Source of the DNA: Rhizobium sp. Q54
GTDB taxonomy: Bacteria > Pseudomonadota > Alphaproteobacteria > ATCC43930 > CGMCC-115725
Assembly (NCBI GenBank): GCA_945861155.1
Contig: CAMATN010000007.1
Location: forward strand, 1-64,000
DNA: 64,000 nt
Direction: 5' to 3'
The position numbers and the translations under genes are program-made. The notes below the pieces were generated by a model, which ran no database searches, was not told where the DNA came from, and saw nothing but the letters and a program-made list of their open reading frames with translations. Below, in pieces: positions 1-64,000 of the stretch (positions within the stretch are counted from its first letter, which is position 1; every line of letters begins with the position of its first letter).

Positions 1-217
1 CGACGCCTATCGCGTATTCCATCGCGAGCCGCACCGCTACACGTTCTGGGACTACCAGGCCGGCCGCTGGCATCGCGACGAGGGGCTGCGGATCGACCAT
101 TTGCTGCTGTCGCCGCACGCAGCCGACCGGGTCGCGGCATGCGAGATCGACAAAACCCCGCGCGGCAAGGAACGAGCCTCCGACCACACGCCGATCTGGT
201 GCGAGCTGGCGATCTGA
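1..217 (+). CDS. xth: Exodeoxyribonuclease III, C-terminal part (5' end outside window)
   Basis: The last 71 codons of an exonuclease III family enzyme (Mg-dependent AP endonuclease and 3'-5' exonuclease of base excision repair) run in frame from base 2 to the TGA at 215-217. The C-terminal hallmarks are visible: TFWDY, then RIDHLLLSP, where the ID of this segment is conserved, and finally the SDHTPIW segment whose Asp-His pair is part of the catalytic site. The gene is complete at its 3' end; the N-terminal half lies upstream of the window. The family identity is secure from these motifs; orthology to xthA rather than another ExoIII paralogue cannot be tested here. Confidence 0.9.
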   Translation, partial: DAYRVFHREPHRYTFWDYQAGRWHRDEGLRIDHLLLSPHAADRVAACEIDKTPRGKERASDHTPIWCELAI

Positions 218-251
218 GCGCGGGCGCCGATTCGCCGGCGCCAGAACAACC

Positions 252-581
252 CTATTGCAGCGGCGCGGCGTGGGTATCCTCGCGAAACTCGATCCGCTCG
301 GTGCGATAATCCTCGAAACAGATCGCGCAATTGCCGGTGTCGAGATCGGCGCGCACGACGGTCGCGGCAAACGGCAGCGTATCGCTCGACCCCGGCACGC
401 CCATCTCGCCCCGCACCCGGACGCCAACCAAATCGCAGATGCCATAAAGCAAGGCGCCGCGCATCGAGCAGTTGATGACGCGGAAACGCTCATCGCCGAT
501 TGCGATCTCCAACACCGGGAGCGCATAGCGGCGATCGTTTCGGCGGTCGTTTTCGGCACAACAATTTCGTGCGAGCGGCAT
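252..581 (-). CDS. PilZ domain protein (putative c-di-GMP effector)
   Basis: A 109-residue protein that is almost entirely a PilZ domain. An N-terminal ENDRRNDRRY segment fits the RxxxR part of the c-di-GMP binding signature, followed by beta strands with NCSMRGALL, matching the D/NxSxxG part (here N-C-S-M-R-G), then a short barrel ending in CFEDYRTERIEF. The ATG at 579-581 is chosen because it lies just before the RxxxR motif and no better start is seen upstream. The gene converges with xth and lies 47 bp beyond the end of the aminomutase gene in the same direction. Function is inferred only as a c-di-GMP responsive regulator; the target is unknown. Confidence 0.8.
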   Translation of the reverse strand: MPLARNCCAENDRRNDRRYALPVLEIAIGDERFRVINCSMRGALLYGICDLVGVRVRGEMGVPGSSDTLPFAATVVRADLDTGNCAICFEDYRTERIEFREDTHAAPLQ

Positions 582-628
582 GCCGCAACCATTCGCACAA
601 CGCGACAAGATTGCCAGAGAATTGATGC

Positions 629-1684
629 TTAATTCGAGCCGCCCGCCGGATCGGACCGCGGCGGGTAGGAGTGTTTGCAGCCGGCCGAATCCTCGATGAC
701 CCAGATCCCCGACCGTTGGTCTCTTTCGGCGGCGCTCGCGGCGATCGGCGCCTTGCCGTAGCCGCCGGGGATGTCGAGGACGTAGGTCGGCTGGCACAAG
801 CCCGACACAGGGCCGCGCAGGGCGCCGACCAGACGCTGCCCCTCGGCGATGTCGAGGCGGAAATGGCCGGTGCCGGCGGCCAGGTCGGGATGATGCAGGT
901 AATAGGGCTTGACCCGCATCGCGACGAGACCTCGGAACAGCGCTTCGAGCACCGCGGTGTCGTCGTTGACGCCGCGCAACAGCACGCTCTGCGACAGCAC
1001 CGGAATGCCGGCGCGGACGAGCCGGCCGACCGCCGCCCGCATCGCCGGGGTCAATTCGCGCGGATGGTTGGCGTGGACGACGACATAGACCGCCTTCTCG
1101 GCCGCCAGCGCGGCGACCAGCGCGGCCCCGACGCGGCCCGGATCGGCCACCGGGACTCTCGTGTGAAAGCGGATCACCGCGACATGCGGGATTGCGTCGA
1201 GCCGGCGCACGATCGCCGCGATCCGCCGCGCCGACAACATGAACGGGTCGCCGCCGGTGACGATGACCTCCCAAATCTCCGGATGTTCGCGGATGTAGCC
1301 AAATGCGCGGTCGAGCGCGGCCGGCGCGAGGACGCCGTCATCCTTGCCGACCTGCTCGCGTCGAAAGCAGAAGCGGCAATAGACCGGACAGATCAGGATC
1401 GGCTTCAGCAGCACCCGGTCGCGATAGCGGTGGACGATGCCGGGCAGCGGCGACCAGCGCTCATCGCCGATCGGATCGGGCAGGTCGTCGGGCGCGGTTT
1501 CCAGTTCGGCCGCCTGCGGCACGAACTGGGCCGCGATCGGATCGGCCGGATCGGCGGGGTCGATCAGCGCCGCCATGTCGTCGGTGACGGCGACCGCGAA
1601 TTTTTCCGCCACCCGGCGCAACTCGTCGAGCCGCTCCGGCGCGACGAGGCCGCGTGACATAAGGTCTTCGGTGCGCAGGATCAC
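629..1684 (-). CDS. Lysine 2,3-aminomutase family radical SAM enzyme (EpmB/KamA-like)
   Basis: A 351-residue radical SAM, PLP-dependent enzyme of the KamA family. The [4Fe-4S]-binding motif is CPVYCRFC (C-x3-C-x2-C), the glycine-rich SAM segment is VTGGDPFML, and the C-terminal IPGGYGKAP contains the PLP-binding lysine region of the family. The length is near that of EpmB, which moves the amino group of a lysine before it is attached to elongation factor P, and shorter than clostridial lysine 2,3-aminomutase (about 416 residues). The start is GTG at 1682-1684 with a GAGAAG-like RBS. No efp or epmA gene is beside it, so EF-P modification is likely by family but not shown by context. Confidence 0.85.
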   Translation of the reverse strand: MILRTEDLMSRGLVAPERLDELRRVAEKFAVAVTDDMAALIDPADPADPIAAQFVPQAAELETAPDDLPDPIGDERWSPLPGIVHRYRDRVLLKPILICPVYCRFCFRREQVGKDDGVLAPAALDRAFGYIREHPEIWEVIVTGGDPFMLSARRIAAIVRRLDAIPHVAVIRFHTRVPVADPGRVGAALVAALAAEKAVYVVVHANHPRELTPAMRAAVGRLVRAGIPVLSQSVLLRGVNDDTAVLEALFRGLVAMRVKPYYLHHPDLAAGTGHFRLDIAEGQRLVGALRGPVSGLCQPTYVLDIPGGYGKAPIAASAAERDQRSGIWVIEDSAGCKHSYPPRSDPAGGSN

Positions 1685-1769
1685 GCGTGCTTCTCATTCG
1701 GGATGAACTGTCCAGCCGGCACGACCATACCGGAGGCGGCCGGTTCTCGCCAATTAGCAACGCCCATCC

Positions 1770-1799
1770 TTGACACGCGGTCCAATATATACATATCGT
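1770..1799 (+). promoter_or_regulatory. Predicted sigma70-type promoter of brnTA
   Basis: TTGACA at 1770-1775 is followed after 18 bp by TATCGT at 1794-1799 (4 of 6 bases of TATAAT). It lies in a stretch that is clearly more AT-rich than its surroundings, about 80 bp before brnT. BrnT-BrnA operons are known to be self-repressed; no clean palindromic operator could be recognised here. Three tandem CTGAAA units sit downstream at about 1814-1831. Confidence 0.4.
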
Positions 1800-1879
1800 A
1801 GATACGTAACGTTCTGAAACTGAAACTGAAACTGGAGAACGAAACCAATGAATAACAACCCCAAATTTAGGAGGGCCAG

Positions 1880-2179
1880 GTGGCCAACTTCGAGTGGGAC
1901 CCAAAGAAGGAATCCCTTAATTTCCAAAAACACGGTTTCGATTTCACGACAGCCAGCCAAATCTGGGATGGATCTGTAGTCGAAAACATAGATGAACGCC
2001 GCGATTACGCAGAGACCCGGATCATCGCCACTGGCGTGGTTGACGGGTGTATTCTCGTAGTCGTCTACACCCGGCGAGGAGAAACTCGTCGAGTAATCTC
2101 AGCAAGAAAGGCAAACTCTCGTGAGAGAGGAATCTTTGAAGAAGAAATCGCGCATCGTGGCCGAGCGCCCCCAAACTGA
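1880..2179 (+). CDS. brnT: BrnT family toxin
   Basis: A 99-residue BrnT (DUF497) toxin, a RelE-fold ribonuclease that halts translation when not bound by BrnA. The family N-terminus FEWDPKKxxxNxxKHGFDF is seen directly, as is the C-terminal TRRGETRRVISARKANSRER segment that carries the basic catalytic residues. The start is GTG at 1880, preceded by a strong AGGAGGG at 1869-1875. brnA overlaps its last 59 bp, the usual toxin-first order of these modules. The lower GC of the upstream region and the isolated position between core genes fit recent acquisition, which is inference. Confidence 0.9.
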   Translation: MANFEWDPKKESLNFQKHGFDFTTASQIWDGSVVENIDERRDYAETRIIATGVVDGCILVVVYTRRGETRRVISARKANSRERGIFEEEIAHRGRAPPN

Positions 2180-2429
2180 TTGGGCGCGGGTCGATGCCTT
2201 GACCGACGAGGACATCGCTGCCGCGATTCGGGATGACCCCGATGCTGCACCGGAACTTGATGCGGAGTGGTTCGCGTCGGCCACGCTGGTCATGCCGACG
2301 CCCAAGGCACAGATCAGCATCCGGCTCGACCGCGACGTGCTGGAGCATTTCCGGCGCTATCCGCGATATCAGACCCGGATCAACGCGATCTTGCGGGCCG
2401 CGATGGAGCACGAAAAGAAAGCCGGCTGA
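2121..2429 (+). CDS. brnA: BrnA family antitoxin
   Basis: A 102-residue BrnA antitoxin: charged N-terminus that wraps the toxin, an ALTDEDIAAAIRDDPDAAPELD linker, and a C-terminal ribbon-helix-helix-type DNA-binding segment (KAQISIRLDRDVLEHFR...YQTRINAILRAAM). It neutralises BrnT and, by family knowledge, represses the operon. GTG at 2121 is the most upstream start and places the gene 59 bp inside brnT; a slightly later start cannot be excluded. It ends 18 bp before the end of valS, with which it converges. Confidence 0.87.
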   Translation: MREESLKKKSRIVAERPQTDWARVDALTDEDIAAAIRDDPDAAPELDAEWFASATLVMPTPKAQISIRLDRDVLEHFRRYPRYQTRINAILRAAMEHEKKAG

Positions 2430-2447
2430 GCCGGCGCTTCGGCGGGC

Positions 2448-5111
2448 TCACGGGGCCGCGATGCGCTCGTAGACAGCGCGCAGGCGGTCGCGGTCGCGGC
2501 GCGTGTCGGCTTCGCGCTCGCGCTGCTCGTCGATGATCTCGGGCTTGGCCTTGGCGAGAAACGCCGGGTTGGCGAGCTTCGTCGCGAACTTGGCGAGATC
2601 GGAATCAAGCCGGCCGATCTCCTTGGCGAGCCGCGTCCTTTCGCGCGCCAGATCGATGATGTCGCCGACTCGCAGGATCAAGGTCGCGCCCTCGATCACC
2701 GCGGCGACCCCGCCCTCGGGGATAGCGTCGACCGCCTCGATCCGCTCGACCCGCGCCAGCCGCACGATATGCTCGCCGTACCGCTCGAGCCGTCCTGCCG
2801 CGGTCGCATCGGCATCCTTGACGAAGAGCGGCACGCGCGCGCCGGCCGGCAAATTGACCTCGGTGCGGATCGCCCGGATCGCCGAAATCGCCGCCACCAC
2901 CCACTCCATCTCGGCCGCCGCCTCGGGGTCGTGCAGGTCCGGCGGCAAATCGGGCCAGCGCGCCGCGATCAGCAATCCGGTCCCGCCCTCGCCAAGCTGA
3001 CCCCACAGCTCCTCGGTGATGAACGGCATCAGCGGATGCAGCAGGCGAACCAGTTGCGCCAGCACCCAGGCGGTCGTCGCCTGGGTTTCGGCGCGCGCGG
3101 CCGCGTCCTCGCCCTGCAGGATCGGCTTGGTGAATTCGAGGTACCAGTCGCAGAAACTGCCCCAGGCGAAGTGGTAGAGAAGATGCGCCGCCTCGTCGAA
3201 GCGGAAATTTTCGAGCGCCATCGTCACCGCGGCGGCGCACTCGCCGGTCGCGCCGGCGATCCAGCGGTTGACGGTTTGCCGACAGTCGCGCGGGTCGAAA
3301 ACCGGCCCGATTTTTAAGTCCTTGGGCGCGCAGCCGTTCATCTCGGCATAGCGCGCGGCGTTCCACAGCTTTGTCGCGAAGTTGCGCGAGCTCTCGACGC
3401 GCGCTTCGGCGAGCTTGATGTCGCGGCCGGGCGAGGCGAGCGCGGCCAGCGTAAAGCGCAGCGCGTCGCAGCCGAAGCGGTCGATCAAATCGAGCGGGTC
3501 GATGATGTTGCCGCGCGATTTCGACATTTTCTGGCCGCGCTCGTCGCGCACCAGGGCATGGATGTAGACCGTGCGGAACGGCACCTCGCCCCTGAAATGC
3601 AGCCCCTGCATCATCATCCGGGCGACCCAGAAAAAGATGATGTCGAAGCCGGTGACCAATACGTCGCCCGGATAATAGCGCGCCAGCTCCGGCGTCTGCT
3701 CCGGCCAGCCGAGGGTCGAGAACGGCCACAGCCCCGATGAAAACCAGGTATCGAGCACGTCCTCGTCGCGAGCGAGCGCGGAGGCATGGCCGTAATGCGC
3801 CGCCGCCTCGCGCGCGGCCTCTTCCTCACTCTCGGCGACGAACACCGCGCCGTCCGGGCCGTACCAGGCCGGGATCTGGTGCCCCCACCACAATTGCCGC
3901 GAGATGCACCAGGGCTGGATGTTGCGCATCCATTCGAAGAACGTGTTTTCCCATTGCCGCGGGACGAATTGGGTGCGCCCGCTCTCGACCGCCGCGATCG
4001 CCGGTTTCGCCAGCTCGGCGGCGTTGCAGAACCACTGGTCGGTCAGCCACGGCTCGATGATTTCGCCCGAGCGGTCGTGGTGCGGCACCATCAGGACATG
4101 GTCGTCGATTTTCTCGATTAGCCCCTCGGCTTCGAGATCGGCGAGCACCGCTTTGCGCGCGGCAAACCGCTCCATCCCGCGGTATTTCTCGGGCACTGCG
4201 TCGTTCAGGTGGGCGTCGCGGTCGAAGATGTTGATCGCTTCGAGACCATGCCGCCGGCCGACCTCGAAATCGTTGAAATCGTGTGCCGGGGTGATCTTGA
4301 CCGCGCCGCTGCCGAGCGCCGGGTCGGCGTATTCGTCGGCGACGATCGGGATGAGGCGCCCGACCAGCGGCAGTCGCACCAATTTGCCGACCAGATCGGC
4401 GTAGCGCGCATCCTCGGGATGGACCGCCACGCCGGTGTCGCCGAGCATCGTCTCCGGCCTTGTCGTCGCGACAACGATGAACCGGCCGCTCTCGCCGTCG
4501 ATCGGATAGCGGATATGCCACAGCGAGCCCCTTGTCTCGCGGCTGTCGACTTCGAGGTCCGAGATCACCGTGTGCATGACCGGATCCCAGTTGACGAGGC
4601 GCTTGTCGCGGTAGATCAGCCCCTCGCGATAGAGCGTGACGAACACCCGGCCTACCGCGGCGGACAGAGCCGGATCCAACGTGAAGCGCTCGCGGGGCCA
4701 ATCGGCCGACGCGCCAAGCCGTCGCAATTGCCGGGTGATCGTGCCGCCCGATTCCTCCTTCCACGCCCAGACCCGTTCGATAAAGGCGTCGCGGCCGAGT
4801 TCGCCGCGGGTCTTGCCCTCCGCGGCGAGCTGGTTGCCGACGACGATCTCGGTGGCGATGCCGGCGTGATCGGTGCCGGGCTGCCACAGCGCGTCGCGCC
4901 CGCGCATGCGCTCGAAGCGGATTAGGATATCCTGCAGCGTGAAGGTCAGCGCGTGGCCCATGTGCAGGCTGCCGGTCACGTTGGGCGGCGGCATCATGAT
5001 CGTATAGGGACGCTTGCCGCTGGCCGGGTCGGCGGCAAACGCGCCGGCGCGCTCCCACGCCTCGTATTGGCGGGTTTCCACGGTCTCGGGGCGATAGGTT
5101 TTGTCCAGCAT
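2448..5111 (-). CDS. valS: Valine--tRNA ligase
   Basis: An 887-residue class I aminoacyl-tRNA synthetase that charges tRNA-Val. The HIGH motif is HMGH at residues 50-53 following PPPNVTGSL, the KMSKS motif is KMSKSRGN near residue 525, and the editing (CP1) domain lies between them. The C-terminal 70 residues form the coiled-coil arm typical of ValRS. Start ATG 5109-5111 gives the family-standard N-terminus MLDKTYRPETVE; the frame is open further upstream into popZ but that extension is not ValRS-like. It lies 115 bp after popZ in the same direction. Confidence 0.97.
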   Translation of the reverse strand: MLDKTYRPETVETRQYEAWERAGAFAADPASGKRPYTIMMPPPNVTGSLHMGHALTFTLQDILIRFERMRGRDALWQPGTDHAGIATEIVVGNQLAAEGKTRGELGRDAFIERVWAWKEESGGTITRQLRRLGASADWPRERFTLDPALSAAVGRVFVTLYREGLIYRDKRLVNWDPVMHTVISDLEVDSRETRGSLWHIRYPIDGESGRFIVVATTRPETMLGDTGVAVHPEDARYADLVGKLVRLPLVGRLIPIVADEYADPALGSGAVKITPAHDFNDFEVGRRHGLEAINIFDRDAHLNDAVPEKYRGMERFAARKAVLADLEAEGLIEKIDDHVLMVPHHDRSGEIIEPWLTDQWFCNAAELAKPAIAAVESGRTQFVPRQWENTFFEWMRNIQPWCISRQLWWGHQIPAWYGPDGAVFVAESEEEAAREAAAHYGHASALARDEDVLDTWFSSGLWPFSTLGWPEQTPELARYYPGDVLVTGFDIIFFWVARMMMQGLHFRGEVPFRTVYIHALVRDERGQKMSKSRGNIIDPLDLIDRFGCDALRFTLAALASPGRDIKLAEARVESSRNFATKLWNAARYAEMNGCAPKDLKIGPVFDPRDCRQTVNRWIAGATGECAAAVTMALENFRFDEAAHLLYHFAWGSFCDWYLEFTKPILQGEDAAARAETQATTAWVLAQLVRLLHPLMPFITEELWGQLGEGGTGLLIAARWPDLPPDLHDPEAAAEMEWVVAAISAIRAIRTEVNLPAGARVPLFVKDADATAAGRLERYGEHIVRLARVERIEAVDAIPEGGVAAVIEGATLILRVGDIIDLARERTRLAKEIGRLDSDLAKFATKLANPAFLAKAKPEIIDEQREREADTRRDRDRLRAVYERIAAP

Positions 5112-5226
5112 CGCCGAACTGTCCCTCAGCAAAACATCATTTTGGACAACGCCCGAACCGGGCTGGCGGCCCATCGCTAACGATGGACCGACGCGCCTGT
5201 GCGGCCGAGAGGCGTGCGCGCCTCTC

Positions 5227-5955
5227 TCAAGCCGGACCGGACTTGCCGGCGATCCGCGCGATTTCCGCGTCGACCAGGCGTTCGACGATCGGCGGCAGGT
5301 TCTCGTCGAGCCAGGTCTGCAACAGCGGGCGGAGCAGCTCGCGCACCATGTCCTCGAGCGGGCGATCACCGACGCGCGGCGCCTCGACTCGTCCGCGCGG
5401 CGCCGCGGCCAGCCGGGCGAGCGCCGCCGCTGTCGCGAGCGACGTGACCTCGGAGACCAGGCGCTCGTCGTCCGCGGCGGCGGGTTCGAGCGGCGGCCGG
5501 CTCGGTAAGGGGCGGCGCCACAGATCCGGGTCGGGCTCGGGTTCCGGTTTTAGCTCGGGTTTCGGCTCGGGCCCCGGCTCGGGATTGGGCGACGGCTCGA
5601 TGCGCTCGGCGAGCGGCGGCGGCTCGATCATGCGGTTCCCGTAGGACGGGGAGCCGATCGGCGCAAGGCGCCGCACGCTGCCGTCCTCGTTGAGCGCGTC
5701 GGTCAGTTCCAATACGTCATCGGCCGCATCCGACGAGGCGGTCGCCGCCCCGGCGCCCAACCCGTCGCCGGGCGCGGTCAAGCCTGTGGCGGCCGGGCCT
5801 ATGGCGGTGGTGCTTGAGGTGCCAGGCCCGGTTTTACCCGCCGCGCCGCCGGCGGTCGGGCCCGCGATTGATTGTTCATCTTCGGCGATGATGCGCCGGA
5901 TGGTCGCGAGGATCTCGTCCATCGACAGATCCGGCGGAGATTTTGCGTCCGACAT
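5227..5955 (-). CDS. PopZ-like polar organizing protein (DUF2497)
   Basis: A 242-residue protein with the DUF2497/PopZ layout: a conserved N-terminal helix (DLSMDEILATIRRIIAEDEQ), a long disordered middle rich in Ala, Pro, Gly and Glu, including alternating PEPEPEP-type stretches near 5525-5595, and a C-terminal helical bundle (LEDMVRELLRPLLQTWLDENLPPIVERLV). In Caulobacter PopZ forms a polar hub that anchors the origin through ParB; the same role is inferred here. ATG 5953-5955 is chosen over an upstream in-frame start because the conserved helix begins soon after it. The popZ-valS order is commonly seen in alphaproteobacteria. Confidence 0.85.
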   Translation of the reverse strand: MSDAKSPPDLSMDEILATIRRIIAEDEQSIAGPTAGGAAGKTGPGTSSTTAIGPAATGLTAPGDGLGAGAATASSDAADDVLELTDALNEDGSVRRLAPIGSPSYGNRMIEPPPLAERIEPSPNPEPGPEPKPELKPEPEPDPDLWRRPLPSRPPLEPAAADDERLVSEVTSLATAAALARLAAAPRGRVEAPRVGDRPLEDMVRELLRPLLQTWLDENLPPIVERLVDAEIARIAGKSGPA

Positions 5956-6069
5956 CGGCGGCGACCATAGCCAGGGGTTGTCCGCTTCTAACCTACGCAA
6001 CTCCGCGCTAATGTGCCAGCGGGATGGGCGCCGTCGGCTCGGCGCCGGCGCCGCGTCGCCGGCTGGCCG

Positions 6070-7500
6070 CTACTCCTTGAGGCCGCCGCCAAATCCGACC
6101 CACTTGTCCTTCACCGATTTGTAGTGCCGCTCCATGTCGTAGAGCTTGACCGGCAGCTTTAGTTCGGGCGCGATCAGCCGGCCGGCCGCCGCGGTCAAAT
6201 TGTACTCGGCGAGCGCGGCATCGTGTTGCGCGGTCACCAGCTGCGATTGGGTGGTGAACAATTGCTGTTCGGCGATCAGGACGTCGAGCACGGTGCGCGA
6301 GCCGACCAGCGCTTCCTGCTGGGTTCCCTCAAGCGCGATTTGCGCCGCCCGCACCGCGATGCCGAACGAGGCGATCGCCGCCCGCGCCGCGTGCAGCGTC
6401 TCCCAATTCTGGGTCGCGGTCTGCACCGCCGCACGGCGCGCGTCGTCGACCTGGCTGCGCCGCTGACCGACGGTCTGCTGCGCAGCTCGCGTCTGCGCGT
6501 AAACCGCGCCGCCCTCATAGAGGGGCACGGTCATGCGCGCCACCACCGAGGCCGTGTCGATGCGCGAATTGCGCTGGGTGAAGGAGGGGGAAAAGCTGCG
6601 ATTGAGATCGCCGACGATCGCGATCTGCGGCATCAGCTGGCCGCGCACCAAGTCGACATTGTCGCGCGCGGCAAGCTCGTTAAACGAGGCGGCGATGACG
6701 TTCGGGTTGTTGTTGGCGGCCAGCGCCTGCGCCTCTTCGCGCGACGCCGGCAACGCCGGTCGTTGGCGCGGCATCAACAGCCGGCCCGGCGGATGACCGA
6801 CGACGCGGCCGAAATTGGCCCGGCTGACCTCGAGATTGCCCTCGGCGGTGATGCGCTGGGCGGTCGCCTGCGCGAGCGAGGATTCGGCCTGCGCCACATC
6901 GGTGCGGGTTACCTCGCCGACCCGAAAGCGGTCCTGCGTCGCTTGCAGCTGCTTGCGCAGGACCTGCTCGTTGTTGCGGGTGACCTCGACCAGCGTCTGG
7001 TCGCGCACCACATCGAGATAAGAGGTCGCGACCGACTGGAACACCTGGGTCTCGACCGCGAGCGTCTGCGCGCGGCTGGCTTGGACGGTATTGATGGCCT
7101 GGCGTGTTTGCGCCTCGGTGCGGCCGCCGCGATACACCGGCTGGACTGCTTGAAGCCCGACCGATTTGCTGACGAAACTGCCGAACTGCGTCGGGGTGCT
7201 GGCGCCGGTGACCGCGTTTGGCTGCTCGAACCCGGTCCGGTTGAACCCGGCCTGGCCGGTGAAGGTAACCGTCGGGCGCCAACCGGCCAGCGCTTGCGGC
7301 ACCGTTTCGTCGGTGGCCCGCAACAACGCACGCTGCCCCAGCAGCTGCGGGTTGTTGTTGTAGGCATAGGCAAAGGCTTCAGTCAGCGTCTGCGCCGCGA
7401 CCGGGCTGCCGACAAGCAGCACCCCCGCCACGACGCAGATGGCTCGGCCGGTTGCCCCCCACGGCGACCGACCTCTGTGCCACCCCCTGGGCTGCGGCAT
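6070..7500 (-). CDS. TolC family outer membrane efflux protein
   Basis: A 476-residue outer membrane channel of the TolC family, forming the exit duct for type I secretion or RND efflux. There is a cleavable N-terminal signal (hydrophobic AICVVAGVLLVG, then AAQ), after which LTEAFAYAYNNNPQL starts the first helical repeat. The two homologous halves are visible: VETQVFQSVATSYLDV and later DDARRAAVQTATQNWETL, each followed by barrel and helix segments; the C-terminus keeps the AEYNLTAAAGRL motif. No adaptor or inner membrane pump is next to it, as is usual for a shared TolC. It follows the methyltransferase gene after 8 bp, so the two are likely co-transcribed. Confidence 0.92.
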   Translation of the reverse strand: MPQPRGWHRGRSPWGATGRAICVVAGVLLVGSPVAAQTLTEAFAYAYNNNPQLLGQRALLRATDETVPQALAGWRPTVTFTGQAGFNRTGFEQPNAVTGASTPTQFGSFVSKSVGLQAVQPVYRGGRTEAQTRQAINTVQASRAQTLAVETQVFQSVATSYLDVVRDQTLVEVTRNNEQVLRKQLQATQDRFRVGEVTRTDVAQAESSLAQATAQRITAEGNLEVSRANFGRVVGHPPGRLLMPRQRPALPASREEAQALAANNNPNVIAASFNELAARDNVDLVRGQLMPQIAIVGDLNRSFSPSFTQRNSRIDTASVVARMTVPLYEGGAVYAQTRAAQQTVGQRRSQVDDARRAAVQTATQNWETLHAARAAIASFGIAVRAAQIALEGTQQEALVGSRTVLDVLIAEQQLFTTQSQLVTAQHDAALAEYNLTAAAGRLIAPELKLPVKLYDMERHYKSVKDKWVGFGGGLKE

Positions 7501-7508
7501 TCACCCCC

Positions 7509-8165
7509 TCAAAACACAAAGCCGCGACCCGCGTCAAAACCCGGAAGGAGCGGCGTAGCGGCGTCAAATATAACGCGATGCGCGAGCACTCCGCCAGTAC
7601 GCACGATCAAAGTGGCGCGTGCAACACGTTCATGTGGCCGCAAAACCACAGCCATGCGCCCGCCTTCGGCGAGTTGCGCGCCAATTTCGTCGGGAATTGC
7701 TGCGACCGCGCCGCCGAACAGGATCAAATCATAGGGGGCACGCTGGCGATGGCCGGGCGCAAGCGGCGCCTCGATGTAGCTGACCGAGGCGATCCGGTGA
7801 TCGACCAGCGCCGACCGGCCGATTCGCGCCAGATCCGGGTTGTCCTCCAACGCGACGATCCCGCGCGCCAGCAGCGCCAACAGCGCCGCCTCGTACCCGA
7901 CGCCGGCGCCGACCACCAGCGCGGTGTCCTTCGGCTGAACCATCGCGGCCTGCAGCAGCCGCGCCACCACCATCGGCTGTGCCAGAAAGCGGCCCTGTCC
8001 CAGCGGCAGATGGTCGTCGACATAGGCGACGCCGCGCAGCGACGCGGGCACGAACAGCTCGCGCCGGATCCGGGTGAACGCGTCGATGACCCGCTCGTCG
8101 GTCACCTTGTTGGGACGCAGCTGATTCTCGACCATGTTGAAGCGAGAATCGTCGTGGACGGTCAC
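7509..8165 (-). CDS. Protein-L-isoaspartate O-methyltransferase family protein
   Basis: A 218-residue SAM-dependent methyltransferase related to Pcm, which repairs isoaspartyl residues. It has the N-terminal MVENQLRPNKVTDERVIDAF segment, the family PLGQGRFLAQPMVVARLLQ region (equivalent to the substrate loop of Pcm), and SAM motif I as VVGAGVGYEAALLA around residues 84-97. The substrate-binding serine/threonine motif of true Pcm (usually TISQP) is here LAQPM, so it belongs to the divergent alphaproteobacterial branch next to tolC, whose substrate is not established. The start is GTG at 8163-8165. Confidence 0.82.
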   Translation of the reverse strand: MTVHDDSRFNMVENQLRPNKVTDERVIDAFTRIRRELFVPASLRGVAYVDDHLPLGQGRFLAQPMVVARLLQAAMVQPKDTALVVGAGVGYEAALLALLARGIVALEDNPDLARIGRSALVDHRIASVSYIEAPLAPGHRQRAPYDLILFGGAVAAIPDEIGAQLAEGGRMAVVLRPHERVARATLIVRTGGVLAHRVIFDAATPLLPGFDAGRGFVF

Positions 8166-8266
8166 CGCGGAAGCCTCGCGCCAAGTTTACGCACACGCCG
8201 ACGCGGCCTTATATCGGTGTCCCCCGGCAACGACAACTCATCTCCAGCGCCATCCCGGACCAACCT

Positions 8267-8773
8267 CTATTCCCGGCCGGGTTCGCCGAGCGCGCGAATC
8301 GGCTGGCCCGGCGGCAGGCGCGCGAGCAGCGCGGCCGCGCTCTGCCTGAGGTGCGGGTGCCGCCATGCCGGCGCGATTTCGGTCAACGGCGCGAGGACGA
8401 AGCGCCGCTCGTGCAGGCGCGGATGCGGCAGCACCAGCCGCTCGGTCGCGGATTGGCGACCGTCATAATCGAGCAGGTCGAGATCGAGGGTGCGGGCGAC
8501 ATTGCGCTCGCCGCGCCGGCGCTCGAAGCGGGTCTCCAGCGTCAGCAGGGCATCGAGCAGCGCGTCCGGATCAAGCGCGGTTTCGACCGACGCGACGGCG
8601 TTGACATACCAGGGCTGGTCCGATGGCGGCACCGGCTGCGACAGATACCAGCGCGATTTGTGCACGACCCTGACGCCGATCCGCGGCAACTCGGCCACGG
8701 CGGCGGTCGCGGTCGCGATCGGCGAGGCAAAACCCGGCGCCGCGAGATTGCTGCCGATGCCAACGAGGATCAC
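8267..8773 (-). CDS. folK: 2-amino-4-hydroxy-6-hydroxymethyldihydropteridine diphosphokinase (HPPK)
   Basis: A 168-residue HPPK, which transfers pyrophosphate from ATP to 6-hydroxymethyl-7,8-dihydropterin in folate synthesis. Motifs seen: GIGSNL at the N-terminus, YVNAVASVET in the middle, ERRRGERNVARTLDLDLLDYDG, carrying the conserved Arg and two Mg-binding Asp residues, and LPHPRLHERRFVLAPLTEIAP. The start is GTG at 8771-8773, within a few bases of the region where the divergent NYN gene begins, so the promoters must be close or overlapping. Confidence 0.94.
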   Translation of the reverse strand: MILVGIGSNLAAPGFASPIATATAAVAELPRIGVRVVHKSRWYLSQPVPPSDQPWYVNAVASVETALDPDALLDALLTLETRFERRRGERNVARTLDLDLLDYDGRQSATERLVLPHPRLHERRFVLAPLTEIAPAWRHPHLRQSAAALLARLPPGQPIRALGEPGRE

Positions 8774-8847
8774 TCGCGCCGCCCTTGACGGCGAATCCCT
8801 CGCGCATGAGAATAACCGAATTGTTCAGTCCCCTGCTGAGGTTTCGG

Positions 8848-9429
8848 ATGATTTTCTATCCAGAAGAACGCATTGCGATATTTATTGACGGGGCCAATCT
8901 CTATTCGGCGGCGCGAGGTCTGGCGTTTGATATCGATTACAAACGGCTTCTCGAACTGTTTCGCGCCAAGGGACGCCTCATTCGCGCATTCTACTATACG
9001 GCGCTGATCGAGGACCAGGAATACTCGCCGATCCGGCCGCTGGTCGACTGGCTGGATTACAACGGCTACACCATGGTCACCAAGCCGACCAAGGAATTCA
9101 CCGACGCGATGGGCCGCCGCCGCATCAAGGGCAACATGGATATCGAGCTGGCGATCGACATGCTCGAAATGGCCGAGCATATCGACCACGCGATCCTGTT
9201 CTCCGGCGACGGCGATTTCCGTCGCCTGGTCGAGGCGGTGCAGCGGCGCGGCGTCCGGGTGTCGGTGGTGTCGACGACACGCTCCTCGCCCCCGATGATC
9301 TCCGACGATTTGCGCCGCCAGGCCGACAGCTTTGTCGAACTGCAGGAACTGGCGCCGAGCATCGCGCGCGCCCACCATCCGCGCGACGAAATGGGACGCA
9401 CCCTAATCGAGCCGGTCGAAACGGTGTGA
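8848..9429 (+). CDS. NYN domain protein (LabA/DUF88 family)
   Basis: A 193-residue PIN-like NYN domain protein, a family of metal-dependent nuclease folds thought to act on RNA. The acidic residues of the active site are seen in AIFIDGANLY near the N-terminus, NMDIELAIDMLEMA in the middle, and LFSGDGDFRRLVEAV. The ATG at 8848 preceded by TGAGG gives the N-terminus usual for alphaproteobacterial members (MIFYPEERIAIFIDG); earlier in-frame starts at 8785 (TTG) and 8806 (ATG) would add up to 21 residues. It is divergent from folK and followed closely by a uracil-DNA glycosylase. The biological substrate is unknown. Confidence 0.85.
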   Translation: MIFYPEERIAIFIDGANLYSAARGLAFDIDYKRLLELFRAKGRLIRAFYYTALIEDQEYSPIRPLVDWLDYNGYTMVTKPTKEFTDAMGRRRIKGNMDIELAIDMLEMAEHIDHAILFSGDGDFRRLVEAVQRRGVRVSVVSTTRSSPPMISDDLRRQADSFVELQELAPSIARAHHPRDEMGRTLIEPVETV

Positions 9430-9445
9430 TTGCAGGGCCCAGGCG

Positions 9446-10096
9446 CTGACCCGCGAAGCCGACCGCGATGTTCCGCCGCGCGATTGCCCGCTGTGCCCGC
9501 GGCTGGCGGCGTTTCGCGGGGCCCAGCGGCTGGCGCATCCCGAATGGTTCAACGCGCCGGTCCCCTCGTTCGGCGATGCGAATGCAGAGCTATTGATTGT
9601 CGGCCTGGCGCCCGGCCTGCGCGGCGCCAACCGGACCGGGCGCCCGTTCACCGGCGATTACGCCGGCGATCTGCTCTATCGCACGCTGCTCAAATCGGGC
9701 TTTGCCGCGGGCAGTTATGGCGCCGCGCCCTCGGACGGTCTCGAACTGCGCCGCGCCCGCATCACCAACGCGGTGCGCTGCGTGCCGCCGCAAAACAAGC
9801 CCGAGACAGCGGAGATCGCGGCCTGCGGGCGTTTTCTGGCGACCGAATTGGCGGCGTTGCCGCGACCGAAGGCCATTCTCGCGCTCGGGGGGATCGCGCA
9901 CAACGCGGTGCTCGGGGCGAGCGGGCTGCGGCGCGCCCGCTATAAGTTCGCGCACGGCGCGATGCACGAACTGCCGGACGGAACCCTTCTCGCCGACAGC
10001 TATCACTGCTCGCGCCTCAACACCAACACCGGCCGGCTGACCCCAGCGATGTTCGAAGCGGTGATCGCCGCGCTCGCCGACCGCCTCGCCGGCTGA
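9446..10096 (+). CDS. Uracil-DNA glycosylase, family 5 (UDGb); start codon unclear
   Basis: An iron-sulfur uracil-DNA glycosylase that removes uracil, and by family knowledge also other deaminated bases, from DNA. N-terminal CPLCPRL supplies two cluster cysteines; motif A is GLAPGLRGANRTGRPFTGD, as in family 5; a further cysteine is in NAVRCVPPQNKP; motif B is SYHCSRLNTNTGRLT. The start is a problem: in the reading frame from the stop at 9404-9406 to the CPLC motif there is no ATG, GTG or TTG. The only plausible initiator before the essential cysteines is CTG at 9446, giving 216 residues; TTG at 9593 would cut off the cluster motif. It follows the NYN gene and converges with smpB (2 bp apart). 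Confidence 0.85.
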   Translation: MTREADRDVPPRDCPLCPRLAAFRGAQRLAHPEWFNAPVPSFGDANAELLIVGLAPGLRGANRTGRPFTGDYAGDLLYRTLLKSGFAAGSYGAAPSDGLELRRARITNAVRCVPPQNKPETAEIAACGRFLATELAALPRPKAILALGGIAHNAVLGASGLRRARYKFAHGAMHELPDGTLLADSYHCSRLNTNTGRLTPAMFEAVIAALADRLAG

Positions 10097-10098
10097 CC

Positions 10099-10563
10099 CT
10101 ATAGGTCGCGCGCGCGCATGATGCGCGCCCGGCTGCGCTGCCAGTCGCGGTCGCGTTCCGCCTGGCGTTTGTCGGCCTTCTTCTTGCCGTGCGCGAGACC
10201 GAGTTCGACCTTGGCGCGGCCGCGTTCGTTGAAATAGATCGCCAGCGGCACGATCGTGACCCCTTCGCGCTTGATCGCGCCCAAGAGCCGGTTGACCTCC
10301 TTGCGGTGCAGCAGGAGCTTGCGCGCCCGCCGCGGCTCGTGGTTGAAGCTGGCCGAGGCCTTGTATTCGGGGATGTTGGCGTTGACCAGGAAGAGTTCGC
10401 CGCCCTTCTCGTCGGCATAGGCTTCGGCGATGCTGGCGCCGCCCTGACGCAGCACCTTTACTTCGGTGCCGTGCAAAACCAGACCGGCCTCGATCTTGTC
10501 CTCGATCAGGTAATCGAACCGGGCGCGGCGGTTCTGCGCGGCATAACGGTCGGTTGCCCGCAT
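10099..10563 (-). CDS. smpB: SsrA-binding protein SmpB
   Basis: A 154-residue SmpB, the tmRNA partner that rescues stalled ribosomes. It shows the N-terminal [26 protein letters not shown] beta-barrel start, the [11 protein letters not shown] segment, [16 protein letters not shown], and the basic C-terminal tail ([22 protein letters not shown]) that enters the mRNA channel. Start ATG 10561-10563. A repeat-rich gap of about 200 bp separates it from dapA, which is read in the same direction; smpB next to dapA is a common alphaproteobacterial arrangement. The ssrA gene itself is not in the window. Confidence 0.96.
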
Positions 10564-10577
10564 CGCGTCGCTATCCT

Positions 10578-10712
10578 TTACCCCTCTCCCGCATTGCGGG
10601 AGAGGGAGGGACCCGCGCCGCAGGCGTGGGAGGGTGAGGGTGAGAGTGCCCGCATCAAGACCGACTGCCGCCCCCTCACCCCAACCCTCTCCCCCGATGG
10701 GGGCGAGGGGGG
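10578..10712. repeat. Dispersed palindromic repeat, CCCTCTCCCGC type
   Basis: Two imperfect palindromes, CCCTCTCCCGC-att-GCGGGAGAGGG at about 10581-10606 and CCCTCTCCCCC-gat-GGGGGCGAGGG at about 10684-10709, flank a stretch rich in GGGAGGGTGAGGG. The same units recur at 31911-31949 and 50172-50300. The element fills the gap between dapA and smpB and can fold into strong hairpins, so it may act on the mRNA of this operon. Confidence 0.85.
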
Positions 10713-10759
10713 CGCTGCGAAGCGATGCGCGGTCAGCGTACCCGGAACCGAACGCTTGC

Positions 10760-11635
10760 TCAGTTGAGCAAGCCGGCGCCGCGCATCGCGCGCTGGACCT
10801 TCTCGCGGGTCTCGGGAAGCAGCTCCCACAGCGGCTGGCGCACCTCCGGGGTGCAGCGGCCCAGGAGCGAGGCGGCGTATTTGACCGGGGTCGGGCTGGT
10901 TTCGACGAACAGTGCGTCGTGCAGCGGCATCAGCCGCTCGTTGATCCGCCGCACCGTCGCGAAATCGCCGCGCTGCCACGCCGAATGCATCTCCGAGCAC
11001 AGGCCGGGCGCGACATTCGCGGTGACCGAGATGACGCCGTCGCCGCCTTGCGCCAGATAGGCGATTGCGGTCCCGTCCTCGCCCGACATCAGGCTGAACT
11101 CGCCCTCGATCTCGATCCGCATCTTGAGCGGCCGGGTGAGGTCGTTGGTCGCGTCCTTGACCCCGACGATGTTGGGCAATTTGGCGAGCCGCGCCATCGT
11201 CGCGTTGCTCATGTCGACCGCGCTTCGCCCGGGAATGTTGTAGATCACGATCGGCAGGTCGACCGCATCGTGCACCGCCTTGAAATGCTGGTAGAGGCCT
11301 TCCTGCGTCGGCTTGTTGTAATAGGGACAGACGACCAGCGCCGCGTCCGCGCCGGCCGCCTTGGCGGCGCGCGTCGCCTTGATCGTATGCGCGGTCGAAT
11401 TGAAGCCGGTGCCGGGGATGACCGGCACCCGTCCCTTCGCCACCTCCACGGTCAACGCGATCAAGCGCTCCTGCTCGTGCTCCTCGAGCGCCGGGCACTC
11501 GCCGGTCGTACCGATCGGCACCAGCCCGTGGGTGCCCTGGCCGATCTGCCAGGCGATGTGTTCCTGAAACGCGGTCTCGTCGACCGCGCCATCGCGAAAC
11601 GGGGTGATCAACGCGACAAACGACCCCTTGAACAT
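10760..11635 (-). CDS. dapA: 4-hydroxy-tetrahydrodipicolinate synthase
   Basis: A 291-residue class I aldolase of the DHDPS/NAL family that condenses pyruvate with aspartate semialdehyde at the start of diaminopimelate/lysine synthesis. Hallmarks: GTTGECPAL (residues 42-50), VIYNIPGR with the catalytic Tyr132, and GVKDATNDL with the Schiff-base Lys160. Length matches the family (about 292). It starts at ATG 11633-11635 with a GGGAGGAAGCC-type RBS and is divergent from the lytic transglycosylase gene. Position next to smpB and slt supports true DapA rather than a paralogue. Confidence 0.95.
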
Positions 11636-11830
11636 GGCTTCCTCCCGGGCGGCAAACGCGGCCTGGCGCGCACGATAGACCCCGGCGCACTTGGCTTCAA
11701 CATCACCGTTTGCCGGCCGTTGCCGCCGTTTTCGCGCAGCACTTGTTACCGACCGTTACAGTATCAACTTGCCGATCACCGCTTAATCCCGTAAAGACTG
11801 TGCCTTGCGTCTTGATTATGCCGGGAGCGG

Positions 11831-13783
11831 TTGCCTTTGCTACCGATAATTCGCCTTTTATTTGTGGGGCTCGGCAGTATTGCCGCGCTCACCGCCTCGG
11901 CGCGGGCCGAGGACGCGGCCGACAGCGCGGCGCTGGCGGCGGTCGCCGCCGCACGAGGCGGCGATTGGCCCAAGGCCTATGCCCAGGCCGGGCAAAGCCG
12001 CGACCCGCTCGCGGCAAAGCTGGTGCGCTGGCTCGATTATACGCGGTCGAGCCCGGGCGGCCGGTTTACCGAAATCACCGCATTCATCGACCAGAACCCG
12101 GACTGGCCGCTGCAGAAGACGCTGCGGCGCCGGGCCGAATCCGCGATAGCCGGCGAGAGCGACGACACCGCCGCCGAATGGCTCAAGCGCAACCCGCCGA
12201 TCAGCGGCGCCGGCAAGGCGCGCGCCGCCGAGCTGACGATCCGGCGGGGCAATATCGAGAGCGGCACGGCGGCGCTGCGAACGGCCTGGATCGAGGAAGA
12301 TTTCAACGCGGGCGACGAGCGCGCCCTCCTCGCCCGGTTCACCGCGACGCTGCGGCCGGAAGACCACCAGAAGCGGCTCGACCACCTGCTCTGGGACGGC
12401 CAGGCCGATGCCGCCCGACGCATGCTGCCGCTGGTTTCGGCCGACTACCGCGCCGTCGCGGAAGCCCGGCTCGCATTGGCCGGCGACGCGGCGAACGCCG
12501 GCAAGCTGACCGCGCAGGTCCCGGCCCCGCTGCGCGCCGATCCGGGGCTGATCTTCGAGCAGGCCCGGTGGTGGCGAAAAAAGGATAATCACGACACCGC
12601 GGCGCGGCTGATGCTGTCGCAAGCCGATTCCGCGCGCTACCCGGCGGCGTGGTGGAGCGAGCGCCTGGTCGTGGTGCGGCGGCTGCTCGCCACCGGCAAC
12701 CATGCGCTCGCCTATCAGCTGGCGTCACAGCCCTCGCCGAGCGACGACAAGAGCTATACCGATTCCGAATTCCTCAGCGGATACATCGCGCTGCGCTTCC
12801 GCAAGGAACCCATGCTGGCGTTCGATCATTTCGCCCATATCCTCGCCCGCGTGACGAGCCCCTACGCGAAGGCGCGCGCGGCCTATTGGGGCGGGCGCGC
12901 CGCCCAGGCGGCCGGCAAGCCGGCGCTGGCCAATGCGTGGTACACCGCCGGCGCCGAGCACATGGCGACCTTCTACGGCCAGCTGTCGGCGCATCAGCTC
13001 GGCAAGGACGCGCCGCCGCGGCCGATCCCCGAACCGCGGCCCAACGCCACCGAGCAGGCCCGCTTCGACGCCAAGGAGCTGGTCCGCGCGGCGCGGCTGT
13101 TTTTTGGCGCCGGCGACCGCGAGCGCGCCCGGACCTTCCTGATGCAGGCCGCCGACACGGCGAAGACGCCGCTCGATTTCGCGATGCTCGCCGCGCTCGG
13201 CGAGTCGCAGGGGCGGATCGACTTGGCGATCGCGGTGGCGCGCAAGGCGATCGACGCCGGGATGCCGCTGATGGTGCGCGGCTACCCCGTGACGACGCTG
13301 CCCAGCGGCGGCACCGCCGAACGGCCGCTGTTGCTGGCCATCGTGCGGCAGGAAAGCGCCTTCGCGCTCGAGGCGATGAGCCCGGTTGGGGCGCGCGGGC
13401 TGATGCAGCTGATGCCGGGCACCGCCCAGGGCGTCGCGAGCAAGCTGCAGCTGCCGTTCTCGCTGGCGCGGCTGACCACCGACGGCGTCTACAACGTCAC
13501 GCTGGGACGCTCGTACATCGAGACGATGATCGACGATTTCGGCGGGTCCTACCCGCTCGCGATCGCCGCCTACAATGCCGGGCCCGGCCGGGTGCGGCAG
13601 TGGCTGCGCGATTTCGGCGACCCGCGCGGCCACGACCTGACCATGGTCGACTGGATCGAGATGATCCCGTTCACCGAGACCCGCATCTATGTCCAGCGGG
13701 TCCTCGAAAACCTGCAGATCTACCGCGGCCAGAACGGCAACAACACCGCCGCCTTCTCCCTCGTCGCCGACCTCGCCCGCTGA
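11831..13783 (+). CDS. Soluble lytic murein transglycosylase (Slt family)
   Basis: A 650-residue periplasmic lytic transglycosylase that cleaves peptidoglycan glycan strands to 1,6-anhydro ends. A signal peptide (IIRLLFVGLGSIAALTASARA) is followed by about 450 residues of helical superhelix (U and L domains, with WGGRAAQAAG-type repeats), then the goose-lysozyme-like catalytic domain with RQESAF, whose Glu508 is the catalytic acid, GARGLMQLMPGTA, and AIAAYNAGPGRV. The start is TTG at 11831 with GGGAGCGG just upstream. Divergent from dapA. Confidence 0.93.
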   Translation: MPLLPIIRLLFVGLGSIAALTASARAEDAADSAALAAVAAARGGDWPKAYAQAGQSRDPLAAKLVRWLDYTRSSPGGRFTEITAFIDQNPDWPLQKTLRRRAESAIAGESDDTAAEWLKRNPPISGAGKARAAELTIRRGNIESGTAALRTAWIEEDFNAGDERALLARFTATLRPEDHQKRLDHLLWDGQADAARRMLPLVSADYRAVAEARLALAGDAANAGKLTAQVPAPLRADPGLIFEQARWWRKKDNHDTAARLMLSQADSARYPAAWWSERLVVVRRLLATGNHALAYQLASQPSPSDDKSYTDSEFLSGYIALRFRKEPMLAFDHFAHILARVTSPYAKARAAYWGGRAAQAAGKPALANAWYTAGAEHMATFYGQLSAHQLGKDAPPRPIPEPRPNATEQARFDAKELVRAARLFFGAGDRERARTFLMQAADTAKTPLDFAMLAALGESQGRIDLAIAVARKAIDAGMPLMVRGYPVTTLPSGGTAERPLLLAIVRQESAFALEAMSPVGARGLMQLMPGTAQGVASKLQLPFSLARLTTDGVYNVTLGRSYIETMIDDFGGSYPLAIAAYNAGPGRVRQWLRDFGDPRGHDLTMVDWIEMIPFTETRIYVQRVLENLQIYRGQNGNNTAAFSLVADLAR

Positions 13784-13962
13784 CGCGGAATCCGCTATCC
13801 GAAGGCGCCAGCGGCGTTTCAGCGCTTCAGAGCGGTCAACCTCCGAGGTTCGTCCGCCTCTTGCCCGTGCTCGGCCCTATTGCCATTGCCCGATAAAGTC
13901 AAAGGTGCGAGCCTTGTCCCGTAACCGGTGGAAATCCGGCGAAGTCGGATGAGAGGTTGTCC

Positions 13963-15219
13963 ATGGCAGCCGCGGACGGCGGGGTACCGGCAGCGGGATT
14001 GGTGGCGCGACAATGGCCCCAAGCCGGCGAGTCGCGCGTTCCCAACTGGATCTACACCGATCCCGAGATTTTCGCGCGGGAGCAGGAGCGGATCTTCGAG
14101 GGGCCGAACTGGCTTTACGTCTGCCTCGACGCCGAAATCCCCAACCCCGGCGACTTTACGCGCAGCCGGCTGGGCACGCGCGAGGTCGTCGCGGTGCGTG
14201 GGGCCGGCGGCGAGGTGCGGGTGCTGGTCAACAGTTGCGCCCATCGCAGCATGCAATTTTGCAGCGCGAATCGCGGCTCGGTGAAGGAATTCATCTGCCC
14301 GTACCATCAGTGGACGTATGACCTCGAGGGCAAGCTGCTCGGCGTGCCTTTCCGCCGCGGCCTGCGCGGCCAGGGCGGCATGCCGGCGGATTTCCGCCCC
14401 GAGGACCGCGGCTTGACGCAGCTCGCCGTCGCCTCGCGGCACGGCGTCGTCTTCGCCAGCTTCGCCCAGCCGAACGAGACCATCGAGGAGTATCTCGGTC
14501 CGACGATTCTCGGCTGGTTCGATCGCACGTTTGACGGGCGCGAGCTGAAGGTGCTCGGCTATCAGCGCCAGCGCCTGCCCGGAAACTGGAAGCTCTATCA
14601 GGAGAACAACAAGGACCCGTACCACGCCAGCCTGCTGCACGTTTTCCTGGTAACGTTCGGCCTGTTCCGGCTCGATCAGAAATCGGCGACCGAGATGGAC
14701 GAGACCGGCCGTCACGCCGCGCTGATCAACCAGCGCGGCGAGCAGAAATCGAATGACGCCACCGCGCAGATGCGCGCCTTTCGCCAGGATCTGCGGCTCG
14801 CCGACCCGCGCCTGATCGATCCGGTCCGCGAATACCCCGGCGAGGCCACCGTCGTGATCCAGACGCTGTGGCCGAACCTTGTCGTGCAGCAGCAGTCCAA
14901 CGGCCTGGCGATGCGCCAGATCGTGCCCCTCGACGCGCGGAATTTCGATCTCGTGTGGACCCATTTCGGTTACGCCGGCGATCCGCCCGAGATGACCGAG
15001 CGGCGGCTGCGCCAATCGAACCTGTTCGGCCCGGCCGGATACGTCTCCGTTGACGACGGCGAAGCGATGCTGCTCTCGCAGGCCGGCATTGCCGCCGACG
15101 AGAACGGCGAATGCGTTGTCGAGATGGGCGGCCGCGATGTAGCGAGCGCCCCCCATACCCTCACCGAGACGGCGATCCGCGGCTTCTATAGGCACTATCG
15201 CGCCGTCATGGGGCTTTAG
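13963..15219 (+). CDS. Rieske non-heme iron aromatic ring-hydroxylating oxygenase, alpha subunit
   Basis: A 418-residue terminal oxygenase alpha subunit. The Rieske [2Fe-2S] ligands are C92 and H94 (CAHRS) and C112 and H115 (CPYHQW). The mononuclear iron site is in NNKDPYHASLLH, giving D218 (electron bridge), H221 and H226. By family knowledge it hydroxylates an aromatic acid or similar ring; features recall the anthranilate/salicylate-type oxygenases, but the substrate cannot be assigned. ATG 13963 sits 6 bp after GAGAGG; an in-frame TTG at 13957 is less likely. The beta subunit starts 5 bp after the stop. No ferredoxin or reductase gene is nearby, so electrons must come from proteins encoded elsewhere. 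Confidence 0.9.
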   Translation: MAAADGGVPAAGLVARQWPQAGESRVPNWIYTDPEIFAREQERIFEGPNWLYVCLDAEIPNPGDFTRSRLGTREVVAVRGAGGEVRVLVNSCAHRSMQFCSANRGSVKEFICPYHQWTYDLEGKLLGVPFRRGLRGQGGMPADFRPEDRGLTQLAVASRHGVVFASFAQPNETIEEYLGPTILGWFDRTFDGRELKVLGYQRQRLPGNWKLYQENNKDPYHASLLHVFLVTFGLFRLDQKSATEMDETGRHAALINQRGEQKSNDATAQMRAFRQDLRLADPRLIDPVREYPGEATVVIQTLWPNLVVQQQSNGLAMRQIVPLDARNFDLVWTHFGYAGDPPEMTERRLRQSNLFGPAGYVSVDDGEAMLLSQAGIAADENGECVVEMGGRDVASAPHTLTETAIRGFYRHYRAVMGL

Positions 15220-15224
15220 CAGCT

Positions 15225-15722
15225 GTGATTGCGGTGGCCCCAGGCGTCGGTGCGTCCGCAGAGCTGCGCTACCGCCTGGCGGACCTTTACGCCGCTTACG
15301 ACGATGCTCTGGGCGAGGGCGAATACGAGCGCTGGCCGGAATTTTTCACCGAGGCGTGTGTCTACAAAATCACGTCGCGCGAAAATTACGACGCCGGACT
15401 GCCGCTGGGGCTGATGCAGGCGGAAAGCCGGGCGATGCTGGCGGACCGGGTAGCAGCGCTGCGCAAGACGACGCTTTATGCGCCGCGGCTGGTGCGGCGG
15501 CTGATCGGCGGCATTGTGCTGCGTGCAATCGAGGCCGATGGGATGCGGCTTTCCGCGAGCTTTGCGCTATTCCAAACGATGCTTAACGAGCCGTCGCAGG
15601 TGTTTCTCTGCGGCCGGCTCTACGATCGCATCGTCGACGATGACGGGGCGCTGCACTTTACCGAACGGATCTGTGTGACCGACGCGACGTTGATACCGAT
15701 CTCGCTCGTCTTTCCCATCTGA
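15225..15722 (+). CDS. Aromatic ring-hydroxylating dioxygenase, beta subunit
   Basis: A 165-residue small subunit of the SnoaL/NTF2-like fold that assembles with the preceding alpha subunit as an alpha3beta3 oxygenase. The family features are the N-terminal LADLYAAYDDALGEGEYERWPEFFTEACVYKI, where the acid residues and W-P-x-F-F are typical, and SRAMLADRVAALRKTTLYAPR. The role is structural, with some influence on substrate range. The start is GTG at 15225, 5 bp after the alpha stop, so translation is probably coupled. The last residues (PISLVFPI) are shorter and more hydrophobic than usual, but no frameshift is evident. Confidence 0.87.
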   Translation: MIAVAPGVGASAELRYRLADLYAAYDDALGEGEYERWPEFFTEACVYKITSRENYDAGLPLGLMQAESRAMLADRVAALRKTTLYAPRLVRRLIGGIVLRAIEADGMRLSASFALFQTMLNEPSQVFLCGRLYDRIVDDDGALHFTERICVTDATLIPISLVFPI

Positions 15723-15918
15723 AGCCAGAGGTCGGTTAAGGGGCAGAACCGGCCGCGGGGCGGCAATGACCGCTACGGGTCGCGAGCGGACGGTCGTCGG
15801 TATAAGCACACGGCCGGCCCTGCACGCCGCTCGGGCGGCATCGTCGCTGCTGGGATCGGGTGACGGCGGCGGGCAACCGGTGCACAATGGCGCATCGCGG
15901 CCTTTGCAGGATCATCCC

Positions 15919-16890
15919 GTGTCCGACCTCGCCTACACGGTCGAGCTGACGCCTCCCGACATCGAGCCGTATCGGGCGGGCAATACCGGCATCGACTATG
16001 TCACGACCTTTGCCGCGCCCGAGCCCGGCCCGCATGTCGTGGTCTGCGCGCTGACCCACGGCAACGAGATCTGCGGCGCGATCACGCTCGATCGGCTGCT
16101 GCGCGCCGGGGTCCGGCCGCGCAGCGGGCGGCTGACGCTCGCTTTCAACAATGTTGCGGCGTATCGAGAATTCGATCCGCGCTATCCGATCGCATCGCGC
16201 TATATCGACGAGGATTTCAACCGGCTGTGGTTGCCGGCGACGCTCGACGGGCCGCGCGGCTCGGTCGAACTCGAACGGGCTCGCGCGCTGCGGCCGATCG
16301 TCGACGATGCCGATTTCCTGCTCGATCTGCATTCGATGCAGTACGCCACCGCGCCGTTGATGCTCGCCGGCCTGCTGCCGCGCTCGCGCGATCTGGCGCT
16401 GCGCGTTGGCATTCCCGAGCTGATCATGTGCGATGCCGGCCACGCCGCCGGGCCGCGGATGCGCGATTATGGCGGGTTCGGCGACCCCGCCTCGGAGAAG
16501 ACGGCGCTGCTGATCGAATGCGGCCAGCATTGGGAGCGCCGCGCCGCCGAGGTGTCGACCGATGTGACGCTGCGCTTTCTGATCGCGCTCGGAATCGTGA
16601 CGGCGGACGATGTCGCCGCGCTGGGCGAAGCCGATTTCGCGGCGCAGCCGCGTCAGCGGGTGATCGAGGTCACCGAGGCGGTGACGATCCGGGGCGACCG
16701 CTTTGAGTTTGCCGAGGATTTCCGCGGGCTCGAGGTGCTGCTCAAAAAGGGCGCTCTGATCGGCCGCGATAAGGGGCCGGATGGAGACCGCGATGTGCGC
16801 ACGCCCTACGACAATTGCGTGCTGCTGATGCCGTCGCGGCGCCTCGTGCGGGGCCAGACCGCGGTGCGCCTCGGGCGCTTTGTCGACTGA
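15919..16890 (+). CDS. Succinylglutamate desuccinylase/aspartoacylase family deacylase
   Basis: A 323-residue zinc carboxypeptidase-like (M14) deacylase. Zinc ligands are H47 and E50 (THGNE) and H138 (LLDLHSMQ); YIDEDFNRLW matches the conserved D-x-N-R substrate segment. The C-terminal part (from about residue 245) is the beta-rich domain typical of this branch. Members release an acyl or amino acid from an N-acyl compound; the substrate here is unknown. GTG at 15919 with CAGGA upstream is preferred over an earlier in-frame start at 15766 because family similarity begins just after it. The position after the Rieske oxygenase genes may reflect a shared catabolic role, which is speculative. Confidence 0.82.
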   Translation: MSDLAYTVELTPPDIEPYRAGNTGIDYVTTFAAPEPGPHVVVCALTHGNEICGAITLDRLLRAGVRPRSGRLTLAFNNVAAYREFDPRYPIASRYIDEDFNRLWLPATLDGPRGSVELERARALRPIVDDADFLLDLHSMQYATAPLMLAGLLPRSRDLALRVGIPELIMCDAGHAAGPRMRDYGGFGDPASEKTALLIECGQHWERRAAEVSTDVTLRFLIALGIVTADDVAALGEADFAAQPRQRVIEVTEAVTIRGDRFEFAEDFRGLEVLLKKGALIGRDKGPDGDRDVRTPYDNCVLLMPSRRLVRGQTAVRLGRFVD

Positions 16891-16909
16891 GCGCGCCGCC
16901 AGGGAGATC

Positions 16910-17413
16910 ATGGACGCCGGCCCCAAGCGGAGCTTTCCGCCGATCGTCGGCGCGTCCCCGCGAATCCTGGTGCTCGGCACGCTGCCGGGCGAGGAATCGC
17001 TGCGCCGCGGCGAGTATTACGCGCATCCGCGCAACCTGTTCTGGCCGATTGTCTTCGGCCTGTTCGGCGCGGTGCCGCCGGCGGGTTATGCCGAACGGGT
17101 CAGCTTTGTCGCGGACCGGCGGATCGCGCTGTGGGATGTCGTCGCCAGCGCCGAACGGCTGGCCAGCGCCGATGCGACGATCCGCGCCGAAACGCCAAAC
17201 GCGATCCACGCGCTGCTCGACGCGCAGCCCGGCATCCGCGCGGTCGCGTTCAACGGCAGCGGCGCCCGGCGCCTCTACGACCGCCATTTCGCGCGGCGTC
17301 CGGGTCTGGCCTATGTCGCGCTGCCCTCGACCAGCCCGGCCCATGCAAGGCTGAACTTCACGGAAAAGCTCGCCCAATGGAGCGCGCTGCGCGACGCGCT
17401 GAACGCCGGGTAG
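16910..17413 (+). CDS. DNA-deoxyinosine glycosylase (family 6 / HDG, UDG superfamily)
   Basis: A 167-residue member of the uracil-DNA glycosylase superfamily, closest in layout to hypoxanthine-DNA glycosylases that remove deaminated adenine. Motifs: FPPIVGASPRILVLGTLPGEESL, YYAHPRNLFWPIVFGLFG, RIALWDVVASAER, AVAFNGSGA, and the C-terminal LPSTSPAHA that replaces HPSP of other families. ATG 16910 with AGGGAG just upstream. It is the second glycosylase in the window, after the family 5 enzyme near 9.5 kb. Confidence 0.85.
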   Translation: MDAGPKRSFPPIVGASPRILVLGTLPGEESLRRGEYYAHPRNLFWPIVFGLFGAVPPAGYAERVSFVADRRIALWDVVASAERLASADATIRAETPNAIHALLDAQPGIRAVAFNGSGARRLYDRHFARRPGLAYVALPSTSPAHARLNFTEKLAQWSALRDALNAG

Positions 17414-17424
17414 GCTCCCGTGTG

Positions 17425-19353
17425 CTACGGCCGCCGCGCCTCGCTCGCCGGCACGAACTCGGTCAGAGCGGAAGCCAGGCGTTCGATCTCCGCGTCGAGC
17501 CGTCGAACATGAGCGGCGCCATCGTTGCGCAACTCGCTGGCCGTCAGGCGCTGGAGCGATGTCGCCAGCTCGCACAGCTGCGCGGCGCCGAGATGTCCGG
17601 CCGCGCGCTGCAGCGCGACGAGGCAGCGCGCGAAACCGGCGGCGTCGGCGGTCGCGACCGCCTCGTCGAGGCGTTCCATGATCTGTCTTGCGTCGGCGCG
17701 AAAGGTCTCGATGACCTCGCGCAAAAAGCCCGGGCCGCCGCCGAGAGCGCGCAACCCCTCGATCACCCTCGCGTCGACGGCGGGCGGCGCATCGGCGACA
17801 AAGCGGGGATGCGCGGCGATCGGCGTGATCCGCTCCGGCTCCTGGCGGATGCGCTCGCCCCCGGCAGGAAAGCGCTCAGGCAGGCGCTCTGGAAGGCGCT
17901 CTGGAAGGCGCTCTGGCGGCCGTGCGGATTGTCGCTCGGGGGCCGGGGGCGACGTCTCGCCGAGGCGCGGCAGCGCACGCTCCGCGTCGAGCGGCAGTGC
18001 GTAAAGCGCGTTCGCCAGCAGCTGCTCGGTCACCGGCGCCGGGATGAAGCCGTCGAGTTCGCCCTCTTCGACCTCGACGAGATTGGCGACCTGCCCGGCC
18101 TCGGCGATCAGGAGGACGAACGGCGCCTCGCCGCCGAGCCGCGCCGCATGGTGCGCCAGACCGAGCGCCGACAGCAATCTGTCGCGGCCGTCGACGATCA
18201 CGATCGGCCGCTGGGTCTCGCCCGGACGGGCGAGCTCGGCCAGGGCTTCGTCGGTGTCGCCGGGCCAACGCGGCTCGGCATTCCACGCCGCGAGCGGTTC
18301 CGCCAGGTCGCGGGCAAGTTCGTCGTCCTCGGTCACGATCAGCACCGCGCGGCGCTTCAGATCGAGGATAGGCCCGGGCGCTCCCGCCTCGATCGCCAGG
18401 GACAGCGTAACCGTGAGCCGGGTGCGTTGGCCGGCCAGCTTCTCGATGGCGAACGTGCCGTCGGCCAACGCTACCAACCGCTGGACCAGCCGCAGCGCCA
18501 GCGGAACCCCGTTGGCGGCCAGATCCGCCGCTCGGTGCGCGCCGAGGCCGTCGACGCGGATTTTGAGCCGGACCCGCCGCACGTCGCATCCGCCGGAATG
18601 GGAATCGATCGTCATGCGCACCGTCGCCGCCTGCGCGACCGCGACCGCGACCGCGTGATCGGCGAGGCTGCTCAGAACCCGGGCGACAACCTGGGCATGA
18701 CCGCGCAGCCGATAGGGCAAGCGCGGATCGACCCGCCAGCGCAGCGCCACGCCGGTCTTGCCGGAATTTTCCCGCACCGGCGCCAGGCTATGCGTGATCA
18801 AGGCGCGCAGATCGAAGGTCTCCAGCGGCGGGGCAAACGTCCCGGCTTCGAGCGCCGCGTAATCGAGAACATCCTGGATCGGCGGGGCGGCGGCTCGCGG
18901 CGAGCGCGCCGTCGCCATCGGACCGCGCAACGTGTCGGCGATCAGACGCAGCGTGCGTTGCCATTCGGCCGCGGCCTGCGCCGCGTCGGCGCGCGCCGAC
19001 GCGATCCCGCGGATCGCCCCGGCGACAAAGGCCGGAAGGACCGCGAGGGCGAGGATCAGACCGACCGCGAGGAATGGCTGCTGGCGCCAGATTTCGGTCG
19101 ACAGCACGACCGCGGTAAAGCTGAGGATGCTGATGATCGCAACGGTCAGCAGCGCACCGAGGCCAAAGCGCAGCCCGGCATAGAAAATCGCCGCCAGGTA
19201 GAGCGGGTACCAACCGGCGGCATCGCTGCCGCCGAGGTGCAGGAACGCCGAGAACAGCACGATGTCGAGCGCCGCAGCGCCGTAATACCGCATGGCGACG
19301 GGGCCGGCCACAACACCATCCAGAGCAGCATGGCCCAGCCGGCGACGAGCCAC
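17425..19353 (-). CDS. RpfC-like hybrid sensor, degenerate kinase/receiver/Hpt part (frameshifted from its N-terminus)
   Basis: This frame encodes the bulk of an RpfC-type hybrid sensor. Real similarity begins near MRYYGAAALDIV (about 19296), continuing the membrane segments (FLHLGGSDAAGWYPLYL, FYAGLRFG, then two more helices). Next come a HisKA-like helix, an ATPase-like domain, a receiver-like domain and an Hpt-like domain. The expected phospho-residues are missing: the H-box reads LIADTLRGPM (Asp for His), the N-box reads SSLADHA (Asp for Asn), the receiver ends in GFIPAPV (no KP lysine), and the Hpt box reads LVALQRAAGHLGA (Val for His). A linker carries tandem PERL units (near 17880-17925). 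It is probably a non-catalytic scaffold or a decaying gene. The N-terminal part is in another frame (19290-19793). Confidence 0.75.
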   Translation of the reverse strand: MARRRLGHAALDGVVAGPVAMRYYGAAALDIVLFSAFLHLGGSDAAGWYPLYLAAIFYAGLRFGLGALLTVAIISILSFTAVVLSTEIWRQQPFLAVGLILALAVLPAFVAGAIRGIASARADAAQAAAEWQRTLRLIADTLRGPMATARSPRAAAPPIQDVLDYAALEAGTFAPPLETFDLRALITHSLAPVRENSGKTGVALRWRVDPRLPYRLRGHAQVVARVLSSLADHAVAVAVAQAATVRMTIDSHSGGCDVRRVRLKIRVDGLGAHRAADLAANGVPLALRLVQRLVALADGTFAIEKLAGQRTRLTVTLSLAIEAGAPGPILDLKRRAVLIVTEDDELARDLAEPLAAWNAEPRWPGDTDEALAELARPGETQRPIVIVDGRDRLLSALGLAHHAARLGGEAPFVLLIAEAGQVANLVEVEEGELDGFIPAPVTEQLLANALYALPLDAERALPRLGETSPPAPERQSARPPERLPERLPERLPERFPAGGERIRQEPERITPIAAHPRFVADAPPAVDARVIEGLRALGGGPGFLREVIETFRADARQIMERLDEAVATADAAGFARCLVALQRAAGHLGAAQLCELATSLQRLTASELRNDGAAHVRRLDAEIERLASALTEFVPASEARRP

Positions 19354-19793
19354 GGCGCCGCGAGCGGCACGCTATGCGCCGCCGGGCCCTCGAACGGGGT
19401 CAGGGTCAGAGCGAAACCGAAGAGCAAGGTCGTGACGAGGATCCGCAGCACCGCCTGCTCGGCTTCGTAGCCCGCTTGTGCGGCGAGCCCGGCGATCCGG
19501 CGTGCACCCGCCAGCGCCGTCGCGACGCCGACCGAAGCCGGCGCCAGCACCAACAGCGCGACGAGCGCACTCGCGGCCAGCGGACGCCACAGCAGCGCGT
19601 TCGACGCTGCTATCAATGCGACCGCGATCGGCGAGACGATGGCGGCCACCGACAAGCCGAGCGCGGCCACGGCGATGCGCCAGCCGCACTCGTCAGGGGC
19701 CTTTACGTGGCTCGCGGCCACGGTTGCCGCGGCCGACCCGTCCTGGCCCCGCTGCGTTATCCAATCAAGCAGGTTTGTGGCGGGCGCGGGCAA
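19290..19793 (-). CDS. N-terminal membrane part of the RpfC-like sensor, separated by a frameshift
   Basis: The frame starting at 19793 gives about 168 residues with a soluble N-terminus, then hydrophobic helices (GWRIAVAALGLSVAAIVSP, ALLVLAPASVGVATALAGA, ILVTTLLFGFALTL, WLVAGWAMLLWMVLW). It then runs into the region where the next frame takes over (about 19290-19310) and continues as non-homologous sequence to a stop near 19146. Read together, the two frames give a normal five- or more-helix RpfC-like sensor domain, so a single-base indel has split one gene. The start lies 9 bp after the stop of the upstream histidine kinase, indicating one operon. Confidence 0.7.
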
Positions 19794-19802
19794 GCTGGAA
19801 CC

Positions 19803-21446
19803 CTAGGACTGCCCGGCCGCGCGGAGGCCGCCGCCGACCGAATCCGGCGCCGGCTGCGAGCGTTCGCGCTGAAAGGCCACGGTCACCGTCGTGCCCACGC
19901 CCTTTGTGCTGTGGATCGTCAGCACGCCGCCGTGCAGCTCGGTCAACCCGATCGTCAGCGGCAGACCGAGCCCGGTGCCGTCATGCTTGCGCGACCAGGC
20001 GCTGGCGACCTGGCCGAAGCGGGTCATCGCCAGCTTGACCTCGGCGGCGTCCATGCCGATCCCGTGATCGATAACCGCGATTGCCAGCGCCCCGCCGACA
20101 TTGCGCAGCACGATCTCGACCCGGCCGCCGGCATGGCTGAACTTGATCGCGTTGACCAACAGGTTGAGCACGATCTGCTTCAGCTTGCGGGAATCCGCCA
20201 GCAGCAGCGGGATCGCTCCCTCGCGCCGGATCGCGATGCGGATGTCGCTCGCGCGCGCCTTGGCCTCGGCGAGCTGGACCAGATCGGCGACGGTCTTGGC
20301 CGGGTCGATCACCTCCTCGGCCAGATCGAGCTTGCCGGCTTCGAGCCTCGACACGTCGAGGATATCGTTGATCAGGCCGAGCAGGTGTTCGGCGCTCGCC
20401 AGAATGTCGCGCGCGTAGCCGACATATTTCGGGGTTCCGATCGGCCCCAGCATCTCGCCCGCGATGACCTGGGAAAAGCCGATGACCGCGTTGAGCGGGG
20501 TGCGCAGCTCGTGGCTCATATTGGCGACGAACTCGGTCTTGCTGCGGTTGGCCAGCTCGGCCTGCTCCTTCGCCGCCAACAGATCGCACTCGGTGCGCTT
20601 GCGCTCGGTGATGTCGACGAAGACGGTGACCACCATCGCCTCCTCGCCGTCGCCGGCGTGGAACAGCGCCTTGCTGGTCAGCAGCACGCAGGAATTGCCG
20701 TCGCGATCGACGATCTCCTCCTCGGCCGAACTCGGCACCGCGGTGCCGGCGAGCAGACGCTCGTCGCCCTCCATCAGGATGCGCGCCAACGGTCCGCCAT
20801 GCGCCTCGACCGGCCGCTTGCCGTTCAATCGGCTCGCCGGCACCCCGACAAAGGACGCGAACAGCCGGTTGACGAGCAAATAGCGGCCGTCGGGACCGGT
20901 GACGCAGATCATCCGCGGCAGGACATCGATCAACCGGAGCAGCGTCTCGTAAGCCTGCCGCGCCGCCTCGGGATGGCGCCGGTCGGCCTCGACATGGGTC
21001 TCCTCGCCATGGGTCTCCTTGGCAGGCGTTTTCTCGGCAGGCGTTTTCTCGGCGTGAGGCGTCGCGCGCTGCCGCTGCAATTGGCGGCAAGCCCGGATGC
21101 GGAAATCGCGCTGGTCGATCGGGATCAGCAGATGGTCGGCGGCGCCGGCCGCGCGCGCCCGCTCGATGCAATCAAGATCCCGCTCGGATCCGACGAGAAT
21201 GACCGGCGCCTCGGCGCAACCGGGCTGCTTGCCCAAGCGCGCGACAAAATCCGCCGCCTCGCCCTGGGCGCTTACGGCCGCCAGCAGCACCAGATCGGGA
21301 CGATGCTGGGAACAATACGAAAGGGCGGGGATCTGATCGGCGAAGGTCTTCGCGATTGTTCCGACGCCGAGCGAGAGCGCCAAACGTTCGAGGATCTTCA
21401 GATTGGTGACGCTGTCATCGACGATGACTACAAGTTGCGACGACAC
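19803..21446 (-). CDS. Hybrid histidine kinase: pseudo-receiver, PAS, HisKA, HATPase
   Basis: A 547-residue cytoplasmic sensor kinase. Residues 1-128 are an RpfG-like receiver that keeps VVIVDDS but has Ala56 where the phospho-Asp should be (DLVLLAAV) and Ile108 in place of the conserved Lys. A Lys/Glu/Thr-rich linker with a tandem repeat (about 130-155; 15-bp units near 21020-21050) leads to a PAS domain (about 165-285, ending FVDITERKR). HisKA carries an intact H-box, NMSHELRTPLNAV with His312. The ATPase has N-, G1- and G2-type boxes (NLLVNAIKFS, DHGIGM, GTGLGL). The enzyme should autophosphorylate, while its own receiver should not accept phosphate. Start is GTG at 21444-21446. Confidence 0.9.
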   Translation of the reverse strand: MSSQLVVIVDDSVTNLKILERLALSLGVGTIAKTFADQIPALSYCSQHRPDLVLLAAVSAQGEAADFVARLGKQPGCAEAPVILVGSERDLDCIERARAAGAADHLLIPIDQRDFRIRACRQLQRQRATPHAEKTPAEKTPAKETHGEETHVEADRRHPEAARQAYETLLRLIDVLPRMICVTGPDGRYLLVNRLFASFVGVPASRLNGKRPVEAHGGPLARILMEGDERLLAGTAVPSSAEEEIVDRDGNSCVLLTSKALFHAGDGEEAMVVTVFVDITERKRTECDLLAAKEQAELANRSKTEFVANMSHELRTPLNAVIGFSQVIAGEMLGPIGTPKYVGYARDILASAEHLLGLINDILDVSRLEAGKLDLAEEVIDPAKTVADLVQLAEAKARASDIRIAIRREGAIPLLLADSRKLKQIVLNLLVNAIKFSHAGGRVEIVLRNVGGALAIAVIDHGIGMDAAEVKLAMTRFGQVASAWSRKHDGTGLGLPLTIGLTELHGGVLTIHSTKGVGTTVTVAFQRERSQPAPDSVGGGLRAAGQS

Positions 21447-21622
21447 GCCCTGCCCCGAGGGTTATTTATCCACCTACAATCGTATGCCGGAACCGGCAAT
21501 ACATACACCGGCGTGTAGTTGCGGTGCTGAGTTGCTGATATTCCAATAGGTTGAACGGTTCGGCTCAGAGCGCGCGCGAACCGGCAGACGAGCCGGGCGG
21601 ACAAGGTGATTCGCGGCTTGGG

Positions 21623-22570
21623 CTACAAGCGGTAGAAGGCCTTGGCGTTGGACCAGAAAAATCGGTCGCGCTGTTCGGGCGATAAATGGCTCAGCATCCG
21701 GCTCATCGCGGCAACCAGCGCACCGTATCCGATACGCAAGCCGGCCACCGGGAAATTGGTGGCGAAGAGCGCCCGTTCGATGCCGAAGATCGACACCGCA
21801 TCGAGCACGACGGCCCGGTTCGACTGGTAATCCCAGGCGCTGTCCTTGAGGCCGAACTCGGATATCTTAACGTGGACGTTGGGTTCCCGCGCGAGGGTTT
21901 CCATCGCCCGCCGCCACGCCGCCAGTCCGAGATCGCTGCGGTCCCACGGAAAGCCGGTATGGTTGAGGACGATCGGCGTTCTCGGAAAGGCGCGCGCCAC
22001 CGCGGCGGCTTCGTCAAGATGCCAGAACGGCACCCGCAAATCCCAGGACAGCCCGTATTTTTCCAGCAGGGCAAACCCGCGCAGCCATTTTTCGTGCTGC
22101 ATCGTGCCCGGTTGGCCCGGCTCGACGCGGCCTGGATCAAGACGGTCGGGCGAGGGCGCGGTAACCGGTTTCGAGCGGATGCCGCGGACCAGCGGGAACG
22201 CGGCCTGGGCTGCGATCACTTCCTCGGCATTGTGGGTGTCGAACCAGGCGTGGGCTACGATCGCGCCGGGGAAGCCGTATTGCTCGTTGATCCGGGTGAC
22301 CCATCGGGTTTCGCCGAGCTGGTCGGCGCGATCCCACTCGGCTTCGCAATGCACCGTCGTCAAGACGTTGTGGCCCGCGGCGTCGCGCCGGTAATCGTCG
22401 GGCAGGTAGTCGCGCCGCAGCGCGCTGTCGTCGCCCATGAAGAAATCGCGGCGCGGCTCGCCGATCAGGTTCGGGTGCCGTTTGTGGGACAGATCCCACA
22501 AATGATGATGCGCGTCGATCAGCGTCACCGCGTCCGGCGAGCCGTTCCAATTGCCGTGGATCGTGTGCAT
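21623..22570 (-). CDS. Amidohydrolase family protein (COG3618-type)
   Basis: A 315-residue TIM-barrel metal-dependent hydrolase related to 2-pyrone-4,6-dicarboxylate lactonase and L-fuconolactonase-type enzymes. Motifs: IDAHHHLWDL at the N-terminus, TVHCEAEWD, VNHTGFPWDR-like segment (IVLNHTGFPWD), KISEFG, and the C-terminal LFATNFPVAG replacing the common MxGSDWP. The HxH pair and the later His are in place. The substrate is unknown. ATG 22568-22570 is used because the upstream in-frame extension is not family-like. The gene is divergent from the ABC transporter operon, across about 200 bp. Confidence 0.83.
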   Translation of the reverse strand: MHTIHGNWNGSPDAVTLIDAHHHLWDLSHKRHPNLIGEPRRDFFMGDDSALRRDYLPDDYRRDAAGHNVLTTVHCEAEWDRADQLGETRWVTRINEQYGFPGAIVAHAWFDTHNAEEVIAAQAAFPLVRGIRSKPVTAPSPDRLDPGRVEPGQPGTMQHEKWLRGFALLEKYGLSWDLRVPFWHLDEAAAVARAFPRTPIVLNHTGFPWDRSDLGLAAWRRAMETLAREPNVHVKISEFGLKDSAWDYQSNRAVVLDAVSIFGIERALFATNFPVAGLRIGYGALVAAMSRMLSHLSPEQRDRFFWSNAKAFYRL

Positions 22571-22769
22571 CGATGCGCTCCCAAAACTGTCTTGCCGGCT
22601 CTTTTCGCAAGCGATCCGGCAGCACCGGGGGCAATGTGCGCTATCGAGCGCATTGGCGGAATGCGCTAGGCTTTCAGCCCTGCGATGATTCGCGGCCCCG
22701 GCCTCTTCGGGCATGCGGTCCGATAAGATATGCCGTCGCGCTGCTGCTTGCCCGGAGGATCGCCGTCCC

Positions 22770-23900
22770 GTGCCGTTCGAGGTTGCCTGGCGGATACTGG
22801 CCTACCAGAAGGGACGCACCGCGCTGGCGGTCGGCGGCATATTCATTGCGATCCTGCTGATCTTCGTCGAGCTCGGGTTTTTCATCGCGGTGCCGCAGGG
22901 CGGCATGCTGGTGTACGACCACATGCGCTTCGATCTGCTGGTGTCATCCAACCGCTACATCTTCCAGGCGGAATCGTGGCATTTTCCGCGGGCCCGGCTG
23001 GAAGCGGTCGCGCGACACCCCGAAATCGTCCGAGCGACGCCGTTCTATCTCGGCAGCGCGAAGTGGCAGGATGTCGGCGGCGGCAAGCGCATCGACGCAA
23101 CGGTGATCGGCTTCGATCCGCACTCGGGCCTCTTTGCCGTCCCCGACATCGAGAGCCAGGGCGCGGTGCTCGAACGCCCCGACACGGTGCTGGTGGACAG
23201 CCAGACCCGCCCGATTTTCGGCCCGCTCCAGACCGGGCGGATCGTCGATCTCGACGGGCGCCGCATCACGATCGGCGGTCAATACGGGCTCGGCACCGGG
23301 TTTCTCGGGCTTGGGATCGTGCTGGCGAACGAGGCGAATTTCTTCCGTATTTTCGCCGCCCGCCCGCCCGACACGGTCAATCTCGGGCTCGTCGCGCTGA
23401 AGCCCGGCGCCGACCCGGAGGGCGTTGCCCGCGCGCTGCGCCAGGTCTTGCCGGCGGACACGCAGATCCTGACCCGGGCCGAATTGGCCGCGCACGAGGT
23501 CGAGTTCTGGACGACGCGAACCGGCACCGGGCTGATCTTCGGGTCGGGTCTGGTCGTGGCGTTCGTCGTCGGGATCATGATCCTCTATCAGACCCTGGCG
23601 ACCCAGATCACCCGGCAATTGCCGCAATTCGCGATGCTGAAGGCGATCGGCTACACCAACCGTTTTCTCTATGGCATCGTTCTGGTCGAGGCCGTGCTGA
23701 TCATGCTTGTCGCCTTTCTCCCGGCGCTGGCCGCGTCGCTCGGGCTCTATTCGGTGATCCGCGGCCAGACGCTGCTGCCGGTGACGATGAGCCCGGCCCG
23801 GCTGGCGGCGGTGTTCGCAATCGCGCTGTTCATGGCGGCGATCTCGGCGATTTTCTCGCTCTCCCGGTTGCGCCGAGCCGACCCCGCCGAAATCTTCTAA
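22770..23900 (+). CDS. ABC transporter permease, FtsX/DevC-like (first)
   Basis: A 376-residue permease of the MacB/FtsX/DevC group: one N-terminal helix (GGIFIAILLIFVELGFFIAV), a large periplasmic domain of about 220 residues, and three C-terminal helices (LVVAFVVGIMILYQTLATQI, GIVLVEAVLIMLVAFLPALAASL, FAIALFMAAISAIFSL) ending in RRADPAEIF, as in DevC. The start is GTG at 22770 after GGAGG at 22753-22757; a longer frame from 22713 is possible. The second permease follows 12 bp later and the ATPase after that; the three genes form one operon. Such systems usually need a membrane fusion protein, which is not encoded here. Confidence 0.88.
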   Translation: MPFEVAWRILAYQKGRTALAVGGIFIAILLIFVELGFFIAVPQGGMLVYDHMRFDLLVSSNRYIFQAESWHFPRARLEAVARHPEIVRATPFYLGSAKWQDVGGGKRIDATVIGFDPHSGLFAVPDIESQGAVLERPDTVLVDSQTRPIFGPLQTGRIVDLDGRRITIGGQYGLGTGFLGLGIVLANEANFFRIFAARPPDTVNLGLVALKPGADPEGVARALRQVLPADTQILTRAELAAHEVEFWTTRTGTGLIFGSGLVVAFVVGIMILYQTLATQITRQLPQFAMLKAIGYTNRFLYGIVLVEAVLIMLVAFLPALAASLGLYSVIRGQTLLPVTMSPARLAAVFAIALFMAAISAIFSLSRLRRADPAEIF

Positions 23901-23912
23901 GAACGCCGCATC

Positions 23913-25097
23913 GTGACCCCCGATACGCGTTCTCGGCTCCCGAACACCCGGTTTGTCCCGCTCGCCTGGCGCAACCTGTTGGCCAGCAAGCGGCGATTCG
24001 CGCGCTCGGTCGCCGGGATCGGCTTCGCAGTTCTGTTGATGCTGGTCCAGCTCGGTTTCGAGCGCGGGTTTTTCGATGCCTCGCTCGGCATGGTCCGCGA
24101 ACTTGACGGCGACCTCTTCATCATGCGCGCCACCAAATACCGTTTCGGCAGCGAAGACCCGTTCCCGGCGCGCGATCTCGAACCCGCCCGCAAAATTGCC
24201 GGGGTGGCCGGAATCGTCCCGCTCTACGCCTCGTGGGAGCGTTTCTTCTGGAAGGATCCGACCGGGAACAACGCCTACCTCGTCCAGGTCTTCGCGTTCG
24301 ATCCCGATCACCCGGTTTTCCTGCTGCCCGAACTCCAGGCGCAAAGCGAACGGCTAAAACAGGCGGATGCGGTGATCGTCGACCGCCGCGCCCGCCGGTT
24401 TCTCGGCATGGCGAGCGGCGCTCGTGAAACCGAGATCAACGGCCGCATTGTGCAGATCGTCGGCGATTATGCGCTCGGCCCCGATTTCATGAGCAACGGC
24501 ACGGTGATGATGAGCGAGCGCAGCTTTGCCGGGTTCCTGAGCGGCAACCCGGCCAATGTGGCGCGGCTGCCGGTCGAGTTCGGAATTATCAAGCTGCGGC
24601 CGGGCGCCGAGGCGCCCGCCGTGCAGCAGGCCCTGCGCGCCGCTTTGCCCGACGAGGTCCGGGTGTTGACCAAGCCGGAACTCGTTGCCTTCGAGCGCGA
24701 TTTCCAGGCAGATCTGTCGTCCGCCGGGCCGATATTCTGGATGGGCACGATCGTCGGTTTTGTCGTCGGCATGTTGATTTCTTATCAGGTCATCTACACC
24801 GATCTGTCCGACCAGTTGGCGCAATACGCGACCCTGAAGGGAATGGGGTATGGCAATGGCTACCTCGTGGGGGTGGTGTTCCAGCAGGCGGCATTCTCGG
24901 CGGTGGCCGCGTTCGTCCCGGCCTGGCTGCTCTGTCTCGTCGTCTACCGCGTGATCGGCGAACTTGCCCTGCTGCCGCTGCACATGACGCTGAGCCAAAC
25001 CGTGATCAGCTTTGGCCTGACCCTCGGCATGTGCCTGGTTTCGGCCAGCCTGGCGATCCGCCGGGTTATTGCGGTCGATCCGGCCGAAATATTCTGA
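23913..25097 (+). CDS. ABC transporter permease, FtsX/DevC-like (second)
   Basis: A 394-residue paralogue of the preceding permease with the same plan: an N-terminal helix after LAWRNLLASKRRF, a large periplasmic domain, and three C-terminal helices (IVGFVVGMLISYQVI, FVPAWLLCLVVYRVIG, VISFGLTLGMCLVSASLAI), ending in VDPAEIF. The presence of two different permeases points to a heterodimeric membrane part. Its stop codon overlaps the start of the ATPase gene in TGATG (25095-25099), so the ATPase is translationally coupled. Confidence 0.9.
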   Translation: MTPDTRSRLPNTRFVPLAWRNLLASKRRFARSVAGIGFAVLLMLVQLGFERGFFDASLGMVRELDGDLFIMRATKYRFGSEDPFPARDLEPARKIAGVAGIVPLYASWERFFWKDPTGNNAYLVQVFAFDPDHPVFLLPELQAQSERLKQADAVIVDRRARRFLGMASGARETEINGRIVQIVGDYALGPDFMSNGTVMMSERSFAGFLSGNPANVARLPVEFGIIKLRPGAEAPAVQQALRAALPDEVRVLTKPELVAFERDFQADLSSAGPIFWMGTIVGFVVGMLISYQVIYTDLSDQLAQYATLKGMGYGNGYLVGVVFQQAAFSAVAAFVPAWLLCLVVYRVIGELALLPLHMTLSQTVISFGLTLGMCLVSASLAIRRVIAVDPAEIF

Positions 25098-26212
25098 TGG
25101 ACGCGTCCGACCCGTGTCTGCCGCTGTTGACGGGACCGCCGGTCATCCGGGCTGAGGGCGTAAATTTTTACTACGGCGAGGGGGAAGCCCGCTTCCAGGT
25201 CCTGTTCGATATCGGGCTTGAGGTCGCGCCCGGCCAGCTGGTCGTGATGACCGGCCCGTCGGGCTCGGGCAAGACCACGCTGCTGACCCTGGTCGGCGCG
25301 CTGCGCTCGCTGCAGGAGGGTCGGATCGAAGTCTTGGGTCACGACATCTCGAAGCTCGACCGGGCCGGGCTGGTGCGGGTGCGGCGCGACATCGGCTTCA
25401 TCTTTCAGCTGCACAATCTGTTCGAGGCGCTGAGCGCCTACGAGAACGTCAAGATGGCGTTGCAACTCGGCGGCAAGCTTTCGGCCGCCGAGATGCGCGA
25501 GCGCGGCGTCGCCATTCTGGAACGCCTGGGCCTGGGCGATCGCATCAGCCACAAGCCGCGCGCGCTGTCCGGCGGGCAGCGCCAGCGGGTGGCGATCGCG
25601 CGGGCGCTGGCGAACCGGCCAAGGCTCGTGCTGGCCGACGAGCCGACCGCCGCGCTCGACCAGGATTCGACGCGCAACGTGATCCGGATGTTCAAGGAGC
25701 TGACGGTCGAGGACGGCACCGCGATCCTGATGGTGACGCACGACCACCGCATCATCGAGCTCGCCGACCGGCTGGTTCACATGGTCGACGGGCGCGTCGT
25801 CTCCGATGTCGTGCTGAACGACGCGCTGCGCATCTGCGAGTTCTTGAAGGGGATCGATGCGTTCAAGGCGCTGACCCCGACCGAATTGACCCATGTCGCC
25901 GAACGCATGGCGAAGCGCCATTACATGCCGGGCGAAGTCGTGATCCGCGAAGGCGAGAGCGGGCACGAGCTGTTCCTGATATCCGAGGGCGAGGTAAAGG
26001 TCGAGCGCTCGGACCACGAGGTCGCCCGGCTCGGCCCCGGCGATTTCTTCGGCGAATTGGCGCTATTGAGCGGCGATCCGCGCAACGCGACGGTCAGCGC
26101 GGTCAACCCGGTGGAAACCTATGTGCTGGGCGAGGCGGATTTCCATGCCGCGATCGGCGCCAGCGCCAATTTCCGCGACCAGCTGCGCCGGGTTTATTTC
26201 CTGCGCCACTGA
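25097..26212 (+). CDS. ABC transporter ATPase fused to a cyclic nucleotide-binding domain
   Basis: A 371-residue protein. Residues 15-245 are a LolD/DevA-type ATPase with Walker A GPSGSGKT (53-60), signature LSGGQRQR (157-164), Walker B LVLADEP and an H-loop in VTHDH. Residues about 254-365 are a Crp-type cNMP-binding domain: FKALTPTELTHVAERM, YMPGEVVIREGE, LFLISEGEVKV and the phosphate-binding cassette FGELALLSGDPRNATV with Arg329. It has no DNA-binding domain. The expected reading is an ATPase whose activity or assembly responds to cAMP or cGMP, which is inference. The start ATG at 25097 is set by the TGATG overlap with the permease gene. Confidence 0.92.
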   Translation: MDASDPCLPLLTGPPVIRAEGVNFYYGEGEARFQVLFDIGLEVAPGQLVVMTGPSGSGKTTLLTLVGALRSLQEGRIEVLGHDISKLDRAGLVRVRRDIGFIFQLHNLFEALSAYENVKMALQLGGKLSAAEMRERGVAILERLGLGDRISHKPRALSGGQRQRVAIARALANRPRLVLADEPTAALDQDSTRNVIRMFKELTVEDGTAILMVTHDHRIIELADRLVHMVDGRVVSDVVLNDALRICEFLKGIDAFKALTPTELTHVAERMAKRHYMPGEVVIREGESGHELFLISEGEVKVERSDHEVARLGPGDFFGELALLSGDPRNATVSAVNPVETYVLGEADFHAAIGASANFRDQLRRVYFLRH

Positions 26213-26221
26213 GCGGCGTGG

Positions 26222-26348
26222 GAGGGTGCGCGTCCTTCGAGACGCACCCCTGCGGGGCGCTCCTCAGGATGAGGAGTATTTCATTTTACATCAGATATTT
26301 GCCTCATCCTGAGGAGCCCGCGAAGCGGGCGTCTCGAAGGGCGCACAG
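26222..26348. repeat. Inverted repeat (CCTCATCCTGAGGAG family), likely terminator-like
   Basis: A long imperfect inverted repeat: the left arm at about 26223-26274 (GTGCGCGTCCTTCGAGACGC ... CTCCTCAGGATGAGG) pairs with the right arm at 26302-26347 (CCTCATCCTGAGGAG ... GCGTCTCGAAGG GCGCAC), with an AT-rich loop at 26275-26301. A partial relative lies at about 37220-37306. It fills the gap between the convergent ATPase and MmgE/PrpD genes and could end transcription from both sides. Confidence 0.85.
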
Positions 26349-26376
26349 CCGCTAAAGCGGACCCATGCCCAGGTGG

Positions 26377-27750
26377 TCACCGATCGGGGGGCTTGGCAAT
26401 CGCCGCGACGACGGCGCGCAGGCTCGCCGCCTCGTCGAGTTGCAGCAGCATGCGCTGCACATTGGCGACCTGCGCCGGAGGCAATGCGCGCGCGGCGCAA
26501 TTGGCGAATTTGGCGGCGAGGGCGGCGGCGGGAAGCGGGTTGTCGGGACCGCGGCCCAGAGCGCTGCCGACCCGGCGCGCGATCGTGCGCCCGTCATCGA
26601 ATGTAATGCGGATTTCGGCGCCGAGATGCTCGTCGCTGGACGCGTTCATCTCGGGATGCGGCGCGGCATGGATATGCCGCATCAGCGCGCGCGAAGCGGG
26701 GTCGCGAAAGGCTTCGCCCTCGAAATCCTCGAGCGCGATGCGGCCCTGCAACAAGGCGCGAGCCAGGCAGTATTGCACGCTGAACTTGGCGTCGAGCCCC
26801 GATTGCGGGTCGGGCCGGTCGGTATGGGCGAGCCGGCGCGGATGGGTCCAGGAATCGATGCGCGCGACCCGCGCGGGCGCGATCTCGTGCTCGGCGCGCA
26901 ATTGCAGCATCGCATCGACCGCCGGGTGGGTGCTGCCGCAGCACGGGTGCTGCTTGACCGCGAGCCCCGGCCGGACGATGTCATAGGGCTGGCCCCAGTC
27001 CTTGAGGATCGCCTCGGCGTCAAAATTGCCGGCGCCGTTGAAGACGAGCAGAAATCCCTGCTTGTGTTCAAGCGCTTCAGGGTTGGCGGTGAACCCCTCG
27101 CGGGCGAGTTGGGCGGCGAAAAGGCCGCTGCGCGCGGTGTGCCCGACATGCAGGGGCTTTGTCATCGTGCCGAAATTGGCCTTGATGCCGGAAGCCAGCG
27201 AGGCGGCGATCGCCAGCGCATGCGCCGTCTTCGCCCGGTCGAGCCGCATCAGGTGAGCGCAAGCCGCCGTCGCGCCGAACACGCCCAACGTCGCGGTCGG
27301 GTGCCAGCCCTTGTCGTAATGGTGGAAATTGACGCCGCGCGCGATCCGCGTCTCGGTCTCGAACCCGGCGACATAGGCCGCAATAAATTCGCGCCCGTTT
27401 GAGTCCAATGTCTCGGCCAACGCGAACAGGGCCGGCAGGATCGGCGCCGACGGATGGCCGCCCAATGAATTGCTGACATCGTCGAAATCGAGCGCGTGCG
27501 AGGCCGTGCCGTTGATCAGCGCGGCGTCGAGCGGCGCGGCGCGCCGGTCGGTGCCGAAAATCAGGCATTCGCCGGCGCTGTTGCCCGCCAGCACCCGTTC
27601 GACGATCTGCGCGCACGGCTCGCCGGCCCCGGCCAAGGTCACCCCGACCGTGTCGAGGATCGCCACCTTCGCCCAATCCACCGCCTCGGGCGGCAGATCG
27701 CTGAAGCTGATCGCGCCGATGCGCTCGGCGATGCCTTCGATGATGGTCAT
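26377..27750 (-). CDS. MmgE/PrpD family protein
   Basis: A 457-residue member of the MmgE/PrpD fold, which includes 2-methylcitrate dehydratase, cis-aconitate decarboxylase and iminodisuccinate epimerase. Typical segments: AILDTVGVTLAGAGEP, NGTASHALDFDDV near residues 80-95, GWHPTATLGVFGATAACAHL, HVGHTARSGLFAAQLA, and KQHPCCGSTHPAVDAM. The reaction cannot be assigned from these shared motifs. ATG 27748-27750 is the family-like start; the frame is open upstream for another 66 codons and there encodes coiled-coil heptads that probably belong to the preceding small gene. Same direction as the thiolase and the small coiled-coil gene upstream. Confidence 0.87.
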   Translation of the reverse strand: MTIIEGIAERIGAISFSDLPPEAVDWAKVAILDTVGVTLAGAGEPCAQIVERVLAGNSAGECLIFGTDRRAAPLDAALINGTASHALDFDDVSNSLGGHPSAPILPALFALAETLDSNGREFIAAYVAGFETETRIARGVNFHHYDKGWHPTATLGVFGATAACAHLMRLDRAKTAHALAIAASLASGIKANFGTMTKPLHVGHTARSGLFAAQLAREGFTANPEALEHKQGFLLVFNGAGNFDAEAILKDWGQPYDIVRPGLAVKQHPCCGSTHPAVDAMLQLRAEHEIAPARVARIDSWTHPRRLAHTDRPDPQSGLDAKFSVQYCLARALLQGRIALEDFEGEAFRDPASRALMRHIHAAPHPEMNASSDEHLGAEIRITFDDGRTIARRVGSALGRGPDNPLPAAALAAKFANCAARALPPAQVANVQRMLLQLDEAASLRAVVAAIAKPPDR

Positions 27751-27811
27751 GTTATCGGCCTTGCAGCAGTTGCTCCACCCTACGCGATCGGCGTTGCGCG
27801 TGAGGTGCGTT

Positions 27812-28108
27812 TCAAGGCTGGTCGTTCTTGCGTCCAGCGAACCGATCCGCTCGTCCAGATGACCGATTCGTTCGTCCAGATGACCGATCCGCGCTGAGTA
27901 GCGTTTCGATTCGATCGAAACGTCCCGACATCCTTCGTTCGAATCCATCCAATTGGCTGCGTAACGTAGCGCTGAGATTGTCGGACAGCGAACGAATGTT
28001 ACGGCGGTCGTTCTCGGCGTTGTGGTTCATCTCGCGTAAATCGCTGTGGATCTCCTCTAGCTGCCGCGCCAGCAGCTGCAGATTGATCGGCTCAGCCATC
28101 GTCGGCAT
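27812..28108 (-). CDS. Small coiled-coil protein, probably frameshifted
   Basis: A 98-residue protein of unknown function, mostly helical: NLQLLARQLEEIHSDLREMNHNAEND..., then LSDNLSATLRSQLDGFERRMSGRFDRIETLL. After that the frame turns into SGRTNRSSGRADRF, unlike the rest. Another frame of the same DNA gives perfect heptads (RIGHLDE repeated, then RIGSLDA, TSLETHL) from three 21-bp tandem units at about 27835-27897, which suggests that an indel at about 27895 changed the C-terminus. Its ATG (28106-28108) overlaps the thiolase stop in TGATG, so it is coupled to that gene. Confidence 0.55.
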   Translation of the reverse strand: MPTMAEPINLQLLARQLEEIHSDLREMNHNAENDRRNIRSLSDNLSATLRSQLDGFERRMSGRFDRIETLLSADRSSGRTNRSSGRADRFAGRKNDQP

Positions 28109-29310
28109 CACGCCACCTCGAACAGGCCGGCGGCGCCCATGCCGCCGCCGACGCACATCGTGCAGACAACGAGCTTGGCGCCGCGCCGCTTCCCCTCGAT
28201 CAGGGCGTGGCCGACCATGCGGGCGCCCGACATGCCGTAGGGATGGCCGATCGAGATCGCGCCGCCATTGACGTTGAGCCTGTCGTGCGGGATGCCGAGC
28301 CGGTCGCGGCAATAGATCACCTGGCAGGCGAAGGCCTCGTTCAATTCCCACAGATCGATGTCGTCGACCGTCAGCCCGTGCTGTGCCAGCAATTTCGGCA
28401 CCGCGAAGACCGGGCCGATCCCCATCTCGTCGGGGGCGCAGCCGGCGACCGCGATGCCGCGATAGATGCCGAGCGGCGACAGGCCGCGGCGCTCGGCCTC
28501 GGTTTCCTCCATCAGCACCGCGGCCGAGGCCCCGTCCGACAGCTGCGAGGCGTTGCCGGCGGTGATGAATTTTCCAAGCCCGATGCGCTGCCCGTCCTTG
28601 AACACCGGCTTCAGACTGGCGAGGCCGTCGAGCGAGGTGTCCGGGCGGTTGCCTTCGTCCTTGTCGAGGGTCACGGCGCGCGGCGAGGTCTCGCCCGTGG
28701 CGCGGTCGGTCGCGAGCATGACCGACGGCATCGGCGCGATCTCGTCGTCGAAACGCCCGGCCTGCTGCGCCGCGGCGGTGCGCTGCTGCGAGCGCAGCGC
28801 GTATTCGTCCTGCGCCTCGCGCGTGACGCCGTAGCGCTCGGCGACGATCTCGGCGGTCTCGATCATCGTCATGTAGAGCGCCGGGATATGCGCGACGAGT
28901 TCGGGGTCCTGGGCGCGATAGCGGTTCAGGTGATCGTTCTGCACCAGCGACACCGATTCGACGCCGCCGCCGATCGCGATAGTCATGCCGTCATGCATGA
29001 TTTCTTTCGCCGCGGTAGCGATCGCCATCATCCCCGACGAGCATTGCCGATCGAGCGACATCGCCGCCACGGTCGCCGGCAGCCCGGCGCGCAATGCGCT
29101 CTGCCGCGCGACGTTCGAGCCCTGCCCGCCCTGCTGCAATGCGGCCCCGATGATCACGTCGTCGATCTCGGCCGGATCGATGCGGGCGCGCCGGACCGCC
29201 TCGGCGATCGCGTGCCCGGCCAAGGCCTGCGGCTGGGTGTCGTTGAAGGCGCCGCGATAGGCCCGGCCGATCGGCGTGCGCGCGGTGGAGACGATGACGG
29301 CGCGGCGCAT
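28108..29310 (-). CDS. Acetyl-CoA C-acyltransferase (thiolase)
   Basis: A 400-residue thiolase. The nucleophile is Cys90 in [13 protein letters not shown]; the second catalytic His is in [17 protein letters not shown]; the C-terminal Cys is in [13 protein letters not shown]. By family it cleaves or forms 3-ketoacyl-CoA; whether it is degradative (FadA-like) or synthetic (PhaA-like) is not settled, although the SIGHPYG segment and the spacing resemble FadA-type enzymes used in fatty acid or aromatic side-chain oxidation. ATG at 29308-29310 with GGAGAGCC upstream. The downstream small gene overlaps its stop. Confidence 0.92.
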
Positions 29311-29390
29311 GGTGGCTCTCCTTATCTCGGGTTTGCGATATCGTAGCCGATAGGCTCGCTATCGGCACGCAAATGCGGACCGGGCCGTCT

Positions 29391-30200
29391 TCAGTCGCCC
29401 CAGGCCCACAGCCCGATTAGGGCAATCGTGCCGACCGCGATGCGGTACCAGGCAAAGACGCCAAACCCGTGCCGGCTGACGAAGTCGACGAGCCGCCGCA
29501 CCACGAACATCGCGCAGACAAACGCGACCACGAAACCGACCGCGATCAACAGCGTGTTATCGACGGATAATTCGGCGCGGTGCTTGTACAGCTGATAGCC
29601 CGAGGCAGCGGCCATCGTCGGAATCGCCAGAAAGAACGAGAACTCGGTGGCCGCCGCGCGATCCACCCGCAGCATCATCGCGCCCATGATCGTCGCGCCG
29701 GCACGCGACACCCCGGGGATCATCGCCAGCACCTGGCAGCACCCGATGGCGAGCGCGGTGCGCAGCGACAAGGCCTCGACACGATGAACGCGGGGCCGCG
29801 GCCGCACCCGCTCGATTATCAGGATCAGGACGCCGCCGACGATAAAGCTGACCGCCACGACCCAGACCGAGGACAGCATCTGTTCGATCAAGCCGTGCGC
29901 GATCAGGCCGATCACCGCCGACGGCAGGAACGCGATCACGATATTGCCGACAAAGCGCTGCGCGCCGGCATCCGAGCGCAAGCCGATCAGCGCCGCGAAC
30001 AACCGGTCGCGGTACACCCAACAGACCGCCAGGATGGCGCCGAATTGGATGACGATGTCGAAGAGCTTGCTTTCCGGCCCCTGAAACCCGAGCAGCCTGC
30101 CGGCGAGCACCAAATGGCCGGTCGAGGAGATCGGCAGAAATTCGGTCACGCCCTCGACGATGCCGAGGATGATGGCGGAGGCTAACAGCGCGGAAAACAT
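29391..30200 (-). CDS. uppP: Undecaprenyl-diphosphatase (BacA/UppP)
   Basis: A 269-residue integral membrane phosphatase that recycles undecaprenyl pyrophosphate for cell wall synthesis and gives bacitracin resistance. The first active-site motif is EGVTEFLPISSTGHL (residues 15-29) and the second is PGVSRAGATIMGAM; about eight hydrophobic helices follow the family plan. Length matches E. coli UppP (273). Start ATG 30198-30200. It is divergent from the amidase gene. Confidence 0.95.
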   Translation of the reverse strand: MFSALLASAIILGIVEGVTEFLPISSTGHLVLAGRLLGFQGPESKLFDIVIQFGAILAVCWVYRDRLFAALIGLRSDAGAQRFVGNIVIAFLPSAVIGLIAHGLIEQMLSSVWVVAVSFIVGGVLILIIERVRPRPRVHRVEALSLRTALAIGCCQVLAMIPGVSRAGATIMGAMMLRVDRAAATEFSFFLAIPTMAAASGYQLYKHRAELSVDNTLLIAVGFVVAFVCAMFVVRRLVDFVSRHGFGVFAWYRIAVGTIALIGLWAWGD

Positions 30201-30331
30201 GGCCCCCGTCGGATGCTAAGGTGGGTGCTGCCGGATGGTCGGCGGCGCCTGCCGAGCCCGAGCGGGGTAGCCGACCGACAGGGTGGTGTCAATCGGGCTC
30301 GCTCGCCCGGACAACAAAGGAGGGGGACCAC

Positions 30332-32722
30332 ATGGCGGGAGACGGCGCCGGTGACGACCGGGCGTTTCGCCTCGAAGAGGCGACGATCGAGGAACTGCAT
30401 GCCGCAATCAAGGCGGGGCGGATTAGCTGCGTCGCGGTCGTCCAGGAATATATCGAGCGGGCGCGGGCCTATAACGGGGTCGCGAGCCTGCTCGTGACCG
30501 AAGACGGCGGCGCGGTTCCCGAAGCGGTCGGCACAATCCGCGCCGGGGCGATGCTGCGCTTCCCGACCGAAACCGTCGCCGCGTCGGCGCTGTTCCCCGA
30601 CCTCGACAAATACCAGGGCCCGCCGCTCGAATTCGGCCGTATAGAAGCGACCGCCTCCGATCCCAGCGTACAGCAGCAATACGGGATGATCGTGGGCCGG
30701 CCCAATGCCGGCCAGCTTAACGCGCTCGCGACGCTGAACATCCGCGGCGAGCGCTCGGTCACCTGCAAGGGCGAATTCGACCGCCACCCATCGCAAGGCC
30801 CCCTGCCGCCCGGCGCGCCGCCGGTCTGCGAGCAATTCCGCCATCAGCCCGACGCGCTTGAGCGCGCCGCCGAACTTGACGCCGCCTATGGCAGCAACCC
30901 CGATCTTGCCGCGATGCCGATGTACGGCGTCGTGTTCTCGTTCAAGGACCCGTTCGACACCAAGGACATGCGCACCACCGGCGGGGGCGACGCGGCCTAC
31001 GACATCGATTTCCCGGCGCGCGACCACATCCTGGTCGAGCAATTGCGCAACAAGGGCGCGATCATCTTCGCCAAGGCGGTGTGCACCGAATATAACGGCC
31101 GCGCCGGCGATCCCGGTGGCCGCCACCTTCCCGACAAGGTGCTGCCCTCGACCCTGGGCTACCAGCGCAGCTCGTGGGGCGGCAACCCGGCCAACGTCTA
31201 CGACACGACCCGCGCCGCCTCATTGGGCTCGAGCTCGGGCTCGGCCGTGTCGGTCAGCGCCAATCTGGTCATGGCGAGCCTCGGCGAGGAAACCCGCGCC
31301 TCGACCCGCGGCCCCGCCAACCACAATGCCTGCGCCCTCATTCTGCCGCACAAGGCGATGCTCGGCTTCGACGGCGGCGCGATCGGCGCCGACATCTATT
31401 GCGACCGCAGCGGCATCATCTGCCGCACGATCGCCGATTGCGCGAAGGTGCTCGACGCGCTGAAGGACCCGGAGAACGGCTATTACGACCCGCGCGACCC
31501 GTACACGACCGTGCCGCGCTCGTCGGTGCTGAGCACGGGCTATGCGGCGCACGCGCAGGAATCGGGCGCGCCGGGCGCGCTTCGGGGTGTGCGCATCGGC
31601 ATCATCCGCGAGTCGATGCTGGTGCGCCCCGGCGAGACGGCGACCGTGCCGATCACGACCGCGGCTTCCGCCGAGATCAAATCGGTGTTGGGCGACAAGC
31701 TCGGCGCGACGCTTATCGAATCCACGGATCCGCTGTGGCGGCGCGACCCCGATCTCGCGCAGATGAGCCCCGATTTCCGGCAGGCGCTGGCCAGGCTGGT
31801 GCCGGTGTTCATGCCCGACCTCTTGTTCCGGCTCGGGCGCGACGGCGCGCCGTTGTTCAAGGAATTCGCCGCCGCGATCCGGCCGACCGAGTTCCTGCCC
31901 GCCCGCACCCTCCCCTCCCCCGCAAGCGGGGGAGGGTCAGGGAGGGGGCTCGGCAAGGTATTCGGCAGCGGCGCGATGGCCCCGATCGACTATCTGGTCG
32001 AACTGGCCGAGGGGCACATCGCACCGCCCGCCAATCTGGATATCGCGACGATCCAGGAGCAGGAGCTGGCGATGAGCTTCCGCTTCCACATCCCGCAATA
32101 TCTGGGTCGACGGGCGGCGGATTGGGCGGCGCGCGGCCACAAGGAGACGCTGACCGATTTCGCCGCGCTCAACGCGCGCTCGAAATTCTGGGGCGATGAC
32201 GGGCGCGCCGCCTTCAAGAACTGGGAGGAGGTCAGCGACCCGCGCAATCCGTTGGGCGGGCGCCAGGGGGTCGACGAGCGCATCATGCTGCGCGAACTCT
32301 TACGCCGGCTCGACATGATGGTGATGCTGGAGAACCGGCTCGACGCGTTGGTGCGGCTGCACACGCCGTTGCCGCCGGCCAGGATCGGCGGCGCGCCCGA
32401 CCCGCTTGGCGGCGCCGGCAATCTGCGGATGGAGGCGTTCTACGGCCCCAATGCCGGGCTGACCGAGGTTCTGATTCCAGCGGGATACGTGACCACGGTC
32501 TACGACCCGGTGTTCAAGCTGAGCCCCGATCGCCTGCGCTATGTCCCGGAAGCCACCGCCGCGCCGACGATGCTCCCGGCGCCGGGCCTGCCGTTCTCGC
32601 TGGTGTTCCGCGCCGAGCCCGGGCGGGAGGATGTCGTCTTGCGCATCGCCGCCGCCTACGAAGCCGCCTCCAAGCGCCGCATCCCGCCCCCAGGGTTTGG
32701 GCCATTGGCGACGGCGCCGTAG
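30332..32722 (+). CDS. Amidase signature family protein (large), with an in-frame repeat insertion
   Basis: A 796-residue amidase signature protein, longer than the usual 450-550. The Ser-cisSer-Lys triad is traceable: Lys205 in FSFKDPFDTKD, the cis-Ser in GSSSGSAVSVS (about 297-305), and the nucleophile Ser in GEETRASTRGPA (about 319-330, where T/DTGGS is usual). There is no signal peptide. The start ATG 30332 follows AAGGAGGGGG at 30318-30327. A dispersed palindromic repeat at 31911-31949 is read in frame as a Pro/Gly/Ser-rich insert near residues 525-542. The substrate is unknown; plant- and fungus-like long amidases share the extended N-terminal part. Confidence 0.85.
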   Translation: MAGDGAGDDRAFRLEEATIEELHAAIKAGRISCVAVVQEYIERARAYNGVASLLVTEDGGAVPEAVGTIRAGAMLRFPTETVAASALFPDLDKYQGPPLEFGRIEATASDPSVQQQYGMIVGRPNAGQLNALATLNIRGERSVTCKGEFDRHPSQGPLPPGAPPVCEQFRHQPDALERAAELDAAYGSNPDLAAMPMYGVVFSFKDPFDTKDMRTTGGGDAAYDIDFPARDHILVEQLRNKGAIIFAKAVCTEYNGRAGDPGGRHLPDKVLPSTLGYQRSSWGGNPANVYDTTRAASLGSSSGSAVSVSANLVMASLGEETRASTRGPANHNACALILPHKAMLGFDGGAIGADIYCDRSGIICRTIADCAKVLDALKDPENGYYDPRDPYTTVPRSSVLSTGYAAHAQESGAPGALRGVRIGIIRESMLVRPGETATVPITTAASAEIKSVLGDKLGATLIESTDPLWRRDPDLAQMSPDFRQALARLVPVFMPDLLFRLGRDGAPLFKEFAAAIRPTEFLPARTLPSPASGGGSGRGLGKVFGSGAMAPIDYLVELAEGHIAPPANLDIATIQEQELAMSFRFHIPQYLGRRAADWAARGHKETLTDFAALNARSKFWGDDGRAAFKNWEEVSDPRNPLGGRQGVDERIMLRELLRRLDMMVMLENRLDALVRLHTPLPPARIGGAPDPLGGAGNLRMEAFYGPNAGLTEVLIPAGYVTTVYDPVFKLSPDRLRYVPEATAAPTMLPAPGLPFSLVFRAEPGREDVVLRIAAAYEAASKRRIPPPGFGPLATAP
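31911..31949. repeat. Palindromic repeat inside the amidase gene
   Basis: CCCTCCCCTCCCCCGC-aa-GCGGGGGAGGG followed by TCAGGGAGGGGG, the same family as the intergenic copies at 10578-10712 and 50172-50300. Here it lies wholly within a coding sequence and keeps the frame. Confidence 0.85.
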
Positions 32723-32736
32723 ATTTCCAGCGGGGC

Positions 32737-34461
32737 CTACGCCGGCCGTTCCCCGCGCAACCGGTGCGTGCCGGCCACGTCCAGGGTCATCGAATCGGGA
32801 TCGACGACGACGCCGTAGGCGTCGCTGGCGTGGGCGAGCGACATTTTTTCCTGGCGCACGTCTTCAAGCACCGCCGCCGGATCGCGCTGAAACGGGTCGC
32901 CATGGCCGCCCGAGCCCGGCATCTCGCCGCGGATCACATCGCCCTTTCGATAGGTGCGGACGAATTTCGACGGCAATTCCTCGGGTGCGTTCGAGGCCGG
33001 GTTGAGGATCGCGCGCCCCGTGGCGCCGGGCTCGCCGCCGAGGAGGCCCCAGGGCGGGAAGACGTTGCGGTCGGAGCGCAACTGCACGGTCGCCTCGCCG
33101 GCCAGCAGCCGGTATTGCCGCACGATGCCGAGCGCACCGCGATAGCGGCCGGGGCCGCCGGTGTCGGGCAGAAAGCCGTATTCCTCGATCCGCACCGGCT
33201 GCTCGGCCTCGATGATCTCGATGGGCACATTGGCGACATTGCCGAGGCAATAGGGGCCGGCATCCTGGCCGTCGGCATCGGGTCCGCCGCCCATCCCGGT
33301 CATGTTGTGGAATTCGAGCATCAGCAACGGCTTGTGGTCTTCCTCATAGCCGGCGAAGACGATCGCGAATTCGTTGCCGCCGGGGCAGGCCGGCACCTTA
33401 TCGGGATAGAGCTGGGCGAGCGCGCCGAGGACCGCGCTGCGCACCCGGTAACCGGCCTGGCCGCGCGCCCCGACCGGCGCCGGAAAGACCGGGTTCACAA
33501 AGCTGCGCTCGGGCGCGATGACCGTGATCGGCTTGTAGAACCCGGCATTATTCGGGATGCCGAGCGGCAACACGGCGCGCAATGCCGCGTAGCTGCACGA
33601 CGCGGTAAACCAGAAATTTGGGTTCAGCGCGCCCGAACTCTGCGGCGAGGTCCCGGTGAAATCGATGACTGCCTCGTCGCCCTTGATCGTCAGTTTGACA
33701 TGGATCTTGACCGGACCGCCGCCGGCGCCGTCATCGTCGTTCCACTCGTCAAACTCGGCGGTGCCGTCGGGCAGCGCGGCGATCCCGGCGCGGGTCAGTC
33801 GCTCGGCATGATCGACGAGCCCGTCCATCTGCGCCCGCAGCATGTCGAGCGGGTGTTCCGCGATGACCTTCAACAGCTCGCGCTCGGCGCTGTGCAGCGC
33901 GGCGATCTGCGAACGCAAGTCGCCGAGCACCCGGTCGGCGACCCGCACATTGTTCTCGATAATGCGGAACAGGGTGCGGTTGGGCACGCCGCGCTCGTAG
34001 ATCTTCGAAGGCGGGATGCGCAGCCCCTCCTGGTAGATTTCCGAGCTGTCGGCGGCGTTCCCGCCCGGCACCCGTCCGCCCATGTCGGTATGGTGCAGAA
34101 TGAGGCTCAGATAGGCGAACAGCCGGCCTTCAGCAAAGACCGGCTTGAACATGAAGACGTCGTTGAGGTGACTGGCGCCGGCATAGGGGTCGTTCGACAC
34201 CAGGATGTCGCCGGGCGCGACGTCGTCGCCGAAAAAGTCGCGGCAGCCCGCCAGCGCCGGCATCGTGGCGCCGAGATGGACCGGCAATGCGAGGCCCTGC
34301 ACCACCATCCGCCCGGCCGCGTCGCAGATCGAAGCCGAGAAGTCGAGGTTGCTCTTGACGACGATCGAGCGCGCGGTGCGGATCACCGACACGACCATGT
34401 TGTCGGCGATGCTGACAAGCGCGGCGCGGATCAGCTCGCGGGTGACGGGGTCGTCGGTCAT
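32737..34461 (-). CDS. hyuB: Hydantoinase B / N-methylhydantoinase beta subunit family protein
   Basis: A 574-residue HyuB-type protein that works with HyuA in ATP-dependent opening of hydantoin, oxoproline or related rings. Seen: VSIADNMVVSVIRTARSIVVKSNLDFSASICDA near the N-terminus, GDILVSNDPYAGASHLNDVFMFKP, LILHHTDMGGRVPGG (metal-type His and Asp), and a C-terminal GGEPGATGRAILNP region. ATG 34459-34461. It is the last gene of a three-gene operon (hyuA, DUF3617 gene, hyuB), 25 bp after the middle gene. Hydantoin as actual substrate is not shown. Confidence 0.9.
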   Translation of the reverse strand: MTDDPVTRELIRAALVSIADNMVVSVIRTARSIVVKSNLDFSASICDAAGRMVVQGLALPVHLGATMPALAGCRDFFGDDVAPGDILVSNDPYAGASHLNDVFMFKPVFAEGRLFAYLSLILHHTDMGGRVPGGNAADSSEIYQEGLRIPPSKIYERGVPNRTLFRIIENNVRVADRVLGDLRSQIAALHSAERELLKVIAEHPLDMLRAQMDGLVDHAERLTRAGIAALPDGTAEFDEWNDDDGAGGGPVKIHVKLTIKGDEAVIDFTGTSPQSSGALNPNFWFTASCSYAALRAVLPLGIPNNAGFYKPITVIAPERSFVNPVFPAPVGARGQAGYRVRSAVLGALAQLYPDKVPACPGGNEFAIVFAGYEEDHKPLLMLEFHNMTGMGGGPDADGQDAGPYCLGNVANVPIEIIEAEQPVRIEEYGFLPDTGGPGRYRGALGIVRQYRLLAGEATVQLRSDRNVFPPWGLLGGEPGATGRAILNPASNAPEELPSKFVRTYRKGDVIRGEMPGSGGHGDPFQRDPAAVLEDVRQEKMSLAHASDAYGVVVDPDSMTLDVAGTHRLRGERPA

Positions 34462-34486
34462 GCCTTTTCCTTTCCCTCACTCGGCG

Positions 34487-34975
34487 CTATCTGCTCGGGC
34501 AGGGGCCGAGATAGCGGCCGGTGATGTGCTGCGAGGTCTCGAAGAAGCCGCCGCTGCCGTTTGGCGCCCGCGTGTTCAAATTGGCTTCCATCGTGTTGCC
34601 GCTGTAACGCGCGGTGCCCGCCGATGCGACGATCGCGCCTTGCGGCGCCTTGCAGGTCGTCGACCAGGTGATCACGCTTTCCTTGCGTTCCATGCTGTCG
34701 ACCTTGCACTCGCGGCGCGGATCGCTCGGCACCGCCCGGTCGGGTTCGACGCATTGCTTGTGGGTCACCTTCATCCCGCCGCCGGACCCCAGCTCCGTAC
34801 CCGGCGGGAGCGTCACGCCCGGCGGGAGTTGCGGCATCGCCGCGCCCTGGAGCTGGGCGTTGAATTCCCATTCGCCCGATTTGACCGCCTCGGCGGCGTG
34901 CGCCGCTGTCAGCGCCGCCATTATTGCGGGTGCCGCGAGAATCAGCATCATGCGTGCCGTGAGTGTCAATTTCAC
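34487..34975 (-). CDS. DUF3617 domain protein, exported
   Basis: A 162-residue protein with an N-terminal signal (ARMMLILAAPAIMAALTAAHAAEA) and a DUF3617 domain: KSGEWEFNAQLQGA, four cysteines (KQCVEP, RRECKVD, STTCKAP, LGPCPSR), and an AGTARYSGNTMEANLN segment. Function of the family is unknown; the location is periplasmic. GTG at 34973-34975 overlaps the hyuA stop in GTGA, so translation is coupled. Finding it between hyuA and hyuB is unusual, as those two genes are normally adjacent. Confidence 0.8.
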   Translation of the reverse strand: MKLTLTARMMLILAAPAIMAALTAAHAAEAVKSGEWEFNAQLQGAAMPQLPPGVTLPPGTELGSGGGMKVTHKQCVEPDRAVPSDPRRECKVDSMERKESVITWSTTCKAPQGAIVASAGTARYSGNTMEANLNTRAPNGSGGFFETSQHITGRYLGPCPSR

Positions 34976-37080
34976 CTCTCGAGGATCATGTTGTCCCAGC
35001 CGTCGCGGGAGATCCGCCAGCCCGGGCGCACGACGGTCGTGCAATCGTACTCCTCGACGATAACGGGCCCGGGCGCCGGCTCGTCCCCGAGGGCGTCGCG
35101 CGACATGACCGGCGTCTCGAGCCAGCCCCGATCCGGCCCGAAATAGGCCCGGCGCATGTTTTCTTGTCCAGATGCCTGTCGCCCCGCTCCCTCGGTGTCG
35201 GTTGCGGACCGCCGCAGCAGCCTCTCGGGGACCCGCGAGCGTTGCGATATGCCGCGTCCGACAACGCGCAGCGCGATCAGCTGCAGCCGCTCGCCGTCGG
35301 AGCGATAGCCGTAGGTCTCTTCGTGCAGCCGGGCAAACGCCTCGGCCAGCGCGGACACCGTGTCCGCATCGGCCGGGTAGGCCGGGAGCGGCACCGGCAG
35401 CGCCGACATCTGCCCGACATATTTCATGTCGAGCGCGACCGAGACCTGTTGCGCCGCCCCGGCAAAGCCCTCGGCGGCGAGCAGTTCGGCGACTTCGGCG
35501 ACAAGCGGCGCGGCGGCGCGGTTGAGGTCGTCCGGGGTCGTCTCATCGAGACGCCGATAGAACGCCGTCACATAGCGATGCTCGATATCGGCGAACAGCA
35601 GCCCCAAGGCGCTGAACAGCCCGGCGACCGGCGGCACGACGATGCGCCTTATGCGCAGCGTCTCGGCGAGGCTGGCGGCGTGAACCGGGCCGTTGCCGCC
35701 GATCGCGAACAGCGCGAATTGCGCCGGGTCGCGGCCGCGCTCCGACGATACCCCGGTCAGAGCGCGCATCATGTTGGCGTTGGCGATCAAATGGATGCCG
35801 TATGCCGCGGCGACCGGGTCGAGACCGAGTTCGGCCGCCAGTCCGCCGATGCTTCTTTCGGCGGCGGCGAAATCGAGCGCCAGGTCGCCGCCGACCAGCG
35901 CCGCCGGGTTCAGGTAGCCGAGCACCAGATTGGCGTCGGTCACGGTCGGCAACGTGCCGCCGCGGCGATAGCAGACCGGGCCGGGCTCGGCCCCGGCGCT
36001 CCGCGGCCCGACCAAGAGCCCGCCGCCGGGATCGACCGCGGCGATGCTGCCGCCGCCGGCGCCGACTTCCGCGATGTCGATCGTCGGCACCTGCACGACA
36101 TAGCCGGCGCCTTGTATGAGGCGCAGCCCGAGCGCCGCGCCGCCGCCGACCTCGGTCTCGGGCGCGAGGCCGAATTTGCCGTCCTCGATGACCGCGGCCT
36201 TGGCGGTCGTACCGCCCATGTCGAGCACGATCAGATCGCCGAGGCCAAGCCGCTCGGCGAGCCGGGTCGCCCCGACCACCCCGGCGGCGGGACCCGAATC
36301 GATGATCGTGACCGGGTTCTTCGCGACGAGCGGCGCCGGCAGCACGCCGCCGCTCGATTGCATGAAGAGGAGCGGCACCCGAAGGCCGAGCCGCTCCATG
36401 CGTTCGACGAGCGAGCCGACATAGCGCTCGACCACCGGGCGGATATAGGCGTTGACGACGGTCGTGCTGGTCCGCTCGTATTCCTGGATCTGCGGCAAAA
36501 GCTGTGTCGACAGCGAGATCGACAGCGCCGGGAAACGCTGCGCCAGATGCGCCGCGGCCTGCGCCTCGTGCGCCGGGTTGACGTACGCGTTGATGAAACA
36601 GATCGCGACGGCGGCGATGCCTTCGGCGACGATCCGCGCGCCAATTGCGGTCAGCGCGTCGAGATCGAGCGGGGTCACGACCCGCCCCTGCCCGTCGATC
36701 CGTTCCGGGACCTCGAAGCGCAGCCGGCGCTCGACCAGCGGCTCGGGCTTGCGAAAGCTCAGATCATAGAGGCGCGGCGAGCGGAAGCGGCCGAGTTCGA
36801 GCACGTCGCGAAAGCCCAACGTCGTGATCAGCGCGACCCGGTCGCCGCGGCGCTCGATGATCGCGTTGGTCGCGACGGTCGTGCCGTGGGCAAATTCGCC
36901 GATCGCATCGGCGCCGATGCCGATGTCGCCAAGCAGCGCCGCGACCCCGTTCTCGATCGCTCGGGCGTAATCGTCCGGAGTCGACAGAATCTTGCGGCGA
37001 TAGAGCGCGCCGTCCTCGCCGAGCACGACGATGTCGGTGAACGTCCCGCCGATATCGACGCCAAGCCGGTAGCCCGCCAT
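34972..37080 (-). CDS. hyuA: Hydantoinase A / N-methylhydantoinase alpha subunit family protein
   Basis: A 702-residue HyuA-type ATPase with an actin/ASKHA fold. The first phosphate-binding loop is GVDIGGTFTDIVV (residues 7-19); other signatures are HGTTVATNAIIERRGDRVALITT, SIDSGPAAGVVGA-like (TIIDSGPAAGVVGA), LDMGGTTAKAAVIEDG and GGNGPVHAASLA. It should hydrolyse ATP to drive ring opening together with HyuB. Start ATG 37078-37080. A small exported protein gene overlaps its 3' end. Confidence 0.92.
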   Translation of the reverse strand: MAGYRLGVDIGGTFTDIVVLGEDGALYRRKILSTPDDYARAIENGVAALLGDIGIGADAIGEFAHGTTVATNAIIERRGDRVALITTLGFRDVLELGRFRSPRLYDLSFRKPEPLVERRLRFEVPERIDGQGRVVTPLDLDALTAIGARIVAEGIAAVAICFINAYVNPAHEAQAAAHLAQRFPALSISLSTQLLPQIQEYERTSTTVVNAYIRPVVERYVGSLVERMERLGLRVPLLFMQSSGGVLPAPLVAKNPVTIIDSGPAAGVVGATRLAERLGLGDLIVLDMGGTTAKAAVIEDGKFGLAPETEVGGGAALGLRLIQGAGYVVQVPTIDIAEVGAGGGSIAAVDPGGGLLVGPRSAGAEPGPVCYRRGGTLPTVTDANLVLGYLNPAALVGGDLALDFAAAERSIGGLAAELGLDPVAAAYGIHLIANANMMRALTGVSSERGRDPAQFALFAIGGNGPVHAASLAETLRIRRIVVPPVAGLFSALGLLFADIEHRYVTAFYRRLDETTPDDLNRAAAPLVAEVAELLAAEGFAGAAQQVSVALDMKYVGQMSALPVPLPAYPADADTVSALAEAFARLHEETYGYRSDGERLQLIALRVVGRGISQRSRVPERLLRRSATDTEGAGRQASGQENMRRAYFGPDRGWLETPVMSRDALGDEPAPGPVIVEEYDCTTVVRPGWRISRDGWDNMILER

Positions 37081-37449
37081 GATTGCGCCCGTGCTGCGAA
37101 ACCTTCCCGATCATAGGGGGCCGGCGGACAAAAGCGACTATCCGCACGGTGCTCCGGCGCCGATGGGGCTACACGCAAATTTTGTCGTCATCCCGGCGAA
37201 GGCCGGGATCCATGCTCAGCAAACCCTATCAGGATGAGGATCTTTCTTAATGCCATCAACGATGCACCTCATGCTGAGGAGCGCCCGGAGGGCGCGTCTC
37301 GGAGCACGTGCGATCGCACTGCGGCGTCATTTCATCCTCTGATCCATCGCTCCCTCAACGGTGGAATTCCGGTATCATCGCTCGGCGGATATTGGGCGCA
37401 GCGGACGGCGCGCCAACCGCGCGCGACGCTATCGGACCTTGGGGACGCC
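37081..37449. other. Gene-free interval with two repeat fragments
   Basis: This 369-bp gap separates the divergent hyuA and acyl-CoA synthetase genes. It holds a half-copy of the TCATCCCGGC-gaag-GCCGGGATCC palindrome at 37188-37212 and a degenerate relative of the CCTCATCCTGAGGAG repeat at about 37220-37306. The rest should contain the two promoters, but none could be recognised with confidence. Confidence 0.6.
37186..37213. repeat. REP-like palindrome (ATCCCGGC...GCCGGGAT), single unit
   Basis: CATCCCGGCGAAGGCCGGGATCC forms one stem with a short loop. It is one half of the paired elements seen at 41210-41290, 52714-52796 and 55968-56048. Confidence 0.8.
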
Positions 37450-39261
37450 ATGGATTACGCGACTTGCCGGAGCCTGCCGGCGATGTTCTTAGAGGTGGCG
37501 GGGCAACGCGGCGCCAGGCCGTTCCTGTGGGCCAAGCGCGACGGGACATACCGCTCGCTGAGCTGGGCGGAGGCGGCGGATCGGGTGAGCCGGCTGGCGC
37601 GCGGCCTCGCCGCGCTCGGCGTCGAGCCGGGCGACCGGGTCGCGCTGGTCTCGGAAAACCGGCCGGAATGGGCCATCGCCGATCTCGCGATCATCAGCGC
37701 CGGCGCGGTCACCGTCCCGGCCTATGTCACCAACACGGTCGAGGACCACCGCCACGTGCTCGGCAACAGCGGCGCGCGCGTCGCGATCGTCTCGAGCGCG
37801 GCCCTGGCCGAGCGCCTGATCCCGGCCGCCGAGCAGGTGCCGAGCGTGCGCGCGATCATCGCGATCGAGCCGCCGGGCGATTCGCCGGCAAGAATTGCCG
37901 TGCATTCGTGGAACGAGGTGCTGGCGCTCGGCGACGCGGCCGCCGCCACGGCCGCCGACGATCTCGCCGGGCGTGTCGCGGCGCTATCCCCCGACGACAC
38001 CGCATGCATCATCTACACCTCGGGGACCGGCGGCGTGCCCAAGGGGGTCATGCTCAGTCACCGCAACATCATCGACAATTGCCGCGGCGCCTATCGCCTG
38101 CTCGAAATGCTCGGCCTTGGCGACGAGGTGTTTCTGAGTTTTCTGCCGCTGTCGCATTCCTACGAGCACACTGCCGGGCTGATGTTCCCGATCTCGATCG
38201 GGGCCGAAATCTATTTCGCCGAAAGCGCCGAAACGCTGGCGACCAACCTTCTCGAAACGCGACCGACGATCATGACCGCGGTGCCGCGCCTCTACGAGAC
38301 GATGCACCAGCGCATCCGCACCGGCATCCAGCGCGAGCAGGGGCTGAAGCGCCGGCTGTTCGAGCGCGCCGTCGCGATCGGCCGCAAGCGCCTGGCCGGG
38401 GAGAAGCTGTCGCACGGCGAACGGCTGCTCGACCCGGTGCTCGACAAGCTCGTGCGCGACAAGGTGCGGGCGCGCTTCGGCGGAAGATTGAAGGCGATGG
38501 TTTCGGGCGGGGCGCCGCTCAACCCCGAGATCGGGAGCTTTTTTCTCGCTCTCGGGGTGCGGCTGTTGCAGGGCTATGGCCAGACCGAATCGGCGCCGGT
38601 GATCTGCTGCAACCCGCCCGGACATGTCAGGATCGACACGGTCGGTCCGCCGCTAGACGGGGTCGAAATCCGGATCGCCGAGGATGGCGAGATCCTGGTC
38701 GCCGGCGCCAACGTGATGAAGGGCTATTGGAACGACCCGGAGGCGACCGCGCGCACGATCATCGACGGCTGGCTGCATACCGGCGATATCGGACGGCTCG
38801 ACCCCGAGGGCTATCTGCGCATCACCGACCGCAAACGCGACTTCATCAAGAATTCGGGCGGCGACATGATCGCGCCGGCGCGGGTCGAGAGCGCGCTGAC
38901 CTTGGCGTCGGAGATCGCGCAGGCGATGGTATCGGGCGACCGGCGGCCGTATCTCGTCGCGGTAATCGTCCCCGATCCGGAATTCGCCGCTGCCTACGCG
39001 ACGCAACATGGGACATCGGTCGACCTCGCCGGCCTGGCGCGCGACGCCGGTTTCCACAAGGCAATGGCCGACATCGTCGCGCAGATCAATCAGGGGCTCG
39101 CGGCTTCCGAGCGGGTGCGCCGCTTCGTGATCGCCACCGAACCGTTCAGCCTCGCCAACGCCCAGCTGACGCCGACCTTGAAGATCAGGCGACACGCGAT
39201 CCGCGACGCCTACCAGACGGATTTCGAGGCGCTCTACGACGGCAAGGGGATGGCCGCTTAA
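37450..39261 (+). CDS. Long-chain acyl-CoA synthetase / AMP-dependent ligase
   Basis: A 603-residue ANL-family enzyme that activates a carboxylic acid as acyl-AMP and then acyl-CoA. The P-loop-like motif is IYTSGTGGVPKGVMLSHRN (near residues 186-204); others are GYGQTESAP, the adenylate-binding YxxTGD (WLHTGDIGRLDPEGYL) and KRDFIKNSGGDMIAP with the hinge and catalytic Lys region. The layout matches bacterial FadD-like enzymes of the FAA1/COG1022 type. ATG 37450 is chosen; the upstream open frame reads through repeat DNA. A small hairpin (ACCAGGA-aaa-TCCTGGT) at 39262-39278 follows the stop. Confidence 0.92.
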   Translation: MDYATCRSLPAMFLEVAGQRGARPFLWAKRDGTYRSLSWAEAADRVSRLARGLAALGVEPGDRVALVSENRPEWAIADLAIISAGAVTVPAYVTNTVEDHRHVLGNSGARVAIVSSAALAERLIPAAEQVPSVRAIIAIEPPGDSPARIAVHSWNEVLALGDAAAATAADDLAGRVAALSPDDTACIIYTSGTGGVPKGVMLSHRNIIDNCRGAYRLLEMLGLGDEVFLSFLPLSHSYEHTAGLMFPISIGAEIYFAESAETLATNLLETRPTIMTAVPRLYETMHQRIRTGIQREQGLKRRLFERAVAIGRKRLAGEKLSHGERLLDPVLDKLVRDKVRARFGGRLKAMVSGGAPLNPEIGSFFLALGVRLLQGYGQTESAPVICCNPPGHVRIDTVGPPLDGVEIRIAEDGEILVAGANVMKGYWNDPEATARTIIDGWLHTGDIGRLDPEGYLRITDRKRDFIKNSGGDMIAPARVESALTLASEIAQAMVSGDRRPYLVAVIVPDPEFAAAYATQHGTSVDLAGLARDAGFHKAMADIVAQINQGLAASERVRRFVIATEPFSLANAQLTPTLKIRRHAIRDAYQTDFEALYDGKGMAA

Positions 39262-39278
39262 ACCAGGAAAATCCTGGT
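39262..39278 (+). terminator. Short hairpin after the acyl-CoA synthetase gene
   Basis: A perfect 7-bp stem, ACCAGGA-AAA-TCCTGGT, overlaps the last base of the stop codon. There is no run of T after it, so intrinsic termination is only possible, not shown. Confidence 0.3.
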
Positions 39279-39382
39279 AGCGCATCAAACCGAATTAACC
39301 CGGTTACAATCGACGCTGACCCACTATCCGAATTCTTCCTTAATCGATTTCAGCCAACCTCACCGCAGCGAAGGAGGTGCTG

Positions 39383-39874
39383 ATGGCTGTCCTGTCAATT
39401 CCGTTGCCGCAAGTGGTCAACTCGGGCCTGGCACGTGTCATCGGCGTCGGCGTCACCGCCGCGCTGATCCTCTGGGCAGCCGCATACGCGGCCGGTGTTT
39501 TCCCATGGATTGGCTACGCATGGCTGTCGCGCAGCTCGATAGACGTCGGACCAGGTCACTTCATCATCGGCGAGGACAGAGCCGGCAGCGCCTTCGGGTT
39601 CAGCAATTTCGTGTTCTTCAAGGGCCAGACGATCGTGGTGTCATACGACGCCGAGATCAGGCGGGGTTGCCTGGCGATGCACGTATGGCCGCTGTTTAAT
39701 CGTACCCCGGGCGACCATGTCAGCCAGTGCGTAACGACGAGGGGTAAAAAGGAGTGGACGGTGCCGGTCACCACAACCGGCGTTTACGTCATCTCTGTCA
39801 ATTCATCGCTGATCAAGGGTACGGGCCCCGGCTGGGACATGGACTACACAGCGTGGTGGGGCGCCAAGTGGTAA
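39383..39874 (+). CDS. Conserved-looking protein of unknown function, one membrane helix
   Basis: A 163-residue protein not recognised. An N-terminal helix (VIGVGVTAALILWAAAYAAGV) anchors or exports it, followed by a beta-rich domain (GKEW/GKKEWTVPVTTTGVYVISVNSS) with a Cys pair (RRGCLAMHVW, VSQCVTT) that may form a disulfide outside the cytoplasm. ATG 39383 follows a strong AAGGAGG at 39371-39377. The SDR gene starts 31 bp downstream. The domain looks like a beta-sandwich, but no family can be named. Confidence 0.65.
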   Translation: MAVLSIPLPQVVNSGLARVIGVGVTAALILWAAAYAAGVFPWIGYAWLSRSSIDVGPGHFIIGEDRAGSAFGFSNFVFFKGQTIVVSYDAEIRRGCLAMHVWPLFNRTPGDHVSQCVTTRGKKEWTVPVTTTGVYVISVNSSLIKGTGPGWDMDYTAWWGAKW

Positions 39875-39905
39875 GCTGCGAGAAGGAGCTTATCACGGGA
39901 GGGAT

Positions 39906-40688
39906 ATGATGCGTCTGCAAAACAAGATCGGCATCGTTACGGCGGCGGCGTCGGGCATGGGGCGGGCCGGGGCGCTGCGCTTCGCGCGCGAGGGCGCGGC
40001 GGTCGGGGTGGTCGATATCGACCAGGCCGGGGTCGACGCCGTGGTCCAGCAGATCACCGCGGCGGGCGGCCGGGCGCTCGGGCTGGTCGGGGATTTGCGC
40101 ACCGACGATTTCGCGCGCGACATCGTCCGGCGCACCGCCAATGCGTTCGGCGGGCTCGATTTCGCGTGGAACCATGTCGGCCATCCCGGTCCGGCCTCGA
40201 TTGAGGGCCTCGACATGGCCGATTTCGAACTCGCGATCGACCTCAATCTGCGCAGCGTGCTGGTGACGACCGAGGCGGCGATCCCAGAGATGCGGGCGCG
40301 CGGCGGCGGGGCATTGCTGTTTACCGCCTCGACCTCGGGCATCCAGGGCTCGGCGTTCAGCCCGGTCTATTCGATGGCGAAATTCGGCGTTGTCGGCTTC
40401 GTGCGCTCGCTGGCCAAGCGCCTGGCGCCCGAAAAAATCCGGGTCAACGCGATCTGCCCGGGCCCGATTGACACGCCGATGCTGCGGGTCTTTGTCGCCC
40501 GCCCCGACCAGCAGCGCACCTCCGGCATGGACAAGGAACAACTCGTCGTGCAGCGCGGCCAGCAGAACCCGATGGGCCGCACCGGCCAGCCCGAGGAGAT
40601 CGCCAACGCCGCGCTGTTCCTCCTATCCGACGAAGCCTCGTTCGTTTCAGGTGCGGCCCTTCCGGTAGACGGCGCCGCGACGGCCTGA
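39906..40688 (+). CDS. SDR family oxidoreductase
   Basis: A 260-residue classical short-chain dehydrogenase. The cofactor loop is TAAASGMGRAGALR (T-G-x3-G-x-G variant with Ala), VVDID after the second strand suggests NAD(H), and WNHVGHPG stands for the NAG motif. The catalytic Ser is in TASTSG and the Tyr/Lys pair is YSMAK; PGPIDTPM follows. Substrate unknown. Two tandem ATG codons (39906 and 39909) follow GGGAGG; the second has the better spacing. Confidence 0.9.
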   Translation: MMRLQNKIGIVTAAASGMGRAGALRFAREGAAVGVVDIDQAGVDAVVQQITAAGGRALGLVGDLRTDDFARDIVRRTANAFGGLDFAWNHVGHPGPASIEGLDMADFELAIDLNLRSVLVTTEAAIPEMRARGGGALLFTASTSGIQGSAFSPVYSMAKFGVVGFVRSLAKRLAPEKIRVNAICPGPIDTPMLRVFVARPDQQRTSGMDKEQLVVQRGQQNPMGRTGQPEEIANAALFLLSDEASFVSGAALPVDGAATA

Positions 40689-40766
40689 TCGTTGGTCGAG
40701 ATCGAATGCACAGGCGAAGGGACTGCCCGGCATGTGTCCCGCCGGTGGGTACAGTAGGCTACCGCA

Positions 40767-40928
40767 TTGATAGGGTTCCACCGGGCAGACCGCATCACGC
40801 ATCATCCGTTCACAGGGGACCACTATCATCTATACGAGCGGCATCAGAACCCATTCAACTGTGAATGTTTCTGGAACAAGCTTACTGTAATCGAGGGACC
40901 GCCGCCGGCAGGTGCAGTCCCCTTATAG
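40767..40928 (+). CDS. Possible small protein (53 residues), unrecognised
   Basis: A TTG-initiated frame encodes 53 residues rich in His, Cys, Trp and aromatic residues: ITHHPFTGDHYHLYERHQN, then FNCECFWNKLTVIEGPPP. The composition is more protein-like than chance translation of this high-GC genome, and the H-x-x and C-x-C pattern could bind metal. It ends 16 bp before the next small gene. The RBS is weak (AGTAGG) and no family is known to me, so it may be spurious. Confidence 0.3.
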   Translation: MIGFHRADRITHHPFTGDHYHLYERHQNPFNCECFWNKLTVIEGPPPAGAVPL

Positions 40929-40944
40929 AACGGGACCGTAACAG

Positions 40945-41181
40945 ATGAAATACTCTGATGGTCGGCGCGTCGCGGTCGGGGATCGCGTCAAGCTGTGGAA
41001 CAGCCAACACGGCACCATAGTGTGTTCAATCGATTCCGGAGGATTTACAAAAGAGTTCCCCAAAGCCCAATGGGCTTATTTGAAGTCCGGGATAATCGTG
41101 AAGGCGGATTCAGGGGAGATATTTCATTACACAGAACCCGACGAGGATTTTGAACTGGTGAGCTCGAACGCCGCACCATAA
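40945..41181 (+). CDS. Small conserved-type protein with SH3-like features, unknown function
   Basis: A 78-residue protein: KYSDGRRVAVGDRVKLWNSQHGTIVCSIDSGGF, then a middle with FPKAQWAYLKSGIIVKADSGEIFHYTEPDEDFELV. The GDRVKLWNSQHGTIV opening recalls small SH3-like barrels, and the family of such 75-80 residue proteins is widespread but uncharacterised as far as I can tell. ATG 40945. Lower GC than the neighbouring enzymes suggests a later arrival. It ends before a paired REP element. Confidence 0.6.
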   Translation: MKYSDGRRVAVGDRVKLWNSQHGTIVCSIDSGGFTKEFPKAQWAYLKSGIIVKADSGEIFHYTEPDEDFELVSSNAAP

Positions 41182-41209
41182 TGGCGGCCCGGCCCTGGCC
41201 TCTCCCACT

Positions 41210-41290
41210 GTCATCCCGGCGCAGGCCGGGATCCACTCGTCAGCCGCTCGTGCGGTCGCCCGGTGGATCCCGGCCTGCGCCGGGATGACA
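41210..41290. repeat. Paired REP-like palindromes (BIME-like)
   Basis: Two facing copies, TCATCCCGGCGCAGGCCGGGATCC and GGATCCCGGCCTGCGCCGGGATGA, separated by about 30 bp, form a large cruciform-capable element just downstream of the small gene and before the 3' end of the isocitrate dehydrogenase gene. Confidence 0.88.
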
Positions 41291-41326
41291 TTTCTGTATC
41301 GTTCGCCCTTCCGAAGCGCGGCCGCG

Positions 41327-43709
<2,383 letters not shown>

Positions 43710-44177
43710 TCCTGTCATCCTTGCGTGCCGCCGGCCGGCTATCGGGAGGCCGCGACCATAATGTCCGGGACGCCCGGAGGCAAGCAGCGGCGGCCGTGCG
43801 GGTTGCATTCCCGCCTCCCGGCTCAATCGCACAGATGCTGAATCGGCGCACGGAGGGCTGGGTTATGTACAGCCCTGGCGATTTCGTCGGCGATAACGCT
43901 GCCGTCGCCGAAGTCACAGATTGGTGACGAAGCGTTTACCTGTCGTTACAAAGGTTGCGCCACCGATCGGCAGCATCCTTTTAATTTCAACAGCTTAGAA
44001 AAAGTGCCTGGTTATTAGGCATTTCGGCTTGGGGCTCAGGAGATCGGGCTTGCCGGTTCAGCGTCGTCGGCTTTTCCACAAGCTTATCCACCGTTCCGGT
44101 GGATAGAGCCGGTTTCCGGTGGATTATCGGTCCGCCTCAACAGCTTGCGATCGCTCTTGCGATTTGCGGGTGCCGGT
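43710..44177. other. Gene-free interval, AT-richer, with hairpins and DnaA-box-like sites
   Basis: No coding sequence is convincing here. An AT-richer stretch at about 43970-44030 contains a small inverted repeat, GTGCCT-ggttatt-AGGCAT (approximately 44004-44022). It is followed by TTTTCCACA at 44072-44080, TTATCCACC at 44084-44092 and two inverted relatives at 44098-44106 and 44118-44126. The palindrome TCCACCG-ttc-CGGTGGA includes two of these sites. Confidence 0.55.
44072..44126. promoter_or_regulatory. Cluster of DnaA-box-like 9-mers
   Basis: Within 55 bp: TTTTCCACA (fits TTWTNCACA), TTATCCACC (one mismatch), and on the opposite strand CTATCCACC and TAATCCACC (two mismatches each). An AT-richer segment lies just to the left. 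This could be part of a replication origin or a DnaA-regulated site, but part of the pattern is explained by one hairpin. Confidence 0.3.
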
Positions 44178-44759
44178 TCACAGCAAGTCCGAGCGCGGCA
44201 ATCCGCCCGCTTCGGTCTGGGTCAGCGCGGTCATCAGCGCGCCGACATCGGGCACAAATTCCAGCAATCGCGGCGCCAGCGAAGCGGCAAAGCCCTGCGC
44301 GACAAGGTGATCCAGAAGCCGACGCAGGGTTTGCCAATAACCATCGACATCGACGACGAAAACCGGTTTGTCGTGCAGGCCGAGCTGGCGCCAGGTCACG
44401 ATCTCGAACATTTCGTCGAGCGTGCCGATACCGCCCGGCAGCACCGCGAACGCGTCCGCCCGCTCGGCCATCAGCCGCTTGCGGTCATGCATGCTGCCGG
44501 CGATGACCAGTTCGCTGACGCCAGGGTGGGCCAGTTCGGCGTCGCGCAACCGGCCGGGGATGATGCCGACGACCCGCCCGCGCGCCGCCAGAGCGGCATC
44601 GGCCAGGATGCCCATCAGCCCGATCCGGCCGCCGCCAAAGACCAGTTCGATGCCGGCCTCGGCCAGGCGCTGGCCCAATTCCCGCGCCGCCTCGCGGTAG
44701 CGCGCATCGACCGCGCCGGCGGACCCGCAATAAACGCAGACTCGGCTGATCGGCTCCAT
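44178..44759 (-). CDS. LOG family protein (cytokinin riboside 5'-monophosphate phosphoribohydrolase type)
   Basis: A 193-residue LOG/TIGR00730 protein. Nucleotide-binding GGGRIGLMG, the MHDRKRLMAERADAFAVLPGGIGTLDEMFEIVTWRQL block with the PGGxGTxxE signature, and the following YW are all present. Such enzymes hydrolyse AMP or cytokinin-type nucleotides to base and ribose 5-phosphate; older annotation as lysine decarboxylase is wrong. Start ATG 44757-44759. Divergent from the LysM protein gene. Confidence 0.92.
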   Translation of the reverse strand: MEPISRVCVYCGSAGAVDARYREAARELGQRLAEAGIELVFGGGRIGLMGILADAALAARGRVVGIIPGRLRDAELAHPGVSELVIAGSMHDRKRLMAERADAFAVLPGGIGTLDEMFEIVTWRQLGLHDKPVFVVDVDGYWQTLRRLLDHLVAQGFAASLAPRLLEFVPDVGALMTALTQTEAGGLPRSDLL

Positions 44760-44873
44760 CGCGGCTCGGCATCTGTGAATCCCGGACGGATCCCGTCATC
44801 CTCCGATCGTCCGGCGATTGCAAGTGGACGCGGCCCGACATAAAGTGGCGCCGTACAAAATTTGGCGGCAGGC

Positions 44874-45905
44874 ATGCGACTTATCGTTTGGCTGGGGTCG
44901 GCCGCAGCGGCGTTGCTGATCGTTGTCGCCGCGGTGATCGGACTGCGCGGCGCCGCACCCGAAAGGGCGGCGCGGCAGCCCGATGCGGCGCCACATCCGC
45001 TCCCCGCCCCGACGCCGGCCAACAAAGCCGCGTCAGCGCCGGCCGCGACCCCGCCAGGGACGAACGCCCCCTCCACCGCCAGGCCGCTGAGCTTCGACAT
45101 CGTCACCATTGACCCGAGCGGCCAGGCGGTGATCGCCGGCCGCGCGATGCCGGGCGATCGGGTGCGGGTGCTCGACGGCGACAAGCCGGTCGGCGAGGTC
45201 GTCGCCGATGCGCGCGGCGAATGGGCGCTGGTCCCGCAGACGCCGATCGCTCCGGGCAACCGGCAGCTTGGTCTCGAAGCCACCAGCCGCGACGGCGGCG
45301 CGGTCCGGCGATCGGCCGATGTGGTGGCGCTGTCGGTGACCCCCTCGCCCTCCGGCAAAGCCAGCCCGTCAACCCTGGCCGTCCTGTTGCCGGGCGACAC
45401 GGGCACGCCGGCCCGGATACTGCAACGGCCGGACGCGTCGAAGGAAAGCCAGCCGCTTTCTCTCGACTCGGCGGAATACGGCGCGGCCGACCGGCTGGTG
45501 TTGTCCGGGCAGGCCGATCCCGGCGCGCGCCTCAACGTCTATGCCGGCGAACGGCTGCTCGGCATGGCGACGGCGGACTCCACCGGCAAATGGTCATTGA
45601 TGTCGCCGCATCGAGCGTCAGGTGGCGCCCTGGGCGGCGCCGTCGAACTGCGCCTCGACCAACTCGCCTCCGACGGCAGCGTGGCGCGCCGCATCGCGGC
45701 GTCCTTCGAGCCGCTGGCCGGCCCCTCGCTCGCCCAGGGCGAACCCTATGTCGTCAAGCAGGGCAACAGCTTGTGGCTGATCGCCCGCCAGCTCTATGGC
45801 CACGGCACGCGCTATACCGCGATCTTCGCCGCCAACCGCGACCAAATCCGCGACCCGCACCGGATTTATCCCGGCCAGCAGTTCAAACTGCCGCCGAAAT
45901 CCTGA
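44874..45905 (+). CDS. LysM domain protein with N-terminal anchor and Ig-like repeats
   Basis: A 343-residue envelope protein: a membrane anchor (LIVWLGSAAAALLIVVAAVIGL), a Pro/Ala-rich linker, and two Ig-like beta units. The first runs from FDIVTIDPSGQAVIAGRAMPGDRVRVLDGDKPVGEV and the second is ADRLVLSGQADPGARLNVYAGERLLG; both share the G-x-A-x-P-G-x-x-V/L-x-V pattern. A C-terminal LysM follows (YVVKQGNSLWLIARQLYGHGTRYTAIFAANRDQIRDPHRIYPGQQFKLP). It probably binds peptidoglycan in the periplasm. ATG 44874; TTG 44862 is possible. This class is often called LysM peptidoglycan-binding protein and its task is unknown. Confidence 0.85.
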   Translation: MRLIVWLGSAAAALLIVVAAVIGLRGAAPERAARQPDAAPHPLPAPTPANKAASAPAATPPGTNAPSTARPLSFDIVTIDPSGQAVIAGRAMPGDRVRVLDGDKPVGEVVADARGEWALVPQTPIAPGNRQLGLEATSRDGGAVRRSADVVALSVTPSPSGKASPSTLAVLLPGDTGTPARILQRPDASKESQPLSLDSAEYGAADRLVLSGQADPGARLNVYAGERLLGMATADSTGKWSLMSPHRASGGALGGAVELRLDQLASDGSVARRIAASFEPLAGPSLAQGEPYVVKQGNSLWLIARQLYGHGTRYTAIFAANRDQIRDPHRIYPGQQFKLPPKS

Positions 45906-46001
45906 GCCTATCCCGGCGACTATTCCCTGGGCGGTTGCCGCGCCGCGCCGCGGGTGGGACACTGCCATCCGAACGGCACGCAGCACATTGGGGGAGTTCG
46001 G

Positions 46002-46412
46002 GTGACCGGCCTCGGCAGCACGCTCTCGACCTTTCCGAACTTTCTGACCTATTTCGTGATCGGCGGCGTCCTGACGGCGCTCTTTGTCTTTCTCTACGCC
46101 AACACGACGCCGCACCGCGACATCGCCTTGATCCGGGCCGGCAACAGCGCCGCGGCGATCGGGCTGGTCGGCGGCCTGCTCGGCTTTGTCGTGCCGCTCG
46201 CCAGCGTCATCGCGCATAGCGCCGGCATCCTCGAGCTCGTGGTGTGGGGCAGCGTCGCGCTGGCCGTCCAGTTGGGCGGCTTTTTCGTGACGCGGCTGAT
46301 ATTGCCGCGGCTGCCGCAGGCCATCGAGGACGGCAACATCGCGGTCGCGATCCTGCTCGCCGGGATCTCGCTGTCGCTCGGCATCCTCGACGCCGCCTGC
46401 ATGGCCGGTTGA
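46002..46412 (+). CDS. DUF350 family membrane protein (YjfL-like)
   Basis: A 136-residue inner membrane protein with four predicted helices (NFLTYFVIGGVLTALFVFLY, GLVGGLLGFVVPLASVI, LVVWGSVALAVQLGGFFVTRL, VAILLAGISLSLGILDAACM). GNSAAAIGLVGGLLGF and the DGNIAVAILLAGIS segment are typical of DUF350. Function unknown. GTG at 46002 follows GGGGGAG. It begins a three-gene set with a DUF1190 protein and a YgiC-like enzyme, as in the yjf and ygi clusters of enterobacteria. Confidence 0.87.
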   Translation: MTGLGSTLSTFPNFLTYFVIGGVLTALFVFLYANTTPHRDIALIRAGNSAAAIGLVGGLLGFVVPLASVIAHSAGILELVVWGSVALAVQLGGFFVTRLILPRLPQAIEDGNIAVAILLAGISLSLGILDAACMAG

Positions 46413-46436
46413 GCCCGGCGAATGGCGGATTGAGCA

Positions 46437-46835
46437 GTGGTTTCCAGCCGGCGCACCAAGATCATCGCCCTCACCGTGATCGGCGTCCCGGTCGGGGCGG
46501 TGGCCCTCGCCAGCGCCTTTGCCCCCAAGGACGAGATGCGGCGCAATCTCTACCCCGACCAGGGCGCCTGCGAACGCGACTACAGCCGACAGGAATGCGA
46601 GCCGAAGAGCGGCACCGGCACCAACACCAGCACCGGCTCCGGCACCAGTCACACCACGAGCACCGGCCACGGCATGGGCGGGTGGTGGCTCGGGCCGCTC
46701 TATTACGCCAGCCGCGCCGCGTCGGGGGCAAGCGGCGATCCCGGAGCCGGCCGCACCGGGCAGATCACCCGCACCGAAACCAGCATGCGCGGCGGCTTTG
46801 GCAGCTTCGCCCGCTCGATGCGAACCGCCGGGTAG
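46437..46835 (+). CDS. DUF1190 family protein (YgiB-like)
   Basis: A 132-residue protein with an N-terminal hydrophobic segment (KIIALTVIGVPVGAVALASAF), then NLYPDQGACERDYSRQECEP with two cysteines, a low-complexity Gly/Thr/Ser stretch (GTGTNTSTGSGTSHTTSTGHG), a GGWWLGPLYYASR motif and a TETSMRGGFGSFA end, as in YgiB. Location is the inner membrane or periplasm; function unknown. The start is GTG at 46437. Between the DUF350 and YgiC-like genes. Confidence 0.8.
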   Translation: MVSSRRTKIIALTVIGVPVGAVALASAFAPKDEMRRNLYPDQGACERDYSRQECEPKSGTGTNTSTGSGTSHTTSTGHGMGGWWLGPLYYASRAASGASGDPGAGRTGQITRTETSMRGGFGSFARSMRTAG

Positions 46836-46841
46836 CGATAA

Positions 46842-47861
46842 ATGCAGCGCGAGACGCTGTCGCCGCGCGCCGATTGGCCGGCCCGGGTCGAAGCGCTCGG
46901 CCTCGATTTCCACACCTCAGGCGGCGAGTCGGGCGGCACCGAACCCTATTGGTGGGAATCGGCCTGTTACGCCTTCTCGGCCGCCGAGATCGACGCGATC
47001 GAGGAGGCGACCGACGCGCTGCATTCTCTCTGCCTGGAAGCGGTCGACCGGCTCGTGTCGGCCGGCGACTTTGGGCGCCTGCACATCCCCGAGCGTTACT
47101 GGCCCTGGGTCGCGGCATCCTGGCGGCGCCGCGATCCCGACCTTTACGGCCGCTTCGACCTGGCGTTCGACGGCGCCAATCCGCCGAAGATGCTCGAATA
47201 TAACGCCGATACGCCGACGGCGCTGCTCGAAGCCGCGGTCGTGCAATGGTACTGGCTCGAAGAGGTCAAACCCGGCGCCGACCAGTTCAACTCGCTCCAT
47301 GAGCGGCTGATCGCGGCCTGGGCCGAATTGCGCCGGTTGCACCCGGCGATACAAGGCATCCATTTCGGCGGGGTGCTCGACGAGCCCGAGGATTTGCGCA
47401 CGCTCGAATACATGCGCGATGTGTGCGGCCAGGCCGGCTGGCCGACCGAGCAGCTCGACATCGCGCAAATCGGTTGGAACGGGCGCTATTTTACTGATGC
47501 CGCCGAGCGGCCGATCGCGGCCATGTTCAAGCTCTACCCGTGGGAATGGATGCTGCGCGAGGGTTTTGGCGAACATTTGCTGAAAGACGGCACCGCCTTT
47601 ATCGAGCCGCCGTGGAAGATGCTGCTGGCCAACAAGGCGATCCTGCCGATCCTGTGGGAGATGTTCCCGGACCACCCCAACCTGTTGCCGGCCGCATCCA
47701 GCGCAGCCGGATCGCTGGGCCTTGCGTTGAAAAGCCGGTGCACGGCCGTGAGGGCGCCGAGGTGCGCCTGCTCGGACCCGGCGAGGCCGGTCTCGGCGGC
47801 GCCGACCGCATCTATCAGGCCGCCTGTCCGCTCCCCGTTTTCGCCGGAAGACACGCGGTGA
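46842..47861 (+). CDS. Glutathionylspermidine synthase-like ATP-grasp protein (YgiC family), frameshifted near its 3' end
   Basis: A 339-residue frame whose first 290 residues match the YgiC/GspS-like ATP-grasp family: PYWWESACYAFSAAEIDAIEEAT, FDLAFDGANPPKMLEYNADTPTALLEAAVVQWYWL, the FGGVLDEPEDLRTLEYMRD segment and LANKAILPILWEMFPDHPNLLPA. By family it forms an amide bond using ATP; for YgiC the substrate is unknown, with peptidoglycan-like peptides or polyamines proposed. After about 47705 this frame turns Ser/Arg/Pro-rich, while another frame continues the family C-terminus to 47968. A one-base indel at 47700-47735 is likely. Third gene of the DUF350/DUF1190 set. Confidence 0.8.
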   Translation: MQRETLSPRADWPARVEALGLDFHTSGGESGGTEPYWWESACYAFSAAEIDAIEEATDALHSLCLEAVDRLVSAGDFGRLHIPERYWPWVAASWRRRDPDLYGRFDLAFDGANPPKMLEYNADTPTALLEAAVVQWYWLEEVKPGADQFNSLHERLIAAWAELRRLHPAIQGIHFGGVLDEPEDLRTLEYMRDVCGQAGWPTEQLDIAQIGWNGRYFTDAAERPIAAMFKLYPWEWMLREGFGEHLLKDGTAFIEPPWKMLLANKAILPILWEMFPDHPNLLPAASSAAGSLGLALKSRCTAVRAPRCACSDPARPVSAAPTASIRPPVRSPFSPEDTR

Positions 47862-47968
47862 TCGGCTCCTGGATCGTCGCCGGCAAGGCCGCCGGCATCG
47901 GAATGCGCGAAGACGCCACCCCCGTCACCACCAACACCAGCCGCTTCGTCCCCCATTATTTCCGTTAG
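47720..47968 (+). pseudogene. C-terminal part of the YgiC-like enzyme in a shifted frame
   Basis: This frame gives VEKPVHGREGAEVRLL, then IYQAACPLPVFAGRHAVIGSWIVAGKAAGIGMREDATPVTTNTSRFVPHYF, which is the normal C-terminal ATP-grasp end of the family, with KP and GREGA nucleotide contacts and the closing TNTSRFVPHYF. It has no start of its own. Joined to the previous frame it gives a protein of about 375 residues, the expected length. Confidence 0.75.
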
Positions 47969-48002
47969 TCGCGAAGCCCCAACCCGTCCGAATTTCGCTG
48001 GT

Positions 48003-49103
48003 TCACCCCGCCATTTTCGCAAATTCCGGGCTCGGGGTCAGCGGGCGGTAGGTGTCGACGCCGACGCTCACGCCGGTGCGGCGTTGACCGGGCTCGCGCT
48101 TTTTCTGGAATTCGGCGCGGTAGGCCTCGGGGGCGCCGTGCAGGATGCCTTGCGGGGTGTGCCGAAAGAGGCCCGGCCGGCGGCCCGAGGGGTCGGCGTC
48201 GGCGTGGCTGAGCATGACCTCGTCCATGTCGATGTTGCGGTGGTAGGAGGGCAGTTCCTCGGCGTTCAAATCCGCCACCGCGATTTGCGGCACGAAGCTC
48301 AGGACCGCGAAGCCGGGCGCCTCGAACGTCGCCCATGACGATGGCGCGAGGTGGATGCGGTCGGACATGATCGGCAGGATGTGGCGGATGTTGAGCTTGA
48401 ACGGGAACAGATCGCCCTTCCAGCCGACCGCCCTCAGCGGGTCGTTCTTGTAGAAGATCGAGCTGTGCCCGGCCCCCTCGCCAACACCATGACGCAGCCG
48501 CACCTCGTATTCGTTCTGCGCCGCAAAGCCGTAATCGACCACATCGGGCACTTCGAGCATCGTCGGGTCGATCGGCGCGTGACGGCCGACATTCTCATGC
48601 TCGGAGAGGCGGATCGGTCCCGGCGACTCGACGACCAGCAACACCTGATCGCGCCCGTCGGGCAGGTGCCGGAAAGTCGTGCCTTTCGGCAGGCAGATGT
48701 AGTCGCCGGGTTCGTAGGCGATCGGCCCGAACTCGGTGGCGAAAATGCCGGAGCCGCGATGCGCGAAATAAAGGAGGTCGGCCGCGACATTGCGATAGCA
48801 GTACGGCATTGGCTGCCGCCGCCGGCTGATCGCGACCGCGACTTCGTTGTTCGACAGCATGATTTGCCAGTCGCCGCGCGGATCATCGGCGTCGGAGGCG
48901 ACGACATCGCCGCTGTCGACCGCGCGCGCCCGATAATCGCCCTCGACGCGGACGATTTCGTTCGGCCCGTCGGTGCGATAGATCATCGCGACCGGGCCTT
49001 GAAAGCCGTGCCGGCTCAAATGCTCCTCGCGCAGATCGCCGAGCCCGACCCGCGCCTGGCGAACGATTCGGCCGCGGGTGAAATGAATCCATGAGCGCAT
49101 CAT
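48003..49103 (-). CDS. Homogentisate 1,2-dioxygenase-like cupin protein
   Basis: A 366-residue HmgA-family protein, shorter than true homogentisate dioxygenase (about 430-445). Double beta-helix features: LLYFAHRGSGIFATEFGPIAYEPGDYICLPKGTTF in the first cupin, and, in the second, PSYHRNIDMDEVML with the iron His and acidic ligand, then FRHTPQGILHGAPEA with two His. Spacing of these residues differs slightly from homogentisate dioxygenase, so it may act on another ring compound or have no ring-cleaving role. Start ATG at 49103 or 49100. Divergent from an alpha/beta hydrolase gene. Confidence 0.78.
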   Translation of the reverse strand: MMRSWIHFTRGRIVRQARVGLGDLREEHLSRHGFQGPVAMIYRTDGPNEIVRVEGDYRARAVDSGDVVASDADDPRGDWQIMLSNNEVAVAISRRRQPMPYCYRNVAADLLYFAHRGSGIFATEFGPIAYEPGDYICLPKGTTFRHLPDGRDQVLLVVESPGPIRLSEHENVGRHAPIDPTMLEVPDVVDYGFAAQNEYEVRLRHGVGEGAGHSSIFYKNDPLRAVGWKGDLFPFKLNIRHILPIMSDRIHLAPSSWATFEAPGFAVLSFVPQIAVADLNAEELPSYHRNIDMDEVMLSHADADPSGRRPGLFRHTPQGILHGAPEAYRAEFQKKREPGQRRTGVSVGVDTYRPLTPSPEFAKMAG

Positions 49104-49299
49104 CAGACGTCCTCCCGTTGGGCCTTCCCGAGCGTTTTGGGGCTTGGCCGAGCGCTTTGCCGATCATATCGCGTCCGCGCCCGTATCCCTGCGTTTTTCG
49201 CATTGGTGAGGCGCATGCGCGCGGGGTACGATAACGACCGCGACCACGCGAGGCCGGCGGCGATCAAGCCGCGGCGCCCTCCCGGGAGGAACCCACACG

Positions 49300-50136
49300 A
49301 TGCCGCAATTCACCACTGAAAACGTCTGCTACCTGAAGCACGGCGAGCGCCAGATTATGGCCCGCGTGTTCAAGCCGGAAGGCGCCGGACCGTTCCCGTG
49401 CTTTATCGATCTGCATGGCGGCGCCTGGAACAACGGCGACCTCGAAGACCGCACCGATCTGGGCGAATACCTGGCGGCGCGTGGTTATGTGATGCTGACG
49501 ATGAATTTCCGGCATGGCCCGGATGGCTACCCGACGACCCTCGCCGACATCCATTACGGCATCCGCTGGACCAAGGCGCACGCCAAGGAGCTGAAGGTCG
49601 ACCCCAACCAGGTCGCGATCGGCGGCGCGTCGAGCGGCGGGCATCTGGGCATGCTGGTGGCGATGCGCCCCAACGATCCGCGCTACGCCGCGATCCCCGG
49701 CCCCTCCGGCGTCGATGCCAGCGTCAAGGGCGTCGTGATGATGTGGCCGGTGATCAACCCGCTGTCGCGCTATCGTCATGCAAAGCGCCTCGTGGCTGGC
49801 GGCAACCCGCCGTCATGGGCGGTCGGCATGGACAAGAAGCACGAGACCTACTGGCATGACGAAGCCACGATGGCCGAAGGCAACCCGATGCTGATCCTCG
49901 AAAACGGCGAGAAGGTTGTGATGCCGCCGGCGATCTGGATCCAGGGCCGTCCGGACATGACGCATGACTACCATGATGAGGATTCGAGCTTCCCCGGCAA
50001 TGAGCCCGAGCGCTTCGTCAGCAATTACCGCAAGGCCGGCGGCGACATCGAGATCACCTATTTCGACAACGAAAAGCGCAACACCGACGTGACCCATGCG
50101 CCGGTCGTCGAGTTCCTGAAGAAGCACCTGAAGTAA
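49300..50136 (+). CDS. Alpha/beta hydrolase (HSL-type esterase fold)
   Basis: A 278-residue hydrolase. The oxyanion-hole motif is DLHGGAWNNGD, the nucleophile elbow is GGASSGGHLG (G-x-S-x-G), the acid is likely in WIQGRPDMTHDYHD and the His near THAPVVEF. This is the carboxylesterase/hormone-sensitive lipase group; the natural ester is not known. The start ATG 49300 follows GGGAGGAACC. A palindromic repeat cluster lies after its stop. Confidence 0.88.
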   Translation: MPQFTTENVCYLKHGERQIMARVFKPEGAGPFPCFIDLHGGAWNNGDLEDRTDLGEYLAARGYVMLTMNFRHGPDGYPTTLADIHYGIRWTKAHAKELKVDPNQVAIGGASSGGHLGMLVAMRPNDPRYAAIPGPSGVDASVKGVVMMWPVINPLSRYRHAKRLVAGGNPPSWAVGMDKKHETYWHDEATMAEGNPMLILENGEKVVMPPAIWIQGRPDMTHDYHDEDSSFPGNEPERFVSNYRKAGGDIEITYFDNEKRNTDVTHAPVVEFLKKHLK

Positions 50137-50171
50137 CAGGCGGCGAGCGCATCAGCGCGCTCGCCGATAGG

Positions 50172-50300
50172 CCCCCACCCTGCCCTCCCCCGCTTGCGGG
50201 GGAGGGTTGAACCGAGTTTTGGGGGAGGGTCTTAAAGACGCGCCTCCGGATTGCTCCCTCCCCCGCGAGCGGGGGAGGGTTGGGGTGGGGGTTCTCGTTT
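50172..50300. repeat. Dispersed palindromic repeats, CCCTCCCCCGC type (two units)
   Basis: CCCTCCCCCGC-tt-GCGGGGGAGGG at about 50184-50207 and CCCTCCCCCGC-ga-GCGGGGGAGGG at about 50257-50280, within a longer inverted layout (GCCCCCACCCTG ... GTTGGGGTGGGGG). Same family as the copies at 10578-10712 and 31911-31949. It lies between the hydrolase gene and purM. Confidence 0.88.
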
Positions 50301-50404
50301 ACCTGATCCGTAAGGCGTTTGCCGACCGCAAGTTCATGCTCGCGGTGCGGCGGAGCGTGTGACAGATTGTCGACGCGTACCAACGGGTCTCCGGGCAGCC
50401 GGGC

Positions 50405-51493
50405 GTGAGCCAGTCCAACAATTTTTCTGACGGCTACAAGGCGGCCGGCGTTGATATTGCCGAGGCCGATGCGGGCCTGCGCCACATCATCGGCCGCATC
50501 GCCGCGACCTGGCCGCCGGGCGGGCCGACTGGCGGGCTCGGGGCGGTGCAATTGCCGATCGGCTATTTCGCCAACGTCATCGACATCGGCGGCATCGGGC
50601 TCGGGATCTGCACCGACGGGGTCGGCTCGAAAGCCATCATCGCGCAGATGATGAACAAATACGACACGATCGGCATCGATTGCGTCGCGATGAACGTCAA
50701 CGATTTGTTGTGCGTCGGAGCCCGGCCGCTGTCGATGGTCGACTATATCGCCGTCGAAGAGGCCGACGCGGCGATGCTCGACGGCATCGCGATCGGCCTT
50801 GCCGAGGGCGCACGCCAAGCCGGCATCTCGATTTCGGGCGGCGAGATCGCGCAGTTGCGCGACGTGGTGCGCGGCTTCGATCTGGTCGGCATGGCGGTCG
50901 GCCTCGTACCGCTCGACCGCATCATCGTCGGGCGCGACATTGCGCCCGGCGACCGGGTCATCGGGATCGCCAGCAACGGCATCCACAGCAACGGGCTGTC
51001 GCTCGCCCGCCGCGCCTTTTTCGAAGGCGCCGGCGTGTCGGCGCATCATGTGTTTCCCGAGCTTGGCGTTGAACTCGGCGCCGAATTGCTGCGTCCGACG
51101 TTTATCCATGTCGCGGAGGTGCTGGAGATCATCGAGCGCGTCCCCGGGGTGAAGGCGCTCGTTCACGTCACCGGCGACGGCCTCCTGAACCTGCCGCGTG
51201 TCGAGGCCGAGACAGGCTTTGTGCTCGACAATCTGCCGCCGCCGCCGCCGATCTTCGGGCTGATCGAGCGCCATGCCGGGGTCGATCGCGCCGAGATGTA
51301 TGAGGTCTACAACATGGGCATCGGGTTTTGCGTCGTCGTGTCCGAGGCGGATGTCGGGGCGACGCTGGCGATCCTCGCCCGCCACCAGCGCCGGGCCTCG
51401 GTCATCGGGCACGCGATCGCCGATCCGACAAAATCGGTCCACCTGCCGCAGCACAAGCTCGTCGGCCGCGGCAAGCGGTTCGGCCCGGCATGA
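50405..51493 (+). CDS. purM: Phosphoribosylformylglycinamidine cyclo-ligase (PurM)
   Basis: A 362-residue AIR synthetase, which closes the imidazole ring in purine synthesis using ATP. Seen: YKAAGVDIAEADAGLRHI at the N-terminus, TDGVGSKAIIAQM, the ATP-binding DCVAMNVNDLLCVGARPLSMVDYIA, SISGGEIAQL, ASNGIHSNGLSLAR and HVTGDGLLNLPR (usually HITGGGL). The Asp in TGDG instead of Gly is a small departure. The start is GTG at 50405. purN is not adjacent; instead the next gene encodes an Hpt protein whose start overlaps the stop in ATGA. Confidence 0.9.
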   Translation: MSQSNNFSDGYKAAGVDIAEADAGLRHIIGRIAATWPPGGPTGGLGAVQLPIGYFANVIDIGGIGLGICTDGVGSKAIIAQMMNKYDTIGIDCVAMNVNDLLCVGARPLSMVDYIAVEEADAAMLDGIAIGLAEGARQAGISISGGEIAQLRDVVRGFDLVGMAVGLVPLDRIIVGRDIAPGDRVIGIASNGIHSNGLSLARRAFFEGAGVSAHHVFPELGVELGAELLRPTFIHVAEVLEIIERVPGVKALVHVTGDGLLNLPRVEAETGFVLDNLPPPPPIFGLIERHAGVDRAEMYEVYNMGIGFCVVVSEADVGATLAILARHQRRASVIGHAIADPTKSVHLPQHKLVGRGKRFGPA

Positions 51494-51882
51494 CCGGCCC
51501 CGAAATGACTGGCCCCGAAATGACCCCGCCGCCGCTGATCGACCGCGCCGTCCTCGACGATCTTTTCGACTGCATCGAGCCCGAGGGGGCGCGCTCGGTA
51601 CTCGATCTCTTTATCAGCGAGAGCCGGATCTATTTGGCGACGATCGCCGAGGCGGTGGCGCCGGGCGCCGATGCCGGGCGCCGTGACCGGGCGCGCCGGG
51701 CGGCCCACTCGCTGAAGAGCGGCGCCGGCCAGATCGGCGCCGCGGCGTTGGCCGCAGCCGCTGCCCGGGTCGAGCACGCCGCCGCGACCAACGCCGCCGA
51801 TTTGGTACAGACGGTCGCAAGGCTCGACGGCTGCGCCGCGGACACGGTCACGGCGCTGGCTCCATTCCTGACGGACGACTGA
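51490..51882 (+). CDS. Hpt domain protein (phosphotransfer)
   Basis: A 130-residue single-domain histidine phosphotransfer protein. The phospho-site is in ARRAAHSLKSGAGQIGAAAL (HxLKS); the surrounding helices (VLDDLFDCIEPEGARSVLDLFISESRIYLATIAEAV before, and AAAAARVEHAAATN after) fit the four-helix bundle. The N-terminus holds a tandem MTGPE repeat from 15-bp DNA units at 51490-51519. It would pass phosphate between a hybrid kinase and a response regulator; partners are not adjacent. ATG 51490 overlaps the purM stop. Confidence 0.85.
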   Translation: MTGPEMTGPEMTPPPLIDRAVLDDLFDCIEPEGARSVLDLFISESRIYLATIAEAVAPGADAGRRDRARRAAHSLKSGAGQIGAAALAAAAARVEHAAATNAADLVQTVARLDGCAADTVTALAPFLTDD

Positions 51883-51928
51883 TCCTCTCCCGGCGGACGC
51901 AGATAGCAAAGCGAGTTGCCGCGCTCTC

Positions 51929-51938
51929 TGGTATACCA
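51929..51938. promoter_or_regulatory. Probable operator of the GntR/FCD regulator
   Basis: TGGTATACCA is a perfect 10-bp palindrome that fits the GTnTAC-type sites bound by FadR-subfamily GntR proteins. It lies 12 bp before the ATG of a FadR-subfamily gene, so it is probably an autoregulatory site. A second partial half (ATATACC) follows at once. Confidence 0.55.
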
Positions 51939-51950
51939 TATACCTTGTTC

Positions 51951-52706
51951 ATGCCCGAAGCGAGCGCGCGCGCCGGCCAGACCCTCGTCATGCCGCGGCT
52001 GGACACCGGAACCAGCTTCCGCAAGGAAGCGTATGCCGCGCTGAAGCGGGCGATCACCGCGATGGACATCTACGGCCAAGCGCAAGAGATTCGGCTCGAC
52101 GAGCGGCGGCTCTCCGAGGGGCTGGGCGTCAGCCGCACGCCGATCCGCGAGGCGATGACCCTGTTGGAGCAGGAGGGTTTTGTCCGCACCCGCCCGCGCC
52201 GCGGCATCTATGTCGTGCGCAAGACCAAGCGCGAGATCGTCGAGATGATCACGGTCATGGCGGCGCTTGAAAGCATGGCGGCGCGGCTCGCCGCCGAGCG
52301 CGCCGCCGATTCGGATATTGCGGGCCTGCGATGTCTCATGGCTGAGTTTCGGACCGGCAACGAGGGCGAGAGACGCGCCGAGTATTCGGATGCGAACATC
52401 GCCTTTCATCAGGCGATCATCCGGATGAGCGGCTGCGCGCTCCTCGCCGAAATGACCGGAAACCTGTTCATCCACATGCGCGCGATCCGCAAGATCACGA
52501 TCCACCAGGAAAACCGGGCGACCCGTTCGATTACCGACCATTTCAGGATCATCGAGGCGCTCGAACGCCGCGACCCCGAACTCGCCGAGCGCCTCGCGCG
52601 CGAGCACACGCTGGGTCTCGCCGCGCATGTCGAGCAGCACGGCGATTTTCTCGACACGGCACGCGGCGTTGCGCCCGGAACAATGAACCAGACGATGTAT
52701 AAATAA
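51951..52706 (+). CDS. GntR family transcriptional regulator (FCD/FadR subfamily)
   Basis: A 251-residue regulator. The winged helix is at about residues 25-95 (AYAALKRAITAMDI, LDERRLSEGLGVSRTPIREAMTLLEQEGFVRTRPRRGIYVV); the FCD ligand-binding domain follows, with the metal-type residues in SDANIAFHQAIIRMSG and later DHFRIIEALERRD and EHTLGLAAHVEQH. It likely binds a small carboxylate or acyl compound. ATG 51951; an in-frame TTG at 51945 is possible. It precedes the formyl-CoA transferase gene and may control it and the formate dehydrogenase genes, which is inference from position. Confidence 0.88.
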   Translation: MPEASARAGQTLVMPRLDTGTSFRKEAYAALKRAITAMDIYGQAQEIRLDERRLSEGLGVSRTPIREAMTLLEQEGFVRTRPRRGIYVVRKTKREIVEMITVMAALESMAARLAAERAADSDIAGLRCLMAEFRTGNEGERRAEYSDANIAFHQAIIRMSGCALLAEMTGNLFIHMRAIRKITIHQENRATRSITDHFRIIEALERRDPELAERLAREHTLGLAAHVEQHGDFLDTARGVAPGTMNQTMYK

Positions 52707-52713
52707 TCAGGCT

Positions 52714-52796
52714 TGTCGTCCCGGCGAAAGCCGGGACCCATTCTTCGGCGCCCGAGTCGGTGGAGCGATGGGTCCCGGCTTTCGCCGGGACGACAG
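52714..52796. repeat. Paired REP-like palindromes (BIME-like)
   Basis: GTCGTCCCGGCGAAAGCCGGGAC and GTCCCGGCTTTCGCCGGGACGAC face each other around CGCCCGAGTCGGTGGAG. The central segment is nearly the same as in the copy at 55968-56048. It separates the GntR gene from the CoA transferase gene. Confidence 0.9.
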
Positions 52797-52811
52797 TGGA
52801 GTGGAAAAAAC

Positions 52812-54041
52812 ATGAGCACAGCTCTCGAAGGCGTCCGCATTCTCGATCTGGGGCATGTCCAGGCGGCGCCGACCGCGACCCAGCTGTTGGCCTGGATGGG
52901 CGCCGATGTGATCAAGGTCGAGATGCCGGGCCGCGGCGACATCACCCGCGGCCAGCTGCGCGACGTGAAGGGCGCCGACAGCCTCTATTTCACGATGCTG
53001 AACTCGAACAAGCGCAGCATCACGATCAATCTGAAATCGCCCGGCGGCAAGAAGATCCTCGAGGAGCTGGCGCGGCGCTGCGATGTCGTCGTCGAGAATT
53101 TCGGCCCCGGCGTCCTCGATCGCCAGGGCTTCACCTGGGCGCGCTTTCAGGAACTGAACCCGCGCATCATCTACGCCTCGATCAAGGGGTTCGGCCCCGG
53201 CCGCTACGCCGATTTCAAGGCCTATGAGAATGTCGCGCAATGCATGGGTGGGGCGGCCAGCACGACCGGGTGGGACGACGGCCCGCCGACCGTGACCGGC
53301 GCCCAGATCGGCGACAGCGGCACCGGGGTGCATCTGGTGTCGGGCATTCTCGCCGCCCTCTTCCAGCGCGAGCGCACCGGCAAGGGCCAGCGGGTCGAGG
53401 TCGCGATGACCGATTCGGTGCTCAATCTGAGCCGGGTCAAGATGCGCGACCAGCAGCGCATCATGAAGGGACCGTTGCCGGAATACCCGAACAAGGAGTT
53501 CGGCGATTCGGTGCCGCGCGCCGGCAACGCCTCGGGCGGCGGCCAGCCCGGCTCGGCCTTGCGCTGCGCCCCCGGCGGCCCCAACGATTACGTCTATGTC
53601 ATCATCCAGCCGCCGTCCTGGGCGCCGCTGATGAAGATCGTCGGCCGCGAGGAGCTGATCGACGATCCGCATTACGCAACGCCGGAAGCGCGGCTGTCGC
53701 ACATCCCCGAATGCTTCTCGATCATCGAGCAATGGACGATGAGCAAGACCAAGTTCGAGGTCATGGACGCGCTGAACCCGGTCGATGTGCCGTGCGGCCC
53801 GATCCTGTCGATGAAGGACATCTTCGAGGACCGCGAACTCTACGAGCGCGGCCTGTTGACCGAGCTCGACCATCCGACGCGGGGCCGCTATGTCCAGGTC
53901 GGCATGCCGATCAAGCTGTCGGACTCGCCGGCCGACATCAAACGCTCGCCGCTCCTGGGCGAGCACACCGACGAGGTGCTCTCCTGGCTCGGCTACGGCG
54001 ACGGCGACGTCAAGAAGCTGCACGACGACGGGGCGGTGTAA
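52812..54041 (+). CDS. frc: Formyl-CoA:oxalate CoA-transferase
   Basis: A 409-residue class III CoA transferase. The catalytic Asp168 in [10 protein letters not shown] corresponds to Asp169 of Oxalobacter Frc; [54 protein letters not shown], and [27 protein letters not shown] are close to the Frc pattern. It swaps CoA between formyl-CoA and oxalate. ATG 52812. No oxalyl-CoA decarboxylase gene is in the window, but formate dehydrogenase genes follow, fitting oxalate-to-formate-to-CO2 use. Confidence 0.87.
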
Positions 54042-54050
54042 ACTCCGGCG

Positions 54051-54206
54051 TCGTAGGATGGGCCGAGCGCAGCGAAGCCCATCAATCAGATTTCACCACA
54101 GAGGCACAGAGGACACGGAGATCAGGATTGTTCTTTCTCCGTGCTCTCTGTGCCTCTGTGGTGAATTAATATGATGGCCGTTCGCTGCGCTCAGCCCATC
54201 CTACGA
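54051..54206. repeat. 156-bp nested palindromic element
   Basis: Outer arms TCGTAGGATGGGCCGAGCGC...GCCCATC (from 54051) and GATGGCCG...GCGCTCAGCCCATCCTACGA (to 54206) enclose inner arms TTCACCACAGAGGCACAGAG (about 54092-54120) and CTCTGTGCCTCTGTGGTGAA (to about 54165). The whole can fold back on itself. It lies between frc and the formate dehydrogenase genes. Confidence 0.88.
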
Positions 54207-54213
54207 GGTTCGA

Positions 54214-55929
54214 TTGGCTCAATCATCGCATCACGATCGGCGCATCCATCCCGGCTCCGGGCGGCGGCGCGGCCCGGATCACCCGAAGGGCCGGCAGGTC
54301 GACCCCGCCGCGCTGACCGAGGTGCAAGCGCTGCTCGGCGAGCGCGAGCGGCGGCCCGACCTCTTGATCGAGCACCTGCATGTGCTGCAGGACCATTTCG
54401 GCTGTCTCAACGCGCGCCATCTGGTGGCGCTCGCCGACGAGATGCGCCTTGCGCTCGCCGAGGTCTACGAGGTCGCCTCGTTCTACGCCCATTTTGACAT
54501 CGTCATGGATGACGAGGCGCCGCCGCCGCCGATCACCGTGCGGGTCTGCGACAGCCTCTCTTGTGCGCTGAATGGCGCCGAGGCGCTGCTCGACGGGCTG
54601 CGCGACCGGCTCGGCGACGGCGTCCGCGTGGTGCGGGCGCCGTGCATGGGCGGCTGCGACAAGGCCCCGGTCGTCGCGATCGGCCACGCGCTGCATGAGC
54701 ATGCGAGCCTCGACAATGTCGCAGCTGCGGTGGCGGCCGGCGACACCCACCCCGCGGTCCCGGCCTATATCGACCTTGGCGCCTATCGTGCCGGCGGTGG
54801 CTATGCCCTGCTGCAAGCCTGCCTGTCGGGGGCGCGCCAGGTCGAGGAGGTGATTGCCACGCTGGAAAGCTCGGGATTGCGCGGGCTTGGCGGCGCCGGG
54901 TTTCCGACCGGGCGCAAATGGCGCTTCGTGCGCCAGGAGGCCGGGCCGCGGCTGATGGCGGTCAACGCCGACGAGGGCGAGCCCGGCACCTTCAAGGACC
55001 GCTATTTCCTCGAAACCGACCCGCACCGCTTTCTCGACGGCATGCTGATCGCCGCCTGGGCGGTCGAGGCCGCCGACATCTACATCTATCTGCGCGACGA
55101 ATACCCGCAATGCCAGACGATCCTCGAACGCGAGATCGCCGCGATCGAGAGCGCCGGGCTCGCGCCGCACGCTCGGGTCCATCTCCGGCGCGGCGCCGGC
55201 GCCTATATCTGCGGCGAGGAATCGGCGATGCTCGAAAGCATCGAGGGAAGGCGCGGATTGCCGCGCCACAAGCCGCCGTTTCCGTCGCAGGTCGGGCTGT
55301 TCGGCCGCCCGACCCTGATCAACAACGTCGAGACGCTGTTCTGGGTGCGCGACATCGTCGAGCGCGGCCCGCAATGGTTCACGGCCCAAGGCCGCAACGG
55401 GCGCCAGGGCTTGCGCACCTTTTCCGTGTCGGGGCGGGTCAGGGAGCCCGGGGTCAAGCTCGCCCCGGCCGGCATCACCGCGCGCCAGCTGATCGCGGAA
55501 TTCTGCGGCGGCATGGCAGACGGCCACACCTTCAAGGGCTATCTGCCGGGCGGCGCGTCGGGCGGCATCCTGCCGGCGTCGCTCGCCGACATCCCGCTCG
55601 ATTTCGGCACGCTCGAAGCGGAAGGCTGCTTTACCGGCTCGGGCGCCGTCGTCGTGCTGTCGGACAAGGACGACATGCGGGCGGTCGCGCTCAACCTGAT
55701 GCGGTTTTTCGAGGATGAGAGCTGCGGCCAGTGCACGCCGTGCCGGGTCGGCACCGAAAAGGCGGTCGTGCTGATGAGCCAGCCGCGCTGGAACGAGACG
55801 CTGCTCGCCGATCTGACGCGCGTGATGGGCGACGCGTCGATCTGCGGCCTGGGACAAGCGGCGATGAACCCGGTCAAGATGGTGCTGAAACATTTCCCCG
55901 AGGATTTGACGGGCGGAGATCTCCGATGA
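54214..55929 (+). CDS. NAD-dependent formate dehydrogenase, fused gamma/beta (NuoE/NuoF-like) subunit
   Basis: A 571-residue fusion. Residues about 30-185 are NuoE-like with a [2Fe-2S] thioredoxin-fold site (CDSLSC and CMGGC). Residues about 195-565 are NuoF-like: GLRGLGGAGFPTGRKW and NADEGEPGTFKDR for NADH, RRGAGAYICGEESAMLESIEG for FMN, and the [4Fe-4S] ligands SCGQCTPCR plus a later Cys in SICGLGQ. It passes electrons from the formate site to NAD. Start TTG at 54214 is uncertain. Followed by a repeat-bearing 175-bp spacer and the catalytic subunit. Confidence 0.9.
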   Translation: MAQSSHHDRRIHPGSGRRRGPDHPKGRQVDPAALTEVQALLGERERRPDLLIEHLHVLQDHFGCLNARHLVALADEMRLALAEVYEVASFYAHFDIVMDDEAPPPPITVRVCDSLSCALNGAEALLDGLRDRLGDGVRVVRAPCMGGCDKAPVVAIGHALHEHASLDNVAAAVAAGDTHPAVPAYIDLGAYRAGGGYALLQACLSGARQVEEVIATLESSGLRGLGGAGFPTGRKWRFVRQEAGPRLMAVNADEGEPGTFKDRYFLETDPHRFLDGMLIAAWAVEAADIYIYLRDEYPQCQTILEREIAAIESAGLAPHARVHLRRGAGAYICGEESAMLESIEGRRGLPRHKPPFPSQVGLFGRPTLINNVETLFWVRDIVERGPQWFTAQGRNGRQGLRTFSVSGRVREPGVKLAPAGITARQLIAEFCGGMADGHTFKGYLPGGASGGILPASLADIPLDFGTLEAEGCFTGSGAVVVLSDKDDMRAVALNLMRFFEDESCGQCTPCRVGTEKAVVLMSQPRWNETLLADLTRVMGDASICGLGQAAMNPVKMVLKHFPEDLTGGDLR

Positions 55930-56108
55930 GCAGCGCGTTGCTCCGCGTCGACCCGACCCCGTTGATTGTCATCCCGGCGGAAGCCGGGATCCATCCGGAA
56001 GCGCCCGAGCCGGTGGAGAGATGGATCCCGGCTTTCGCCGGGATGACATCGTTAAAGGGGCAGGCGGCGTGGCCGTCTCCGAGGCACCGTACCGGAGAGC
56101 CGATATGA
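55926..56108 (+). other. Bridging open frame across a REP element between the formate dehydrogenase genes
   Basis: A 60-codon frame starts with an ATG that overlaps the beta-subunit stop (ATGA, 55926-55929) and ends with a TGA overlapping the alpha-subunit ATG (ATGA, 56105-56108). Its middle is the translated REP element (IPAEAGIHPEAPEP...RWIPAFAGMT). It is unlikely to encode a functional protein, but it could keep ribosomes moving between the two genes. Confidence 0.5.
55968..56048. repeat. Paired REP-like palindromes (BIME-like)
   Basis: TCATCCCGGCGGAAGCCGGGATCC and GGATCCCGGCTTTCGCCGGGATGA face each other around GCGCCCGAGCCGGTGGAG. Nearly the same centre occurs at 52714-52796. Confidence 0.9.
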
Positions 56109-58882
56109 GCGAGCCGATCCGCTTTTTTCTCGACGGCGCCGAAGTTGAGGCCGAGCCGGGCGAGACGATCTGGCAGGTGGCAAACCGGCAGGGGGTCGAG
56201 ATCCCGCATCTGTGCTGGCTGCCCAAGCCGAGCTACCGCGCCGACGGCAATTGCCGCGCCTGCATGGTCGAGATTGACGGCGAGCGGGTGCTTGCCGCGT
56301 CCTGCATCCGCCGGCCGAGCCCGGGCATGAAGGTGCATTCGGCCAGCGAGCGGGCCAAGGAATCGCGCCAGCTGGTGTTCGAATTGCTGGTCGGCGACCA
56401 GCCCGACCGCGCCGCCGCGCATGACCCGGATTCGCGCCTGTGGCAATGGGCCGACGCGCTCGATATCAGCGACAGCCGCTTCCCGCGGCGCGCCCCGGCC
56501 GCCCCCGACCGCAGCCATCCGGCGATGGCGGTGCAGCTCGACGCCTGCATCCACTGCAATCTGTGCGTGCGCGCCTGCCGCGAAGTCCAGGTCAACGACG
56601 TGATCGGCATGGCCGGGCGCGGCCACCACGAAAAGATCGTGTTCGACTTCGACGATCCGATGGGCAACTCGACCTGCGTCGCCTGCGGCGAATGCGTGCA
56701 GGCCTGTCCGACCGGCGCCTTGATGCCGGCGAGCCTCGTCGACGACAACGGCACCTACACCAACGCGCCCGACCGCCAGGTCGAGAGCGTCTGCCCCTAT
56801 TGCGGGGTCGGCTGCCAGCTGGTCTACCAGATCAAGGACGACCGCATCGTCGCGGTCGAGGGCAAGGACGGGCCGGCCAACCACAACCGGCTCTGCGTCA
56901 AGGGCCGCTTCGGCTTCGATTACGTCCACCATTCCGACCGGCTGACCGAGCCGATGATCCGCAAGGACGGCGTGCCGAAGGACGATGTCGCGATCGACCC
57001 GGCCAACCCGTTCACCCATTTCCGCAAGGCGACCTGGGAAGAGGCGCTCGACCGTGCCGCGACCGGGCTGAGCCGCATCCGCGACGGCAATGGCGCCGCC
57101 TTTGGGGGCCGGGCTCTCGCCGGGTTCGGCTCGGCCAAGGGCTCGAACGAGGAGGCCTATCTGTTCCAGAAGCTGGTGCGCACCGGTTTCGGCAGCAACA
57201 ATGTCGACCATTGCACGCGGCTGTGCCACGCCTCCTCGGTCGCGGCGCTGATGGAGGGGATCGGCTCGGGCGCGGTTACCGCGCCGTTCACCGCCGCGGC
57301 GGACGCCGAGGTCATCATCATCATCGGCGCGCGGCCGGCCGAAAATCACCCCGTGGCGGCCACCTTCTTCAAGCAGGCGACCAAGCGCGGCGCCAAATTA
57401 TTCGTGATGGACCCGCGCGGCCAGGTCATGGCGCGCTATGCGACCAAGATGCTGCGCTTCAAGCCGGGCCGCGACGTCGCGATGCTCAACGCGATGCTGC
57501 ACACGATCGTCGAGGAGGAGCTCTACGACCGCCAGTACGTGCAGGCGCACACCGAGGATTTCGCGGCGTTGCGCGAGCACGTCCGCGACTATCCGCCGGA
57601 GAAGATGGCCGAAATTTGCGGCGTCGACGCGGCGACGCTGCGCGAGGTCGCGCGGACCTATGCCCGCGCCCGATCGGCGATCATCTTCTGGGGCATGGGC
57701 ATTTCGCAGCATGTCCACGGCACCGATAACGCGCGCTGCCTGATCGCGCTCGCGCTCGTCACCGGGCAGGTCGGGCGGCCCGGCACCGGGCTGCACCCGC
57801 TGCGCGGCCAGAACAACGTGCAGGGCGCCTCCGATGCCGCGCTGATCCCGATGTTCTATCCCGACTACCAATCGGTCGAGGACCCGCGGGTGCGCGAGAA
57901 ATTCGAGGCGCTGTGGCAGACCCCGCTCGACCCCAAGCGCGGGCTGACCGTCGTCGAGATCATGGACGCGATCCATGCCGGTCAGATCAAGGGCATGTAC
58001 ATCATGGGCGAGAACCCCGCGATGTCGGACCCCGATTTGCGCCACGCCCGCGAGGCGCTCGCCCATCTCGAGCATCTGGTCGTGCAGGATTTGTTCCTGA
58101 CCGAGACCGCGAAATACGCCGATGTCGTGCTGCCGGCCTCGGCCTGGCCCGAGAAGGACGGCACCGTCACCAACACCAACCGCCAGGTCCAGATCGGCCG
58201 CATCGCGCTGCCATTGCCCGGCCATGCCCGGCAGGATTGGTGGATCATCCAGGAACTGGCGCGCCGCCTCGGACTCGACTGGTCCTACACCCACCCGCGC
58301 GACGTATTCGCCGAGATGAAACAAGCGATGCCGTCCTTGAACGGCATCACCTGGGAGCGGCTGCAGCGCGAGCATGCGGTCACCTATCCCTGCGATTCGG
58401 AGACCGAGCCCGGCCACGCCATCGTCTTTGGCGAGGGTTTCCCGACCAAGTCGGGGCGCGGCCGCTTTGTGCCGGCGGCGATCATCCCGCCGGCCGAGGA
58501 GCCCGATTCCGACTATCCGATGGTGCTGACCACCGGGCGCCAGCTCGAACATTGGCATACCGGGGCGATGACAAGGCGCGCCAGCGTGCTCGACGAACTC
58601 GAGCCCGAAGCGGTGGCGAGCCTCGCGCCGGCTGAATTGCGCCGCCTTGGCGTCGCGATCGGCGACCATGTCAGGATCACGACGCGGCGCGGCAGCATCG
58701 AATTGAAGGCGCGTCCCGACAGCGCGATCTCGCCCGGCATGGTGTTCGTGCCGTTCTGTTATGCCGAGGCCGCCGCCAACATCCTGACCAACCCGCAACT
58801 CGATCCGTTCGGCAAGATCCCGGAATACAAATTCTGCGCCGCCCGGGTCGAAGCGGTCAGGGCGCGCGTTGCCGCTGAATAG
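56105..58882 (+). CDS. Formate dehydrogenase catalytic (alpha) subunit, Mo/W-bis-MGD
   Basis: A 925-residue catalytic subunit that oxidises formate to CO2. Order: an N-terminal [2Fe-2S] ferredoxin domain (C37, C50, C53, C67); then the region where many FdsA proteins have a His-Cys3 cluster, here without cysteines (LLVGDQPDRAAAHDPDS); two [4Fe-4S] sites (C148, C151, C154, C158 and C191, C194, C197, C201); and the molybdopterin domain with its own cluster (CPYCGVGC). The metal ligand is Cys374 followed by His375 in DHCTRLCHASSV, the place of selenocysteine in E. coli FdhF. ATG 56105 overlaps the preceding bridging frame. FdsD, FdhD and cofactor genes are not nearby. Confidence 0.93.
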   Translation: MSEPIRFFLDGAEVEAEPGETIWQVANRQGVEIPHLCWLPKPSYRADGNCRACMVEIDGERVLAASCIRRPSPGMKVHSASERAKESRQLVFELLVGDQPDRAAAHDPDSRLWQWADALDISDSRFPRRAPAAPDRSHPAMAVQLDACIHCNLCVRACREVQVNDVIGMAGRGHHEKIVFDFDDPMGNSTCVACGECVQACPTGALMPASLVDDNGTYTNAPDRQVESVCPYCGVGCQLVYQIKDDRIVAVEGKDGPANHNRLCVKGRFGFDYVHHSDRLTEPMIRKDGVPKDDVAIDPANPFTHFRKATWEEALDRAATGLSRIRDGNGAAFGGRALAGFGSAKGSNEEAYLFQKLVRTGFGSNNVDHCTRLCHASSVAALMEGIGSGAVTAPFTAAADAEVIIIIGARPAENHPVAATFFKQATKRGAKLFVMDPRGQVMARYATKMLRFKPGRDVAMLNAMLHTIVEEELYDRQYVQAHTEDFAALREHVRDYPPEKMAEICGVDAATLREVARTYARARSAIIFWGMGISQHVHGTDNARCLIALALVTGQVGRPGTGLHPLRGQNNVQGASDAALIPMFYPDYQSVEDPRVREKFEALWQTPLDPKRGLTVVEIMDAIHAGQIKGMYIMGENPAMSDPDLRHAREALAHLEHLVVQDLFLTETAKYADVVLPASAWPEKDGTVTNTNRQVQIGRIALPLPGHARQDWWIIQELARRLGLDWSYTHPRDVFAEMKQAMPSLNGITWERLQREHAVTYPCDSETEPGHAIVFGEGFPTKSGRGRFVPAAIIPPAEEPDSDYPMVLTTGRQLEHWHTGAMTRRASVLDELEPEAVASLAPAELRRLGVAIGDHVRITTRRGSIELKARPDSAISPGMVFVPFCYAEAAANILTNPQLDPFGKIPEYKFCAARVEAVRARVAAE

Positions 58883-58903
58883 GCGCCATTCCCGATAATC
58901 GCG

Positions 58904-59332
58904 ATGCGGCGGGCTTTGTCGGGGCTGCTGCTTTCGGCGCTTGCCGGGTGCGCGCCCGCGGCGGAATTGTCGCGGGCGGCGTCGGACGATTGTGTGATGG
59001 CCACGGGACAGAAAATGCTCGTGGCCGAACTGTTTTTTGGGCGGAATGTCGCCGGGCGGGAGCCGGTTACCGAGGCTGAATGGGCAGCGTTCGCGGCACA
59101 GGTGCTGACCCCGCATTTTCCGGACGGGTTCACGGTAATCGATGGCGACGGGCAATGGCGGGACCCGCGGACCGGAAGGATCGCACGCGAGCGTACCAAG
59201 ATCATGCTGGTCGCCGCGCGGCGCGACCCCGATCTCGGCCGCCGATTATCCGCGGTGATCGACGCCTACAAGACGCGATATCATCAGCAATCGGTCGGCC
59301 TCGTCGCGCGCGATTCGTGCGCGTCCTTCTGA
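58904..59332 (+). CDS. DUF3574 lipoprotein
   Basis: A 142-residue protein with a lipoprotein signal (GLLLSALAGC, lipobox L-A-G-C) and a DUF3574 domain: AELFFGRNVAG, EAEWAAFAAQVLTPHFPDGFTVIDGDGQWRDPRTGRI, RERTKIMLVA. Function of the family is unknown; it is placed in the periplasm or on a membrane surface. ATG 58904, 21 bp after the formate dehydrogenase stop, so it may be on the same transcript. Converges with the acyltransferase gene. Confidence 0.83.
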   Translation: MRRALSGLLLSALAGCAPAAELSRAASDDCVMATGQKMLVAELFFGRNVAGREPVTEAEWAAFAAQVLTPHFPDGFTVIDGDGQWRDPRTGRIARERTKIMLVAARRDPDLGRRLSAVIDAYKTRYHQQSVGLVARDSCASF

Positions 59333-59345
59333 GCGGTGGCCTCCG

Positions 59346-60656
59346 CTAAAGTAGCGGGCGAGCCCCGGCTATCGGATGGGCGCCGGTGCGGGGAGGAAAC
59401 GCGGCGGCGGGCATGATCGCGCGCCGACCGGCCCCGATCAGCGGAGCGAGGGCCGGCGCCCGTTCGAGCGCCGCGCTCGCGCTCCAGCTCAACAACAGCG
59501 TCGCGCCGAAGACGATTGCCGCCTTGACGAGCGCCGGCAATTCGACGCCGAGCAGCGCGAATTGCAGCCATACGACAAACAGATAGTGGAGGAGGTACAT
59601 GCCGTAGGCGTGGTTCTTGAGGCTGGCGAGCACCTGCGAGCGGACGCGGCCGAAACGCAGCGCCACGGCCAACACCATGAAACAGCTGGCGAAACATGCG
59701 AGTACGAAGCTCAGATTGTCGGCGAGCCGCAACCCGAGCGAAGCCCCCGCCGGGTCGGCCATCACCGGCGCCGTCAGTCCCATCCACAGCAGGAGAAGCA
59801 GGGGCGCGGCGACGAGCCAGGTTTTCCAGCGGCGCGCCAGCGGCCCATCCGGCGCCAACAGGCCGCGCTCGATGCCGCAGGCGCCAATCACCGCGCCGGC
59901 CAGGAAATAGAGCGCGTAGTGCAAGGGCCGGCTGAGCTGGAACGAGAAGGGCCCCTGCTGAAACCAATCCGAGATGCCGAAGGCGAGCGCCAGCGGGATA
60001 TAGGCGACGGCCGACGCCAGTACGAGCCCGCCGAGGAATATCGCCGGGCGCTGCCGCGCATAGAAGGACAGCCGCAGCACCGTGTCCCGGCGGGTCGCCG
60101 TCAGCTGATAGAGCCCGACAGCCGCGATATCAAACAGCAGCAGCAGCCACAGGAACCACACCGGGCCGCTCGGCCACAGCGGCAACGCGAGCCAGTGGCG
60201 CCAGTAATCGGCGATGCCCGGATCGACCCCCGACGCGAGGGCGCTCTGCACATAGGTCGGGTAATGCGCGAGCGGCATCAGCAGCGTCACGACCAGCGCG
60301 AACGGCAGGCCCAGCCGCAGAACGCGGTCGGAAAGGAACGCGCGGGCATCCTTGCGCGACAGGCTCGTCCAAACGAAAAGGCCCGACAGCAGGAAAAAGA
60401 ACGACATCAGGAAGACGTCGAGCCAGGCGCAAAACAGGTCGAAGCCGATCCAGCGCTGGCTGTCGACGATCGGGAAGGCGCGCCACAGGAAGGGCGCGCT
60501 GTCGAACGCGAAGGATTGCTGCGGCAGGAAATTCAGATAGGCCAACACCGAGTGAAACGCGAGGACGAGCAGGATGACGATCGCGCGCAGATTGTCGATC
60601 GCCAGGCTCGACCGCGCGAATGCCGGGTTCGTCATGCGTTCAGCGCCGTAGCTCAT
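59346..60656 (-). CDS. Acyltransferase 3 family membrane protein
   Basis: A 436-residue integral membrane acyltransferase (OafA/OpgC-like superfamily) with about ten helices. The N-terminal helix has the RAIVILLVLAFHSVLAY motif whose His is typical of the family; RLGLPFALVV and MYLLHYLFVVWLQF near the end are also typical. It likely adds an acyl group to a glycan, glucan or lipid. ATG 60654-60656 has GAGG upstream and overlaps the hpnN stop by 17 bp; ATG 60635 is an alternative with no overlap. The pair looks co-transcribed. Confidence 0.85.
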   Translation of the reverse strand: MSYGAERMTNPAFARSSLAIDNLRAIVILLVLAFHSVLAYLNFLPQQSFAFDSAPFLWRAFPIVDSQRWIGFDLFCAWLDVFLMSFFFLLSGLFVWTSLSRKDARAFLSDRVLRLGLPFALVVTLLMPLAHYPTYVQSALASGVDPGIADYWRHWLALPLWPSGPVWFLWLLLLFDIAAVGLYQLTATRRDTVLRLSFYARQRPAIFLGGLVLASAVAYIPLALAFGISDWFQQGPFSFQLSRPLHYALYFLAGAVIGACGIERGLLAPDGPLARRWKTWLVAAPLLLLLWMGLTAPVMADPAGASLGLRLADNLSFVLACFASCFMVLAVALRFGRVRSQVLASLKNHAYGMYLLHYLFVVWLQFALLGVELPALVKAAIVFGATLLLSWSASAALERAPALAPLIGAGRRAIMPAAAFPPRTGAHPIAGARPLL

Positions 60657-63417
60657 CGGAAACCGCCTCGTCGTGGTGTTGGTGGTGAGGTTGAACACTC
60701 CCCGGGTCGCATCCCGGCGAGCGGCGCGGCTCGAGGTCCCAGCCGACCAGCTCTGGCACTCGCCGCGCGGAGGTTATCGCCTTTACGACGATTTCGGCCG
60801 CGTCGATTTCCGCCGGAAGCGGCTGAGGCGCAGGCTCGGCTTTGTTGCGCGGCGGGCCCATCAGGGCGGGCTGGAACAAGACCGCCGCGGCCATCGTGCA
60901 CAACAGCGCCAGCGCCATCAACTGGCCCATGCTCGAGGTGCCCGGATGGCTCGACAGCCAGAGGCTGCCAAACGCGGTGCCGGTCGTCATCGCGCTGAAA
61001 ATGACGGCGCGGCTCAGGGTCGATTGCACGAGCGCGGTGTGGCCGCGCCGCCACGCCATGACGTAATAGATCTTGAACGCGACGCCGACCCCGAGCAGCA
61101 GCGGCAGCGCGATGATGTTCGCGAAATTGAGCGGCAAACCGAGGACGACGCACAGTTCGAGCGTCACCACCGCGGCAACCAGCAGCGGCGCCAATGTCAG
61201 CAGCACGTCGCTGAGCCGGCGCAGCGTCACCCACAGCAGCACGAAGATGCCGACCAGCGCGAACACTCCGGCCTCGATGAAGGCGCGCAGGATCGTGTTG
61301 CCGGCCTCGTAAAGCATCACCGCCGGGCCGGTCGCATCGGGCTCGATCGCGAGCACCGCTTCGACGAACTCGCGCAGCACCGCGGTGTCGTCGGGGTCGC
61401 CCCTGGGGAGCACCTGCACCCGCGCGTCGCCCGCCTGGGTCTGCCAGGCGCGCCTCAATTCGTCGGGCAGCGTCGCGCTGGTGACGGATTGCGGGGCGAG
61501 CGCCGCGCTGAGCCCCGACAGCGACACGCGCAACGGCGCGACAAACGCCTGGGTTGCCCGCTCCCGGACCGTCGGGTCGGCCGTCGCCAGCTGCGTCAGG
61601 AGCCCGGAAAGACGGGTTGCAGCCTCGGCGCCCGGTCCAGAAGTCGCGCCGGCGAACTGCGCCAGGATGCCGGCGGTCGTCAGAAGCGCCTCGACGTTCT
61701 CCCGGTCGGTCGGCGGCGGTTTGGGTTGCGCCGGGTTGAGCGCCGGGCCGATCGCACTCGCCATCTGGCGGATCGATCCGAGCTTTTTGTCCTGATCGGC
61801 GGGCACGAAGCTGCCCAGGGTCGCCGTCCGCGAGACTTGCGGCAACGCGGCGAGGCGGGTTGCAACGGCGTCCGCTGCGCGCAGGTCCGGCTTGATGATT
61901 TCGATCGCGTTGGCGCCGGTTTGCGGGTCGCGGCGCAGTTCGAGGAAGGTGGCAACCGACTCCGCCTTCGGGTTCTGCAAATGCATCGGGTTGAAGTCGA
62001 ACGGCAGCCAGTACAATAGCGGTGCGGCGAGGAGGGCGATGCCGGCGGTCCCCGCGACGACCGCCACCCGATGGCGTTCGAGGAACCGGTCGACCGGCGC
62101 GAGCAGGGCAAACCCCATCGGCCGGGTCTCGGCGGGCGGATTGAGCACCGCAAGCAGCGCCGGCAGCACGGTAATGCTGGTCAGGAACGCGATGATCATG
62201 CCGAGCCCGGCTATGAGGCCGAGTTCGGAGAGCCCGCGATAGGAGGTCGGCACGAACGCGGCGAAGCCGAGCGCGGTCGCCGCGGCGGCCAGCACCAAGG
62301 GTCCCCCGGCCTTGCGCGCGGCGCTGACCAGGGCTGGATGCAGCCCGCCGATATCGTGGCGTTCAGCCCGATAGCGAACCGCGAACTGGATGCCGAAATC
62401 GACGCCGAGCCCGACAAACAGCACAAAGAACGCGACCGACATCAGGTTGAGCGACCCGACCAGGAACAAGCCGAGCGCGGCGGACATCGCCAACCCGCAC
62501 AACAGGCTGATCGCGGTCGCCAAAATGATCCGCCACGACCGCAGCGCCAGCCACAAGATCAGCAGCACCGCGCCGAGCGACAGTGCGGCGTTGAGGACCG
62601 CATGTTCCTGCACGGCGCCGAACTGCGCGTCGTTCATCGGCACGAGGCCGGTCTGCCGCACCCGGGCCTGATGGTCGCCGCCCAGGTTGAGTTGCTGCGC
62701 GGTTCGCGCGACGGCTTCGGTCGCGGCGCGGCCGGGTTCCAGGCTGCGATAATCGAGCACCGGCTGGATCTGGATGAACCGGCGCAACTCGCCGGGATCG
62801 GCCGGCTTGCCGCTGGCCAGCACCCGCCACGAGAAATGGGCGGGACGCCCGGCCAGCAATTCGCCGACCGTGTCGGCCGCCAGGCTCATCGGCCGGGCCA
62901 GCGCATCGAGCCCGTACATCCCGTTGGCGACGCCCATCACGCCGTAATAGAGCGCGCCGAGCGCGCCTCTGAGGCTCGGATCGGCGCTCAGCGCTCCGAT
63001 TAGCGGAGCGGCGCCGTCCATGCTGCCGGCAATCCGCGCCAGTTCGTCGGTCGGCACATATAAAAGGGCGTTGCGGGCGAAGAACGGCCCGGTCTGCATT
63101 GCCTCGACCGCGCGGAAATTCTGGCGGTCCGCCGCGAGCGCCGCGCTCAGCCGGGTCGTCGCCTGATCGACCTGCTCCGGCGTCGGCGCGTCGACGACGA
63201 CTGTGATGCCGTGCTCGGGAAATGCCGCGAGGTATTGATGAGCGCGCTGGGTCCACGCCAGATCGCGCGGGAACAATTCCTTGATATCCGTCGCGATCGC
63301 GAAATGCTGCGCCGCGTAAATGGCGGAAGCGCCGGCCAGGGCGACGGCGAACGCGATGACCGGCCAGGCATGGCGGCAGCACAAATCAACGAGGCGGACA
63401 ATCGAGGATCTCAGCAT
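60640..63417 (-). CDS. hpnN: Hopanoid transporter HpnN (RND/MMPL family)
   Basis: A 925-residue RND-type transporter that by family knowledge moves hopanoids from the inner to the outer membrane. It has two repeats of a large periplasmic domain and six helices. The first loop starts after the N-terminal helix at HFAIATDIKELFPRDLAWTQR, typical of HpnN; FVGLGVDFGIQFAVRYRAER and LLLGVGVAFKIYYVMAWRRG mark the equivalent fourth helices of the two halves. The C-terminus ends in a His-rich tail (HHQHHDEAV). Start ATG 63415-63417. No other hpn gene is in the window. Confidence 0.9.
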   Translation of the reverse strand: MLRSSIVRLVDLCCRHAWPVIAFAVALAGASAIYAAQHFAIATDIKELFPRDLAWTQRAHQYLAAFPEHGITVVVDAPTPEQVDQATTRLSAALAADRQNFRAVEAMQTGPFFARNALLYVPTDELARIAGSMDGAAPLIGALSADPSLRGALGALYYGVMGVANGMYGLDALARPMSLAADTVGELLAGRPAHFSWRVLASGKPADPGELRRFIQIQPVLDYRSLEPGRAATEAVARTAQQLNLGGDHQARVRQTGLVPMNDAQFGAVQEHAVLNAALSLGAVLLILWLALRSWRIILATAISLLCGLAMSAALGLFLVGSLNLMSVAFFVLFVGLGVDFGIQFAVRYRAERHDIGGLHPALVSAARKAGGPLVLAAAATALGFAAFVPTSYRGLSELGLIAGLGMIIAFLTSITVLPALLAVLNPPAETRPMGFALLAPVDRFLERHRVAVVAGTAGIALLAAPLLYWLPFDFNPMHLQNPKAESVATFLELRRDPQTGANAIEIIKPDLRAADAVATRLAALPQVSRTATLGSFVPADQDKKLGSIRQMASAIGPALNPAQPKPPPTDRENVEALLTTAGILAQFAGATSGPGAEAATRLSGLLTQLATADPTVRERATQAFVAPLRVSLSGLSAALAPQSVTSATLPDELRRAWQTQAGDARVQVLPRGDPDDTAVLREFVEAVLAIEPDATGPAVMLYEAGNTILRAFIEAGVFALVGIFVLLWVTLRRLSDVLLTLAPLLVAAVVTLELCVVLGLPLNFANIIALPLLLGVGVAFKIYYVMAWRRGHTALVQSTLSRAVIFSAMTTGTAFGSLWLSSHPGTSSMGQLMALALLCTMAAAVLFQPALMGPPRNKAEPAPQPLPAEIDAAEIVVKAITSARRVPELVGWDLEPRRSPGCDPGSVQPHHQHHDEAVSDELRR

Positions 63418-63732
63418 GCCGGATGCCTGTAAGCCACGAGGCGACCGCCAGCGCCGTGATCCCGTCGTGCCGTCGCCATCAATCGGGTCCTATCACTGCG
63501 GTCCAATCGATGAGTCCTTGGGGGTTCGACGTTACGTGCAGCAATAAAACCCTGACGAAACCATTCGGTTCCCCAACCTCCCGTCCGCCCCGCCCGGGTT
63601 CGGTCAAAACCCGGCCGCCGGATACTCTCGAATACCCGCCCCTTTTCGCGGGAATTCCTTTCGGGCATCATCCGAACATGAAAATGCCCGATTCATTCGC
63701 GCAGGATCGGGTGCGTCGCTTGGGAGGTCGGG
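63418..63732. other. Gene-free divergent promoter region
   Basis: 315 bp between hpnN and a rightward gene. A hairpin CGGGCAT...ATGCCCG lies at 63662-63690, and a shorter one (CCCGC...GCGGG) at about 63638-63652. No clear -35/-10 pair was recognised. Confidence 0.5.
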
Positions 63733-64000
63733 ATGCGAACGCTTTCGCTGATTTGGCGCATCGCCATTGCGGTCTCGCTGTCGATTGCGTCGGTGCCCGT
63801 GTTCTCGGAGGCTGCGCGGGCGGAGGGGAATCTGACCGTTCTGAATTTCGCGGTAATGCGCAATGGCGAGCAGATCGGTACGAGTACGATCCGCCTGCAT
63901 CGCGACGGTCAACGGACCGTTGCGGAATTGGTGACCCAGGTGCAGGTCAAGATCGCCTCGATCACGGTTTACCGTCTCGATCAGCGCGAAACCGAGCATT
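63733..64000 (+). CDS. DUF6134-like exported protein, N-terminal part (runs off window)
   Basis: The first 89 codons of a protein with a signal peptide (LIWRIAIAVSLSIASVPVFSEAARA) and then LNFAVMRNGEQIGTSTIRLHRDGQRTVAELVTQVQVKIASITVYRLDQRETEH, resembling the start of DUF6134 proteins, where a VKI..I.VYR..H..E pattern is common. The location is periplasmic and the function unknown. ATG 63733 with GGGAGG upstream. The 3' end is beyond the window. Confidence 0.6.
   Translation, partial: MRTLSLIWRIAIAVSLSIASVPVFSEAARAEGNLTVLNFAVMRNGEQIGTSTIRLHRDGQRTVAELVTQVQVKIASITVYRLDQRETEH

Follow-up and report, generated by a model that had tools for sequence, protein, structure and literature searches.

Two neighbouring signalling genes raise the question of whether a pair of proteins between which no phosphate path is left is kept for another kind of communication or is simply falling into disuse. 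The pair lies at 17425-21446 on the minus strand of the window (the whole stretch of 64,000 nucleotides that was analysed), where a live sensor kinase of the REC-PAS-HisKA-HATPase type adjoins, on its downstream side, a membrane hybrid kinase without phosphate-handling residues. A preliminary description likened the two proteins to RpfC and RpfG, noted the loss of most phospho-accepting residues, and proposed either a phosphorylation-independent scaffold or a recently decayed system. That observation was largely right, and several of its residue, receiver and ORF details are corrected below. In this study, the pair was found to be conserved, with its phosphate chemistry lost coordinately on both sides, and this loss is not a recent decay of the genus.

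Results

The live kinase and its pseudo-receiver

The kinase gene P0002 (19803-21446) encodes a protein of 547 aa that matched the Pfam models Response_reg, PAS_4, HisKA and HATPase_c above their cutoffs. The kinase core is intact, in agreement with the preliminary description: the HisKA domain (20334-20543; PF00512, 1.5e-17) carries the invariant His312, and the HATPase_c domain (19866-20195; PF02518, 1.4e-22) also keeps its N-box (NLLVNAIKF). Among the top NCBIfam models, the best match was PdhS (206 bits), with DivJ at 174 bits, all of them far below the equivalog cutoffs. The PAS domain is located at 20592-20969 (PF08448, 1.3e-15), and two short 15-bp tandem repeats at 20987-21053 make up a charged linker between it and the receiver.

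The N-terminal receiver of the kinase (21063-21446) is a pseudo-receiver, in that it combines a predicted receiver fold (AlphaFold2 pLDDT about 86-94) with the absence of catalytic residues. The reported Ala56 in place of Asp (codon 21279-21281) is present, Thr86 is replaced by Gly, the K-3 aromatic residue is His105, and there is no Lys. Residue 108 is indeed Ile; its reading as a derived loss of Lys was rejected, because every canonical relative outside the genus already has Ser (once Thr) at this position, so that the loss of Lys is ancestral and Ile108 is no sign of decay.

The pseudo-hybrid

The 642-aa ORF P0001 (17425-19353) had been taken for the whole hybrid. It is the remainder of the protein, and its GTG start is internal to it; the N-terminal membrane part lies in another frame as P0003 (19300-19793). 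The two ORFs are collinear in one frame of the orthologue G001, in which P0003 aligns with residues 30-166 and P0001 matches residues 167-757. In sister species the hybrid is a single open frame of at least 758 aa, and the five other full copies of the same genus are unbroken; therefore, the hybrid of this assembly is frameshifted at approximately 19,290-19,306, as judged by comparing frames with five same-genus single-frame orthologues. Since the break near 19,300 is confined to this assembly, it reflects either a frameshift of recent origin or a fault of assembly, so that the hybrid may be lost in this species or may be interrupted only by a sequencing error. A programmed frameshift at this place seems unlikely, as no slippery motif was seen by eye and the break is absent in the sisters. 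A crude scan gave about 7-9 hydrophobic segments in the hybrid, and a search of the window's genome for a canonical copy with a membrane domain elsewhere found none.

In the DHp/CA region (18364-18981), which was delimited by its residues and a predicted DHp/CA-like fold, the H-box His is replaced by Asp140 of P0001 (codon 18934-18936; LIA[D]TLRGPM), and in the Hpt region (17461-17775) the His is replaced by Val579 (codon 17617-17619; CL[V]ALQ), both as originally reported. The N-box Asn is likewise lost; its replacement is His (SLAD[H]AVA), the Asp that had been named as the substitute being one residue earlier, and the G1 and G2 boxes are gone too. Pfam returned no HisKA match in the pseudo-hybrid, HATPase_c at only 0.0074, under the cutoff, and Hpt just above the cutoff (PF01627, 1.6e-05). 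The receiver that had been described as lacking its Lys is degenerate; by alignment and predicted structure, it is REC1 (17989-18348), which occupies the ShkA-Rec1 position and is a pseudo-receiver throughout the family, canonical relatives included (VDGR motif). The true phospho-receiver, REC2 (DINMP...TKPVE in relatives), is absent from the window's hybrid gene, and a low-confidence linker of RLPE repeats (17794-17988; 12-bp tandem repeat; pLDDT mostly at about 40 or lower) stands in its place. Elsewhere in the window, a 21-bp tandem repeat at 27841-27892 encodes IGHLDER repeats near the N-terminus of the ORF 26377-27948.

The AlphaFold2 model of the pseudo-hybrid (mean pLDDT 70.9, low in the linker) showed recognisable DHp/CA-like, REC1 and Hpt regions, the last as a helical bundle mostly at pLDDT 80-94. 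The structural matches of the model were ShkA (6qrj, the best), RetS, GacS and DivL, with low whole-length TM-scores because the matches span the kinase region only. The hybrid therefore joins a predicted histidine kinase fold with the absence of the phospho-accepting His (Asp140 here; no H-box His in 6/6 genus members), as in a pseudo-histidine kinase.

Relatives and synteny

Orthologues of the kinase were found in 23 genomes of the family, this one included, and the kinase-hybrid pair is syntenic through the family. Other genera keep canonical pairs, which were also found in other families of the same class, and the membrane hybrid occurs only in genomes that also carry the kinase orthologue. 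Kinase and hybrid are adjacent in most relatives, but in G013 they are separated by an additional ORF (L043:6574-7227; 218 aa) that is predicted to encode a membrane protein. A contig search with P0001 alone gave no matches, and an alignment-based contig search gave 12 named MAG loci, including Stellaceae and Rhodospirillales bins. The named records for the loci all come from alphaproteobacterial metagenome assemblies, and one of the canonical relatives carries the label Stellaceae. The window's genus consists of uncultured soil bacteria.

The hybrid is donor-dead in all six same-genus species covering the sites, without H-box His, ATP-binding boxes or phospho-receiver, and Asp56 of the kinase receiver is changed to Ala or Ser in 7/7 genus copies found. 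The Hpt His is retained in G002 and G007 and is replaced by Val, Val, Arg and Gln in G000, G001, G006 and G004, respectively. Published base rates are 0.9% for HisKA domains without His, 0.9% for Hpt domains without His and 2.0% for receivers without Asp (PMC12632262); against these rates, the pseudo-domain losses, common to 6/6 genus members, exceed chance. Three genus members carry a second hybrid that is likewise His-less and keeps REC2 (G007b, G004b and G002b). By eye, these second hybrids (L038, L039 and L040, respectively) are situated near fliD-like, fliS-like (G002b) and XRE-type regulator genes.

Selection and constraint

A codon model in IQ-TREE over six species gave an omega of about 0.12 for the degenerate hybrid (membrane 0.13, DHp/CA 0.09, REC1 0.15 and Hpt 0.10) and of 0.06-0.14 for canonical domains, values that are rough because synonymous and third positions are near saturation. 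In every domain, codon positions 1 and 2 are more identical than position 3. These codon comparisons indicate purifying selection on the degenerate hybrid, so that the pseudo-histidine kinase is a retained one, with the frameshift in this assembly as a caveat. From the canonical to the degenerate set, mean identity changed from 0.68 to 0.40 in DHp/CA, from 0.57 to 0.50 in Hpt and from 0.44 to 0.47 in REC1.

The omega of the kinase receiver rose from 0.061 in canonical relatives to 0.175 here, and that of the PAS domain and kinase core is 0.09-0.11. Receiver positions 12, 56, 86, 103 and 105 are changed genus-wide, and Ser12, Ala103 and His105 are fixed across the clade. The best conserved parts of the receiver are alpha1 (identity 0.78) and beta5 (0.76), and the b2a2, b3 and b4 loops and a3 have 0.38-0.53.

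Order of the losses

In the hybrid tree, the genus, its second copies and two sister-genus species (G017 and G038) form one clade (100/100), all members of which are without the H-box His. In the kinase tree, the Asp-less receivers form one clade (100/100) whose sister is the donor-dead, Asp-keeping g11 species. In G017 and G038, the hybrid is dead and the receiver Asp is kept. The simplest history is that the donor died first and the acceptor later. The genome of G014, which is complete and belongs to another genus, encodes the kinase without any membrane hybrid, and the kinase receiver has Asn for Asp and Ile for Thr; this acceptor loss is independent of that in the window's genus, and G014 represents a second lineage in which the hybrid gene and the acceptor Asp were both lost. 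Moreover, the receiver Asp is kept in 33/33 genomes that have a hybrid with an intact H-box beside the kinase (11 in the family and 22 outside; three of these hybrids end at a contig edge). Loss of the hybrid and loss of the acceptor are not strictly coupled, because the two dead-hybrid sister-genus species keep the Asp, as do at least two kinases with no neighbouring hybrid (G236x and G387x).

Discussion

The pair resembles RpfC/RpfG of Xanthomonas DSF signalling in placing a membrane hybrid kinase with receiver and Hpt next to a protein that begins with a receiver, and the REC2 of the hybrid-family profile matches the RpfC receiver of known structure (3m6m). However, the hybrid here is not an RpfC, that is, a TM-HisKA-HATPase-REC-Hpt protein with working residues, since REC2 is absent and the H-box and Hpt His are lost; it also has an extra pseudo-receiver, and no phosphate path is left in the genus. 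Nor is the partner an RpfG, a receiver joined to an HD-GYP phosphodiesterase, as it ends in PAS-HisKA-HATPase. DivL of Caulobacter, which acts with CckA, is a pseudo-histidine kinase controlling a live kinase without phosphotransfer (match at 4q20), although it has Tyr in place of His where the hybrid here has Asp. DivL is not known to contain a receiver or an Hpt domain, nor to share an operon with a partner kinase whose receiver has decayed. In RetS-GacS of Pseudomonas, a hybrid sensor touches a second kinase directly and thereby modulates it (matches 6dk7, 6dk8 and 7n0e); the members of that pair are not known to be linked, or to have lost donor and acceptor residues together. ShkA of Caulobacter shares the order DHp-CA-pseudo-REC1-REC2 and, as we understand it, has neither Hpt nor membrane domain. 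Unlike the hybrid here, ShkA acts as a kinase, and its REC2 is functional (PMC7010744).

That both proteins are under strong selection, although the hybrid and the receiver of the live kinase no longer have phosphate-passing residues, suggests that they communicate by contact instead of phosphate. We consider it rather likely that the locus began as a phosphorelay pair, that its phosphate path was taken apart, and that the two proteins persist as a phosphate-independent control of the live kinase. The ancestor, as judged from the canonical relatives, would have been a multi-pass RpfC-like hybrid (DHp-CA-pseudoREC1-REC2-Hpt) serving as a membrane signal sensor, which presumably phosphorylated the N-terminal receiver of the adjoining REC-PAS-HisKA kinase and thereby tuned it. 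The phospho-His and the ATP-binding boxes of the hybrid disappeared in the ancestor of the genus and its sister genus; in the window's genus, REC2 was deleted and the kinase receiver lost its Asp, its Thr and the aromatic residue of Y-T coupling. The membrane, REC1 and Hpt parts of the hybrid and alpha1/beta5 of the receiver have remained constrained. The pseudo-Hpt or the pseudo-DHp may still dock on the pseudo-receiver, so that membrane signals might be passed to the live DivJ/PdhS-like kinase purely through conformational change, in the manner of DivL-CckA or RetS-GacS, and the output of the kinase may perhaps be DivK or a similar regulator. Phosphate-independent kinase control has precedents in DivL (PMC5361649) and RetS (PMC4866733).

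The preliminary description had also allowed for recent decay, and had held that canonical orthologues, together with relaxed selection in this copy, would make it a simple pseudogene. The same-genus orthologues share the losses, and only other genera are canonical. For the genus, recent decay is contradicted by losses common to all members, deep well-supported branches, long frames, predicted folds and the low omega, and a recent pseudogene of a canonical gene was rejected by the residue tables, the trees and omega. A decaying system, in which the hybrid is losing its function, is already a pseudogene here through the frameshift, and the relay was lost under relaxed selection, would account for the frameshift in this assembly, for the loss of the Hpt His more than once and for the faster evolution of the receiver. 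We nevertheless regard it as unlikely, given the unbroken hybrid frames of the five remaining same-genus genomes that have the full gene, the hybrid omega of about 0.12, the predicted folded domains, a branch for the window copy (0.35) that is shorter than that of its sister (0.52), and the clade-wide fixation of Ser12, Ala103 and His105.

Two further explanations were considered. In the first, which has a precedent in DivL (PMC5361649), the pseudo-hybrid would recognise a response regulator in its phosphorylated state and report this to the live kinase, signals then flowing from the regulator to the pseudokinase. In its favour, both DivL and RetS rank near the top of the structural and profile matches, and the window's genome has a DivK-like gene (75% identity). 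However, the nearest relatives of the hybrid resemble donors to a receiver and not readers, and we consider this account, with its putative regulator, improbable. Alternatively, the pseudo-hybrid could be kept mainly for small-molecule binding by REC1, relayed to the partner, in the way that ShkA binds c-di-GMP (PMC7010744); REC1 lies in the Rec1 position of ShkA, which is the top structural match, and its conservation holds among the degenerate hybrids (0.47). The likeness to ShkA is one of Rec1 position and structure, ShkA itself having a c-di-GMP-binding Tyr and linker motif, and a putative ligand sensor of this kind seems very improbable.

The phosphorylation-independent reading of the pair fits the data. 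A more specific proposal is put forward tentatively, as possible with somewhat less than even confidence: the two ends of the phosphorelay, donor and then acceptor, were dismantled in order while the proteins stayed paired, leaving purely allosteric control with Ser12, Ala103 and His105 in a new interface. No papers describing such a paired co-loss were found among open-access texts, subscription literature being outside the scope of that search. How pseudo-receivers switch without phosphate has been named as a major unknown (PMC12632262). In this family the neighbour of the pseudo-receiver is evident, the phosphate chemistry was lost in a definite order, and outgroup pairs are still intact, so that the question can be tested by setting close homologues that have the chemistry against others that lack it.
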